A stretch of DNA of 49,689 nt, taken from positions 1 to 49,689 of the forward strand of contig CAIKUK010000009.1 in NCBI GenBank assembly GCA_903830625.1, given 5' to 3'. This stretch comes from Candidatus Yanofskyibacteriota bacterium (GTDB taxonomy: Bacteria; Patescibacteriota; Minisyncoccia; 2-02-FULL-40-12; GWA2-44-9). Positions within the stretch are counted from its first letter, which is position 1. Every line of letters begins with the position of its first letter. The position numbers and the translations under genes were made by a program. The notes under the pieces are model-generated. The model ran no database searches, was not told the DNA's origin, and worked only from the letters and a program-made list of their open reading frames with translations. Below are positions 1-49,689 of this stretch, piece after piece.

Positions 1-58
1 AGTTAATCAAATGCTTTAAAATCTAACATATGTTAGATTTTAAAGCATTTGATTAACT
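1..58. repeat. 58-bp perfect palindrome at the window edge
   Basis: AGTTAATCAAATGCTTTAAAATCTAACATATGTTAGATTTTAAAGCATTTGATTAACT equals its own reverse complement. Confidence 0.95.
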
Positions 59-149
59 CTGCTCCGAGCAGACCGCGCCCGCCTGAATGCTTCAGGCAGT
101 CGGGCGGGTTTCGAAGGGGTCCGGCGGACGAGGAACGACTAAACGGGTA

Positions 150-1385
150 TTACTTCAGAGTATCCAGCGCTTTTTGCAACTGAGGATCAACCGAGAGGTC
201 ACCGAAGATAATATTTTTCTTTTGATCGTCAGTGAGTTCAACTTTAATATCTGGTTCAATGCCTTTGAGCTGGATGTTAATGCCGGCCGGTGTAAACCAC
301 TGAGCCACTGTTACTTTTAATGAAGCGCCGGCATCTAGATTTACCAATTCCTGAACCACGCCTTTGCCGAAGGTCTTCTCGCCGATTAATTTCAAATGTA
401 AATCGTCATGGAGCGCGCCGGCTAAAATTTCCGAAGCTGAAGCCGATCCCCCGTTGACCAAAATAACCGTTTTGTATTTGGCTAGAATAGCATTGCCGTC
501 GGAGGTAAATTGGTTCTTAGTGCCGTCGCCAAAAACTTCGCTGACCACCGGTTGGCCTTTTTCAACAAAATATCCGGCGAGGTTAATGGCGGAATCAAGC
601 AGACCACCCGGATTATTGCGCAAATCAAGAATTATGCCGTCCGCCTTCGGGTTTGATTTTTCTATTTCATCAACGGCTTTTTTAAACTGACTATTAATGT
701 TTTCGTTAAATTCATAGGCCTGAATATAAGCAAAATTCTTGCCGTTCTGGTTTATCATTTTCCAAACAACGGTTGGCACCTTGATGGTTTCTCGGGTAAT
801 AATGATATCGCGAATTTTATTTTCGCTCCCTGAGGAGATGGTGATAGTAACCTTCGTGCCGACTTTGCCTCGGATAATGCTCACTGCTTCTTCAGCCGCA
901 AGGCCTTGAGTCGAAGTGCCGTTTATTTTTAAAATCTTATCGCCCGCCAAAATCCCCGCCCGCGCGGCCGGTGTGTTAGGCAACGGCGCGACGACTGTTA
1001 AAACATTATTTTTAACGCCTATTTCCATACCCACTCCGCCAAAAGCGCCGGAAATTTCTTGCGCGAATTGCTGGGCTTTAACCGGTTCAAAGAAAACCGT
1101 GTATGGGTCGCCGATGGAATTGACCATGCCTTCAACTGCCCCGTAGACCATCTTTTGGACATCCAATTTAGATTTGTCGACATATTTGGCCGAGAGATCG
1201 TTCCAGACTTTCCAGAAAATAGAGAAATCAATATTTTGAACTTTGCCCGTGTCCTGATTGACTAACTGCTGAATGGCGGCGGCCGTGGGCGCATTTTTAT
1301 TCGTATACAAAACTCCGCCCCCAAAACCAAGAGCCAAACAGATGATTATTACCAGTGGCAGCGATAATTTTTTAATCATGTTCAT
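150..1385 (-). CDS. S41-family C-terminal processing peptidase (CtpA-like, PDZ domain)
   Basis: N-terminal TM, PDZ motif, GGSASASEILAGAL and GEKTFGKGVVQ motifs. Confidence 0.93.
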   Translation of the reverse strand: MNMIKKLSLPLVIIICLALGFGGGVLYTNKNAPTAAAIQQLVNQDTGKVQNIDFSIFWKVWNDLSAKYVDKSKLDVQKMVYGAVEGMVNSIGDPYTVFFEPVKAQQFAQEISGAFGGVGMEIGVKNNVLTVVAPLPNTPAARAGILAGDKILKINGTSTQGLAAEEAVSIIRGKVGTKVTITISSGSENKIRDIIITRETIKVPTVVWKMINQNGKNFAYIQAYEFNENINSQFKKAVDEIEKSNPKADGIILDLRNNPGGLLDSAINLAGYFVEKGQPVVSEVFGDGTKNQFTSDGNAILAKYKTVILVNGGSASASEILAGALHDDLHLKLIGEKTFGKGVVQELVNLDAGASLKVTVAQWFTPAGINIQLKGIEPDIKVELTDDQKKNIIFGDLSVDPQLQKALDTLK

Positions 1386-1417
1386 TTAAACGTATGACAT
1401 TTTATTTACCCTCTCAC

Positions 1418-2224
1418 TCATGGGTGAGTGTAAGGGCGGATGCCGTTTTTGTAGAAATAACGAATAGCATCGATGATATGCTGTTGAGTTCGACGATTAA
1501 AAATAGCGTCGAGAGCATCAAGCGCGCCGTGCGACTCCCGACGATGATAGTGATACATTTTCGATTCTGGGAAAAATACCACTTGGTATCCATTCTCCCA
1601 GAAGTGGCGCGGCCAGTCAACATCACTCATATATAAATAAAAATGTTCATCCATATATCCGACAGTCTCTATGGCTTTTCTGGAAACCATCAAGGCCGAA
1701 CCCATCAGCCAGTCAACCGGCAGAATTTGGGTCAAATCTTTATCTTTCAGTAAAAATCTATTCAAGATATTTTTTACGAACGGCAGTTTACCCAAAAATG
1801 TTCGGCGGTAAACAATCGTGAATGGCGTATAAAACCGGAAGCATGATTGCTGATTAGAACCATCCATATTCAATAACTGCGGGCCGAGCAGACCGGTTTC
1901 GGGGTGCTTTTTTATATAGACGTATAGTTTTTCAAGGCTTTCGGGTAATGGAATAATATCAGTGTTCATAATGAACATGGCGTCGCCTTTGGCCGCTTTA
2001 AGCCCATGATTAACACCTTTGGTGTAGCCGATATTTTCTTTGAAAGGTAGATAATGAATGTTTGAAAATTCTTCAGTAGCGACAAAGGTCGTGTCGGCAT
2101 CAGTAGCCACGTCAACGACAATTATTTCATGGGAGAATGAATCTGAAATAACACGCTGAAGAGATTTCAAGCACAATCGGAGAAGCGGAGCATTCTTATA
2201 ATTTACAACGACTATGGAAAGCAT
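1418..2224 (-). CDS. Family 2 glycosyltransferase
   Basis: Starts at internal MLSIVVVNYKN; NTDIIPLPESL, GSALMVSRKAIETVGYMDEHFYLYMSDVDW motifs; ORF-track start 2317 overlaps the upstream gene. Confidence 0.87.
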   Translation of the reverse strand: MLSIVVVNYKNAPLLRLCLKSLQRVISDSFSHEIIVVDVATDADTTFVATEEFSNIHYLPFKENIGYTKGVNHGLKAAKGDAMFIMNTDIIPLPESLEKLYVYIKKHPETGLLGPQLLNMDGSNQQSCFRFYTPFTIVYRRTFLGKLPFVKNILNRFLLKDKDLTQILPVDWLMGSALMVSRKAIETVGYMDEHFYLYMSDVDWPRHFWENGYQVVFFPESKMYHYHRRESHGALDALDAIFNRRTQQHIIDAIRYFYKNGIRPYTHP

Positions 2225-2225
2225 T

Positions 2226-3251
2226 TTATTTAATAATATCTTGGAATAATTGTTTAATACCGGCCAATGTGCCGCCTTTGGGAACCAGGATATAAGCGCC
2301 ATTATCTTTGCTTTCAACCACTAGATTGTCGGTAGAAATAACACTTTTTTTGATTTGGTCGAATTTGACCTGATTGGCCAGACTAATATATTCACTGATA
2401 TTCCAAACTCCGACGTCAGTTTTAACATCGTTTCTTATTAAAGCTAAGACCGAAAAACTCTTTAAGGGGTCGCCCAAGAAATTTAGTTTGAGCAGTTTGT
2501 CTTTAATGGCAAAGATGATTTGTTGCTGGCGTCGAGAGCGGTCAAAGTCGCTTGAAGAATATCGGGAACGGGCGTAATAAAGCGCGGTTTGGCCGTCGAG
2601 ATGGTTCACGCCGGCTGGCAAAGAGAATTCGAAACCCCATTGCCCCGATTCCTTAAATGGTGCCGCCAAAGTGACATCGATACCGCCGAGCGCATCAACA
2701 ATTCCTTTGAATGATGAAAAATCAAAAACAACGACGTTATCTATATAGGTGCCAGAGATTTGAGATATTTTGTCTTTAATAAATTGTAAATAATTACCAC
2801 TGTGATAATAACCGTATTCGTAAGCGGAATTTATTTTGTCTTTGGTATTATCGTGGATAGTGACCCACAGATCTCGAGGAATAGAAACGAGCGAAGATTT
2901 TTTGGTGGTCTTATCAAAACTGAACACTTGAATTGAATCGGTCAGCAATGGCCCGCCAATATCCGCACTAGGGTCATCCGCCCCGCGAATACCAAGAATT
3001 AAAATATTGAGGCGGTTAGGGTCTTTGTCGGGCATGGCGTAATCGGGATCTGGTGTCGCAACGGGCAGCAAATGAGCATCATCGTGAGCGACAAACGGAT
3101 TTAAAATTTCGATTTGATGGGTGATGGCGCCAAGATAATATAATCCCAAGGCGATAATCGCGAGCATAATAAAATACCGCAGACGATAGAGGCGACTTCT
3201 TTTTGGCTGGGTTGCGTTCTGGTTTTCCGATGATGTATCAATAGGTTCCAT
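2226..3251 (-). CDS. LCP (LytR-CpsA-Psr) family protein
   Basis: TM followed by NILILGIRG..., DSIQVFSFD, SIPRDLWV, YARSRYSSSDFDRSRRQQQ. Confidence 0.93.
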   Translation of the reverse strand: MEPIDTSSENQNATQPKRSRLYRLRYFIMLAIIALGLYYLGAITHQIEILNPFVAHDDAHLLPVATPDPDYAMPDKDPNRLNILILGIRGADDPSADIGGPLLTDSIQVFSFDKTTKKSSLVSIPRDLWVTIHDNTKDKINSAYEYGYYHSGNYLQFIKDKISQISGTYIDNVVVFDFSSFKGIVDALGGIDVTLAAPFKESGQWGFEFSLPAGVNHLDGQTALYYARSRYSSSDFDRSRRQQQIIFAIKDKLLKLNFLGDPLKSFSVLALIRNDVKTDVGVWNISEYISLANQVKFDQIKKSVISTDNLVVESKDNGAYILVPKGGTLAGIKQLFQDIIK

Positions 3252-4315
3252 TATAAAAAATAAGAATGAATTTCAGCTGGACTGGCTTGAGCATGCTTCA
3301 TGATTTCTCGGCGCTTTTGAAGCATTCGGGGAATACCCCTGAAGAACCGTGGAATTTCCTTTAGCACTCCCGGTTCAAATAAGACGGCGTAACCAAGAAC
3401 TTCTATTTCACGCCAAATAATGAAGGGTAAATCCTTGAAGATATTGATTATATAATCATTTTTGATTCTTGTCCAGCGGGAATTGCGCCATTCTAGACGC
3501 CTTTTTTGGATAGGAATCTGCTGTCTTATCCCCACTCGACCGATATACCGGAACCAGGAACCCTTGGTGTGGCCCTTAGTGGTGCCTCGGTCATGCCAAG
3601 CAATGACATTGGGAATGAACATTTGTTTCCAGCCAGCTAAATGAATACGCCAAGCGACATCTAGGTCTTCGCCGTACCAGAACAAGTCATGGTCAGCGAT
3701 TTCTCCGAAGACACGGATACTTTCCAGAGCTTCTTTTCTGAATATCGGCACCGCGCCCTCCACGCCGAATATTTCACGGGCTGAACCGAATTGCACTCGG
3801 TCTGGTTCGCCGTGACCGATATTTTTTATTCGACGAGAGCGGTCTATTTTAAATCCGCAAGTATCTATTACCCCGCCAATTTTCAATTTAAAATTTTCAA
3901 TTTCCAAATCCTGAACATTGAATTGGTATATTTTCCCCTGGATTGCTCCCAATTTTAAATCATTGTCCATGGCCCGAACCGTATTTAAAATAAAATCTTT
4001 TTCCAGAATCACATCCACCGACAGAACCACGACATATTTTCCTTCGGACTGATTTAAAAGTTCTTCCTGTCCGATCCACATACCAAAGTTTAATTTTGAT
4101 TCAACAAAATTAAACTTTGCAAATCCTGAATTTAAAATTTTAAATTTAAAATTACTGATAATACTTTTTGTATTATCAGTGGAGCCGTTATCCAGAATAT
4201 TGATTTCAATATTCTCATGCGGATACGATTGCGCCAGAATGGATTCTAAACAGCGGCGGATATATTTTTCGCCGTTAAGAACGACCAAGTTAATGGAAAC
4301 GATGGAATTAGCCAT
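3251..4315 (-). CDS. Family 2 glycosyltransferase
   Basis: SINLVVLNGEKYIRRCLESILAQSYP, DNGSTDNT, EDLDVAWR; start moved to internal M at 4315. Confidence 0.88.
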   Translation of the reverse strand: MANSIVSINLVVLNGEKYIRRCLESILAQSYPHENIEINILDNGSTDNTKSIISNFKFKILNSGFAKFNFVESKLNFGMWIGQEELLNQSEGKYVVVLSVDVILEKDFILNTVRAMDNDLKLGAIQGKIYQFNVQDLEIENFKLKIGGVIDTCGFKIDRSRRIKNIGHGEPDRVQFGSAREIFGVEGAVPIFRKEALESIRVFGEIADHDLFWYGEDLDVAWRIHLAGWKQMFIPNVIAWHDRGTTKGHTKGSWFRYIGRVGIRQQIPIQKRRLEWRNSRWTRIKNDYIINIFKDLPFIIWREIEVLGYAVLFEPGVLKEIPRFFRGIPRMLQKRREIMKHAQASPAEIHSYFL

Positions 4316-5876
4316 GGACGTGCGGACGAGTCGCCACGATGGCCAGGGTCGCGACACAAAGAAGCAAAGCCCGTTCGTCAAAGATAGCCACGTCGGTCAT
4401 TAAGTAAACCAAAACCCAGGGCAACGTAATTAATAGTCCGCCAAAATAAGCCTGATATATCGGCTCCGAGGATTTTACGAATCGGTCATATGTTCGTTTC
4501 AGCACCAGCCATAAGAACCAAATAAAAGCCAACAATGCCGGCAGACCCATCTCCGCCGCCACTTGCAGATAAATATTATGCGCCGATGAACCAGCTTTGC
4601 TTAATTGAATATTCTGGCCGAGAACAACGGGGAAATTCCCGATGCCGATACCGACCAGCGGATTATGTTTGATTGAAACCAGGCTCTTATTCCAAATTTC
4701 CAGGCGTTGCTTAATAGACGTTTCGTTAAAATCCAGAATTGATCTTAATCGTTGTTCCATCAACAACGAGTTGCCCTTCGAGACCAAAAATTGAGGTGAA
4801 GCCAAAATAGGATAAGCCACGGCGAACAATAAGAAGAAAATAACCAGATAATAGGATAGATAATTAAAAATATTGATATGTGCCCGGCCAGCTTTGGTAT
4901 GACGCATGTAAACAAGCGCCAAAATAACCCAGAACACCATGGCCACCCCGCCGGCCCAGATACCTCGGGTACCCGAGAGAATAAGCATTAAAAAGATAAG
5001 CGGAATCCAAAGCACAGCTATTTTCCCGCGAGTAAACAACATGTCACGCATCTTGGCCGCTTGGCCGAGCGGCTTGATTAGCGTCCAGGCAAAGAATGCG
5101 GGCAGACCGAGCAATAAGAAAATTGGGAAGGAATGAGAATCCGGGAAAAGCGAAAATACCCGAAGCGAGAGCTGGTCTCCGAAATACGCGAACCAGGTGT
5201 TGCCGACGTGAGTGGCAATATACGACCACATCGTGCCGAATTCGCGCATCTGAATCCCCTCGCCCCAGACTCTCATGAACTGATAAATATCCATGAAATA
5301 AGTGGCCACCACTTGGGCTACGCCGACTAGTACCACGATAATGACGGGAATAGTAATGTTTTTAATGAGCCGTTTAATAAAGGCTTCGCTTCTGGCCGGA
5401 AAAGAAATGACAATACCGATAAGACCGGCATTGAAGAAATAAATAATCCGTTTCAGGCCTTCAATCTTGTCTGGCGCATACAATAAAGACAACAAACTAA
5501 GCCAGAACAAAACTTTAAGGATAGTTGACCAAGGGAATTCTTTAACCACCAGCCAAGGTTTTCTGAGAAATAGAATTAATGCCGTACCGACGTAATGCCA
5601 TGTTTCCCAAGTAAAAATCCACTTTAAAAATAAAATTATCGCCAGAATCCGCCATTGGTTTAAATTGTCATAATTTGCTGTCAGTGGAATGGCGATGAAA
5701 AGAGGAATGGAACGGACGAAAAATATCAGCCCGTCTTCCACGGAAGCGAACAGGAAATATAACACTAATAGACCCGTTTCATATAAAACGAGTTCGCGAG
5801 GAAGTTTACCGACTAAAATCAGTCCAACGAAGACCAGATGAAAAATAAAAAGCGGATTCAGTAATTTCTTAATCAT
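4308..5876 (-). CDS. O-antigen ligase/polymerase-like multi-TM protein (Wzy_C)
   Basis: Many TM segments; GTRGIW, NPLVGIGIGNFP, SAHNIYLQVAAEMGLPALLAF. Confidence 0.9.
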   Translation of the reverse strand: MIKKLLNPLFIFHLVFVGLILVGKLPRELVLYETGLLVLYFLFASVEDGLIFFVRSIPLFIAIPLTANYDNLNQWRILAIILFLKWIFTWETWHYVGTALILFLRKPWLVVKEFPWSTILKVLFWLSLLSLLYAPDKIEGLKRIIYFFNAGLIGIVISFPARSEAFIKRLIKNITIPVIIVVLVGVAQVVATYFMDIYQFMRVWGEGIQMREFGTMWSYIATHVGNTWFAYFGDQLSLRVFSLFPDSHSFPIFLLLGLPAFFAWTLIKPLGQAAKMRDMLFTRGKIAVLWIPLIFLMLILSGTRGIWAGGVAMVFWVILALVYMRHTKAGRAHINIFNYLSYYLVIFFLLFAVAYPILASPQFLVSKGNSLLMEQRLRSILDFNETSIKQRLEIWNKSLVSIKHNPLVGIGIGNFPVVLGQNIQLSKAGSSAHNIYLQVAAEMGLPALLAFIWFLWLVLKRTYDRFVKSSEPIYQAYFGGLLITLPWVLVYLMTDVAIFDERALLLCVATLAIVATRPHVHG

Positions 5877-7869
5877 GATGGATCGTGGATTTAATCATTT
5901 CCATAAATCTGCCAGTGTGAGCCGACCAAGTGTAACGACGAATGATTTCAGGCGCGTGTTCTTTTATTTTCTCACGGAGCGACGAATTTGTCATGGCTTC
6001 GCGGAGAATATCTGCGGTCGCATCAACCGAATCGGGATTGGCCACATAGAAAGCGTACTCGCCGAATATTTCCCGGCTTAGCGCATTATCGGCCACCACC
6101 GGCACGCTTCCCTGGGCCAAACCTTCAAGCGGAGGCAACCCGAAAGCTTCCCGCGACGAGACGTAGATGATAGCTAAAGCATGGCTGTAGAGCTGAATTA
6201 ATTCTTCATGACTGACGCGTTCATACCACGTCACCCGCCCTGCTCCCAATCGGAAATTAATCTCTTGGCGAAGCTGTCTGATTTTTGGCGGATTGTATTT
6301 ATCCGGTCCAACGACGATGAATTTTAAACCAGGAAAGTCGGGCGCAAGCTTCTCAAAGGCCCGCAATGCTTCTTCCAGATGGCGCCGTGGAAAAGCCTGG
6401 CCAACGAATAAAAGATACCGGCCATGGTGATTCTCTCCGGCCGGTTGCGGCGTATCAACGCCCAATGGATTTACAAAAATACGTTTGGGTTCAATATCAA
6501 ATAATTTCGCCAGTTCTTTCTTTGATGTGGCCGAGATAGCCATTATTTTGTTTGCCCGCCAGGTGGCCCAGGTGGCAAAAACCCGATAGGCCAAACGATG
6601 TTCGAGCCGCTGCTGTTTGGAACGCATCTCATAATAAATATCTTCGGTCAGCATGACCACGGAACGGCCGAAGAAAATAATCGGCAGCATGTAGTTCGGA
6701 AAGAACATCACGTCCAGCCGTTCAAACCAGAGCTGTATCGGCAGAAGGACAAAATAATAAGCGACGAATGATTTGTGCCGGAAAGGCTGGTCAATAATTT
6801 TTTTGCGGAAGATAGGATTATCCAAAAAAGGCAAATCGGGGATTTTTTCTTTAAAATAAAGATGGAATTCGAAATCCTGTTTCAGCTCGGGCCGAGCGGC
6901 GATATTTTCCAGAAGTTTGGTGATAATCTTTCCCACACCCCAAATCTCGTCTTCAATTTGTTCGCACTCAATGCCGACTTTGATTTTTTTAGAGATATAA
7001 CCCATTCTCTCCTGATAAAAATCAATCACACCGGCCATAATCGCCCGCGATTCGGCGGGATGAATGTTGGCCATTAATTTAAAAAATTGTTTGGCAAAAA
7101 TAAAAATACTCCAGAAGATAGTCAGGACTTTAAATAATAGCGGCGCATTTTTGAAATTAAAATAAAGCGCGTTACGGTAGTGATAACGCAAAAGCAACGG
7201 CGAACCCAGCTTGCCGGTGGTGCTGGAAACAGCATGATGGATTATCGGTTCGCTGAGAAATTCTACCGGCACATTTTCTTGGCGGGCTTTTTCGGCGTAA
7301 TCGGCGTCTTCAAAATATAAGAAATATTTTTTATCCAGCCCGCCCAATTTGACATAAGCCTCTTTGGAAATAACCAATCCTCCGCCAACTGGATACAAAT
7401 TTTCTTCATCCCCGCTCACCTTTTCATAAACATGTTCCAGGGTCGGTTTGAGCCAGTCAATTCGGCCGGCATAGGCCGTTCGGCCACCCTCATTCAGGGG
7501 CAGGCCAACGATACCCTTTTTGGGGCCTAAATTGGCTTTAAGACGAGCGATAAAGTCCGATTCAACCCAAGTGTCGTTATTAATCAAAACGGCCCAATCT
7601 GCTTGCCCTGAGCTTGCCGAATGGGCCTCGTTTTTGAAGGCTTGGGCTAAAGTTGGATTATTGCCTCCGGCAAAGCCTAAATTAGCCCCATTTCTGATGA
7701 TTTTAATGGGCTTATTAGTACAATAATCCTGAAGCTGTTGAACGTCTTCGGAACCATTATCAGCCACTATAATAGAGAAATCGGAGTCGGTTTGATTTTG
7801 GAGTGATTCTAAGAGTTTAATAGTGCTTTCCGCACCATTGTAATTTAGAGTAACGAGAGTGATTTTCAC
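5869..7869 (-). CDS. Fused GT2-GT4 glycosyltransferase
   Basis: N-terminal GT2 (VTLNYNGAESTIKLLESL, NNDTWV) and C-terminal GT4 (YLLFVGQAFPRRHLEEALRAF, SSREAFGLPPLEGLAQGSVPV). Confidence 0.9.
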   Translation of the reverse strand: MKITLVTLNYNGAESTIKLLESLQNQTDSDFSIIVADNGSEDVQQLQDYCTNKPIKIIRNGANLGFAGGNNPTLAQAFKNEAHSASSGQADWAVLINNDTWVESDFIARLKANLGPKKGIVGLPLNEGGRTAYAGRIDWLKPTLEHVYEKVSGDEENLYPVGGGLVISKEAYVKLGGLDKKYFLYFEDADYAEKARQENVPVEFLSEPIIHHAVSSTTGKLGSPLLLRYHYRNALYFNFKNAPLLFKVLTIFWSIFIFAKQFFKLMANIHPAESRAIMAGVIDFYQERMGYISKKIKVGIECEQIEDEIWGVGKIITKLLENIAARPELKQDFEFHLYFKEKIPDLPFLDNPIFRKKIIDQPFRHKSFVAYYFVLLPIQLWFERLDVMFFPNYMLPIIFFGRSVVMLTEDIYYEMRSKQQRLEHRLAYRVFATWATWRANKIMAISATSKKELAKLFDIEPKRIFVNPLGVDTPQPAGENHHGRYLLFVGQAFPRRHLEEALRAFEKLAPDFPGLKFIVVGPDKYNPPKIRQLRQEINFRLGAGRVTWYERVSHEELIQLYSHALAIIYVSSREAFGLPPLEGLAQGSVPVVADNALSREIFGEYAFYVANPDSVDATADILREAMTNSSLREKIKEHAPEIIRRYTWSAHTGRFMEMIKSTIHHD

Positions 7870-7893
7870 TACGATATTCTAGCAAAAATCGGC

Positions 7894-9486
7894 CTAACCT
7901 TCAATAACTCCGAGTTTAACCAGACGTGAGAGAATAGCTCCGTTTTTACGGCCAAAAACTTTGGCCAGCTTGGCAATGCTCCGGTCTTGAGAAAACCTTC
8001 TGATTAACTCCTCATCCTGTTCTTCGTCCCAAGGCCGATACGCATTTGGGTGTGTTTCTCGGATAGTGTCATATCCTGAACCGACTTTAACCGGCTTGGT
8101 TTCTTGTTGATTTAATATGGAATCAACCTGGCCGTCGCAGGCCAATATAAAATTATCCTGTCTTTTTTGAATTTCTTTTTTGGATAAATCTGCAAATTCT
8201 TTTTGAGCCGTGCTAGAAGCCAATTGGAATTCTTTTTCCTTATCAATCACGTCCGGATGGACTTGGAAAGCTTTTTGATTCCAGCCGATGAGATGCACAC
8301 CGGATAATCGGCGAACGCGGGACAAGGCCACATAGCCCTGGCCGTATTCAAAGACTTCACTTAAATCCATCACCGCTTCGTCCAAGCTCATACCCTGGCT
8401 CTTGTGCACTGTGATCGCCCACGCCAAACGCAATGGGAATTGGGTGATACTGGCTTTATGTTCTCCACCTTCTTCAATCGCCCAATCCATCGGCTCGGCG
8501 GTGATGAGTTGGCCGGCGCGAGTGCGAATCATGGGGTAGTTGTCATCTTCGCGAAAACCTTCCACCACACCTAGCGTGCCATTCACGAATCCGGCCCGCG
8601 GATTATTCTTGGTGAACATCACTGATGCGCCAATTTTTAAATTTAAAAATTCCGGAGACAAACAGCCTTTGGCTAGCGTCACCACCAATTTTGCCGGGCC
8701 GTAAGAACGCATTTTGAATTCTCTTGATTCGCCCGGCAATTGTGAAAGCATGTCTTTGTTCACCAAGTCCACATCCACATTGTGAGAAAAAAGTTTGGGC
8801 GCGTCGTGGGGCACTTTATCATAAGTTGTGCGCCGGCTTTCAATATGCTCAACGTGTTTCATGCCAAAAGTATTATCGCGGATAGCCGACAACACACCCA
8901 GATAATCTTTGTCGTCTTGGCGGTGCTGTTCGGTCAGATAACAAGTCGCCGGATGGGCTCTGGTCCAAGCGGAAGAATCATAAGCAAAGCGCGCTTCCGG
9001 TTCATCAAGTAAAACAATTTGGTCAGGGTCGTCTTCGTTTTTGCGTCTGATAATCGGCGGTAGCTGAAAAAAGTCGCCCACTAAAACAACCTGCAAACCG
9101 CCGAAAGGTTCATAGTTTTGGCGGGCTTCACGGCAAACGGCTTCCACCATCGCCAGCGTCGCCGGCGCCAGCATAGACACTTCATCAATAATTAAAACTT
9201 TGGTCCCGCGCATTCTTTTTCCTATATGTTTACTAGACGCAATATGGCGAATGTCTCCGATATCTAAGCTGGTGTGAATACCAATCCCGCTCCAAGAATG
9301 AATGGTCATGCCACCGATATGCGTCGCGGCAATGCCGGTGGAAGCAGTGATGGCTGGTTCAATGCCATGGGTACGCAAATACTGCACGTACTCGTTGACG
9401 ATGTAGCTCTTGCCTGAGCCCGGTTCTCCGGTCAAAAAAACATTCGCCCCGGTCTTTAAAATTGTCAGCGCTTCGTTCTGTGTCAT
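7894..9486 (-). CDS. PIF1/RecD-like AAA helicase
   Basis: Walker A GEPGSGKS, LIIDEVSML, VVLVGDFFQLPP, AWAITVHKSQGMSLDEAVMDL, GQGYVALSRVR. Confidence 0.88.
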   Translation of the reverse strand: MTQNEALTILKTGANVFLTGEPGSGKSYIVNEYVQYLRTHGIEPAITASTGIAATHIGGMTIHSWSGIGIHTSLDIGDIRHIASSKHIGKRMRGTKVLIIDEVSMLAPATLAMVEAVCREARQNYEPFGGLQVVLVGDFFQLPPIIRRKNEDDPDQIVLLDEPEARFAYDSSAWTRAHPATCYLTEQHRQDDKDYLGVLSAIRDNTFGMKHVEHIESRRTTYDKVPHDAPKLFSHNVDVDLVNKDMLSQLPGESREFKMRSYGPAKLVVTLAKGCLSPEFLNLKIGASVMFTKNNPRAGFVNGTLGVVEGFREDDNYPMIRTRAGQLITAEPMDWAIEEGGEHKASITQFPLRLAWAITVHKSQGMSLDEAVMDLSEVFEYGQGYVALSRVRRLSGVHLIGWNQKAFQVHPDVIDKEKEFQLASSTAQKEFADLSKKEIQKRQDNFILACDGQVDSILNQQETKPVKVGSGYDTIRETHPNAYRPWDEEQDEELIRRFSQDRSIAKLAKVFGRKNGAILSRLVKLGVIEG

Positions 9487-9552
9487 TTTGGGATTGTATT
9501 AACGGGTTGATTATACAATTCCAAAAAGTCTTTGGCTAATCAAAAAAGAAAA

Positions 9553-9599
9553 ACGGGGGTCGTCGCAGAAGCTCGCGCTTCTTTGAACAAATCCCCCGT
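9553..9599 (-). terminator. Intrinsic terminator of the 9613-10074 gene
   Basis: Minus strand ACGGGGG...CCCCCGT followed by TTTTCTTTTTT. Confidence 0.7.
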
Positions 9600-9612
9600 C
9601 ATGGGCCGCCGG

Positions 9613-10074
9613 CTACTCCACGTAGTCCCGGCTCGGGTCGGCGTGAATCTTCACCATCGCTTCGATACAGAGCGCCTGGTATGCTGCGGCGACACAGTTG
9701 GCGATCATCTCATCAAAGTATGACTGGACCCCCGACACGCCCACAGGAATGCCGTTGAAATTGACGCCACCGGCGTGCTTTGTGTCGCCCACCATTAATC
9801 GGTGTGGTTCCAATTGCGCGACATGGCGACTACTGAGACCGCTGCGCCCAGCAAGACAAGCCTTGTGGAGAGCCAGCCTGTGGTAATCATGTTCCCATTT
9901 TCCCTCATCCCCCAAAGACTTCTGGCCCAGAATATTGCCCTCCAGAGGGTCGAGGATCACGATTGCCAGATCGCCGCGCTTGACGACCCCATCTGTGACC
10001 AACTTCTCAATCATCGGCAGAACCATCAGGATTGCACGTTGAGCCATATCCGGTGCCAAAAGAACGCTTACCAT
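9613..10074 (-). CDS. Small protein, faint GlcG/HbpS-like resemblance
   Basis: SD GGAGGTGA before ATG; ...GGVNFNGIPVGVSGVQSYFDEMIANCVAAAYQAL; own terminator. Confidence 0.6.
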   Translation of the reverse strand: MVSVLLAPDMAQRAILMVLPMIEKLVTDGVVKRGDLAIVILDPLEGNILGQKSLGDEGKWEHDYHRLALHKACLAGRSGLSSRHVAQLEPHRLMVGDTKHAGGVNFNGIPVGVSGVQSYFDEMIANCVAAAYQALCIEAMVKIHADPSRDYVE

Positions 10075-10129
10075 CCGTCACCTCCAGTAGTCATTATTCT
10101 ACATTATTTGCGAAAAAAGTAAAGCCGAA

Positions 10130-10744
10130 TTATTTCTTCGGCTGTTCGTGAAGAGCGAGGATTTTTATTTCCACCGGGTCTACTTTGCGTAATTTTCGGA
10201 TAACGTCTTTCGGAGCGATAGCGAAATGTTTTATCTCGTCCAGTTTGTCGTCTATATCCCATAAATCGCCTTCGTGGCCTATCCAGTCTTTCCCGAATGA
10301 ATTAAGATTTAAAGTCTTGGAATAACTGCGCATGGTTTTATTTCCGCTTTCAAGAAAATATTCATTAAAATATGACATCGCCAGTTCACGGATGTTTTTG
10401 TATATCGGGTCGCGGTAGCGCAAAATAGCATGATTGCCTTTTGAAAGCGCGCCCCAAAGACCTTTCATTTTGAATGGCGCAATCACGTGGTCTTTATCCT
10501 CATCGGTCGTGGCCAGATGCATCAGCAAGGGCTGATGGCCGTGAAGCGACAAAATATACGCGCCCAGTATTGCCGCTTCAATACAATGGGCGCTTTTGGC
10601 CCGAAGGACCATCACCGGCGACTTACACTTGTCTACGCCGTCTTTTTCAAAATTGATGGGAATCTTATTTAAAAAATCCTGCACTTTGGCAGGCGTATTC
10701 AACCGCTTCATCATCGCCAGTTCTTTTTTGGTGAACGCCAGCAT
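10130..10744 (-). CDS. Hypothetical protein with transglutaminase-like Cys-His-Asp pattern
   Basis: SAHCIEAAILGAY, DHVIAPF, YRDPIY. Confidence 0.6.
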   Translation of the reverse strand: MLAFTKKELAMMKRLNTPAKVQDFLNKIPINFEKDGVDKCKSPVMVLRAKSAHCIEAAILGAYILSLHGHQPLLMHLATTDEDKDHVIAPFKMKGLWGALSKGNHAILRYRDPIYKNIRELAMSYFNEYFLESGNKTMRSYSKTLNLNSFGKDWIGHEGDLWDIDDKLDEIKHFAIAPKDVIRKLRKVDPVEIKILALHEQPKK

Positions 10745-10748
10745 TTAT

Positions 10749-11324
10749 TTATCGCTTAAATAATTCCTCAGTCAGTTCAGTAACGCCGATTTTCTTTTCG
10801 GCGGAATATGGAATGACTTTATATTTACCAACTGTTTTTTGAATACTCTGCATCTGTTTGACGTATTCGGATTTTTTAATCTTATCCACTTTATTGGCCA
10901 CAATCAAGATATTTTTATTTCGTTCTTCCAGCCCGCGCAAGATTTCTTTGTCGTTGGCGGTCAGGCCGATTTCGGCGTCAATAATCAAAAGCACCAATTT
11001 CTGCTGATAATGCGAGTTGAACAGATACCAAAAAATTATCTTCTTGAGTTTGTCCCGTCCACCTTCATCGGCTTTAGCGTAACCATAGCCAGGCAAATCC
11101 ACGAGATAAAAAGATTTGTTGATTAAAAATAAATTGACTTCCTGGGTCCGTCCGGGAAACGAGCTGGTTCGGGCCAAATCTTTTTGCTTGGTCAGAGAAT
11201 TGATAATGCTGGACTTGCCCACATTGGAACGCCCAATCAGAGCGATATGGTCTTTGCCGTCATCCAGAGCTTCATCGTCTCCGATAACGCCCTTCACAAA
11301 TTTTGCCGATGTTATTGTTGGCAT
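10749..11324 (-). CDS. engB: Ribosome biogenesis GTP-binding protein EngB/YsxC
   Basis: GRSNVGKSSIINSLT, VDLPGYGYAKA, NKVDKIKKSE; native start taken as MPTITSAKF. Confidence 0.94.
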   Translation of the reverse strand: MPTITSAKFVKGVIGDDEALDDGKDHIALIGRSNVGKSSIINSLTKQKDLARTSSFPGRTQEVNLFLINKSFYLVDLPGYGYAKADEGGRDKLKKIIFWYLFNSHYQQKLVLLIIDAEIGLTANDKEILRGLEERNKNILIVANKVDKIKKSEYVKQMQSIQKTVGKYKVIPYSAEKKIGVTELTEELFKR

Positions 11325-11461
11325 CCCGCACATAACAGCCATCAGTTGCTGTAACGCAGTACAATTTAACTTTGCTGATGCGTTTAGCTTCCAGAATGGT
11401 CTGTCTTGTTAATTATACTTATTCCCGCAACACGTACTGCATATGGCTGTTATGTGCGGGA
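11324..11461. mobile_element. 138-bp MITE-like element, copy 1, with 19-bp perfect terminal inverted repeats
   Basis: TCCCGCACATAACAGCCAT...ATGGCTGTTATGTGCGGGA; about 90% identical to 39813-39950 by eye. Confidence 0.88.
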
Positions 11462-11467
11462 AAAAAG

Positions 11468-11493
11468 TGGGGGTCGCGTTGGCGCGACCCCCA
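11468..11493 (-). terminator. Intrinsic terminator
   Basis: Minus strand TGGGGGTCGCG-CCAA-CGCGACCCCCA then CTTTTTT. Confidence 0.85.
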
Positions 11494-11512
11494 GAACTTG
11501 GCGGTGGAACCG

Positions 11513-11797
11513 TCAGGACATCGAGGCGGGAGAATTCCTGGAAAGACTACAGCCTTCGTTTTCCTCGCACCCGTCCTCGAATGTGCAGGTTGGCGCGGAC
11601 TTGTCTCCGCCGTAGTAGCGACACCTCACGCCCAGTCGAGTCATTCTCGCCTGAATTGAGGTTACCGTATCGGCGGTAGGTACTCTGCCCCTTTCTCGAC
11701 TCCCATTCGTTTCCACGTCCTCAAGCACCACGTTGCCGTACCGGACTTGGAACGAATTGAGGTCGCGCTGAACCTGCCTTGCAAGTGAACCCGCCAT
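11513..11797 (-). CDS. Hypothetical small protein, orphan cassette
   Basis: SD GGAGGG before ATG at 11797 (MAGSLARQVQRDL); promoter and terminator flank it. Confidence 0.65.
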   Translation of the reverse strand: MAGSLARQVQRDLNSFQVRYGNVVLEDVETNGSRERGRVPTADTVTSIQARMTRLGVRCRYYGGDKSAPTCTFEDGCEENEGCSLSRNSPASMS

Positions 11798-11856
11798 GAG
11801 ACCCTCCACTCTACACCACACCGCCCCGTTTGAATGATTAAGAGCTGGGAAACCTA

Positions 11857-11885
11857 ACAATAGCCCTAAAACGGACTCTTGTCAA
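11857..11885 (-). promoter_or_regulatory. Sigma70-type promoter of the 11513-11797 gene
   Basis: Minus strand TTGACA-N17-TATTGT. Confidence 0.8.
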
Positions 11886-11907
11886 AGCAGATATAAACCT
11901 TTAAAAA

Positions 11908-11938
11908 CGATAAGGCCCGCGAGGGTTGGGCCTTATCG
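11908..11938 (-). terminator. Intrinsic terminator
   Basis: Minus strand CGATAAGGCCC-aaccctcgc-GGGCCTTATCG then TTTTTAA. Confidence 0.88.
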
Positions 11939-11954
11939 GCGAACTCTTCGCGGG

Positions 11955-12605
11955 CTAGTTCTGACGGTTTCTGAGGTCAGCGAGGGTCTCGGCGGCAAGG
12001 CGGGCCACATCCTCGTGTTCGGGATCGGACAACAACACCAGGATGTGCTTGTGGTCTTCGGCAATCTTGTGCGCCGCGTCAGCGGGCATCTTGCCTTGGT
12101 ACAGAATTTCGAGAATTGTCGACATCCTGACAAGATCGTCGTCACGGATGCCTCTCACTGTACCCTTTGCCGCGGCTTCGAGCTTGGATGAAAGAACCTC
12201 GTGGAACGGCTTCTTGTCGTCCTTCTTGGCGACTTCGAGCACAAGCCCTTCGACTTTCGCCGGATCGAGCCTGCTTCCGTCCGGCGGGAAGAATACAATA
12301 GTCTCGTTGCTGATCACGCTCTCGATACAGATCCGATTCGAGCCGCTTTTGGAGCCGCGGCCGATTTCGGAAATGGACGTGAACCCTACCGTCAGAGAAA
12401 GCCCGTAATCGAGATGGTCAGCCTTGACCCAGCGTATTGGTGGGTAGCCCTCTCCTTTGGCAAACCAGGTGAAACGGACCTGCAGCTCCTCACCATCAAC
12501 GGTAACCTGCGCAATCTCACCTCGGAATATGTACCTTTCGATCTCGTTCTGAATCTCCACCTGGCCACCCACATAGGGCGTCAATACTTCTGTTGTTAAT
12601 CGCAT
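11955..12605 (-). CDS. Hypothetical 216-aa protein, orphan cassette
   Basis: SD AAGGAGGCAGT before ATG; own promoter and terminator; coding-like composition. Confidence 0.72.
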   Translation of the reverse strand: MRLTTEVLTPYVGGQVEIQNEIERYIFRGEIAQVTVDGEELQVRFTWFAKGEGYPPIRWVKADHLDYGLSLTVGFTSISEIGRGSKSGSNRICIESVISNETIVFFPPDGSRLDPAKVEGLVLEVAKKDDKKPFHEVLSSKLEAAAKGTVRGIRDDDLVRMSTILEILYQGKMPADAAHKIAEDHKHILVLLSDPEHEDVARLAAETLADLRNRQN

Positions 12606-12623
12606 ACTGCCTCCTTATGTGAA

Positions 12624-12652
12624 ACAATACCACCGAAAGGTGGTATTGTCAA
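12624..12652 (-). promoter_or_regulatory. Sigma70-type promoter with a 10-bp inverted repeat in and around its spacer
   Basis: Minus strand TTGACA-N17-TATTGT; CAATACCACC-tttc-GGTGGTATTG at 12625-12648. Confidence 0.82.
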
Positions 12653-12667
12653 TTACTAATTTTGTTT

Positions 12668-13030
12668 TTATTTTTGAACCATTCGGCGGTAACCGGCGAA
12701 GAGAGGGAGAAGAAAAGTCAGGATGTAATACAAATAGACGTCTAGTTTATAATAGCCATCTACAGGGTGGAGAGCTTTGACCAGGAAGAAATAATCAAAC
12801 ACTATTGCAATCAACGTCCAGATAACGGCCAAAGATAGATAATATTGCCACGTGTCGCCTTTTACCTTTTTAAACAAAACCCAAAGCGTGATGATTATCC
12901 CAATCGGCATAATCACCCAACCAATCATATTTTGCGGAACAACCGCAAAAAGAATAAAGCCCAACACATAACCAATCAGCCAAAGCCCCAATCCCCAGCC
13001 CACCCCGTCTTTAATAAGTTGTTTATTCAT
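12668..13030 (-). CDS. Small multi-TM membrane protein
   Basis: Four hydrophobic segments; no SD. Confidence 0.65.
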   Translation of the reverse strand: MNKQLIKDGVGWGLGLWLIGYVLGFILFAVVPQNMIGWVIMPIGIIITLWVLFKKVKGDTWQYYLSLAVIWTLIAIVFDYFFLVKALHPVDGYYKLDVYLYYILTFLLPLFAGYRRMVQK

Positions 13031-13041
13031 GTGTTTGTTAA

Positions 13042-13302
13042 TTAAAACTGTATAACATAAATCCCTTTTTCTTCTATTTCTTTTTTCTGGCCATACATAT
13101 CCAGCTCAAATTTATGAACGTAGCTTACGGCCTTTTCTATTTTACGGCCAGTGTAATCTTTTGTTGACGGGTCCCACTCTTCCAAAACAAGAGTGTCACC
13201 CTCCTTAACCTCAAAATCAGCCAATCGTATTTCAAACTTTTTCTTGCCCGACTCAAGCAGTTCAAATGAATCCGGCCAAATTTTCTTCTTAATTATTGCC
13301 AT
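13042..13302 (-). CDS. ASCH/PUA-like small domain protein
   Basis: MAIIKKKIWPDSFELLESGKKKFEIRLADFEVKEGDTLVLEEWD pattern. Confidence 0.7.
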   Translation of the reverse strand: MAIIKKKIWPDSFELLESGKKKFEIRLADFEVKEGDTLVLEEWDPSTKDYTGRKIEKAVSYVHKFELDMYGQKKEIEEKGIYVIQF

Positions 13303-13471
13303 ATACTTATTATATTATTTATAGAATTTTTTGACTAGATTTTAGACCACACTACCTCTTAGTCGCTGATTGACAACATCACTAAAATATGGGAGTATTT
13401 AGATCTAGTTCAGTTGGCAGGTCAAGGTCATACTGATTGAGACCAATAGCCAATTCATAAGGAGAAGTGCC

Positions 13472-13633
13472 ATGCCCGATACCCCCCAGTCCCAAGCAAG
13501 CAAACAAGCCGATGCGAAAGCCGCTCAGGACACAGCCACGGCCGCCGGAAGCGTGGCCAAGGCCGACCAGATCAAGGCCACCGAGACGAAGGACGCTGCC
13601 GACGAGGCTCGGGAGAAGGCCGGCAAGGGCTAA
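13472..13633 (+). CDS. 53-aa Ala/Lys/Asp-rich, low-complexity protein
   Basis: SD AAGGAGAAGTGCC before ATG; MPDTPQSQASKQADAKAAQDTATAAGSVAKADQIKATETKDAADEAREKAGKG; strong terminator follows. Confidence 0.65.
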   Translation: MPDTPQSQASKQADAKAAQDTATAAGSVAKADQIKATETKDAADEAREKAGKG

Positions 13634-13654
13634 GGAGCGGTCGTCATCAACTTT

Positions 13655-13686
13655 TCGCCTACAGAATCCTGTGATTCTGTAGGCGA
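13655..13686 (+). terminator. Intrinsic terminator
   Basis: TCGCCTACAGAATC-ctgt-GATTCTGTAGGCGA then GTTATTTTTT. Confidence 0.85.
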
Positions 13687-13699
13687 GTTATTTTTTAAA

Positions 13700-13975
13700 C
13701 TAAGTTACCTCTATTACTTTTTGGCGAGATTCGCGGCCGGATTTAATTTTAATCCTTCCCGCCGATATATTTAAATGTTTGGCCAAGGCCTGAATAACTG
13801 CCTGATTCGCCCGGCCGTCCACGGCCGGCTCCTTGACCCAGATTCTATAAAAATCCAACTGTGTCTCGGCGCCAGACGGATCCTTCTTCTCTACAACAAA
13901 ATTAAACCCTTCCTGTTTCACCTGCTCCACCAATTCCCGCTTAGCCCCCGGCCTGACTTTAACCAAGATTTTCAT
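13700..13975 (-). CDS. DUF167 family protein (YggU-like)
   Basis: MKILVKVRPGAKRELVEQV...YRIWVKEPAVDGRANQAVIQALAKHL...IKSGRESRQKVIEV. Confidence 0.88.
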   Translation of the reverse strand: MKILVKVRPGAKRELVEQVKQEGFNFVVEKKDPSGAETQLDFYRIWVKEPAVDGRANQAVIQALAKHLNISAGRIKIKSGRESRQKVIEVT

Positions 13976-14017
13976 TGCATTTATTGCCCGTGATGGGTCG
14001 GGAAAAGTGTAATTTTG

Positions 14018-14308
14018 TTAACTCCTCTTGAAAGGTTGCTGATTAATACTCTCTAATAATTCCAAAGTCGCTTTTACGGAAGGATTGCTGGTATTCATAA
14101 GAATTAACCTCGCATCATATTTCTTTAATAATGGACTCAGAAATTCATCTCCCCACGAAGGCGAGAATGTAATAACTCCATCGAAATCTAATTCGAGATT
14201 CTCATTTTCTTCTAACACTGCGAGTTGAGGTTGGAAAGCCGCAAAAGCTTCACGACCATTTTGTCGAGAGATAAGGGTTGTGCCGAATTTTTTTAATTCT
14301 ATTCTCAT
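14018..14308 (-). CDS. STAS-like (DUF4325-like) protein
   Basis: LELDFDGVITFSPSWGDEFLSPLL pattern; paired with upstream ATPase. Confidence 0.72.
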   Translation of the reverse strand: MRIELKKFGTTLISRQNGREAFAAFQPQLAVLEENENLELDFDGVITFSPSWGDEFLSPLLKKYDARLILMNTSNPSVKATLELLESINQQPFKRS

Positions 14309-14312
14309 ATTT

Positions 14313-15038
14313 TTAAAATGTTATTAATGCTAGACATCCCCGAAAAGGTTCGTCTGAAGATTTTATATCCAATATATCACTGTCTTTAGTTAGTATTAAT
14401 TCTGCGACGCCTGTTTGGAACAGCAACCCAATAGGATTTTCGGCCACGATTTTACGCACGAATTTAAGCCCATTGCCACGACTCTCTGGAGATCGACCGG
14501 ATATGATTTCAGTAAATGCAACCTCCAAGGCTCGTTCATCTGTATTTAGATCTGGTTTTACTCTTTTTAATGTCGCCAAAATACCAAGTCCTCTATCTGC
14601 CAACACTATATTTCTTTTGTGAATATCATAAGCAAAAAATATTCCAGGAATATCGGGCCAATTCCCCAAATTATGATCGAAGGAATTATTTCCTATTTCT
14701 CCAGCTACGGCAACAAGTAGAGAAAATATAGGGGACAATTCTTTTACTCCCGCAAGAAGATCTTGCATTTGAGTTAACTTTGTCTGAAATGTAGCGCTAT
14801 TAGAGCAATAAAATTTTGAGGGTATTTCGGGTGTATCTCTTGAAACCCAGTCCTTAGCTAAGCCAAAAAGATCATTTAAGAAGAGCTCTATCTGAGACCT
14901 AGCATACAAACGATAACCTGCATCCGATGTTTTAACCGGACTCAATTTTCCACTCTTATCCCAGCGCCGAAGAGTATCTATTGAAACTCCTAGTATTTCG
15001 GAAGCTTCACCAATTGTAATCAGTTCTTGTTCGGGCAT
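14313..15038 (-). CDS. MerR-type HTH fused to GHKL/HATPase-like domain
   Basis: ITIGEASEILGVSIDTLRRWDKSGKLSPVKTSDAGYRLY then AGEIGNNSFDHNLG, LADRGLGIL, RGNGLKFVRKI. Confidence 0.8.
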   Translation of the reverse strand: MPEQELITIGEASEILGVSIDTLRRWDKSGKLSPVKTSDAGYRLYARSQIELFLNDLFGLAKDWVSRDTPEIPSKFYCSNSATFQTKLTQMQDLLAGVKELSPIFSLLVAVAGEIGNNSFDHNLGNWPDIPGIFFAYDIHKRNIVLADRGLGILATLKRVKPDLNTDERALEVAFTEIISGRSPESRGNGLKFVRKIVAENPIGLLFQTGVAELILTKDSDILDIKSSDEPFRGCLALITF

Positions 15039-15059
15039 AACAAGCCAATAATAGCACAC

Positions 15060-15099
15060 TTTAAAACCCTATGCAAACTTTTTAAAACCCTATGCAAAA
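15060..15099 (-). promoter_or_regulatory. Two ~19-bp direct repeats upstream of the HTH-ATPase gene
   Basis: TTTAAAACCCTATGCAAA repeated twice; TATTAT lies just downstream on the minus strand. Confidence 0.6.
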
Positions 15100-15122
15100 C
15101 TCGTAAATACGCTGATTTTTCA

Positions 15123-15144
15123 ATAGTTAACATATGTTAACTAT
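15123..15144. repeat. 22-bp perfect palindrome
   Basis: ATAGTTAACATATGTTAACTAT. Confidence 0.9.
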
Positions 15145-15209
15145 ACCTTCCCAACCCTCTCCACCAACTCCCGTTTAGCCCCCGGCCTGACTTTAACCAA
15201 GATTTTCAT
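15141..15209 (-). pseudogene. Truncated 5' end of a second DUF167 (yggU-like) gene
   Basis: MKILVKVRPGAKRELVERVGKV*; 15159-15210 matches 13925-13976 at 50/52 nt, both differences synonymous. Confidence 0.85.
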
Positions 15210-16951
15210 TAACCCAATTTAAGTTTAGAAGAAAATCTATCATATACAGTAGCGTTTACTTCCCTAGTTGATTGCATTAAGCTTCGAAATTCTTTCATAG
15301 TATCTAAGGATAAATCCTTATCCAATGTTCCATCCTTAAGACCCTTTAATAGATAGGAAGAAAATGCGATTGAAGAATTAACGATAGGAAGCCAGTATCC
15401 TATAGTTTTATCAAACGTCAATTTTTTACTAAACTGTAATCTAAATAAATTTGGAATTTTTTTACCTAATATAATTTCAGAACAAGAAGCTATAGCAGAG
15501 GTAAGCAAAATAACGGAGCCTCTGTTTTTAAGGAAACCAAACTGTTCTTCTTCTGTTTCTGTTAACTGGCCCACCTTTGATTTATGCGAAAGTTCGAGTT
15601 TCTTTTTCTCCACAGCCTTAAGAAGCGAATACGCCACAAAAATATGGGCGGCGGTTGTGTGGGTTGAAAAGTATTTCATATATAAATCGTCTTCGGTCCA
15701 AATTTTTGTTTTTCGGTGGTATGCCGTATATGGATCACCATGAAATGCTGCTAAAGCTTGAGAAGCAACTATCGAAGGCAATGCATTTTTCTTTCGTTTT
15801 ATTAATTCCTCAGTTCCGCCTCTTCTTCGGAGATACTTCAGATCAGAAACCTTAAGGAATTCGGTTTCTAACCGCTTCTGTGTTTTGTCGTTACTTTTGT
15901 GGTCTGGCGCTATTGTTTTATTTTGGCTATTATTAAATTTTACAATGCCCAATATAGTATCCCTGCTCGAACTTTCAATAAATCGTACCTGAACCGCTGC
16001 TTTTTTATTTGGGCGTTTAGTTAGATTGCCGACAGCTCCCGTTGTCTGTGCCCCATTTACGATTGATATGCCGCTTATTGTTAAACTGTCTGGTTTTTGT
16101 TCAATTATTTTATCAACAAGAATAGTTATACCATTATTATAAATCCAGAATTTATTAGCATCAGTTTCTGCTGTTTGCCTAATATTATTGTTAATATTCT
16201 CGTCGCGGTCTCTACTTCCAAGATAATCGCGGATATTGGCAGAAAATAACCTTTGTCCGTATTTTTTAAAAATGCTATGCAGCCAAGTTAATGATATCGA
16301 TGTTACGAAGGCTTTCCAATCGGGTCCTTTCACACTAAAGCCGCCATCAATAGGAAGTCGCAACGTGTCTTTAATAAGTATTGGTGTTGATATAGCTTCA
16401 TACCATTCCTCTAGTATTTTTTGATCAATTTCCTCAGCAATGATTTTAACAGAATCAATTTTTAGAACCGACTTAATATGTGCTTGGGTTGATCGCTCGA
16501 CTACTTTTAATTCTCTCTTAACATTATCGGATCCGTTAAGATTGTGTACGTACCAGATGTAAATAGTTTTAATTTCTCCATCAAGTAAGGATCTTTGTAG
16601 TTCCTTTGCGTGTGGCTTTAATCTTTCAGGGAAATCTAAACCATTAGGATCTTCGAAAAGCCATGCCATTGCTGTGTTTAAATCACTTGCCTTGTTCGCT
16701 TTTGCTTCTTTCCTGTGTTTAGTTGAAATAGAGATATAAGATTGGATAATAACTGCAATTTCTTGCTCTTGGTCTAGATAAATAATATCAGCTTTTTTAT
16801 CGTCTCCACCATCTACTACCGAGTTGACGCCGATTTGTGATATATCTTCAATCCCTAACTTTAGCTGCAGAGCAAATAATCCTAAGCCAGCAGATCCAAA
16901 TATCTTAAGGTCATCTCTACTTTTAAAAGTATCTAGGGCTGCATTCGACAT
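15209..16951 (-). CDS. AIPR (abortive infection phage resistance) family protein
   Basis: ADIIYLDQEQEIAVIIQSYIS, FSANIRDYLGSRDRDENINNNIRQTAETDANKFWIYNNGITILVD, ISIVNGAQTTGAVGN. Confidence 0.9.
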   Translation of the reverse strand: MSNAALDTFKSRDDLKIFGSAGLGLFALQLKLGIEDISQIGVNSVVDGGDDKKADIIYLDQEQEIAVIIQSYISISTKHRKEAKANKASDLNTAMAWLFEDPNGLDFPERLKPHAKELQRSLLDGEIKTIYIWYVHNLNGSDNVKRELKVVERSTQAHIKSVLKIDSVKIIAEEIDQKILEEWYEAISTPILIKDTLRLPIDGGFSVKGPDWKAFVTSISLTWLHSIFKKYGQRLFSANIRDYLGSRDRDENINNNIRQTAETDANKFWIYNNGITILVDKIIEQKPDSLTISGISIVNGAQTTGAVGNLTKRPNKKAAVQVRFIESSSRDTILGIVKFNNSQNKTIAPDHKSNDKTQKRLETEFLKVSDLKYLRRRGGTEELIKRKKNALPSIVASQALAAFHGDPYTAYHRKTKIWTEDDLYMKYFSTHTTAAHIFVAYSLLKAVEKKKLELSHKSKVGQLTETEEEQFGFLKNRGSVILLTSAIASCSEIILGKKIPNLFRLQFSKKLTFDKTIGYWLPIVNSSIAFSSYLLKGLKDGTLDKDLSLDTMKEFRSLMQSTREVNATVYDRFSSKLKLG

Positions 16952-16956
16952 AATTA

Positions 16957-17364
16957 TTAGGGGATAATATCATGTTCCCAAATTCTCAAAACGGTCCAGT
17001 TTTTATTTCTCAAATAGCAAGACACATTTTTATCACGTCTACGGTTTTTCTCTATCTTGTTTCTCCAAAAATCATTTTTTAATTGATGTTTCCATCTGGG
17101 GTACTGCCATCCGTGCCAAAAATCACTATCTAAAAATACACATACTTTTTGTTTTATAAAAACAATATCTGGCGTGCCTCTTAAACTTTTCATGTGGGTC
17201 TTAAAACTTACCCCCGTTCGTTTTAATTCAGAAATGAAAAAATTTTCAAAATTTGTATTCTTTGATCTAATTTTTGACATCAGCCGAGACCTTGATTCCC
17301 GAGATAATCTATCGTCAGTCCTATTCTTATTAAAATTGCGACCTAGGTAATTTCTTATGCGCAT
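16957..17364 (-). CDS. vsr: Very short patch repair (Vsr) endonuclease
   Basis: SRLMSKIRSKNTNFE, GTPDIVFIKQKVCVFLDSDFWHGWQYP, RDKNVSCYLRNKNWTVLRIWEHDI. Confidence 0.92.
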   Translation of the reverse strand: MRIRNYLGRNFNKNRTDDRLSRESRSRLMSKIRSKNTNFENFFISELKRTGVSFKTHMKSLRGTPDIVFIKQKVCVFLDSDFWHGWQYPRWKHQLKNDFWRNKIEKNRRRDKNVSCYLRNKNWTVLRIWEHDIIP

Positions 17365-17367
17365 AAG

Positions 17368-18000
17368 CTAATCGACACCCCAAAGTTCAACCCAACGGTC
17401 GTAAACCTTAAAATTATCCACTCCCCTTTCCCAATTTATTTCAATCTTTAATACTTGCTTATCTTTAGCTAATAATACTAGAGCCTCTTTTGTAATTTCA
17501 ACACCTCTCGGATTTGTCCCTTGTTTTGGAAGCCGAATATATTTTTTTCTTCCTATTTTTTTAAAAACTCTGAGTTGACTCTCTTTGGGGAAATAATATA
17601 AATAACCAATTCCTCCCCAAAATATCTGCGCATATATCATATCTACGGCTGGTTGATATTTTTTCTTGAATTCAAGTGCTTTACGCCGGTCTACTGTCCA
17701 AATAAGCTTAAAGCTGGTTGGTTTTTTGCTGGTTGCTGTTTTGATTGAGATAGGATTACTAAATAATAAAACGTCTATTTCCGATCCTGTTATAGGAATG
17801 CCTATCTCCACATTTTCCTCTCCAAATCTATACATTAAAAGAGCAATGATAATTCTTTCTCTGGCGGAACCAATCTCCATGCCTAATTTGCCCGCTCGCG
17901 AGTTTTCAAGTTCTGCCAACTGAAAAAGATGAGGCATTTTACCCTTTATTTTCGCAATTATATCTTTGTCCGAGAAAAGCTGTACTAGGTAATCAGACAT
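17368..18000 (-). CDS. Type II restriction endonuclease, possibly ThaI-like
   Basis: Position between vsr and dcm; GSEIDVLLFSNPISIKT PD-(D/E)XK-like motif. Confidence 0.72.
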   Translation of the reverse strand: MSDYLVQLFSDKDIIAKIKGKMPHLFQLAELENSRAGKLGMEIGSARERIIIALLMYRFGEENVEIGIPITGSEIDVLLFSNPISIKTATSKKPTSFKLIWTVDRRKALEFKKKYQPAVDMIYAQIFWGGIGYLYYFPKESQLRVFKKIGRKKYIRLPKQGTNPRGVEITKEALVLLAKDKQVLKIEINWERGVDNFKVYDRWVELWGVD

Positions 18001-18003
18001 TAC

Positions 18004-18969
18004 CTACACACTATACCTATCTAGGTATTTTTGTACAGCAGTTGCTACGTGCCAGGCCATCACTGGTGGCACGGCATTCCCAATCTGACGATAAGCAGCT
18101 GATGTTGATGGTAGGAAGATAAAATTGTCCGGAAATGACTGAATTCGAGCCGCTTCCCTAGCTGATAGTCTTCTCCCGCTCCAATGATACTCAATATTGC
18201 CATGATGTTCAGCTCTCATGGTGGGACCGATTTTGTCTGGAGACACTGTTGTGTTGCCCTGCGACCCTTTAAACAGTTTAGCTCTAGACCAGAAATGATT
18301 AGAGACTTCACCGCTTTTTTTATTTTCTAGGTCACCGATTGCTTGTCCTAACGTAACCCAATTAGTCTTATCCAGTATCGGTTTGGGGTGCTCAAATTTG
18401 GGAAGCCCCAATTTTTTATTAGTCCCGACTATGATAACTCTCTCTCTAGACTGAGGAACACCGTAATTAGCCGCTAAATATAGATTTGTGGAAATTTCGT
18501 AACCCAATTCCGCAAAATCGTTTTCGATCTTTTTGATGGCTTCACCATTATTCATACTCAACAATCCCTTAACGTTTTCCGCAATAAAAACCTTCGGTTC
18601 CAACCTTCGTACGACTTCAACCATAGACTTATACAAAAGACCCCTTTTGCCCTGAAAACCTTGTCTTTTGCCGGCAAGACTAAAGTCTTGGCAAGGGAAT
18701 CCTCCTAAGACTATATCCACTTTTTGTGGTAATGGATCCTCGAATAATCCTGGTTTACTACCGCTTAGTATAATATTGATATCTTCACAGACTATTGGAT
18801 GTTCGAAATATTTTGAATATGTTCTAGCGGCACTAGGATCTATTTCATTGGCCCAAATTAAATTAAAATTATTTTTTTTATATTTTTTACCTAAAAAATT
18901 AAAATCTCCTTTAAACCCAAGGTCTAAACCTCCACATCCGGCAAATAGAGAAACGACTGAATATTTCAT
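18004..18969 (-). CDS. dcm: DNA (cytosine-5) methyltransferase
   Basis: SLFAGCGGLDLGF, GGFPCQDFSLAGKRQGF, AENVKGLL, PQSRERVIIVG, RRLSAREAARIQSFPD, IGNAVPP. Confidence 0.95.
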   Translation of the reverse strand: MKYSVVSLFAGCGGLDLGFKGDFNFLGKKYKKNNFNLIWANEIDPSAARTYSKYFEHPIVCEDINIILSGSKPGLFEDPLPQKVDIVLGGFPCQDFSLAGKRQGFQGKRGLLYKSMVEVVRRLEPKVFIAENVKGLLSMNNGEAIKKIENDFAELGYEISTNLYLAANYGVPQSRERVIIVGTNKKLGLPKFEHPKPILDKTNWVTLGQAIGDLENKKSGEVSNHFWSRAKLFKGSQGNTTVSPDKIGPTMRAEHHGNIEYHWSGRRLSAREAARIQSFPDNFIFLPSTSAAYRQIGNAVPPVMAWHVATAVQKYLDRYSV

Positions 18970-19004
18970 TGTCATAATTTTAGTCCCATTAATACTAAAT
19001 GACA

Positions 19005-19037
19005 AGAATAAAAGAGCCCTCAGGGCTCTTTTATTCT
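19005..19037 (-). terminator. Intrinsic terminator (symmetrical)
   Basis: AGAATAAAAGAGCCC-tca-GGGCTCTTTTATTCT overlapping the stop of the 19036 gene. Confidence 0.85.
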
Positions 19038-19311
19038 AAATCTCCTCTAAAGAAAGCAAATTATCATTCCAATACCCATCAGCATAGGTTCGTAGATAAG
19101 GAGTTTTTCCCGGGTCATTTCTCACGACAGCTACTTCTGCACGCTTTCTGTTTTGGGGATCGATAACATAAAAAGTGTCTATGCGAGTATCTATTCTTCT
19201 AATCGCATCTTCTCTGGTTAATATCCACCCCGCTCCGCCAACATGAGTGATATGCTCATGTGAACTAAAACGATTCGGTTTTCTGATTCCAGTTATTTTT
19301 ACGTCTGCCAT
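19036..19311 (-). CDS. DUF3892-like protein
   Basis: VKITGIRKPNRFSSHEHITHVGGAGWILTREDAI...RTYADGYWNDNLLSL. Confidence 0.75.
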   Translation of the reverse strand: MADVKITGIRKPNRFSSHEHITHVGGAGWILTREDAIRRIDTRIDTFYVIDPQNRKRAEVAVVRNDPGKTPYLRTYADGYWNDNLLSLEEI

Positions 19312-19445
19312 TTTATTGAATCTTGAATATTTTTATTTATCCCTCGACCGATTTAAAATCCGTTTAGGTTGCTCTAAATATAGCAACCATGTTTTAACCG
19401 TCAAGAGTGTCAAGTGGATAATTGACGTAAGCACAAAAGAGCGAC

Positions 19446-19654
19446 GCCCAAGCCATTTGAAAGACTCCCCGCAGGCCTTTCAGCTATTCCAGTAAGGCGA
19501 TAGCCGGCCAGATGCCATTGAGGTTCCCAGTTTGAGTCATCAAACTGTTGGACCGAAATAGCATTGGCGTAGATTGGTGCTGGGTGAAAGGCTGAGGGAT
19601 AGGCGCGAATCTTCGCTGGAAAGATGAGACGCCGGTCTTTCAAATGGTTTGGGC
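19446..19654 (+). ncRNA. Candidate structured RNA, long nested hairpin
   Basis: 20-bp closing stem 19446-19465/19635-19654 with one G-U wobble in the + strand; nested CAGgCCTTTCA/TGAAAGGCTG; terminal hairpin CAGTTTGA-gtca-TCAAACTG. Confidence 0.5.
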
Positions 19655-19660
19655 GGAGCT

Positions 19661-20119
19661 TTATCCCAAACGCCGAACGGCGAAAATCGCCGTGATATAC
19701 GCCGTGAAGAAAAACAACAGACCTGTGAAACAGGGCGTGAGCAATGGGAAGACACCGGGAGCACAACTGATGGAAACGGTATTGGCGCCGAAGAGTTTAT
19801 AATATTCAATAAATTCATAGGCCACGACCGAACCGGCAAAGAAGACGCAAAACAATAAAAAGTTACGGAGATAGCGCTGACGCGTGTAGCCGGGCTTGAG
19901 CCAATTAGAGAAAGACCAGACCGTCGCAAAAATGAAAGCCATTGACCCCCAGAAACAGGGCGTCAAGAAAGGATTAGAAATAACGCAGTCCTTAAAACGA
20001 AAGACCGTGCCATAAACCATTTTAAAATTATCAAATTGCCCCAAAAGCTTAGACCAAGCAAAAATAGTCCCGCCGACCAGTATCAAAGACTGTCCCAAAA
20101 GAAGAGTTTTTATTTTCAT
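19661..20119 (-). CDS. Small multi-TM membrane protein
   Basis: Four hydrophobic segments. Confidence 0.65.
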   Translation of the reverse strand: MKIKTLLLGQSLILVGGTIFAWSKLLGQFDNFKMVYGTVFRFKDCVISNPFLTPCFWGSMAFIFATVWSFSNWLKPGYTRQRYLRNFLLFCVFFAGSVVAYEFIEYYKLFGANTVSISCAPGVFPLLTPCFTGLLFFFTAYITAIFAVRRLG

Positions 20120-20136
20120 AGATATGTGGATAACTA

Positions 20137-20227
20137 TTGACTTCCTGTACCCTTTCGTTATATACTGTATCTAATCATCAACGGAAAAGATAACCCTATA
20201 AGGTTTCGTCCTTATGGGGCCTTTTCT
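20137..20227 (+). ncRNA. ORF-less promoter-terminator unit, candidate ~55-nt sRNA
   Basis: TTGACT-N18-TATACT; hairpin CCCTATAAGG-tttcgt-CCTTATGGGG then CCTTTTCTTTTT. Confidence 0.5.
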
Positions 20228-20711
20228 TTTTATACTCCAGTTTATCTTTTAGTTCGTTCATAAATCGCAAATATGGCCTGCAGATTTTGAATTTTAACAA
20301 AGCCGAAAATTTATCCTTATTAGGAACAATAATAACTTGCAGTTTTTCGGATTCAATCAAGTATTTGGCTAAGCAATAAAAGTCTCCGTCACCGGTTACA
20401 ATAATGGCTTTATTATAATTTTTATATTCAACCATTGTTTGTAATACCAACTCTGCATCACAATTACCCTTGGTCGTCCCATCTTTGTATTTCAAGGTCG
20501 GTTTAAAAATACAAATGAATCCGGCCTCCTGAAGCGACGCGTAAAGATCGCTATTACCTTCTACGAAACCTATAAAAAGAAAAGCTTTGGATACACCGTA
20601 TTTATCCGAAAGATATCGATAAAAACGCCTAAAATCCAAAATCCAACCGAGATCTCGAATGCTTAGATTTAAATTCTGGCTATCTATAAACGCGTAGTTG
20701 TTCTTATCCAT
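20196..20711 (-). CDS. NYN-domain (LabA/DUF88-like) protein
   Basis: YAFIDSQNLNLSI, KGNCDAELVLQTM, AIIVTGDGDFYCLAKYL. Confidence 0.88.
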   Translation of the reverse strand: MDKNNYAFIDSQNLNLSIRDLGWILDFRRFYRYLSDKYGVSKAFLFIGFVEGNSDLYASLQEAGFICIFKPTLKYKDGTTKGNCDAELVLQTMVEYKNYNKAIIVTGDGDFYCLAKYLIESEKLQVIIVPNKDKFSALLKFKICRPYLRFMNELKDKLEYKKKRPHKDETL

Positions 20712-20742
20712 TCTCGTTTTTATTATCCCACGTTCTGATGTT

Positions 20743-21825
20743 TTAGCCAATCAATTGTACAATCGCCTCTTTGAACTTGTCGGCGCTGAAATGGGAAGCA
20801 TGAGATTTGATAAATTCGGGATTGTAATTGGTGTAATTTTCATTCAAACGGCGGACGGCATCGGCGAGAGCTTCGGGAATGGGGTCGTCAAAGAATTCTC
20901 CTGTTTTGTTTTCAATAATAGTTTCCAAGGCGCCGCCTTTGCGGAGAGCGACGACCGGCTTGCCAAAAGACATGGCTTCAATCGGAGTCAGCCCAAAATC
21001 TTCTTCCTGAGGCATGATAAAGGCCCGGCAGGCGTGGTAATACTCCGCCAGCATGGAATCATCCTGCTCGCCAAGAAAGATGATGTTCTTGCCCGCCAGA
21101 CGCTTTAACCTTTCTTTATCCGGCCCGTCGCCAATAATTACCAGCGGATATTCCAGTTTATTAAAAGCCTCAATGGCAATATCAATGTTTTTGTATTTAT
21201 ATAATCGTGAGACTATGAGGTAAAAATTAGTCTCCATTACAAGTTCGAGCTTTGGGTTTAAGGTTCCGCCTAATTTTTTAACGGGAGGATAAATTATAAT
21301 GGAGTCTCTTCGGTAATACTTCTTAATCCTACTTTGGACAGCTTTTGATATCGCGACATATTGATCGACGCGATCGGCGGCGGCTCTGTCCCAGAGACGC
21401 AATAAATGCTGATATGTGAGCGCAGGCCAGGACAAGGCATTATCGCGGACATAATCGGCGTGTCTGTCCCAGAGAGAACGCGACGGGCTGTAGCAATAAC
21501 AAATATGTTTGGTGGAGGGTTTTAAAACCAGCCCTTTGGAAAACGAAACCGAAGAGGATAAAACTTTATCAAATTCCGACAAGTCAAAAGATTCAATGGC
21601 CGTCGGCATCAGCCAGCCGAAAAGCGGATAGAGTTTAGTAATAAAAGGAATCTTCTGCAAAAAGCTGGCCCGAATATCGGCCGATGGCAACCATTGCCGA
21701 ACAAATGGCTCATCATAAAAAAGCGTGTAGATGGGCGCCTGCGGAAAGATTTCGTGCAACTCAATCAAGACTCTTTCCGCTCCGCTTATATTTTTCAGCC
21801 AATCGTGGACGAGTGCTAATTTCAT
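20743..21825 (-). CDS. Family 4 glycosyltransferase
   Basis: LVHDWLKNISGAERVLIEL, YLIVSRLYKYKNIDIAIEAF, EEDFGLTPIEAMSFGKPVVA. Confidence 0.93.
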   Translation of the reverse strand: MKLALVHDWLKNISGAERVLIELHEIFPQAPIYTLFYDEPFVRQWLPSADIRASFLQKIPFITKLYPLFGWLMPTAIESFDLSEFDKVLSSSVSFSKGLVLKPSTKHICYCYSPSRSLWDRHADYVRDNALSWPALTYQHLLRLWDRAAADRVDQYVAISKAVQSRIKKYYRRDSIIIYPPVKKLGGTLNPKLELVMETNFYLIVSRLYKYKNIDIAIEAFNKLEYPLVIIGDGPDKERLKRLAGKNIIFLGEQDDSMLAEYYHACRAFIMPQEEDFGLTPIEAMSFGKPVVALRKGGALETIIENKTGEFFDDPIPEALADAVRRLNENYTNYNPEFIKSHASHFSADKFKEAIVQLIG

Positions 21826-22013
21826 AGAAATACGTTTAGGGCCACTTCCGCCTCATTGCCTCCGCCAACCATTCCAATTCCCCTGCGAGGAATTGTCACT
21901 GCGTTCTCGGTCCGGATTTTGTCAAGATATTCGCTTCGCTCAATCGTTGACAATCCATGCAATCCGGATTCGAAAGCTTGTCGGAAGGCAATGAGGCGTT
22001 CGTTATTAATCAT
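21822..22013 (-). CDS. Hypothetical 63-aa ORF overlapping the GT4 start
   Basis: ATGA-type overlap with GT4; no SD or family motif. Confidence 0.3.
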   Translation of the reverse strand: MINNERLIAFRQAFESGLHGLSTIERSEYLDKIRTENAVTIPRRGIGMVGGGNEAEVALNVFL

Positions 22014-22047
22014 ATATTTCTATCATTTCTTGGTCTTTTTCGCGATA

Positions 22048-22076
22048 TTGACTTCGTGGTTGTTTAATGTTAAATT
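22048..22076 (+). promoter_or_regulatory. Sigma70-type promoter
   Basis: TTGACT-N17-TAAATT upstream of SD AAGGAGG. Confidence 0.7.
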
Positions 22077-22094
22077 ATTGATAAGGAGGAAACC

Positions 22095-22334
22095 ATGCCT
22101 GACAAGAGGGATATCGTGCAAGAAATAACAGACACGATAATTAGATTCGATCTGAGTAATCGTATACCCGGGAAGATGCCGACACGGCTACCGAAGTGCC
22201 CCCATTGCGAGGCTCACTTGCAAGGGGTCGATTCGGTCGAGGTGGCAGGAACCAGAAAGGGCTCCGTAATCTGCAGCAAGTTGTTCCACTGGTGCCAGTA
22301 TTGTCACACGCTTCTGGGTATCACGAATTTCTAG
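22095..22334 (+). CDS. Zinc-ribbon microprotein
   Basis: SD AAGGAGGAAACC; CPHC...WCQYC. Confidence 0.72.
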   Translation: MPDKRDIVQEITDTIIRFDLSNRIPGKMPTRLPKCPHCEAHLQGVDSVEVAGTRKGSVICSKLFHWCQYCHTLLGITNF

Positions 22335-22355
22335 CCCAGGAGAGCAGACGGCTGA

Positions 22356-22374
22356 GCCCGCGACCGACGCGGGC
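22356..22374 (+). terminator. Intrinsic terminator
   Basis: GCCCGCG-accga-CGCGGGC then TTTTGTTTTTT. Confidence 0.88.
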
Positions 22375-22436
22375 TTTTGTTTTTTAGACTTGCTTTATTT
22401 TTATTTTTGTGGCAATATATGGCCGGAGGTGAGCTG

Positions 22437-22766
22437 ATGCCTGTGAAGTTCCTAGCAACCAACAAGGAAAGGAACTCCGATCTTTTTAACCAGATGGAAT
22501 TAAACATCCTTCTTGTCCTGGAACATAACACTCCCCAAGGACTTGTTTTCAACAAGGAGAAAGGGATTGATGAGTTCTCGGAAGCTTTGAATCAGAGGGA
22601 TGTTTTCCGCGCCCAAACCCTGGCTCGCCTGACCAGACTAGGCCTGATCAGTGTTGAAAAGACAGGATCTGAAGACACTCGGTTTAGGCTACATGCGAAC
22701 GGTATTGCAGTTCTTGAGCTCTACCGAGCCATCCAGAAGATCATCAACGTCTCGAAAAGAGTCTGA
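22437..22766 (+). CDS. Small winged-helix-like protein
   Basis: SD GGAGGTGAGCTG; NQMELNILLVLEHNTPQG...RAQTLARLTRLGLISVEKTGSEDTRFRLHANGIAVLELY. Confidence 0.62.
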   Translation: MPVKFLATNKERNSDLFNQMELNILLVLEHNTPQGLVFNKEKGIDEFSEALNQRDVFRAQTLARLTRLGLISVEKTGSEDTRFRLHANGIAVLELYRAIQKIINVSKRV

Positions 22767-22823
22767 CCCGCCCGTGTCTTCCTGTGGCCCCACCGGGAAA
22801 AGTACTACCTATAAGGAGGCACA

Positions 22824-23108
22824 TTGAAAATCATCCGAAAATACAGAACGTTGTGGCTCGTTGTTGTCCTGTGGGCTTTCGCCAGATACGGATGGCACGC
22901 CAACGGCCATTCTCAAGTCCTCATCTGGGTTGTCGGCGTACCATTGGCCCTTTTCTATCTTCAGGCCCATCGGTGCCGGCACTGGGATTGCGGGAGTTGG
23001 AATACCACCACCGGATGGGACAAGAGCAGGATAATTTCGGAGAAGATTCGCCAGTGTCACGACTGCGGGTACCCGGAATCCATCAAGAGGGGCCGCCTGT
23101 TGCGGTAA
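22824..23108 (+). CDS. Small protein, TM helices plus C-terminal Cys motifs
   Basis: SD AAGGAGGCACA with TTG start; hydrophobic N-terminus; CRHWDC...CHDCG. Confidence 0.62.
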   Translation: MKIIRKYRTLWLVVVLWAFARYGWHANGHSQVLIWVVGVPLALFYLQAHRCRHWDCGSWNTTTGWDKSRIISEKIRQCHDCGYPESIKRGRLLR

Positions 23109-23111
23109 CTC

Positions 23112-23165
23112 GCCTCGATATGTGGAAAGGTCTCGACTCTGAGTCGGGACCTCCATATCGAGGCC
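23112..23165 (+). terminator. Long-stem intrinsic terminator
   Basis: GCCTCGATATG...GGTCTCGAC-tctga-GTCGGGACC...CATATCGAGGC then CTTTTTGTTTT. Confidence 0.88.
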
Positions 23166-23177
23166 TTTTTGTTTTAT

Positions 23178-23207
23178 TTGACTAAACCCTATTTTGTATG
23201 CTATATT
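23178..23207 (+). promoter_or_regulatory. Sigma70-type promoter
   Basis: TTGACT-N18-TATATT. Confidence 0.75.
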
Positions 23208-23231
23208 ACAAACACACACAAGGAGGAAAGT

Positions 23232-23585
23232 TTGAATTTGAAGAAGAGAATTCTAGCAGCGGACGATGACCCCAGTGTTCAAAGACTTATCGAACGCATT
23301 CTCAAAAGTTTCGGGTATGCGGTCGAAGTCGTGAGTAGTGGTGAGGCCGCCTTGGTGGAGTTTCGAAAAGACGGTTTCAGTCTCGTTCTCACGGACCTTC
23401 AAATGGGGAAGAATGCAATGAACGGGATTGAATTGGCGGAGAAGATTAAAGAAATAAACCCCGCCATGCCAGTCGTTCTTTTCGCAGGTACTCTGCCTCA
23501 AGTCCAACCCGTCTGCATCGATTGGATGATTGGGAAACCAGCAAGACCGAAAGTCTTTGCTCGGTTGGCGGAGTTCATCAAATAG
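23232..23585 (+). CDS. Stand-alone response regulator receiver protein
   Basis: SD AAGGAGG, TTG start; RILAADDDPSVQRLIERILKSFGY, LVLTDLQMG, PVVLFAG, KP. Confidence 0.85.
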   Translation: MNLKKRILAADDDPSVQRLIERILKSFGYAVEVVSSGEAALVEFRKDGFSLVLTDLQMGKNAMNGIELAEKIKEINPAMPVVLFAGTLPQVQPVCIDWMIGKPARPKVFARLAEFIK

Positions 23586-23587
23586 CA

Positions 23588-23635
23588 GCCCGCAGGAGTG
23601 GCGCGACCTGTCAAAGGTTCGTCCACTCCGCGGGC
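23588..23635 (+). terminator. Intrinsic terminator
   Basis: GCCCGCaGGAGTGG...CCACTCCgCGGGC then CTTTGTTTTA. Confidence 0.85.
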
Positions 23636-23642
23636 CTTTGTT

Positions 23643-24644
23643 TTACCTTTTCGCCATCACGTTTTTTTTGTAGGTGTTGAGGTTTTCTAGAACAATGCCC
23701 GTGCCTCTTGCCACGCAAAACAACGGGTCATCGGCGACACGCGCCGGCACGCCTGTAATCCTAGTGATGAGAGTGTCGATATGTTTGAGCAAAGCGCCAC
23801 CCCCGGAAATAATAATGCCTTTATCCATAATGTCGGAACAGAGTTCGGGAGGCGTGACTTCCAGCACTGATTTTATAATTTGAATAATTTCGTGAAGTTG
23901 TTCGGTCAAAGCTTCGGTTATTTCATTGGAACTCACTTCGATAGTTTTGGGATAACCTGATGTTAAGTCCCGGCCTTTGATGCTGATTTTTTCTTCGGTC
24001 GGCATTTTAATGGCACAGCCGATATTTATTTTTATCAGTTCGGCTGTTCGTTCGCCAATAGCCAGGCCGTGCTTCTTTTTAATATATTCCACGATAGCTT
24101 TATCCAGTTTATTCCCGCCAATACGCACCGATTCGGAACTGACGATGCCGCCTAAAGAAATAACAGCCAGTTCGGTGGTTCCTCCGCCGATATTCAAGAT
24201 CATATTACCCGAAGGACTGTTAATAGGAATTTTGGCGCCGATAGCAGCCAAGACCGGCTCTTTAACCAGATAAACTTCTTTAGCGCCGGCCCGCAGACCG
24301 GCTTCCATAACCGCTCGGCGTTCAGTGGAAGTGATGCCCGCCGGTACGGAGATTAAAACTTCGGGTTTAAAGAATCTCAAAATACCGCCGGATTTTTTTA
24401 TAAAATAACGGAGCATCGCGCCAGTGACCCGATAATCGGCAATGGCGCCGTCCACCAGAGGTTGAGAAACAATAATGCTTTCCGGCGCTCGGCCGATCAT
24501 CTCTTTAGCTTCAGAGCCGACCGCCAGGATTTTATTATCCAAAACCGAAATGGCCACCACCGAGGGTTCATTGATAACAATCCCCTTTTGGGGCAAAAAG
24601 ACGACCGTGTTTGTAGTACCCAAATCAATACCTATGCTTCTCAT
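23643..24644 (-). CDS. mreB: Rod shape-determining protein, MreB family
   Basis: MRSIGIDLGTTNTVVFLPQKGIVINEPSVVAIS, GGGTTELAVISLGGIV, IISGGGALLKHIDTLI. Confidence 0.95.
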   Translation of the reverse strand: MRSIGIDLGTTNTVVFLPQKGIVINEPSVVAISVLDNKILAVGSEAKEMIGRAPESIIVSQPLVDGAIADYRVTGAMLRYFIKKSGGILRFFKPEVLISVPAGITSTERRAVMEAGLRAGAKEVYLVKEPVLAAIGAKIPINSPSGNMILNIGGGTTELAVISLGGIVSSESVRIGGNKLDKAIVEYIKKKHGLAIGERTAELIKINIGCAIKMPTEEKISIKGRDLTSGYPKTIEVSSNEITEALTEQLHEIIQIIKSVLEVTPPELCSDIMDKGIIISGGGALLKHIDTLITRITGVPARVADDPLFCVARGTGIVLENLNTYKKNVMAKR

Positions 24645-24877
24645 AGTATAACTTGCTGACCGCTCTGCTGTGCCTCCTGGCACTTAAGCAGGCTCTTGAT
24701 TGATTCCTTCGTTAAAATCTCCGCTTCTCCTTTCGCCATATGTCTATATGGCTCAGTCGAATGCTCGATTTTGCCTCGGACTCAGTCAAGTCAGCTGCGT
24801 TATCATAGTTTATTTATGATTGGATATCAATGATTGATATCCTGGCCAAAGTGCTTAAAATATTGTACTATCGCCCC

Positions 24878-25726
24878 ATGACTAGAACCACTCGGAGGAT
24901 TCTTTTTTACTGCGCCATATTACTCTTTATTGGCATAAGTTACATAGTTTTGGTTTACGCCCAAGGCTATCAATACAGCTTCAGCCAGGGTAAATTTATC
25001 CGAAGCGGAGCTTTGTATCTGAATGTCAATACTTCGGCTAATGTCTTAATCAACGGCAAACTTAAAACTTCCACTTCGCTTCTGGGAAATTCAGCCAGCG
25101 TGGGCGGACTTTTACCCGGTACTTATACGGTCAGCGTTCAAAAAGATGGCTGGTCGGTCTGGCAAAAAAAGTTTACAATCGTGGCCGGCTTCGTGGAAGA
25201 TTTTAATCATGTCATGCTCTTGCCTCAAACCGGCCAAGATAAAGAAAACGTCAGAAAAGAAATCCATGATTTGCTCTATCCAGTTATCGCTTCGGCGTCA
25301 GCCAGGCCCTCACCTTCACACAGTCCTTCACTGACACCCAAAACAAAACCTACCCCCAAACCTTCACCGACACCTTCTCCAACGCCTGATATATCCAACC
25401 CGTACTTTATTGAAAATAGTTCTCTTTATGTAAATATTCCTGAACCGGCTGTCAAATTGGCCGATAATATTACGATTGCATCATTATCAGATGATAATCA
25501 AAAACTGGCCTGGTTCAGTGGCGGCCAGCTCTGGGTTTATTGGCTTAAAGACACTAATTACCAGCCCGTCCATCACGCCGGCGACGTCGCCTTAATCGCT
25601 CATTTCAATAATCCCATCAAAGCTATCCACTGGTTCCGCGACAATGACTATATCGCTTTAGATGCCTTCGGCCTCAAAGTCGTGGAGATAGATACCCGTC
25701 CCGGATTGAATATTATTAATTTCTAA
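24878..25726 (+). CDS. PEGA-domain protein with Ser/Pro/Thr-rich linker
   Basis: N-terminal TM; NVLINGKLKTSTSLLGNSASVGGLLPGTYTVSVQKDGWSVWQKKF; PSPSHSPSLTPKTKPTPKPSPTPSPTP. Confidence 0.85.
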   Translation: MTRTTRRILFYCAILLFIGISYIVLVYAQGYQYSFSQGKFIRSGALYLNVNTSANVLINGKLKTSTSLLGNSASVGGLLPGTYTVSVQKDGWSVWQKKFTIVAGFVEDFNHVMLLPQTGQDKENVRKEIHDLLYPVIASASARPSPSHSPSLTPKTKPTPKPSPTPSPTPDISNPYFIENSSLYVNIPEPAVKLADNITIASLSDDNQKLAWFSGGQLWVYWLKDTNYQPVHHAGDVALIAHFNNPIKAIHWFRDNDYIALDAFGLKVVEIDTRPGLNIINF

Positions 25727-25735
25727 AAACAAGGA

Positions 25736-25764
25736 GGCCAGGCGCAGAAGTTCTACGCCTGGCC
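25736..25764 (-). terminator. Intrinsic terminator (possibly shared)
   Basis: GGCCAGGCG-loop-CGCCTGGCC then TCCTTGTTTTT on minus strand. Confidence 0.8.
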
Positions 25765-25767
25765 CTG

Positions 25768-25965
25768 TTACGAATCGAGACCACGTGGATTGTTCGTCGT
25801 GGCCATTCGGAGGATGGCAGCCTGCATGGCATCTCCGGGCCTTCGATGTTCCTGCCGGTATTCTTCCGGAGCAGCGTGTCCGCATCCTTTGCAGTCCCAG
25901 CCATCAAAAACTGGGTCTCCCTTACCGCATCCCGGACAGGAAAATCGAGCCAACTCTTCAGACAT
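25768..25965 (-). CDS. Zinc-ribbon microprotein
   Basis: SD GGGAGGGATC; MSEELARFSCPGCGKGDPVFDGWDCKGCGHAAPEEYRQ. Confidence 0.72.
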   Translation of the reverse strand: MSEELARFSCPGCGKGDPVFDGWDCKGCGHAAPEEYRQEHRRPGDAMQAAILRMATTNNPRGLDS

Positions 25966-26045
25966 GATCCCTCCCATCAGTGCAGAAAGAGATGACACAC
26001 AACCCAATGAGCTAAATCCATAGTAGTCTTTATAAAAAATTAAAG

Positions 26046-26094
26046 AAGGCACTGGTTGTGCATATCGCCAGTGGCGACGCACAACCAGTGCCTT
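26046..26094 (-). terminator. Intrinsic terminator, 16-bp perfect stem
   Basis: AAGGCACTGGTTGTGC/GCACAACCAGTGCCTT then CTTTAATTTTTT on minus strand. Confidence 0.88.
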
Positions 26095-26106
26095 GATTCT
26101 CGGCTC

Positions 26107-26298
26107 TCACCCCTGAAAGGCTTCGCGGATTCTCCGCAGATTGGCCGGTTCCTTCTTCCCGTTGCCGTTGGCGACATTGGGGGTTATAGCCGGCTCCGGC
26201 TCTGATGGTTCTTCTTCTTCGCCGGAGATGATGATACAACCGCAATTGACACAGAACTTCCCCCAATCACCTTCCTTGTGACAAACCTGACACTTCAT
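26107..26298 (-). CDS. Zinc-ribbon microprotein with acidic linker
   Basis: SD AAAGGAGT; MKCQVCHKEGDWGKFCVNCGCIIISGEEEE. Confidence 0.75.
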   Translation of the reverse strand: MKCQVCHKEGDWGKFCVNCGCIIISGEEEEPSEPEPAITPNVANGNGKKEPANLRRIREAFQG

Positions 26299-26313
26299 GG
26301 AAGTGACTCCTTT

Positions 26314-26853
26314 TTAACGCTTGTTCCACTGTGGCGCTTTTCTGGCCTTCTTTAAGCCGTACTTGCGGCGTTCTTTGGCGCGGGAATCGCGAGTGAGAAA
26401 ACCGGATTTCTTGAGCTTCTTGCGGAAGTTGGCATCAAACAATTCCAGGGCGCGGGAAATACCGTGTTTAATGGCGCCGGCTTGGCCGGCGATACCGCCG
26501 CCGTGAACCATGACCGTGGCCTTGAATCGGTTGATGGATTTAAGTTTGCGGAGCGGAGATTCCACAATGTGTTGCAAATTAACATCACTGAAGTAGTCGG
26601 TATAACTTTTTTGATTGACCATAATGATGGCTTTCTCTTCACTGGCGACGTCGGTTGATTTTTTAGTAAAAAGACGGACACGAGCAATGGCTTCTTTACG
26701 TCGGCCGACAGTTTCAAAATATTTCTCCGGGCCCTTTTCTTCGGCCTCAATCACTTCTTCCGGTGCGGAAACAACCACCTCTTCGTCGAGGATTGGGACG
26801 ACTGCTTTTGCTTTCTTGGGTTTAATTGTTTTTACCGCTTTCTTGATAGGCAT
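26314..26853 (-). CDS. rpsI: 30S ribosomal protein S9 with N-terminal extension
   Basis: [62 protein letters not shown]. Confidence 0.96.
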
Positions 26854-26925
26854 ATATTTAGGGTGTTAGGTCTTTAGGGTTCTAGGAGCTAGGTTCCTGA
26901 ATTCCTAGACACCTAGTTTCCTGAT

Positions 26926-27267
26926 TTACTGAAATTTCAAATTCTTGATTATTTTGTCGCGAGTTTTGTTATCGGGCAACATCCGGTAAACCATGTGGCG
27001 GAAAACTTCCTGCGGATTCTTGGCCCATTCTTCGCCCAAATTGCGGGCGCGAATACCGCTGTGATAACCGGAATAATGGTAATAGGTTTTCTGTTCCAGT
27101 TTTTTCCCCGTGAACTTGGCCGATTTTAAATTGGAAATGACGACTTCCACGTTAGCCAGTTTTTCCGGAGCATAAGACGCCAGATGTTTGCCGCGCAAAA
27201 CCTCCGCGACTTTAGTGGCGATGCGTCCCAGAGATTGATTAGTAGCGTCAATTGGATAGGTAGTCAT
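26926..27267 (-). CDS. rplM: 50S ribosomal protein L13
   Basis: IDATNQSLGRIATKVAEVLRGKH, NLKSAKFTGKKLEQKTYYHYSGYHSGI, HMVYRMLPDNK. Confidence 0.96.
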   Translation of the reverse strand: MTTYPIDATNQSLGRIATKVAEVLRGKHLASYAPEKLANVEVVISNLKSAKFTGKKLEQKTYYHYSGYHSGIRARNLGEEWAKNPQEVFRHMVYRMLPDNKTRDKIIKNLKFQ

Positions 27268-27379
27268 CCCGTTAGAAATGTAGCAAACCGTCCACCGTAT
27301 TGTGGTGGTGGCAGGTTATATTTATTTTTAAATTATTGATTTTCATAATTATACCCGTAGGGTTCATTTCTAACGGGAT
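27266..27379. mobile_element. 114-bp inverted-repeat-bounded element between rplQ stop and rplM start
   Basis: 15-bp perfect terminal inverted repeats ATCCCGTTAGAAATG (27266-27280)/CATTTCTAACGGGAT (27365-27379). Confidence 0.65.
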
Positions 27380-27756
27380 TTGGCTGGAGTGGTTGTTGGG
27401 GTGGCCTTTAAACCAGTTAATTCGATTATGGCCATTTCGGCGCCGTCGCTTTGGCGCTGGCCCAAACGGATAATCCTGGTATAGCCCCCCTTGCGGTCGG
27501 CATTGACTTTAACCACTTCGCTCATCAGTTTTTTAACGGCTGTCTCACCGACATGGCCCAGCAATTCCCGGCGGGCATTCAAATTATCACGCTTGGCGAG
27601 GGTAATCAACTTATCAATAACCGGAGCCAATGACTTAGCTTTAGCTTGGGTGGTCTTAATATGACCGTGGCTGATCAAAGCCGTCACCAGCGATTTGTAC
27701 ATCGCGGTTCGGACTTTGCGGTCTAGGCCGAATTTTCGTTGATTGCCTCGTTTCAT
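27370..27756 (-). CDS. rplQ: 50S ribosomal protein L17
   Basis: MKRGNQRKFGLDRKVRTAMYKSLVTALISHGHIKTTQAKAKSLAPVIDKLITLAK. Confidence 0.97.
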   Translation of the reverse strand: MKRGNQRKFGLDRKVRTAMYKSLVTALISHGHIKTTQAKAKSLAPVIDKLITLAKRDNLNARRELLGHVGETAVKKLMSEVVKVNADRKGGYTRIIRLGQRQSDGAEMAIIELTGLKATPTTTPAKSR

Positions 27757-27807
27757 AACTTTAGGGTTTTAGGTCTTTAGGATTCTAGGGACTAGATTCC
27801 TGACTTC

Positions 27808-28548
27808 CTAGATTCCTGATTTATTTTTTTTCTTGGCTTTGGGTTCTTTTTTAACCGGCGCTTCCGGAACGGCTACTTCATGCACGACGTTAAAATGGTT
27901 GATTAAAATCTCGGCGGCGCTCTTCATGGCCATTTCTGGTTCAATTGAACCGTCGGTTTCCACTTCCATGGTCACTTTGTTGAAGTCGATGCGCTGGCCG
28001 ACACGAACATCTTCAATCTTGAAGTTTACCAAACGCACCGGCGAAAAGATGGCATCAATAGCAATGACGCCGATAGCCAGTTTTTCTTTCTGGCGCTGTT
28101 CAACCGGGACATAGCCGATTCCTTTTTCCACATCCAGTTCTAAAGCAAATTCTGTTTTCTTATCGGTCAGCGTAGCAATGTGCTGTTCCGGATTGATGAC
28201 TTCGATGTCGGCGTTGGTTTTAATGTCGGCGGCGGTCACTTCTTTTTCACCTTTGACTTCGATGTTTAATTTAACCGGTCCGTCAACATAAAGTCGGAAT
28301 TTAATCTTCTTAATGTTCATAATGAGCTCGATGACATCTTCTTGAATGCCGGCGATACTGGAAAATTCATGATCCACACCCTTGATTTTGATGGAAGTGA
28401 TAGCCGCGCCTTCAAGCGAGGACAACAGGACACGGCGAAGCGGATTCGCAATCGTGGCGCCATAGCCCGGCATGAGCGGACTGATTTCAAAGGTGGCTCG
28501 GTTGCCATTCTTCGCTATTACTTTGATTTGTTCGGGTGTCTGTATCAT
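27808..28548 (-). CDS. rpoA: DNA-directed RNA polymerase subunit alpha (no C-terminal domain seen)
   Basis: EISPLMPGYGATIANPLRRVLLSSLEGAAITSIKIKGVDHEFSSIAGIQEDVIELIMNIK; ends after the NTD. Confidence 0.96.
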   Translation of the reverse strand: MIQTPEQIKVIAKNGNRATFEISPLMPGYGATIANPLRRVLLSSLEGAAITSIKIKGVDHEFSSIAGIQEDVIELIMNIKKIKFRLYVDGPVKLNIEVKGEKEVTAADIKTNADIEVINPEQHIATLTDKKTEFALELDVEKGIGYVPVEQRQKEKLAIGVIAIDAIFSPVRLVNFKIEDVRVGQRIDFNKVTMEVETDGSIEPEMAMKSAAEILINHFNVVHEVAVPEAPVKKEPKAKKKNKSGI

Positions 28549-28600
28549 TTGTTTGTGTGTAATGCGGGTTAATAATCCCCAACATGCCACATGTTAATGG

Positions 28601-28760
28601 AAACCTATATCAACCAAGCCCTTTCGCTTAAAAACAAACTGACTTCGGCTGCAAACAACTCAATACTTCTCGAAATATAACCAATATTTCTCGGCGCATT
28701 TCGTTGTTTTCGCTCGAACTCATTTTGTTTCAGCATGAAAAGCATGGTTGGTATAGGTTT
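28601..28760. promoter_or_regulatory. Long-range inverted repeat in the rpsD-rpoA spacer
   Basis: AAACCTATATCAACCA (28601-28616) pairs with TGGTTGGTATAGGTTT (28745-28760), 15/16 plus a wobble. Confidence 0.55.
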
Positions 28761-29395
28761 TATCTTGAATAATACTCAATGATGGCTTGCAAATCGCTGT
28801 GGCCGATACCGCTTTCATCGGCAGTGGCCATGCCTTTAACTTTAGCCGTCACGTTTTCTTTATTTAACTCCAGCCAGCTCGGCGCTTCATATTTGGGCAG
28901 CCACTGCGGGACAAGATTCGTGAAATAAGCGCTTTTCTTGCTGCCTTCGCGCACCGAAATGACATCACCAATCTTCACTTGATAGGAAGGAATACTGACC
29001 TTGCGTCCATTCACCAAAACGTGGCCGTGATTGACAAGCTGTCGGGCTTGGTCGCGGGATTGAGCCAGACCCATGCGATAAGCCGTGTTATCAAGCCGAT
29101 GTTCCAGAGAATTAATAATCAAAGAATAAGCGTCTTTACGGGAAGCCGAAGCGCTTTTGACGTAGCTCTTAAACTGCTTTTCAAGCATGCGGTAAATATT
29201 GCGAACCTTTTGTTTGGTCTTTAATTGCTGGCCAAATTCAGAAAGCTTGCGAACCGGCTTGTGGCCTTGGATTCCCGGCGGATAAGGCTTCTTAGTGATG
29301 GCTGTTTTGCCAAGTTGGGAACGCAAACCCTTGATGCCGAGTTTTTCGCCAATGCGTCGTTCAATTCTTTCTTTTGGTCCGGTATAACGTGCCAT
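28760..29395 (-). CDS. rpsD: 30S ribosomal protein S4
   Basis: MARYTGPKERIERRIGEKLGIKG, RLDNTAYRMGLAQSRDQARQLVNHGHVLVNGRKVSIPSYQVK. Confidence 0.97.
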   Translation of the reverse strand: MARYTGPKERIERRIGEKLGIKGLRSQLGKTAITKKPYPPGIQGHKPVRKLSEFGQQLKTKQKVRNIYRMLEKQFKSYVKSASASRKDAYSLIINSLEHRLDNTAYRMGLAQSRDQARQLVNHGHVLVNGRKVSIPSYQVKIGDVISVREGSKKSAYFTNLVPQWLPKYEAPSWLELNKENVTAKVKGMATADESGIGHSDLQAIIEYYSR

Positions 29396-29455
29396 TTGTT
29401 TAGTGTGTTAGGTCTTTAGGATTCTAGGTTCCTAGACTCCTAGATTCCTGATTGT

Positions 29456-29911
29456 TTAGACTCGTCTTGGTTTGGGCCGGCGCACGCCGTTATGGGCAAT
29501 CGGCGTCGCATCCATAATAGAAAGGACGTTCAAACCGGTACTGGCCAAACCGCGAATCGCCGATTCACGGCCCGGACCGACGCCTTTAATCACAATCTTG
29601 ATGTTGGTCAGGTTGAATTTCTTGGTCTTTTCAAAGCAATCTTTGGCCACCATGTTCGCGGCATACGGCGTGGATTTTTTGCTGCCTTTGAACCCAAGCA
29701 AACCGGCCGAGGAGAAAGCAATAATCTGGCCGGCGGAATCGGCAATGGAAATCAAGGTGTTGTTGTACGAAACGTTGACTGTCGCCACGCCGTTAATAAC
29801 CTGCTTTTTGGAAGAGGCTTTCTTTGGCGCTTCAGCCTGTGTTGGCGTTTCAACAACCGTCGGTTCGACGGTGGCTTCGGCAGTCGGAGTTGTGGCGGCA
29901 CGTTTACCCAT
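29456..29911 (-). CDS. rpsK: 30S ribosomal protein S11
   Basis: GVATVNVSYNNTLISIADSAGQIIAFSSAG...PIAHNGVRRPKPRRV. Confidence 0.97.
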   Translation of the reverse strand: MGKRAATTPTAEATVEPTVVETPTQAEAPKKASSKKQVINGVATVNVSYNNTLISIADSAGQIIAFSSAGLLGFKGSKKSTPYAANMVAKDCFEKTKKFNLTNIKIVIKGVGPGRESAIRGLASTGLNVLSIMDATPIAHNGVRRPKPRRV

Positions 29912-29919
29912 GATTAAGT

Positions 29920-30306
29920 TTAAGTTTTTTCACTTGAAGCTTTGCGGCCCGAACCCATCGTTTTGCGGACATTGCCTCGCAAAGTGCGGGAATTGGTCTT
30001 AGTGCGGCCGTGAATCGGCAGACGGCGAGCGTGACGATTACCACGCCAAGTGCCGATTTCTTTCAAGCGTTTGATGTTCTGGCTGACTTCTTTGCGAAGA
30101 TCGCCTTCCACACGATAACCTTTTTCAATAATTTTTGTGATTTTGTTTAATTCTTCGGCGGTTAAATCTTTGGCTCGCTTATTCAAATCAATATCAGCCG
30201 AACGGAGGATTACAACGCTCGCACTATGTCCAATACCATATAAGTACGGCAGGGCGTACTCGATTTTCTTATTATCCGGAATGTTTATACCTAGTATACG
30301 TGGCAT
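29920..30306 (-). CDS. rpsM: 30S ribosomal protein S13
   Basis: MPRILGINIPDNKKIEYALPYLYGIG...GTWRGNRHARRLPIHGRTKTNSRTLRG. Confidence 0.97.
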   Translation of the reverse strand: MPRILGINIPDNKKIEYALPYLYGIGHSASVVILRSADIDLNKRAKDLTAEELNKITKIIEKGYRVEGDLRKEVSQNIKRLKEIGTWRGNRHARRLPIHGRTKTNSRTLRGNVRKTMGSGRKASSEKT

Positions 30307-30424
30307 GCGACAATTGCCCGCGAACATAGTGAGTGGTTACAATTTCGCACCTGCCTAAGTTTTCCTTCGGAAAATTTTGGCGGGTAACTATTTGTTACCA
30401 ATCGCTTCACTCTTGGACAAATAC

Positions 30425-30538
30425 TTATCCTTGTCTTTGTTTATGCTTTGGATTCTTGCAGATGCAATAAAGCCGGCCTTTGCGGCGGACTAATTTACAG
30501 CTATTGCACATAACTTTTACAGAAGCTCTGACTTTCAT
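30425..30538 (-). CDS. rpmJ: 50S ribosomal protein L36
   Basis: [37 protein letters not shown] translated by hand; not in ORF track because short. Confidence 0.95.
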
Positions 30539-30539
30539 A

Positions 30540-30758
30540 TTAGTAACGATAGACAATCCGGCCACGGGTTCCATCCGGGGAAAGTTCCACCGCGACGCGA
30601 TCGCCTATCATAACCTTAATATAATGGAGACGCATTTTGCCGGCCAAGTACACCAGTACTTCCCGGCCATCTTCCAGCTTTACCTTGAACTTGGTATCCG
30701 GAAGCGCCTCTATTATCTGGGCATTTAATTTTTCTTTCGGCTGTGTGGTCAAATACAA
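30540..30758 (-). CDS. infA: Translation initiation factor IF-1
   Basis: [57 protein letters not shown]. Confidence 0.95.
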
Positions 30759-30853
30759 TTACTGAAAAAAAGACGTCCACCAAGGTGGGCATCGGAGAAA
30801 CTCCAGCGCCACTTAGTAATCGTGGTCAGTTCAGTGTTTATATACTATCAAAT

Positions 30854-32740
30854 CTAATAGGATACGTCAACTTGGACCTTATCCTTATTATTTGGGATAG
30901 ACCTGACCCAAAATGGGGACAAATTAACATTGGCCGAAGTAATGCCGGAAATTGAGCCTAGATAAGCCCTCATATCGGCGTCATTCTTGCCCAATAGGTC
31001 GGTAATAATCTTTTGTTGGTCCACTTTGGAATAGCCGGGACCGGTCACATGAACCGTAAAGGATAGGCCGTTTTTGGCTTCATCCCAACGAGGATTGGTG
31101 TAGGTTATGGTTAATTTGTCCAGCAAAACGGTTTTACTTTTTTGAGTATCCACATATTGACTAATCAGAGTGTAAAGGTCGGATTCTTTAAAACCGATGG
31201 TTTTGAGTGAGCCAGCTAGATTAACCTTGAAAGTGCTGGCGGTCGCGTCGGCGGGACTGGTTGAGCTGGGACTGCCGATAACCACCTGACTGTCGTTTAT
31301 GATTTTCAAACCATTGATTTGGGTTTTAAGTTCATCTTGAATGTTAGCGGTAAGCAAAGTCGTCAAAGTTTGTTTGGCCGTATTTAAATCAGATTCCGTT
31401 ACCACGGTGGACTGACCGCTGGTGCCATTAAGGATGGGCGCGGTCGATTGGCCGTAAACTTTTTGATATTTTTCCGTATTCCCCTGTTCTTTAAAAGCCG
31501 GAATAGTAAACAAACCCACCGGGACGTTATATTCCGAACCGGCTTTATCGGCGATAACTTGAACATCCTTACTGCCTGGCACCAGTTTGCCGCTAACAGT
31601 TTTGCCGGCCGGTACCACAATCGAAGTCAAAGTGTGAAAAATATGGTGGTCGGCTGATTCGAAACGCGTGGTCGTTACCAGGGGCTGATCCGTTGTCAGT
31701 TCGTTATAAACCGTAATCGTGCCTCGGGCTTTTTGAGCGACATCCACATGACCCGTGGCGATAAAGTCCTGAGAAACGGTTTTTTGAATATTGAAGAGTT
31801 GGCCCGGTACCGCCATACCCGTTAAACTAACGGCCGAAGTATTATCCGAAGCGAACACGGTCAGACTGAAATCCAGCGGCTGGCTGGCTGGCTTAATTGT
31901 CACTTGGGCTTTCCCGGTCGTAATAAAAACAACCGTGCCCAAAATAATGACCGCCACACAAGCCATGGCAATCAGACCGATGCGATGGGAAGAACGCCTA
32001 GGACGGTCAAATCCGTTGGAAACAAGTTTTGGTTTAAAATTTGATAACGAACGTCTGGTTCGGCTAAACCAGCCCATCGCTTTCGGCGCCAAGTTTGTCT
32101 CCGTTGGAATAGCCCGAGAACCCCAGACACTTTTTATTTCCTGCAAGGCGCGATGTTCAAGAGGTTCATCAGAGAAGTCGCTTTGTCTGATTTCCACCGG
32201 AATAGTTTTTTCACGTCCGCCGTAAACTTTCACGTTGCGCTGGTTTTCAGTTCCAGGCACAAAGATGTCATCCAAGCGTCGGCCATTGGGAGAATCATCA
32301 TCTTCTAAATCATCGCTGGTTTCTTCTTTAACTTGTGCTGTTGATGTTGAAATTGAATCTTCACTCGTGGCTGGCTCGGAATAAAAGTCTTCGATCTGGT
32401 TGACCACGCTGATTGAGCCTGAATCGGCCGGGACCAGTCGAGACGAGCTTGTTTGCCGGCTAACAGATTTCTTGGGGGCCGACGAACGGGCCAGAAGAAC
32501 ATCAAATTTATATTTTTTAGCCAAATCGTTCAGTTCCGGACTGGAACAAAGAAAAGAAACCGATTTTCCGAGACTCTTAGATTCGTCTTTGAGAGAAGCA
32601 AAATGCTCTTCTCTCTTGAAAGCCCGGGCGCTTTTGGGCAGTACGAAAATCACTTCTTCGGCCGAGGTGGATTTGAAGAGGTCTAAAATCTCTTCAAACG
32701 AATCATCCTTGAGAACATTGATAATCTTTGTGGAAGACAC
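30854..32740 (-). CDS. Large single-TM protein of the CPR type often labelled baseplate J/gp47-like
   Basis: N-terminal globular region, disordered linker, TM (IGLIAMACVAVIILGTVVFITTG), extracellular repeats. Confidence 0.65.
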   Translation of the reverse strand: MSSTKIINVLKDDSFEEILDLFKSTSAEEVIFVLPKSARAFKREEHFASLKDESKSLGKSVSFLCSSPELNDLAKKYKFDVLLARSSAPKKSVSRQTSSSRLVPADSGSISVVNQIEDFYSEPATSEDSISTSTAQVKEETSDDLEDDDSPNGRRLDDIFVPGTENQRNVKVYGGREKTIPVEIRQSDFSDEPLEHRALQEIKSVWGSRAIPTETNLAPKAMGWFSRTRRSLSNFKPKLVSNGFDRPRRSSHRIGLIAMACVAVIILGTVVFITTGKAQVTIKPASQPLDFSLTVFASDNTSAVSLTGMAVPGQLFNIQKTVSQDFIATGHVDVAQKARGTITVYNELTTDQPLVTTTRFESADHHIFHTLTSIVVPAGKTVSGKLVPGSKDVQVIADKAGSEYNVPVGLFTIPAFKEQGNTEKYQKVYGQSTAPILNGTSGQSTVVTESDLNTAKQTLTTLLTANIQDELKTQINGLKIINDSQVVIGSPSSTSPADATASTFKVNLAGSLKTIGFKESDLYTLISQYVDTQKSKTVLLDKLTITYTNPRWDEAKNGLSFTVHVTGPGYSKVDQQKIITDLLGKNDADMRAYLGSISGITSANVNLSPFWVRSIPNNKDKVQVDVSY

Positions 32741-33057
32741 CGGGTAGTAGAACTTCGAGTTGCCGCAACAAGATTATGGCTTGAAGAGGTAATCGCGAAG
32801 CCTTCGTTTTAATAATCGTGAACCTTGATTTGTTTTTAAATACCTTTCTCTACGCTTAGCGTCATTTGCATGAAGACAGGCTTCGCAGTAAACAATACTC
32901 CATGATTCGCCATTTTTAGTAGACTTGTTGCGGCCTTGATTATGTTCCAACAATCGCCTCTTCAGATTTTCTGTATATCCTATGTATAATTCCTTATTTT
33001 TATTTTCTAGCACGTAGACGTAATGGAACATAACCCTCTCGAAGTTTCACTACCCGG
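32740..33057. mobile_element. GIY-YIG gene flanked by 20-bp inverted repeats
   Basis: CCGGGTAGTAGAACTTCGAG (32740-32759) versus reverse complement of CTCGAAGTTTCACTACCCGG (33038-33057), 18/20. Confidence 0.7.
32774..33031 (-). CDS. GIY-YIG nuclease family protein
   Basis: MFHYVYVLENKNKELYIGYTENLKRRLLEHNQG. Confidence 0.95.
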   Translation of the reverse strand: MFHYVYVLENKNKELYIGYTENLKRRLLEHNQGRNKSTKNGESWSIVYCEACLHANDAKRRERYLKTNQGSRLLKRRLRDYLFKP

Positions 33058-33117
33058 ACATGTATAAATTAATATACCAAATTGTTGCCTACAAGTATAG
33101 CCTATGTTATACAAGTT

Positions 33118-33228
33118 ATGAGGAGGTACCTATCAAGAGACCAGGACCCTGTAGGGGCCAGCAAGGCCATTGAGGTCGCCCGGGCGACAACCAATCGAAG
33201 GTATCGCCGGTTCAAGTTCTGGAACTGA
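33118..33228 (+). CDS. Possible 36-aa peptide upstream of the 93-aa gene
   Basis: MRRYLSRDQDPVGASKAIEVARATTNRRYRRFKFWN*; in the same promoter-terminator unit. Confidence 0.35.
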   Translation: MRRYLSRDQDPVGASKAIEVARATTNRRYRRFKFWN

Positions 33229-33243
33229 GAAAAGGGAGCAGTT

Positions 33244-33525
33244 ATGCCGAAAGAACGTTGTGATATTGTCAGGCACGGACACCGGAAATACAACATCCGG
33301 CAGACGAGACCAGCGAACCACAGAGTTGATCAACCTGCTCCTTCCCTCGGTAAAGTCATTTTAGTCAGGGACGCGAGGGACATGACCATCCGATTCAAGA
33401 TCCAGTTCGACAAAACGTGCACCGTCGCCGATGATCCAGCCTGGCAGACAAGGGCCACAGAGGCGGTACTTCGAGAAATCGGATTCAGGTTCAAGGACTT
33501 CAAGCCGGTTTCGTGGAGACCCTAG
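33244..33525 (+). CDS. Hypothetical 93-aa protein, orphan cassette
   Basis: SD GGGAGCAGTT; overlaps the dus 3' end by 26 bp; strong terminator follows. Confidence 0.6.
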   Translation: MPKERCDIVRHGHRKYNIRQTRPANHRVDQPAPSLGKVILVRDARDMTIRFKIQFDKTCTVADDPAWQTRATEAVLREIGFRFKDFKPVSWRP

Positions 33526-34561
33526 ACGCCAGAGACTCAAGTTTTTCGAGAGTCTCTGGCGCTGTTTTTATTTTCATTAACTTGTTACGAATTTCTTTAG
33601 CACCTTCAAAATCATTGATATATATCTTTATGAACCTTTTCATAACATCAAAGTTTTTGCCCGCACCCCAAAGCTCCACAAAGTTTTGAATATGTTTTTT
33701 GAGTAAGTTTATACGTTCTTCTCGTGTATGTACTTCAGATGGATTAACCCCCACACTCAGTTGGTTGCTGGCTTTGCCATCTGAAGATTCAATCAACTGA
33801 GTGTGGGGGTGAAAAAACCAAGGATTTTGAAATATCCCCCGGCCGACCATAATGCCGTCCAAATCATATTGCTTAGCTTTTTCTATGCCTTCAGTGTAAC
33901 TCATCACATCCCCATTACCGACAACAATAATGCCGGCTGCGTGGCAAAGTCGCGCGGCTTTGCCAATCTCATCCCAATGAGCGGGCGCTTTTGATGCTTC
34001 TTTCATTGTCCGGCCGTGAACAATAATGGCATCCGGTTTGGCTTCAATGATTTTTGATACCCATTCTTCGGTAACAATTGTGTTGTAGCCGATACGGGTT
34101 TTTATTGAAACCGGCAAATTGCCTGCTCCACGTTTGGTTTCAATGATTATTTGTTGAGCTAATTCGGGATTATTAATTAAAGCGGCCCCGGAATTCTGTT
34201 TTAGAATTTTTCTTTCGGGACAACCCATATTGATATCGATACCATCAAAACCTAATTCCGCAATAAGTTTGGCGCATTCATAAAAATGTTCGGGCACGCT
34301 TCCGAATATTTGCGCCACAATCGGCCGTTCGTTTTCTTTAAATGATAAATGAGGCAATAGTTTAGCTTTGCCCGCCATAGCTTTAGCGTCGGCGGGGCCA
34401 GCTTTCATTACATAATTCAAACCATCCGCCGACACAAATTCAGTATACAAAACATCTGGCTTGCCACAATCGCAAACGATCTGCCTAAACGCCATATCGG
34501 TCACATCCGACATCGGCGCCAGGACGAAGAAGGGTTTTTTAAGTTGTTTCCAGAAATTCAT
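33500..34561 (-). CDS. dus: tRNA-dihydrouridine synthase
   Basis: VLAPMSDVTDMAFRQI, DGIDINMGCPERKILKQNSGAAL, VHGRTMKEASKAPAHWDEIGKAAR, GNGDVMSYTEG. Confidence 0.95.
   Translation of the reverse strand: MNFWKQLKKPFFVLAPMSDVTDMAFRQIVCDCGKPDVLYTEFVSADGLNYVMKAGPADAKAMAGKAKLLPHLSFKENERPIVAQIFGSVPEHFYECAKLIAELGFDGIDINMGCPERKILKQNSGAALINNPELAQQIIIETKRGAGNLPVSIKTRIGYNTIVTEEWVSKIIEAKPDAIIVHGRTMKEASKAPAHWDEIGKAARLCHAAGIIVVGNGDVMSYTEGIEKAKQYDLDGIMVGRGIFQNPWFFHPHTQLIESSDGKASNQLSVGVNPSEVHTREERINLLKKHIQNFVELWGAGKNFDVMKRFIKIYINDFEGAKEIRNKLMKIKTAPETLEKLESLASRVSTKPA
33527..33561 (+). terminator. Intrinsic terminator lying within the dus 3' coding end
   Basis: CGCCAGAGACTC/GAGTCTCTGGCG then CTGTTTTTA. Confidence 0.82.
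33733..33810 (-). repeat. In-frame interleaved inverted repeats in dus
   Basis: a CTTCAGATGG 33733-33742; b ACCCCCACACTCAGTTG 33747-33763; a' CCATCTGAAG 33777-33786; b' CAACTGAGTGTGGGGGT 33794-33810. Confidence 0.85.
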
Positions 34562-34579
34562 ATTTATAATTATAACAAA

Positions 34580-34906
34580 AAGAAAAGGAGCGGCAGCCAG
34601 AAGGCGTACCGCTCAGTATCGAAGGTGTCTGTGCAAGCTCATTTCCTTATCGGGGCCTGCCGGAGGGAATCTCTCCCTTCCGTGTTTAGGCTTATCGGTT
34701 GTTGGAACAACCGATAGTTTCCCTTGGTTTCAGCCGGTGCCCCGACATCCATCCAAGGTACTTAGGTGCCTAGCTGCTCGACCGAAGGCCGAGTCCGCTT
34801 GGTCCTACAACCCCAGCCCGAAAGCTGGTTTAGCCTCTTCCCTCATACGTGGGGCTCCATCCCACTTCCGGGGAATCGCCATTGCTTTCTTCACCAGACA
34901 ACCTCG
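34580..34906 (-). ncRNA. Free-standing structured RNA candidate with 23S domain-I-like words
   Basis: Promoter TTGACA...TATACT; hairpins CCAGC/GCTGG, TATCGGTTGTT/AACAACCGATA; words GAAAGCAATGGCGATTCCC and GGGCTGGGGTTGTAGGACC; GAGCGG/CCGCTC then CTTTTCTTTTT. Confidence 0.7.
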
Positions 34907-34912
34907 ACGAGA

Positions 34913-34943
34913 AGTATAGTACCAGACGCAATGTCTATGTCAA
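34913..34943 (-). promoter_or_regulatory. Promoter of the 34580-34906 RNA
   Basis: Minus strand TTGACA (34938-34943), spacer 19, TATACT (34913-34918). Confidence 0.6.
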
Positions 34944-34947
34944 ATGG

Positions 34948-36783
34948 TTATTCAACTGTGGCTCGGATACGGCGGTTGCCTCCGGAGACGGATTCTTCTT
35001 TAGTGATAGTGATATGGCCGATCTCGCCGGTATGGGTCACATGGGGACCGGCGCAAATCTCGCGGGAGAACCAATTATTATCTTCGCCGACCGTATAGAC
35101 TTTGACTCTCGGCGGATACTTAGCCTTAAAGATACCCGCGGCGCCGGAATCCAAAGCTTCCTGTAAATCCACTTCTTTAAATGTCACCGGCAAATCTTTT
35201 TTCACGATTTCGTTAGCCATATCCTCGGCCTGTTTCAATTCTTCGGGAGTAATTTTTCTGGGAAAATTAAAATCAAATCTCAACCGCTCTACCGTAATAT
35301 CAGCTCCGGCTTGAGCCAATTCCTGGCCTAAGACTTTCCGCAGGGCCGCATCCAGAAGATGAGTCGCCGTATGCAAACGAGTTTTCTTTTTCATTTCTTC
35401 TCTTCTCTCAACTGATAAGTCGGCTTCTTTTACCCCCACACCAAACGAACGATTGCCTTCGGCGCTCCCGACTTCGTTTGTTATGGTGTGGGGGTGAATG
35501 CCATGCCCGCCGAATTTCTTTTCCACGCCGGCGCGAGAAATATTTTTATGAATTTCCATTTCTTTATTAAATCCTTCCTCATCAAATTCATATAGATGAT
35601 TCTCTGCTATTTCTTTAATAACTTCTGGTGGGAATCCATAACTTTGATATAAATCAAAGGCATCCTTGCCTGAAATTTTTTGCCCCACTACAAATGGCTT
35701 TACACTTTGTCCTGGCACCAGTTCTTGAGCCTTGAGGCCAGGATATTTTTTATAGAATTCCTCAAGTCCTTTATCAAGTGTCAGGAGAAACTTAGTAACT
35801 TCTTTGGTAAATTCATTAATTATTGACTGTTGGTTATCTATTAATTCAGAATGACTCTTCCCGTATTCGATAATAATTTTTTGCATGAAATCGGCTATAA
35901 CACTGGTTGGTATTTGGATATTTTTCGAATGGACAAGAAGGCGTCTTATTAATTTTCTTAGTATATAACCCCTCTCCTTATTTGATGGTTGTACCCCATC
36001 AGCAATTAAAAAAACGGAAGCCCTTAGATGGTCGGCTATTATTCTGCCACTTTTTAATTCATCGGGCGCTCCTGCAAATAAAGCAAACGAGAAAACATTA
36101 CTAAACAGGTCAGTTTCAAAAATATTGCTTTTATTCTGAACAACCATCGCCAAGCGTTCCAGGCCCATGCCGGTATCAATGCCTTTTATGGCCAGTGGTT
36201 TCAGTTGTTTGTCGGCGCTTTGATAGTACTCATTAAAAACGATATTCCAAACCTCAAGGTCGTTTACATAAATTTCAGTCGTCGGACCACAAGGACCTTC
36301 CTCCCCGGTCGGTCCCCAAAAATTATCCTCTCGGCCAGCTCTTTTTATTTTCAATGCCGGATCAATCGATTGCCATATCTTTTCCGATTCTTCATCCGCT
36401 GGCACTCCTTCTTCGCCTTGAAAAACCGAAACGTAATCAATGGTCAGACCCATTTCTTTGGTAATGAATTCGTGGGCATATTCAATGGCTTCCTTTTTCC
36501 AATAATCTCCGAACGAGAAATTACCGAGCATTTCAAAGAAAGTCAGGTGTGAATCATCTCCCACCTCGTCAATATCCGAAGTGCGCAAACATTTTTGAAT
36601 AGAAACGACATTTTTGTCCGGCGCTTCGGCCGGGTTTATATAATATGGCTTGAATTGTTGCATGCCGGCCGTTGTAAACAAAACCGACGGGTCGGTCGGC
36701 AACAACGACGAAGACGGCACCACGGCGTGCCCTTTTGATTCAAAAAATTTAATAAACCTCTCCCGTATTTCCTTCTGAGTCAT
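34948..36783 (-). CDS. alaS: Alanyl-tRNA synthetase, short form
   Basis: FFESKGHAVVPSSSLLPTDPSVLFTTAGMQQFKPYY, HTATHLLDAALRKVLG, CAGPHVTHTGEIG; ends at 611 aa without C-Ala domain. Confidence 0.95.
   Translation of the reverse strand: MTQKEIRERFIKFFESKGHAVVPSSSLLPTDPSVLFTTAGMQQFKPYYINPAEAPDKNVVSIQKCLRTSDIDEVGDDSHLTFFEMLGNFSFGDYWKKEAIEYAHEFITKEMGLTIDYVSVFQGEEGVPADEESEKIWQSIDPALKIKRAGREDNFWGPTGEEGPCGPTTEIYVNDLEVWNIVFNEYYQSADKQLKPLAIKGIDTGMGLERLAMVVQNKSNIFETDLFSNVFSFALFAGAPDELKSGRIIADHLRASVFLIADGVQPSNKERGYILRKLIRRLLVHSKNIQIPTSVIADFMQKIIIEYGKSHSELIDNQQSIINEFTKEVTKFLLTLDKGLEEFYKKYPGLKAQELVPGQSVKPFVVGQKISGKDAFDLYQSYGFPPEVIKEIAENHLYEFDEEGFNKEMEIHKNISRAGVEKKFGGHGIHPHTITNEVGSAEGNRSFGVGVKEADLSVERREEMKKKTRLHTATHLLDAALRKVLGQELAQAGADITVERLRFDFNFPRKITPEELKQAEDMANEIVKKDLPVTFKEVDLQEALDSGAAGIFKAKYPPRVKVYTVGEDNNWFSREICAGPHVTHTGEIGHITITKEESVSGGNRRIRATVE
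35417..35495 (-). repeat. In-frame interleaved inverted repeats in alaS
   Basis: a AAGTCGG 35417-35423; b ACCCCCACACCA 35432-35443; a' CCGACTT 35468-35474; b' TGGTGTGGGGGT 35484-35495. Confidence 0.8.
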
Positions 36784-36822
36784 TACTGTTTAAATATACC
36801 AGTAAACACGCCTATATTCAAT

Positions 36823-39813
36823 CTAGCTCATCGTCCGACGCAACGCGCAGTATTCACAATCCTTATCGTCGCAGAAACGGTTCCAGAATTTGAGATTTAA
36901 GATTTCATCGGCCGTTTCTTTAATGACCTCGGTCAATTCTTCCACTTCTTCAGGCAAAATGATAAACGATTCTTTTTTATATTTTCCTTTTTCGTCAGGC
37001 TCAATGAAATCAATATCGCCCGAAACCATGATGTATTTACGGCCATCTTCATATTTATTCAGAAGTAAATTATAGAACATCAGCTGGCGTTTAATATCGC
37101 CGTTGGAACTCTTGGTTGAACCTTCTATCTCGCCTCGGGTTTTCGGTTTTGAAGTTTTGTAATCCACCACATTCACTTCTTTGCCAGAGCCGAGCATTTC
37201 TATCTTATCTATTTTGCCGGTAATCCTAATATCCCCGACGCTTCGGTCGGGGCGGGCCGGCGCAAGCATAATTCCTCGGAGTTCCAATTCAGTTATCGTT
37301 TTTGTCCGCCAAGAGCCGTGATAATTATCGAAGTAGCCAGCCAAGGTTTTATTTCCTTTTTCCAGCAGTTCGTCATATTCTTTTTTACTTAATGGCTGGC
37401 GTTTTAAATAAGTCTCAAATCTAGACAAAAGAAACTTTTTATCCGCTTTGCCGGTTCGATAAGAATCAAAGAAATCTTTGAGCGTGTAATGCACGGCCGT
37501 GCCGTACATCTGATGCTTGGTTTTCGCCTGCGGAATACGGAGCAGATTGGTATAAAAATATTTCCACGGACAATCCAGATAATTATTCAGAGCGGTGACG
37601 GAAAGGCCGTTACGTTTGAACAGGTCGCCGATAAAAGCTTTACTTTTCAGATCAATACCTTTTTGGATCCGCGGAGCAAAAATTATCTCTTTCTTTTTGG
37701 CAAAATTCTTTTCAATCAACTCGGTGTCTTTGGTGGCAATCAGTTCGGGTTTTATTTCCGTGATGAATTGGCAAGGCAACTGGTCTTGCCCGCTTAAACT
37801 TTCTTTGGCATAAGAAATAGACGCGCCTTTCTTGGCTCTGGTCAGGGCCACGTAGAATAACCGCCGTTCATCATCTTCTGTCGCGCCTTTGTCCAGAATC
37901 CGGCCAGTCAGCGAAAATACCCTCGCCGGTAAGACTAAATGGTTCGGCCGGCGTTTATTGCCCCAATGGCCGTCATAAGCGTTGATAATATAGACGTATT
38001 CAAATTCCTGGCCTTTGGAACGATGTGCGGTCATGAGCCGGATTTGCCCTGCGGATGAGCTGATGCTTTTCTTTAATAATAGATTGTGGGTTTTGAGCGT
38101 AGCCAGATATTGCAGGAATTCCGGCAAGCCGTTCGTCGGATGGACTTCCACCAAATTTTTAATTTCATCAAACAAGCCGTTTAATTTATCCAGCTTCTCC
38201 ATGGTCTGGCCCTTCATGATGTATTTCAAAAATCCCGATTCGGTAATTATCTTTTCAAAAAGTTCCGGCAAAGAAATATTATGCGCCAGCGTGGCCCAGC
38301 CGGCCAGAATTTTATAAAAATTCAAAAAGGCTTCCGGATTTTCCACACCCGCTTTTTTAAGCCGGGTTTTTGATTTTATTATTTCATAAGCCGAAATCTT
38401 TTCTTTATGCGCGGATTCTATAATTTTAAACACGTCCAGCATTTCAAATCCTAAAAAATCAATATTCAGCGCTTCAAGCAGTTTCTGTTCGGAACCGAAA
38501 GTCTGCACTGTTTCCAGAATAAGCAAAACTTTTCTGATATCATAATCCGATAACAAGTCCTGGTCGGATTCAATGGCGAACGGCAGACCGGCTTTTTCAA
38601 ACATGGCCGCCACCGGCGCGGCATCGCGATTATCACGATACAAAACGGCAATTTCTTGAGGTTCAGTGCCGGCTTTTATTTTACTTTTAATATCTTCGGC
38701 TAGGAAAAAATATTCCGCCTCCGGTTTTGAGAATTCATACACGCCTATTTTTTCTTTAGGATGCACCACGTTGGCGCTTAAGGGCTTCTCGCCGGCCAGC
38801 AAGCTATGGGCCGCATCCAGGATTGGCTGGGTAGAACGATAATTCTCTTCCAGAACAATCAGTTTAGCCGACGGATACAATTTTTTAAAATATAAGAAAT
38901 TTTCCAGCGAAGCGCCTTGGAAACGGAAGATGGCTTGCTTCTCATCGCCAACCACAAAGATATTCGGATTGTCGTGATAATTGGCCAGCAGTTCCAGAAT
39001 TTTGTTTTGGGCGTTATTGGTATCTTGATGTTCGTCCACCAAAAAATACTGATACTGTTCTTGAATCTGGAGCAAAAGATTTTCATTCGCGGAAAGTTCG
39101 CGCAGCGTTTCCATAATCATGTCGCTGTAATCATAAAGCTTGGCGGACATCAGTTTGACTTGATACCATTCGTAAATTTTAGCCAGTTCGGCATTTTTGG
39201 CGATTTGTTTTTGCAGTTTTTGATAGTCGCCTTTCATTTTGCCCTTGTGAGCTCCTTTTTCATGATACAAATCATCAATCGCTTCAAAGCTTTTTAATTC
39301 AGCCGTAATAATCTTATGAAACTGCTCGGGCGAAACGCCTTCGCGTTTTAAATCATTCAAACACGCCAAAATCGGGCGGACATAAAACATCGGGTCGCCA
39401 AACGGTCTTAATTCTTTGAGCGGCAAAGTGCCAATCGCCTCCTCTATTAAATTAACCTGATCTACTTCGGTGATATTGTTCGCGCCGATAATGCGTGGAA
39501 ATTCTCCAGGATTGGATTTGATGATTTCGTTACAGAATCCATGAAAAGTATTGATGGCCACCGAATAAGCCGGCGTACCGATCATCTCAGCCAGCCGGCT
39601 GCGCATGGAAGCCACGCCCGATTCGGTAAAGGTCAGCGCTAAAATATTGCCCGGATTGATTTGAGTTTTTTGAAGAATGTTGGCGATGCGCAGAGTTAAG
39701 ATTTGGGTCTTGCCCGTGCCTGGCCCAGCCACCACCATAACCGGCCCTTCGATAGCATCGACGGCCTCGCGCTGGGCCTTATTGAGTTGTTTATAGGCTT
39801 CCTTGAATTCCAT
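36823..39813 (-). CDS. UvrD/REP-family ATP-dependent helicase with C-terminal PD-(D/E)XK nuclease
   Basis: VVAGPGTGKTQILTLRIANIL, FLVDEHQDTNNAQ, VVGDEKQAIFRFQGA, TAHRSKGQEFEYVYI, VVDYKTSKPKT, CDDKDCEYCALRR. Confidence 0.93.
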   Translation of the reverse strand: MEFKEAYKQLNKAQREAVDAIEGPVMVVAGPGTGKTQILTLRIANILQKTQINPGNILALTFTESGVASMRSRLAEMIGTPAYSVAINTFHGFCNEIIKSNPGEFPRIIGANNITEVDQVNLIEEAIGTLPLKELRPFGDPMFYVRPILACLNDLKREGVSPEQFHKIITAELKSFEAIDDLYHEKGAHKGKMKGDYQKLQKQIAKNAELAKIYEWYQVKLMSAKLYDYSDMIMETLRELSANENLLLQIQEQYQYFLVDEHQDTNNAQNKILELLANYHDNPNIFVVGDEKQAIFRFQGASLENFLYFKKLYPSAKLIVLEENYRSTQPILDAAHSLLAGEKPLSANVVHPKEKIGVYEFSKPEAEYFFLAEDIKSKIKAGTEPQEIAVLYRDNRDAAPVAAMFEKAGLPFAIESDQDLLSDYDIRKVLLILETVQTFGSEQKLLEALNIDFLGFEMLDVFKIIESAHKEKISAYEIIKSKTRLKKAGVENPEAFLNFYKILAGWATLAHNISLPELFEKIITESGFLKYIMKGQTMEKLDKLNGLFDEIKNLVEVHPTNGLPEFLQYLATLKTHNLLLKKSISSSAGQIRLMTAHRSKGQEFEYVYIINAYDGHWGNKRRPNHLVLPARVFSLTGRILDKGATEDDERRLFYVALTRAKKGASISYAKESLSGQDQLPCQFITEIKPELIATKDTELIEKNFAKKKEIIFAPRIQKGIDLKSKAFIGDLFKRNGLSVTALNNYLDCPWKYFYTNLLRIPQAKTKHQMYGTAVHYTLKDFFDSYRTGKADKKFLLSRFETYLKRQPLSKKEYDELLEKGNKTLAGYFDNYHGSWRTKTITELELRGIMLAPARPDRSVGDIRITGKIDKIEMLGSGKEVNVVDYKTSKPKTRGEIEGSTKSSNGDIKRQLMFYNLLLNKYEDGRKYIMVSGDIDFIEPDEKGKYKKESFIILPEEVEELTEVIKETADEILNLKFWNRFCDDKDCEYCALRRTMS
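37233..37252. repeat. GC-rich palindrome inside the helicase CDS
   Basis: CCCCGAC-gcttcg-GTCGGGG; sister of 45739-45758. Confidence 0.75.
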
Positions 39814-39950
39814 CCCGCACATAACAGCCATCAGTTGCTGTAACGCAGTACAATTCAACTTTGTTGATGCGTTCAGCTTCTAGAATGGTCTGCTTTGTTA
39901 ATGACTTTTCGTCCCGCAACATGTACTGCCTATGGCTGTTATGTGCGGGA
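39813..39950. mobile_element. 138-bp MITE-like element, copy 2, 19-bp TIRs and 7-bp flanking direct repeat
   Basis: TCCCGCACATAACAGCCAT...ATGGCTGTTATGTGCGGGA; flanks ATTCCAT|CCCGCAC and GTGCGGG|ATTCCAT. Confidence 0.9.
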
Positions 39951-39981
39951 TTCCATGTTCAGAGTATATCATTTTTATAAA

Positions 39982-40010
39982 TTGACAGGATGGTTTTATA
40001 TTCATACAAT
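39982..40010 (+). promoter_or_regulatory. Sigma70-type promoter
   Basis: TTGACA-N17-TACAAT. Confidence 0.85.
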
Positions 40011-40031
40011 CTCCCGAGGAGGGTGGGTAGT

Positions 40032-40316
40032 ATGATTATTGAGAACATTGACGTTGAAGAAATGGTGCGTCAGACGGGTATCGCGGCTGTTACGATTGAA
40101 TATGCTCTCCGAGAAGCAGAGGCCCAGCCCGGCTCAATGGAAGCAGAAAGAGAGGCCGTCTGTCGGTTCGAGCGAGAAGCGCCGGAATTGAGGGTGGCGC
40201 TCATTCTGTATCGCAGAGAGAGGATGGGCAGTCCACTGGAATACGCAATCATCCGACAGATTGCAAGCAGATTCTTCCAGAAGCCCCCAGACCGTGATCC
40301 CGGCGTCGGCAGCTGA
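40032..40316 (+). CDS. Hypothetical 94-aa protein, orphan cassette
   Basis: SD GAGGAGGGTGG; MIIENIDVEEMVRQTGIAAVTIEYALREAEAQ. Confidence 0.65.
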   Translation: MIIENIDVEEMVRQTGIAAVTIEYALREAEAQPGSMEAEREAVCRFEREAPELRVALILYRRERMGSPLEYAIIRQIASRFFQKPPDRDPGVGS

Positions 40317-40320
40317 AACA

Positions 40321-40362
40321 CGCACCCCGAGCATGCGCAAGATCGCATTGCCTCCGGGTGCG
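40321..40362 (+). terminator. Intrinsic terminator
   Basis: CGCACCC/GGGTGCG then ATTTTGTTT. Confidence 0.7.
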
Positions 40363-40383
40363 ATTTTGTTTCAAAAAAGAATT

Positions 40384-40404
40384 GGCCGCCTAGTGATGGC
40401 GGCC
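40384..40404 (-). terminator. Intrinsic terminator
   Basis: Minus strand GGCCGCC-atcacta-GGCGGCC then AATTCTTTTTT. Confidence 0.8.
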
Positions 40405-40415
40405 CAAGGGAGATC

Positions 40416-40706
40416 TCACTTAAAGGTTGCGGCGAGACTTCCCCAAATATCAGTACCTGGCTTCATGATCTCCTCGGCTTCGGCTTCAGTTTTGCCGTGG
40501 CAGTCCATGAGGTGCGCCTTGGTCATGCCTGTCTTGATGTACTCAGCATGACATTCAGGACAGAGACCGTCACAGCACTCTCCAGAATGCATGGCGGCGG
40601 GAACCTCAATCAGGTATTTCTTTTCCAACTCTGGACCAGGATGACGACGAAGAATCGGCCCATGGCAACTGCATCCACAGATGTGTCCACAAAGAACAAG
40701 ACTCAT
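40416..40706 (-). CDS. Cys/His-rich 96-aa protein, orphan cassette
   Basis: SD GAGGAGGCTAAT; MSLVLCGHICGCSCHGP...CCDGLCPECHAEY...HLMDCHG. Confidence 0.7.
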   Translation of the reverse strand: MSLVLCGHICGCSCHGPILRRHPGPELEKKYLIEVPAAMHSGECCDGLCPECHAEYIKTGMTKAHLMDCHGKTEAEAEEIMKPGTDIWGSLAATFK

Positions 40707-40724
40707 ATTAGCCTCCTCATCAAG

Positions 40725-40753
40725 AATATACGAATAGTTAGCAAAACTGTCAA
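40725..40753 (-). promoter_or_regulatory. Sigma70-type promoter
   Basis: Minus strand TTGACA-N17-TATATT. Confidence 0.85.
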
Positions 40754-40776
40754 ATCTATGATAAAATCTAACCCAT

Positions 40777-41748
40777 ATGTTAATTGATGACATCACAATC
40801 AGGGTTATGGCCGGCAATGGCGGCAACGGCACGGTCGCTTTTAACAAGAACAAGATGTCTTTGGGTCCGACCGGCGCCACGGGCGGAGCCGGCGGCCAAA
40901 TCTACATAGAAGGGGTCTCCGACCTTGGCGCTTTATTGCGTTTGCGTCACAGCAAGGTTTTTAAAGCCGAAGATGGCAAAATGGGCGGCCGTCAGTACAA
41001 TGACGGTCCAACTGGCGCTGATTTAACGATTCAAGTCCCCGTGGGCACAGTGGTCCATAATTTAGATACCAAAATAGACAAAGAAGTAACCAAAATAGGC
41101 GAAAAATTTATGGTCGCCCGAGGCGGACGGGGCGGGAAAGGTAATTTCCATTTTCGTTCTTCCACTAACACCAGCCCTAAAGAATTTCAAAAAGGCGAAG
41201 ACGGAGAAAAGTATACTATCCGTTTAGAATTAAAACTTATTGCCGATGTCGGTTTGATTGGTCTGCCCAATGCCGGCAAGTCATCGCTTTTAAACGAACT
41301 GACGCGAGCCAAGAGTAAAGTCGCCAATTACGCTTTCACCACTCTGGAACCGAACCTCGGTGTTTATTATGATTTAATCTTGGCAGACGTACCGGGAATT
41401 ATTGAGGGCGCATCCGCTGGCAAGGGTTTGGGTGTTAAGTTTCTCCGACACGTTGAACGCACTAATACCCTTTTCCATTTGTTATCCGCCGAATCAAAAG
41501 ACCCGATTGTTGATTATAATATAATCCGCAATGAGCTCGGTGCCTATAATCCAGCTCTGCTTGAGAAAAAGGAATATCTTTTTATTTCCAAATCAGACAT
41601 GGTTTCATTGGCGGAATTAAAAAAGATAATTACTAAACTAAAAAAGAAGAACTCTACCGTGGTCCCGCTTTCTATTCATGATTCGGACAGTCTAGAACGA
41701 GTCAAGAAAATTCTTAACATTATCGGCGACAAAAAAGTGACTCACTAA
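40777..41748 (+). CDS. obgE: Obg/CgtA family GTPase
   Basis: MLIDDITIRVMAGNGGNGTVAFNKNK, GGRGGKGNFHF, GLIGLPNAGKSSLLNELTRAKSKVANYAFTTLEPNLG, DVPGIIEGAS. Confidence 0.96.
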   Translation: MLIDDITIRVMAGNGGNGTVAFNKNKMSLGPTGATGGAGGQIYIEGVSDLGALLRLRHSKVFKAEDGKMGGRQYNDGPTGADLTIQVPVGTVVHNLDTKIDKEVTKIGEKFMVARGGRGGKGNFHFRSSTNTSPKEFQKGEDGEKYTIRLELKLIADVGLIGLPNAGKSSLLNELTRAKSKVANYAFTTLEPNLGVYYDLILADVPGIIEGASAGKGLGVKFLRHVERTNTLFHLLSAESKDPIVDYNIIRNELGAYNPALLEKKEYLFISKSDMVSLAELKKIITKLKKKNSTVVPLSIHDSDSLERVKKILNIIGDKKVTH

Positions 41749-41759
41749 AGCCACTTTTT
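41734..41759 (+). terminator. Intrinsic terminator after obgE
   Basis: AAAAAGTG-loop-CACTTTTTA. Confidence 0.6.
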
Positions 41760-41774
41760 ACATACCTCGGTTTT

Positions 41775-42227
41775 CTACTTTCGCTCTTCAAGTGTATTGA
41801 GGATTTTGAGAATGAGGTCATTTTGATTTTCCAAATGCTGGAGAATGGTTTCTATTTCTTCTTCGGCTTGAACATTAACTTCAAAATCAGCCTCCGCCCG
41901 GGCTTCGGCGTGTTTGCCCTGAAGATTCTGGCCGACCATGATTAACGGCAAGAGCATCAGCTGAATCATGTTGGAAATGAAAAGCCAAAGCACAAAGGCC
42001 GGGAAAGGATCAAACCGCATTTCAGCCGGACCCGACACATTCCATAATAACCAACCCAGAGTCCACACAAACACAATCAGGAAAAATCCCATTGTCCCAA
42101 TAGTTTCGGTCACGGTCAGAGCAACACGTTCAAGAACCGAAAGTCTTTCCCAGTGTTCAATATTGACATTACGGACCGGACGGCGTTTTTCCCGAAGTTG
42201 ATTAACGGATAACGGGGCGTGAATCAT
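41775..42227 (-). CDS. DUF1003 family membrane protein
   Basis: LERVALTVTETIGTMGFFLIVFVWTLGWLLWN, FDPFPAFVLWLFISNMIQLMLLPLIMVGQN. Confidence 0.88.
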   Translation of the reverse strand: MIHAPLSVNQLREKRRPVRNVNIEHWERLSVLERVALTVTETIGTMGFFLIVFVWTLGWLLWNVSGPAEMRFDPFPAFVLWLFISNMIQLMLLPLIMVGQNLQGKHAEARAEADFEVNVQAEEEIETILQHLENQNDLILKILNTLEERK

Positions 42228-42274
42228 TGTTTAACGATACCACATTCATTTAAATATGCTATCCACTGAAAAAA

Positions 42275-42670
42275 TTATCGTTTTAATAAACCAAAGAGAG
42301 CGCCGCCAAAAACATCGGCGACAAGATCGCCAAGGGTATCAGTTAAATTACCGCCATAAATGTAATAGCGGAGAAGCTCGTGGGACACTAGAGGCGGCTG
42401 TGAAGTTGAATATTCCATGATTTCCCAAAAGAAACCGACCAACACCCCTAAGGCCATAAATATAATTACCCGCTGAAATTTATCAAATCCTTTAAATTTT
42501 TCGGACCATAAATTACTAAAGAACCAGGCGATAATAATTCCGCCTGATATGTGAAATACTTTGTCTAAATGCGGAAAGGAATCATAGATATTAAAAAAAG
42601 TAAAAACAAACGCGCCTAAAAAGATTACTGCCAGACCAATAATGAAAGGTGTAAGAGCTTTGCGGGTCAT
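42275..42670 (-). CDS. Small multi-TM protein (DUF2238/YjdF-like)
   Basis: LDKVFHISGGIIIAWFFSNL, GFFWEIMEYST, DTLGDLVADVFGGALFGLL. Confidence 0.7.
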   Translation of the reverse strand: MTRKALTPFIIGLAVIFLGAFVFTFFNIYDSFPHLDKVFHISGGIIIAWFFSNLWSEKFKGFDKFQRVIIFMALGVLVGFFWEIMEYSTSQPPLVSHELLRYYIYGGNLTDTLGDLVADVFGGALFGLLKR

Positions 42671-42687
42671 CGGTGTTTAAGTATATC

Positions 42688-42722
42688 AAAACAGACCAAA
42701 ATTTCAAATTTTGGTCTGTTTT
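42688..42722. terminator. Symmetrical terminator hairpin
   Basis: AAAACAGACCAAAATTT-c-AAATTTTGGTCTGTTTT. Confidence 0.8.
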
Positions 42723-42738
42723 GAGGAGTATTAATTTT

Positions 42739-43461
42739 TTAATCTTCTGAGACTTCCCTGCATCGATCTTTAATATGATCGACCATAGGCGATGGCGGAC
42801 GATTATGTTTGGGCCGGTTTTGAATAGTATCTAAAATATCGTTACAGAATTTGGCACGGTCTTCAGGCTGGGCTTTGGGAGGGTTGATTTGGTCAAGAAC
42901 TGTCTCCGTTTCATTCTGAAAATCTTTATTTAACTCATCAATTCGAACCTGTGATTTGTCAGGAACAGGTCTGTCGGAAACAGAAGTATCAGAAGCAACT
43001 GGCGGGTCGCCATGATTTGCCTCTAATTCGGCGACTTCTTCCAGACGGCGGTGAGCAAAAGCTTGGTGAAGCTCAACTTGTTGCACCGGCGAACTTAATC
43101 CCAAACGGACTTGTTCGCTTAGGCGTTTAAAATTATAAAGCGGATGAGTGGCCGGAACATTATTGGCATCAGCGAACACGGCCATGCCGCTGGTCATAGA
43201 GAACACAGCCACGATGGCGATAGTGGCATATTTCCAAGAATTAGAACGGCTCGCCCGTCCCGATTCCGCCTTGTCGGAATCGAGGATCCTCGATTTGGCA
43301 TCAGAATGAGCATTCTGGCCAAATCGGGACTGTTGAGCCAGATTAACAAATCTCGTTCGCGCTGATTTTAAGAACGCTGGGTCGGGTTTAGTAAATTCAC
43401 GAAGACTTTTCTTGAATCGCCAAATAGCTAATTGTTCTTTAATAAAATCAATTATTTTCAT
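42739..43461 (-). CDS. Sigma-factor partner membrane protein, DUF5667-like
   Basis: TM then ADANNVPATHPLYNFKRLSEQVRLGLSSPVQQVELHQAFAHRRLEEVAEL; overlaps sigma factor gene. Confidence 0.75.
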   Translation of the reverse strand: MKIIDFIKEQLAIWRFKKSLREFTKPDPAFLKSARTRFVNLAQQSRFGQNAHSDAKSRILDSDKAESGRASRSNSWKYATIAIVAVFSMTSGMAVFADANNVPATHPLYNFKRLSEQVRLGLSSPVQQVELHQAFAHRRLEEVAELEANHGDPPVASDTSVSDRPVPDKSQVRIDELNKDFQNETETVLDQINPPKAQPEDRAKFCNDILDTIQNRPKHNRPPSPMVDHIKDRCREVSED

Positions 43462-43991
43462 TTTAGATAAGGGATGAGCTTTTTGCGCAACCGATGAATC
43501 GCCACCCGCAAAGCTGATTCTGTTTTACCCGTGATTTGGGCGATATCTGTGTATGGCATATCGGTGACAAAATGCATTTGAAATAATTCCTGTTCTTCCG
43601 CCGGAAAACTTTCAACTATACTCATGATTTCGCGAACTTTAGCGCTTTCATCCGACTTCACCAGTTCCTCGTTTATATTATTGCCTTCATCAGGCAAGTC
43701 GGCAAGATAAGACGGTTTTTTGTGGCGGAAATAATCAATGGCCGAATTGCGCGCGATTTGCCAAATCCAGGCCGTAAAATCCCCGCTTTTTCTATCAAAT
43801 TGATCTATACTTTTTATGACTTTCAAAAAAACTTCTTGGGTCAAATCTTGGGCTGTCTCCTTGTGCCGGATTCGGGCCATAAAAAAGGCGTAGATGGGCT
43901 TGGAAAAGTGATCAAATATCTTCTCTGCCGAGCCGGAATCACCTTTTTGTAGAGCCTCTGCCAGAACATTAAATTGGTCTTTAATAGCCAT
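43458..43991 (-). CDS. Sigma-70 family (ECF-type) RNA polymerase sigma factor
   Basis: AQDLTQEVFLKVIKSIDQFD, AWIWQIARNSAIDYFRHKK, YTDIAQITGKTESALRVAIHRLRKKL. Confidence 0.94.
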   Translation of the reverse strand: MAIKDQFNVLAEALQKGDSGSAEKIFDHFSKPIYAFFMARIRHKETAQDLTQEVFLKVIKSIDQFDRKSGDFTAWIWQIARNSAIDYFRHKKPSYLADLPDEGNNINEELVKSDESAKVREIMSIVESFPAEEQELFQMHFVTDMPYTDIAQITGKTESALRVAIHRLRKKLIPYLK

Positions 43992-44071
43992 AGGATATAC
44001 GTATAAGCTGGACTCATTGTTTCTGTGTGTGTTCTATTTATAATAGCCTATTTCCTTAATTTTTCAAGCTT

Positions 44072-44109
44072 AAAAACCAAAACAGCCCGAATGGGCTGTT
44101 TTGGTTTTT
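44072..44109 (-). terminator. Terminator downstream of tRNA-His
   Basis: AAAAACCAAAACAGCCC-gaat-GGGCTGTTTTGGTTTTT. Confidence 0.88.
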
Positions 44110-44111
44110 TC

Positions 44112-44187
44112 TGGGGGGATTAGAGAGAGTTGAACTCTCGCCCGCAGTTCCACAAACTGCTGTGCTAACCGTTACACCATAATCCCC
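44112..44187 (-). tRNA. tRNA-His (GTG), includes encoded G-1 and CCA
   Basis: GGGGATTATGGTGTAACGGTTAGCACAGCAGTTTGTGGAACTGCGGGCGAGAGTTCAACTCTCTCTAATCCCCCCA folds as a cloverleaf. Confidence 0.95.
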
Positions 44188-44669
44188 ATAAATTTTTTCA
44201 TTTCTTCCTTATCTTTGTGTATCAACCGATGACAATTATAACACAACCAAACTAGATTTTCAATGTTATTATTTTTTCGATTTTGATTGATATGATGAAC
44301 TGTTAGAAGGCGTAGATCAATAATGCCACAACGCTTACAAATTTGTGAACCTTTACTGCAAAGCATTATTTTACGATATATATTCTCGCCACCTTTCCAA
44401 TTGGGGTGAGCCGGACCTGAATACATAACTGAATTTCTCCACAGTGTCTGGCAAGATTTATCACAGAAATAATTACCACTTTTTGAGTGATCTAAATGTT
44501 TTGGCATTCTCCAGACATCCTTTCCGCATGTAGTACAAACAACGTACTTTCCTCGTCGACGAGCTTGAGCAGAACAAGTGTTAGAGCAGTATTTTCCATC
44601 ACCACGTTTCAGGTGAGATGGTTTTACATAGAATTCTTTCTTGCAAATACCACAAAAAACTAGGGGCAT
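44172..44669 (-). CDS. HNH endonuclease with N-terminal Cys motifs, 3' end inside tRNA-His
   Basis: CGICKKEF, CTTCGKDVWR, AHPNWKGGENIYRK, CKRCGIIDLRLLTVHHINQNRKNNNIENLVWLCYNCHRLIH. Confidence 0.88.
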   Translation of the reverse strand: MPLVFCGICKKEFYVKPSHLKRGDGKYCSNTCSAQARRRGKYVVCTTCGKDVWRMPKHLDHSKSGNYFCDKSCQTLWRNSVMYSGPAHPNWKGGENIYRKIMLCSKGSQICKRCGIIDLRLLTVHHINQNRKNNNIENLVWLCYNCHRLIHKDKEEMKKFMGIMV

Positions 44670-44770
44670 GCTCTAATTGTATCATTAATTTTAGACGTAA
44701 ACACACCAATCTGTGGATACCACAGAACTGATTCCATACGTCCATGTTTTTACCATTAAAAACTTAATAC

Positions 44771-45607
44771 TTATGGCTGGAGAATATCTTCAGTCCGGCC
44801 GTTGATAGAGATAACAACGTTATTTACACCGGAAAATTGTTTGAGGGTGTTTGTGATTTGAGACCGGATAGCTTGGACACGGCAAGAACCGCCGACTTGA
44901 AATTCCAATGTCTCGTCAAAATCGGCGTAAATCGTATCGCCGGTTCGACGCACTGAATTTATCTGCACACCATCGGGAATAATTGTAGTTGCACCAGCGG
45001 CTTTTTCAGAAGCGGTCGGGCCTTTTAATAATTCATATAGACTGACGTAGGCCACTTCCGAAGTTTTGGTAATCTGACGCGAATACAAACTAACCACACT
45101 GCAGTCGTTGCCGACCGGCGTTTGAATAAAAGCCACTTTAACACTTGCCGTAGCCACAGAATTTAATTTTATTGGAACTGAAGCATATCCTTCAAATGAG
45201 CCATCTCCTTTTGGTGCATAGCTAAACGCCTCTATTTTTAAATCGGAACCCGCTCCGACTGGGATTGGAATTTTGACGCTGTAATTTCCAAAAAGCCCCA
45301 TCTCTTTGGCATCAGAAAATACGTGGGCCGTGGCCACTACTTTGCCGGCCATATCTTTTATTTGAACCGTGAACTGGTTTTCAAACACTCGGGCTTGGCC
45401 AGAAACGGTTATGGGTGAATCAACTGATTGGTTGGCTTTGGGTGAAGTAATGGTTATGTTCTGAACCGGGGTCGGACTCGCAGAAACTGTAACCGAAGCA
45501 GTCGGAGTTAATTCATCCCCAGATTTTGTAATGGAAATAAACCACCAAAGACCCAAACCGAGCAAGATGACAACCAATATCGATAAAATGAGGTTTTTAT
45601 TCATAGC
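44771..45607 (-). CDS. Gmad2 immunoglobulin-like + GerMN domain protein
   Basis: ITSPKANQSVDSPITVSGQARVFENQFTVQIKD; SLYELLKGPTASEKAAGATTIIPDGVQINSVRRTGDTIYADFDETL. Confidence 0.88.
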   Translation of the reverse strand, partial: AMNKNLILSILVVILLGLGLWWFISITKSGDELTPTASVTVSASPTPVQNITITSPKANQSVDSPITVSGQARVFENQFTVQIKDMAGKVVATAHVFSDAKEMGLFGNYSVKIPIPVGAGSDLKIEAFSYAPKGDGSFEGYASVPIKLNSVATASVKVAFIQTPVGNDCSVVSLYSRQITKTSEVAYVSLYELLKGPTASEKAAGATTIIPDGVQINSVRRTGDTIYADFDETLEFQVGGSCRVQAIRSQITNTLKQFSGVNNVVISINGRTEDILQP

Positions 45608-45719
45608 CATATAATACCTCTTTTGTAATGATTGTACAGGCAGATACAAGGCTATAATCTTTACGTTTCGGCCTTTTTAATGTAGAATTTAATGAGCTGC
45701 GATGCCCTCGTAGCTCAAA

Positions 45720-45758
45720 GCCGACGCTGCGGTCGGCTCCCCGACAGAATCGTCGGGG
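45720..45758. repeat. Two adjacent GC-rich hairpins
   Basis: GCCGACgctgcGGTCGGC and CCCCGACagaatcGTCGGGG. Confidence 0.75.
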
Positions 45759-45775
45759 CGGAAAAATTAGATAAT

Positions 45776-45847
45776 CCGCCCGTAGTTCAATGGATAGAAC
45801 TGGAGATTTCTAAACTCCAAATGTAGGTCCGATTCCTACCGGGCGGA
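45776..45847 (+). tRNA. tRNA-Arg (TCT)
   Basis: CCGCCCG/CGGGCGG acceptor; loop TTTCTAA; T-arm GTAGG-TCCGATT-CCTAC; no CCA encoded. Confidence 0.88.
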
Positions 45848-45864
45848 CAAGGTTAGTAAAATTT

Positions 45865-45938
45865 CGGGCCGGAGTATGCCGGTAGTACGCCTGATTTGGG
45901 ATCAGGTAGACCGAGTTCGATTCTCGGCGGCCCGACCA
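45865..45938 (+). tRNA. tRNA-Pro (TGG), CCA encoded
   Basis: CGGGCCG/CGGCCCG acceptor; CCTGA-TTTGGGA-TCAGG; CCGAG-TTCGATT-CTCGG; ACCA end. Confidence 0.88.
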
Positions 45939-45957
45939 TCCAAAACTGAACGATTTT

Positions 45958-46005
45958 TCCGCCGCCGTCGAATTTCGTATTTCGCTTTGCGAAATACGCC
46001 GCCCA
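45958..46005. repeat. Hairpin element with conserved arms, copy 1
   Basis: TCCGCCGCCGTCGAATTT-[CGTATTTCGCTTTGCGAAATACG]-CCGCCCA. Confidence 0.75.
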
Positions 46006-46027
46006 CCCTTTACTAAAAATAAATAAT

Positions 46028-46083
46028 GTAGTATCATTATATTAGTGCCAAAGAAAAGTCATACTCCAATATAATAATACTAC
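46028..46083. promoter_or_regulatory. 16-bp inverted repeat upstream of the XRE gene
   Basis: GTAGTATCATTATATT (46028-46043)/AATATAATAATACTAC (46068-46083), one mismatch. Confidence 0.65.
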
Positions 46084-46095
46084 CATAAATAAATT

Positions 46096-46323
46096 ATGTC
46101 AAAACAAGATTATTCACTATCAAAAAATCTTAAAAAGCTACGAAAGCAAAAAGGGCTTTCACAAGATCGGCTCGCTAAACTCGCTGATGTTGCCAACAAC
46201 ACGATTATTAAAATTGAACAGGGCGAGAATATAAACCCAACGCTTGATACATTAAAGAAAATTACGAAAGCCCTTGATGTTGGTTTAGATGAATTAAGCG
46301 GTTATCAATTACGGGGTAAATAA
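46096..46323 (+). CDS. XRE-family HTH transcriptional regulator
   Basis: LSKNLKKLRKQKGLSQDRLAKLADVANNTIIKIEQGENINPTLDTLKKITKALDVGLDEL. Confidence 0.94.
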   Translation: MSKQDYSLSKNLKKLRKQKGLSQDRLAKLADVANNTIIKIEQGENINPTLDTLKKITKALDVGLDELSGYQLRGK

Positions 46324-46353
46324 AAGTCTAACTAATTAATTAATAAAAAAATT

Positions 46354-47379
46354 ATGATCACAGTTAAAAACGAGGGAATAATTTTAGAAAAAACAAATCT
46401 GGAATTCGAAAATAAGGGTGTTTTAAACCCGGCCTGCATCCAGGTGGATGGCATTACCCACATGTTCTATCGGGCAATTAACCATAATGATATTTCTTCC
46501 ATAGGTTACTGCCAGCTGAAAGATAATAAAGTTGTAAAAAGACTTAAGGAGCCGGTTCTCTTTCCAGAATATGATTACGAGAAAAAGGGTGTAGAAGATC
46601 CCAGAATTACTCTTTTAGAGGGAACATACTATCTTTTCTACACCGCCTATGACGGTAAAAACGCTCTTATTTCCTACGCCACAAGCAAAGATCTTATCCA
46701 TTTCGCCAAACAGGGCATTATCTCGCCGAAAATCTCTTACGCTGAAGCCGAGGATATTTTTCGCAAGTCAAAAGTCAGAGAAAGATATACTATGTTTGAG
46801 ATGTTTTACAAAGAGAGAGAGGGGAAAGACATGTTGTTATTTGAAAAAGATGCTTCTCTCTTTCCCCAAAAATTCAATCATAAATTTGCTCTTCTCCACC
46901 GTATTCTGCCCGGAATCCAAATTGTTTACTTTAACAATTTCTCAGAACTTACTGAAGACCGCTGGCGCGATTATCTCAAGAATTTAGGTGATTTTATTGT
47001 GCTTGATCCTCTCTTTTGGTTTGAAAACCGTAACATTGGCGGCGGTTGTCCCCCGATTGAAACAAAAGACGGATGGCTTATTATCTATCATGCGGTGGAG
47101 GATACCCCTTTTGGAAAAATCTATCATGTCTCCGCTGCCCTGCTTGATCTCAAAAATCCCCTAAAAGTTTTGGGGAGATTAAAAGAACCTCTGTTTTCCC
47201 CAAAGGCTTCTTGGGAAAAAAGTGGTGTTACAAATAATGTTGTCTTTCCTACCGGAGCAGTCGTAAGAGATAAAAGACTTTATATTTATTATGGGGCTGC
47301 CGACAAATTAATCGCCGCAAAATCTGTTAACCTCACAGAACTGTTGACTGAACTCAAAGAAAGCCCCCTAAAAGTATGA
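46354..47379 (+). CDS. Glycoside hydrolase family 130 (mannoside phosphorylase-like)
   Basis: NPACIQVDGITHMFYRAIN, GVEDPRITLLEGTYYLFYTAYDG, IGGGCPPIETKDGWLIIYHAVE, VVFPTGAVVRDKRLYIYYGAADKLIAAKSV. Confidence 0.9.
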   Translation: MITVKNEGIILEKTNLEFENKGVLNPACIQVDGITHMFYRAINHNDISSIGYCQLKDNKVVKRLKEPVLFPEYDYEKKGVEDPRITLLEGTYYLFYTAYDGKNALISYATSKDLIHFAKQGIISPKISYAEAEDIFRKSKVRERYTMFEMFYKEREGKDMLLFEKDASLFPQKFNHKFALLHRILPGIQIVYFNNFSELTEDRWRDYLKNLGDFIVLDPLFWFENRNIGGGCPPIETKDGWLIIYHAVEDTPFGKIYHVSAALLDLKNPLKVLGRLKEPLFSPKASWEKSGVTNNVVFPTGAVVRDKRLYIYYGAADKLIAAKSVNLTELLTELKESPLKV

Positions 47380-49592
47380 GCGCCAACCAGCGGGATAAAT
47401 CTTGGATCGTCTATCTGGCTACCTTCCCGCCACGACAGTGCGGTATAGCTACCTTTACCGAGGATCTTACCAATGCTATTGATCAAATGTTTGGACCGTC
47501 GGTTAAGTCAAAGATTGTCGCGATGAATCTTACTGAAGTAAGTCATTTCCCATATCCTGACAAAGTAATTCTCCAGATAAGCCAACCTCGTGAAGAGGAT
47601 TATATTAACGCTGCCAACAAGCTCAACCAGCTCAAAGAGGTAAAGCTTGTCAATATTCAACATGAATTTGGTATCTTCGGAGGAGAATATGGTTCGCATC
47701 TGCTTCTATTTCTGAAAAAACTTCAAAAACCGGTTGTTATCACATTTCACACCGTTCTTCCCGCCCCAGATGAAAGAATGCGCAACACCGTTCAAGCTAT
47801 AATGAAATATTCGAAAGGAATAGTCGTCATGACTCACTCTTCAAAGGAAATTCTCGAGAAGGATTATGGATTAAATCCTGATCGAATTCAAGTTATTCCT
47901 CATGGAATCCATCATGTTCCCTATAGAACCAGTAAAAACGCCAAATCTGCCCTCGGTTTTTCTGGCAGACTAATTCTTTCAACCTTTGGGTTTCTTAGTC
48001 CCGGTAAAGGGGTTGAGTATGTAATTGAGGCAATGCCTTCGGTAGTAGAAAAATTTCCTAATGTTCAATTTCTTATTGCTGGCGTTACTCATCCTACTGT
48101 TTTGGAGCAGGAAGGCGAAACTTACCGTAATTTTCTTACTAAAAAAGTGCATCAACTTGATTTAAGCAACTATGTTTCTTTTTATAACACCTACCTTAGT
48201 CTAAACGACCTCCTCGGCTTTTTAGAGGCTACCGATGTCTACCTTTCCACCTCCTTAAATCCAAACCAAACTGTCTCCGGCACTTTATCTTACGCCCTTG
48301 GCAGTGGTCGTCCGGTAATATCCACAGCCTTTGCCCAAGCCAAACAAGACATCACGAATGAGGTCGGCATATTAATTGACTTCAAAAATCCCCGGGCTTT
48401 CACCGATGCCATCATTAAATTATTGGGAAGTGATGAGTTGCGTCTACGGATGGGTAAAAACGCTTATTTCCGCACAAGACACATGACCTGGGAAAATGTT
48501 GCCCTTTCCTACCTGAAATATTTCTCGCAATTTGTACCGGAGCTAATCCGAGAGCAAAGAAAACTTCCACCTATAAAGCTTACACATCTGGCTAAATTAA
48601 CTGACGATTTTGGCATTATTCAGTTTGCCAATCTTACCGAACCGGATCTTTCTTCTGGATACACCTTAGACGATAATGCCCGAGCCTTAATCGTTGCCAC
48701 TCTCCATTATAAAAAATTTAGGATTCACTCTTCATTAAAACTCGCCTCCATATACCTAAACTTTCTTTCTGGGGTAGCCAAACCCGATGGTCATTTCGAT
48801 AACTATATCAATTCAAACCGCGCTATTGACGAACAGAAAAATCGCCAGGAAAACCTAGAAGATGCCAACGCTAGGGCCCTATATGCCATAGCACTTGTTT
48901 CAACTACCAAACAAATCCCCAAACGTCTAAGACGTCAAGCCCATTTTCTCTTTGAACAGAGTTTCCGGAAAAATATTGCTTTCTCCTCGCCTCGTGCTAT
49001 CGCTTTTTACATTAAGGCTCTCTATTGTTTGCTTTCGAAATGGAAAGAACCCAAGACTCTCGCTGCCTTAAGGCTCCACTGTGAACAACTCGTGACTCTG
49101 TATGAGAAGAGTCACTCGCCTGAATGGGAGTGGTTTGAGCATTATTTAACATATTCAAATGCCATCCTACCAGAAGCGCTCCTCCTCGGATATAAAATAA
49201 CCGGCGAGAGAAGATATCTCGAAGTGGCTGAAAAAACCCTAAACTTCCTAATTAAACACACCTATAAGGATAGTATGTACATTCCTATCGGCCAAAGCGG
49301 CTGGTTTCCTAAGGAAGGGACAAGACAGCATTTTGACCAACAGCCCGAGGATACCACTGCCACCGTAGAAGCCCTCAATGTAATGTTTCAGGTAACAAAC
49401 AGGAAGCATTACAAGGAATTAGTTAACATCGCATTTAACTGGTTCTTGGGGGATAATATTCTTGGGCAGGTTGTATATGATCGAACCACTGGAGGATCCT
49501 ATGATGGGGTTGGGGGAAAATTTATTAATCTAAATCAGGGTGCCGAGTCTACAATTTCTTATCTTTTGGCTCGTCTTTCTTTTGAGAGCTAG
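47376..49592 (+). CDS. GT4 glycosyltransferase fused to a C-terminal (alpha/alpha)6-like domain
   Basis: FPPRQCGIATFTEDL, ILSTFGFLSPGKGVEYVIEAM, GTLSYALGSGRPVIST; C-terminal SSGYTLDDNARALIVA...GQSGWFPKEGTRQHFDQQPEDTTATVEAL. Confidence 0.9.
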   Translation: MSANQRDKSWIVYLATFPPRQCGIATFTEDLTNAIDQMFGPSVKSKIVAMNLTEVSHFPYPDKVILQISQPREEDYINAANKLNQLKEVKLVNIQHEFGIFGGEYGSHLLLFLKKLQKPVVITFHTVLPAPDERMRNTVQAIMKYSKGIVVMTHSSKEILEKDYGLNPDRIQVIPHGIHHVPYRTSKNAKSALGFSGRLILSTFGFLSPGKGVEYVIEAMPSVVEKFPNVQFLIAGVTHPTVLEQEGETYRNFLTKKVHQLDLSNYVSFYNTYLSLNDLLGFLEATDVYLSTSLNPNQTVSGTLSYALGSGRPVISTAFAQAKQDITNEVGILIDFKNPRAFTDAIIKLLGSDELRLRMGKNAYFRTRHMTWENVALSYLKYFSQFVPELIREQRKLPPIKLTHLAKLTDDFGIIQFANLTEPDLSSGYTLDDNARALIVATLHYKKFRIHSSLKLASIYLNFLSGVAKPDGHFDNYINSNRAIDEQKNRQENLEDANARALYAIALVSTTKQIPKRLRRQAHFLFEQSFRKNIAFSSPRAIAFYIKALYCLLSKWKEPKTLAALRLHCEQLVTLYEKSHSPEWEWFEHYLTYSNAILPEALLLGYKITGERRYLEVAEKTLNFLIKHTYKDSMYIPIGQSGWFPKEGTRQHFDQQPEDTTATVEALNVMFQVTNRKHYKELVNIAFNWFLGDNILGQVVYDRTTGGSYDGVGGKFINLNQGAESTISYLLARLSFES

Positions 49593-49643
49593 ATCCAGCG
49601 CTCCCTGCTCCCCGATCGGGTCGAGGACAAGTTTTGCGGGGAA

Positions 49644-49689
49644 TGGGCGGCGCGCCAGCTTTGCTGGCACAAAATTCGACGGCGGCGGA
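49644..49689. repeat. Hairpin element with conserved arms, copy 2 (inverted), at window edge
   Basis: Reverse complement TCCGCCGCCGTCGAATTT-[TGTGCCAGCAAAGCTGGCGCG]-CCGCCCA. Confidence 0.75.

What the first reader, a model, noticed from the sequence alone, without database searches (positions are those of the whole stretch)
35417..35495. Second in-frame element with the same topology in alaS
Seen: a AAGTCGG, b ACCCCCACACCA, a' CCGACTT, b' TGGTGTGGGGGT, again interleaved a-b-a'-b', in the same reading phase (CAC CCC CAC ACN ... GTG GGG GTN, giving HPHT...VGV). The a/a' and inner stem sequences differ from those in dus while complementarity is kept, so pairing rather than sequence is conserved. 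The segment sits before the HTATHLL editing motif, where AlaRS length varies.
Basis: partly seen in the sequence, partly recalled or inferred. Interest (0 to 1): 0.87.

Follow-up and report, generated by a model that had tools for sequence, protein, structure and literature searches.

The report
GIY-YIG hairpin elements invading bacterial genes
The hairpin inside this bacterium's alanyl-tRNA synthetase gene is a copy of a tiny mobile DNA element whose full-length relatives, about 290 bases long, appear to carry only one small GIY-YIG DNA-cutting enzyme, which would be a new and unusually small kind of jumping gene.

Summary
The alaS hairpin is real: an exact 66-nt, 22-aa in-frame insertion absent from 27 family orthologs, as is its twin in dus. 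'Pairing conserved, sequence not' holds for the b/b' hairpin.

It belongs to a dispersed family with ends CCCCCACAC...GTGTGGGGG, mostly in CPR genomes, often in frame in housekeeping genes. About 300-nt members with the same ends, including one in this genome, encode only an 84-aa GIY-YIG nuclease. This generalises: 45 of 88 small GIY-YIG genes in the window's family are flanked by inverted repeats, against 0.3% of random positions. Nuclease and repeat sequences co-vary, flanks carry 4-bp duplications, and related elements share no flanking DNA.

Best explanation: a single-protein GIY-YIG mobile element with terminal inverted repeats; the alaS and dus copies are non-autonomous derivatives, comparable to MITEs or Rickettsia palindromic elements. 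Mobility is inferred from comparison; that the nuclease drives insertion is not demonstrated. No prior description was found in the searched library.

The parts
35433..35494 (-). Non-autonomous hairpin element in alaS: CCCCCACACC...GGTGTGGGGG, translated as HPHTITNEVGSAEGNRSFGVGV. With one 4-nt flank the insertion is 66 nt.
35429..35432 (.). Left 4-nt flank TTTA: probably ancestral target (alaS codons)
35495..35498 (.). Right 4-nt flank TGAA: the added 4 nt (diverged duplication or element-borne)
33748..33809 (-). Second non-autonomous copy, in dus: CCCCCACACTCAG...CTGAGTGTGGGGG, translated as HPHTQLIESSDGKASNQLSVGV; flanks TTAA/TGAA
34948..36783 (-). Host gene alaS (tRNA-synt_2c, tRNA_SAD)
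33500..34561 (-). Host gene dus (dihydrouridine synthase)
32740..33057 (-). Complete-looking GIY-YIG element of another repeat subtype (318 nt): imperfect 20-bp terminal inverted repeats CCGGGTAGTgaAACTTCGAG / CTCGAAGTTctACTACCCGG
32774..33031 (-). 85-aa single-domain GIY-YIG nuclease ORF inside that element
11324..11460 (.). Second non-autonomous family: about 140-nt repeat with ends TCCCGCACATAAC...GTTATGTGCGGGA, matching the ends of the GIY-YIG element at G000:C15 (its ORF has one internal TAA)
39812..39951 (.). Another copy of the TCCCGCACATAAC family; further copies at G000:C12 and C14

Best explanation
The alaS segment is a non-autonomous copy of a very small mobile DNA element. Candidate autonomous members are about 275-325 nt: a terminal inverted repeat of about 12-22 bp (outer motif such as CCCCCACAC, with lineage-specific variants), a single 80-90 aa GIY-YIG nuclease ORF filling the loop, and the second repeat. 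They are often flanked by a 4-bp direct repeat (TTGA, TGAA and similar). Short members keep only the ends and a hairpin and are moved in trans. Inserted into genes, they add 3n nt and are translated as an about 22-aa insert. Proposed mechanism: the GIY-YIG nuclease recognises the end motif and the hairpin or cruciform formed by the repeats, cuts at its base and at a T-rich 4-bp target with a 4-nt stagger, and host repair joins and fills the ends to give the duplication. Supported by sequence comparison: insertion, end structure, 4-bp duplications, coupling of nuclease and ends, dispersal without flanks, intact catalytic residues. Inferred: that the GIY-YIG protein is the mobilising enzyme, recognition of hairpin structure, and the joining step.
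For: (1) Both window copies are private 22-aa insertions against family orthologs. In dnaE, homologous upstream DNA in a same-genus genome shows the uninterrupted start; the own genome and G011 carry the element as ATGAA-[element]-TGAA. (2) Elements of about 300 nt with the same CCCCCACAC ends encode only a GIY-YIG protein, including G000:C24:46797-47090 in the same genome (Pfam GIY-YIG E 1e-16). (3) 45 of 88 small GIY-YIG genes in the family are flanked by inverted repeats scoring >=12; random placements give 0.34%. The same occurs in other CPR families. (4) Exact 4-bp flanking repeats: 14 of 45 GIY-YIG elements, shuffles mean 2.4, max 8; 19 of 87 CCCCCACAC copies, shuffles mean 5.7, max 11, with excess at length 4 and not 3. 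(5) Nuclease similarity tracks repeat similarity: Mantel r 0.45, largest of 2000 permutations 0.21. (6) Within repeat subtypes 53 of 65 element pairs are alike in DNA, while flanks are alike in one pair only. (7) Two short families in this genome each match a coding element of the same genome by end sequence. (8) Y5, Y16, G18, R26, H30 are invariant and E62 is 99% in 72 repeat-flanked proteins, which also share a C-terminal R78 (89%) that unflanked relatives mostly lack. (9) No Y1 transposase in this genome.
Against: No transposition assay. GIY-YIG enzymes are known as hydrolytic nucleases; strand transfer by them is not established (own knowledge). The alaS copy's own ends (CCAAACGA type) match a coding element of another genome (G028), not the CTCACAAGG type found here. 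Many genomes with short CCCCCACAC copies show no matching coding element. In the family, matching nucleases and short copies coincide in only 2 genomes. Flanks of many copies are not exact duplications (TTTA/TGAA, CTTG/TGAA). Co-variation of nuclease and ends also follows from simple co-inheritance. The genomes are mostly metagenome assemblies.
Confidence: 0.7

Rival explanations
1. Homing-type spread: the GIY-YIG gene is a free-standing homing endonuclease that cuts allelic or similar targets and is copied in by repair. The hairpin is a tolerated cap, and short copies are deletion derivatives of nuclease copies.
For: GIY-YIG is a classic homing-endonuclease domain (weak TIGR01453 group I intron endonuclease hits). 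The same dnaE site is occupied in two genera, G000 and G011. Two GIY-YIG elements sit in 16S-like sequence (L234, L235).
Against: Related elements sit at unrelated loci with no flank similarity, with short direct repeats and conserved inverted repeats. Homing needs neither. PMC11270868 also judged CPR rRNA GIY-YIG insertions to lie outside the homing context.
Confidence: 0.17
2. The GIY-YIG gene is a passenger: an unidentified enzyme or replication process moves any segment bounded by these hairpin ends, including tRNA genes.
For: Some hairpin ends enclose tRNA genes (L162, L164). Interiors of short copies are very diverse.
Against: No other protein was found inside the ends, whereas GIY-YIG recurs across many repeat types with nuclease-end coupling and invariant catalytic residues. 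No Y1 transposase in the own genome.
Confidence: 0.09
3. The hairpin is an RNA or translational device (pseudoknot, processing site or bypassed segment) selected for host function.
For: Strong hairpin with conserved pairing.
Against: The a/a' pseudoknot pairing is at chance. Copies lie in unrelated genes and intergenic DNA. Lengths are mostly 3n and open in frame (46 of 63), which a bypassed segment would not need. Orthologs lack it.
Confidence: 0.03

Closest known systems
Rickettsia palindromic elements (RPEs)
   Same: Short palindromic repeats inserted in frame in unrelated housekeeping genes and translated (PMC10969869).
   Different: About 66 nt against about 150 nt; different sequence and host phylum; here a candidate autonomous, nuclease-encoding partner with the same ends is found.
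Bacterial MITEs
   Same: Non-autonomous, terminal inverted repeats, short direct duplications, short derivatives of a coding element.
   Different: The coding partner is a GIY-YIG nuclease of about 85 aa rather than a DDE transposase.
REP/RAYT and IS200/IS605 (Y1 HUH) elements
   Same: Hairpin ends with a variable interior, moved in trans by a small protein.
   Different: No Y1 transposase in this genome; here 4-bp duplications and two matching ends.
GIY-YIG homing endonucleases and UPF0213/YhbQ-type GIY-YIG proteins
   Same: Same catalytic domain; nearest solved structures 1zg2 and 1ywl, both UPF0213.
   Different: Those are not known to me as flanked by terminal inverted repeats. The repeat-flanked subfamily has a distinct C-terminal motif with R78.
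GIY-YIG-encoding insertions in CPR rRNA genes (PMC11270868)
   Same: GIY-YIG ORFs in insertions matching no group I or II intron; two of our elements lie in 16S-like sequence (L234, L235).
   Different: Terminal repeats, duplications, non-autonomous copies and protein-gene targets were not found in the passages read.

Membership tests
MITE (non-autonomous derivative of a TIR element) | Terminal inverted repeats | tested here: met
MITE (non-autonomous derivative of a TIR element) | Target-site duplication | tested here: inconclusive
   19 of 87 exact 4-bp repeats, shuffles max 11; the alaS and dus copies themselves are TTTA/TGAA and TTAA/TGAA
MITE (non-autonomous derivative of a TIR element) | Coding partner with the same ends in the genome | tested here: met
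   G000:C24 element for the CCCCCACAC ends; G000:C15 for TCCCGCACATAA. For the alaS inner arm the best match is in G028.
Rickettsia palindromic element | Palindrome inserted in frame and translated in unrelated genes | tested here: met
   in-frame insertion in many unrelated genes; translation itself inferred from open frames
Rickettsia palindromic element | Sequence homology to RPE families | not tested
   No RPE library at hand
REP/RAYT or IS200/IS605 | Y1 HUH transposase in the genome | tested here: not met
   PF01797 absent from G000
GIY-YIG nuclease family | Domain and catalytic residues | tested here: met
   Pfam PF01541; Y, Y, G, R, H invariant and E in 99% of 72 proteins
Autonomous DNA transposon | Nuclease-dependent transposition | not testable with these tools
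   needs an assay

The most novel reading that the evidence does not exclude
A new class of DNA transposable element in which a single GIY-YIG nuclease of about 85 aa is the only element-encoded protein, with about 290 nt as the complete autonomous unit, spreading hairpin derivatives in frame into essential genes of CPR bacteria.
Probability: 0.6. Interest if true: 0.93.

Novelty: categorically new. Interest (0 to 1): 0.86.

Why it matters
Prokaryotic transposable elements are classed by their nuclease (DDE, HUH, serine, tyrosine, Cas1). A GIY-YIG element with inverted repeats and 4-bp duplications would add a class, possibly with one of the smallest autonomous elements known. It would explain why CPR genomes carry many orphan small GIY-YIG genes, why GIY-YIG ORFs sit in CPR rRNA insertions that are not introns, and how palindromic coding inserts arise, a question open since the Rickettsia palindromic elements. 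It is also directly testable with a few hundred bases of DNA.

Tried and rejected
Interleaved pseudoknot: tested on 59 copies, chance level. Rfam: no match for the element at the gathering threshold, and only chance-level hits at E about 0.5 for the dus copy. Y1/RAYT mobiliser: absent in G000. Plasmid and phage records: no relative of the nuclease at E 1e-8; IMG/VR scan: no relative confirmed. Matching coding elements were sought among further GIY-YIG loci of genomes with short copies: none beyond those already found. Structure prediction was not run because the Pfam match settles the fold. Literature: queries on palindromic coding elements, GIY-YIG mobile elements, CPR repeats and COG2827/UPF0213/YhbQ found no description of this element; preprints and most subscription papers were not searchable.

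Full report
OBSERVATION. The window carries CCCCCACACC...GGTGTGGGGG at 35433-35494 in alaS and CCCCCACACTC...GAGTGTGGGGG at 33748-33809 in dus, both genes on the minus strand. Each folds far better than shuffles. Aligned with family orthologs, AlaRS reads KFGGHGI-[HPHTITNEVGSAEGNRSFGVGV]-KEADLS against KFGGHGI-KEGDLT, and Dus reads NPWFF-[HPHTQLIESSDGKASNQLSVGV]-NPSE against NPWFF-NPS. Each insertion is 22 aa, 66 nt: 62 nt from CCCCC to GGGGG plus 4 nt.

PSEUDOKNOT. The a arms lie in ancestral host codons. Across 59 copies, the longest loop-to-flank complementarity equals that of shuffled loop/flank pairs. The interleaved topology is therefore rejected. What is conserved is the hairpin: beyond the shared outer nine or so bases, each copy's inner arms pair with each other (mean score 7.2) much better than with arms of other copies (4.1, maximum 4.6).

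FAMILY. A scan of one genome per species found 44 loci, mostly CPR, and targeted searches gave 87 distinct copies. Of 63 copies of 40-80 nt, 46 have a length of 3n+2, which with a 4-nt duplication is a multiple of 3 (one third expected). Forty-one lie in an open frame, most often read HPHT...VGV (26), then PPH...CGG (11); the third phase, which would meet TGA, is rare (4). From their flanking peptides some hosts look like SecA, UvrA, UvrC, MurD and MnmA (judged by eye, not tested). In dnaE, homologous upstream DNA shows the uninterrupted start in a same-genus genome (G005), while the own genome and G011 carry ATGAA-[element]-TGAA with the reading frame kept.

THE CODING PARTNER. Searching for unpaired ends revealed 294-313 nt (CCCCC to GGGGG) versions at G000:C24:46797-47090, in G028 (L156) and in L019. 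Each encodes an 84-85 aa protein and nothing else recognisable, a GIY-YIG domain (Pfam E down to 3e-19). The right arm of the alaS copy, GTTCGTTTGGTGTGGGGG, is the right arm of the G028 element. In an independent protein search of the family's 28 genomes, 25 had such genes, about 110 matches in all. Of 88 tested, 45 are flanked by inverted repeats scoring >=12, against 0.34% of 1741 random placements in the same loci. A stricter gapless test gives 25 of 89 against 0.05%. Repeat sequences differ between subtypes (CCCCCACAC, CCCCTCAC, CCCGCACATAA, CCCGTTAGAG, CCAGGTAGTG and others), yet nuclease similarity and repeat similarity correlate (Mantel r 0.45, largest of 2000 permutations 0.21). Within subtypes 53 of 65 element pairs align as DNA, but flanks align only for the window element and its same-genus counterpart L227. 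Seventy-two repeat-flanked proteins keep Y5, Y16, G18, R26 and H30 without exception and E62 in 99%; they share R78 (89%), which unflanked GIY-YIG relatives mostly lack. The unflanked relatives serve as an internal negative control.

DUPLICATIONS. Exact 4-bp direct repeats flank 14 of 45 GIY-YIG elements (mostly TTGA, TGAA; shuffles mean 2.4, max 8) and 19 of 87 CCCCCACAC copies, with excess at length 4 and none at 3. Many copies, including alaS and dus, have imperfect flanks (TTTA/TGAA, TTAA/TGAA). The CCCCCACAC sample was partly selected for TGA on one side, so it was compared only with shuffles of itself. Whether TGAA is then a diverged duplicate or element-borne is unresolved.

SECOND FAMILY IN THE WINDOW. 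The about 140-nt repeats at 11324-11460 and 39812-39951 have ends TCCCGCACATAAC, like further copies on C12 and C14 and like the GIY-YIG element at G000:C15, whose ORF has one internal stop. Together with the CCCCCACAC case, two short families in one genome each match a coding element by their ends. The window also holds a GIY-YIG element of a third subtype at 32740-33057 beside dus.

MECHANISM. Best supported: the GIY-YIG protein mobilises DNA bounded by its repeats into 4-bp targets. That the repeats are recognised partly as a hairpin or cruciform is inferred from conserved pairing with unconserved sequence. How the ends are joined is unknown; GIY-YIG enzymes are established as hydrolytic nucleases (own knowledge), so host repair joining is assumed. 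A homing-type spread is the main rival. The own genome has no Y1 transposase.

LIMITS. Genomes are mostly metagenome-assembled. Matching coding elements with CCCCCACAC ends were found in 7 genomes (G000, G011, G028, G039, G042, G045, G049), all of which carry short copies, but five of these genomes were chosen for having short copies. Many genomes with short copies have none. The exact CCCCCACAC type is uncommon across the phylum (6 of 380 genomes). Occurrences in Nitrospinota, Nitrospira and Omnitrophota bins could be binning errors.

NOVELTY. The in-gene copies resemble Rickettsia palindromic elements and MITEs. A GIY-YIG nuclease as the only protein of an inverted-repeat element was not found described in the searchable library; the nearest is a note that GIY-YIG ORFs in CPR rRNA insertions belong to no intron class and do not look like homing (PMC11270868).

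Noticed in passing
L162 and L164 (elements listed): CCCCCACAC hairpin ends enclose complete-looking tRNA genes (tRNA-Leu in L162; a tRNA-like sequence in L164).
   Followed up: partly
L180, L183, L184, L202, L251: GIY-YIG elements sit at what look like tRNA 5' ends; in L202 the right repeat seems to restore the first bases of the tRNA.
   Followed up: partly
L234, L235: GIY-YIG elements inserted in sequence that looks like 16S rRNA (GCAAGTCAAACG...AGTGGCGAACGA).
   Followed up: partly
L086 (G006 dus) and L093: The same Dus loop that carries our insert holds a different palindromic insert in G006 (TCCGCCAGAGGCGGATCCGCCTCTGGCGGA), so this loop tolerates several insert families.
   Followed up: no
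L299 (G000 dnaE) and L307 (G011 dnaE): Homologous hairpin copies at the same dnaE start in two genera while same-genus relatives of G000 lack it: old insertion with losses, or repeated targeting.
   Followed up: partly
window 34575-34935: About 350 nt between dus and alaS look highly structured and resemble rRNA-like words on the minus strand, but neither Rfam nor ARAGORN reports an RNA there.
   Followed up: partly
window 26846-26930, 27746-27833, 29388-29444: Dispersed repeats (TTTAGGGTGTTAGGTCTTTAGGRTTCTAGG...) near gene ends, unrelated to the CCCCCACAC family.
   Followed up: no
window 1-58: Perfect 29-bp inverted repeat with no spacer at the contig end, probably an assembly artefact.
   Followed up: no
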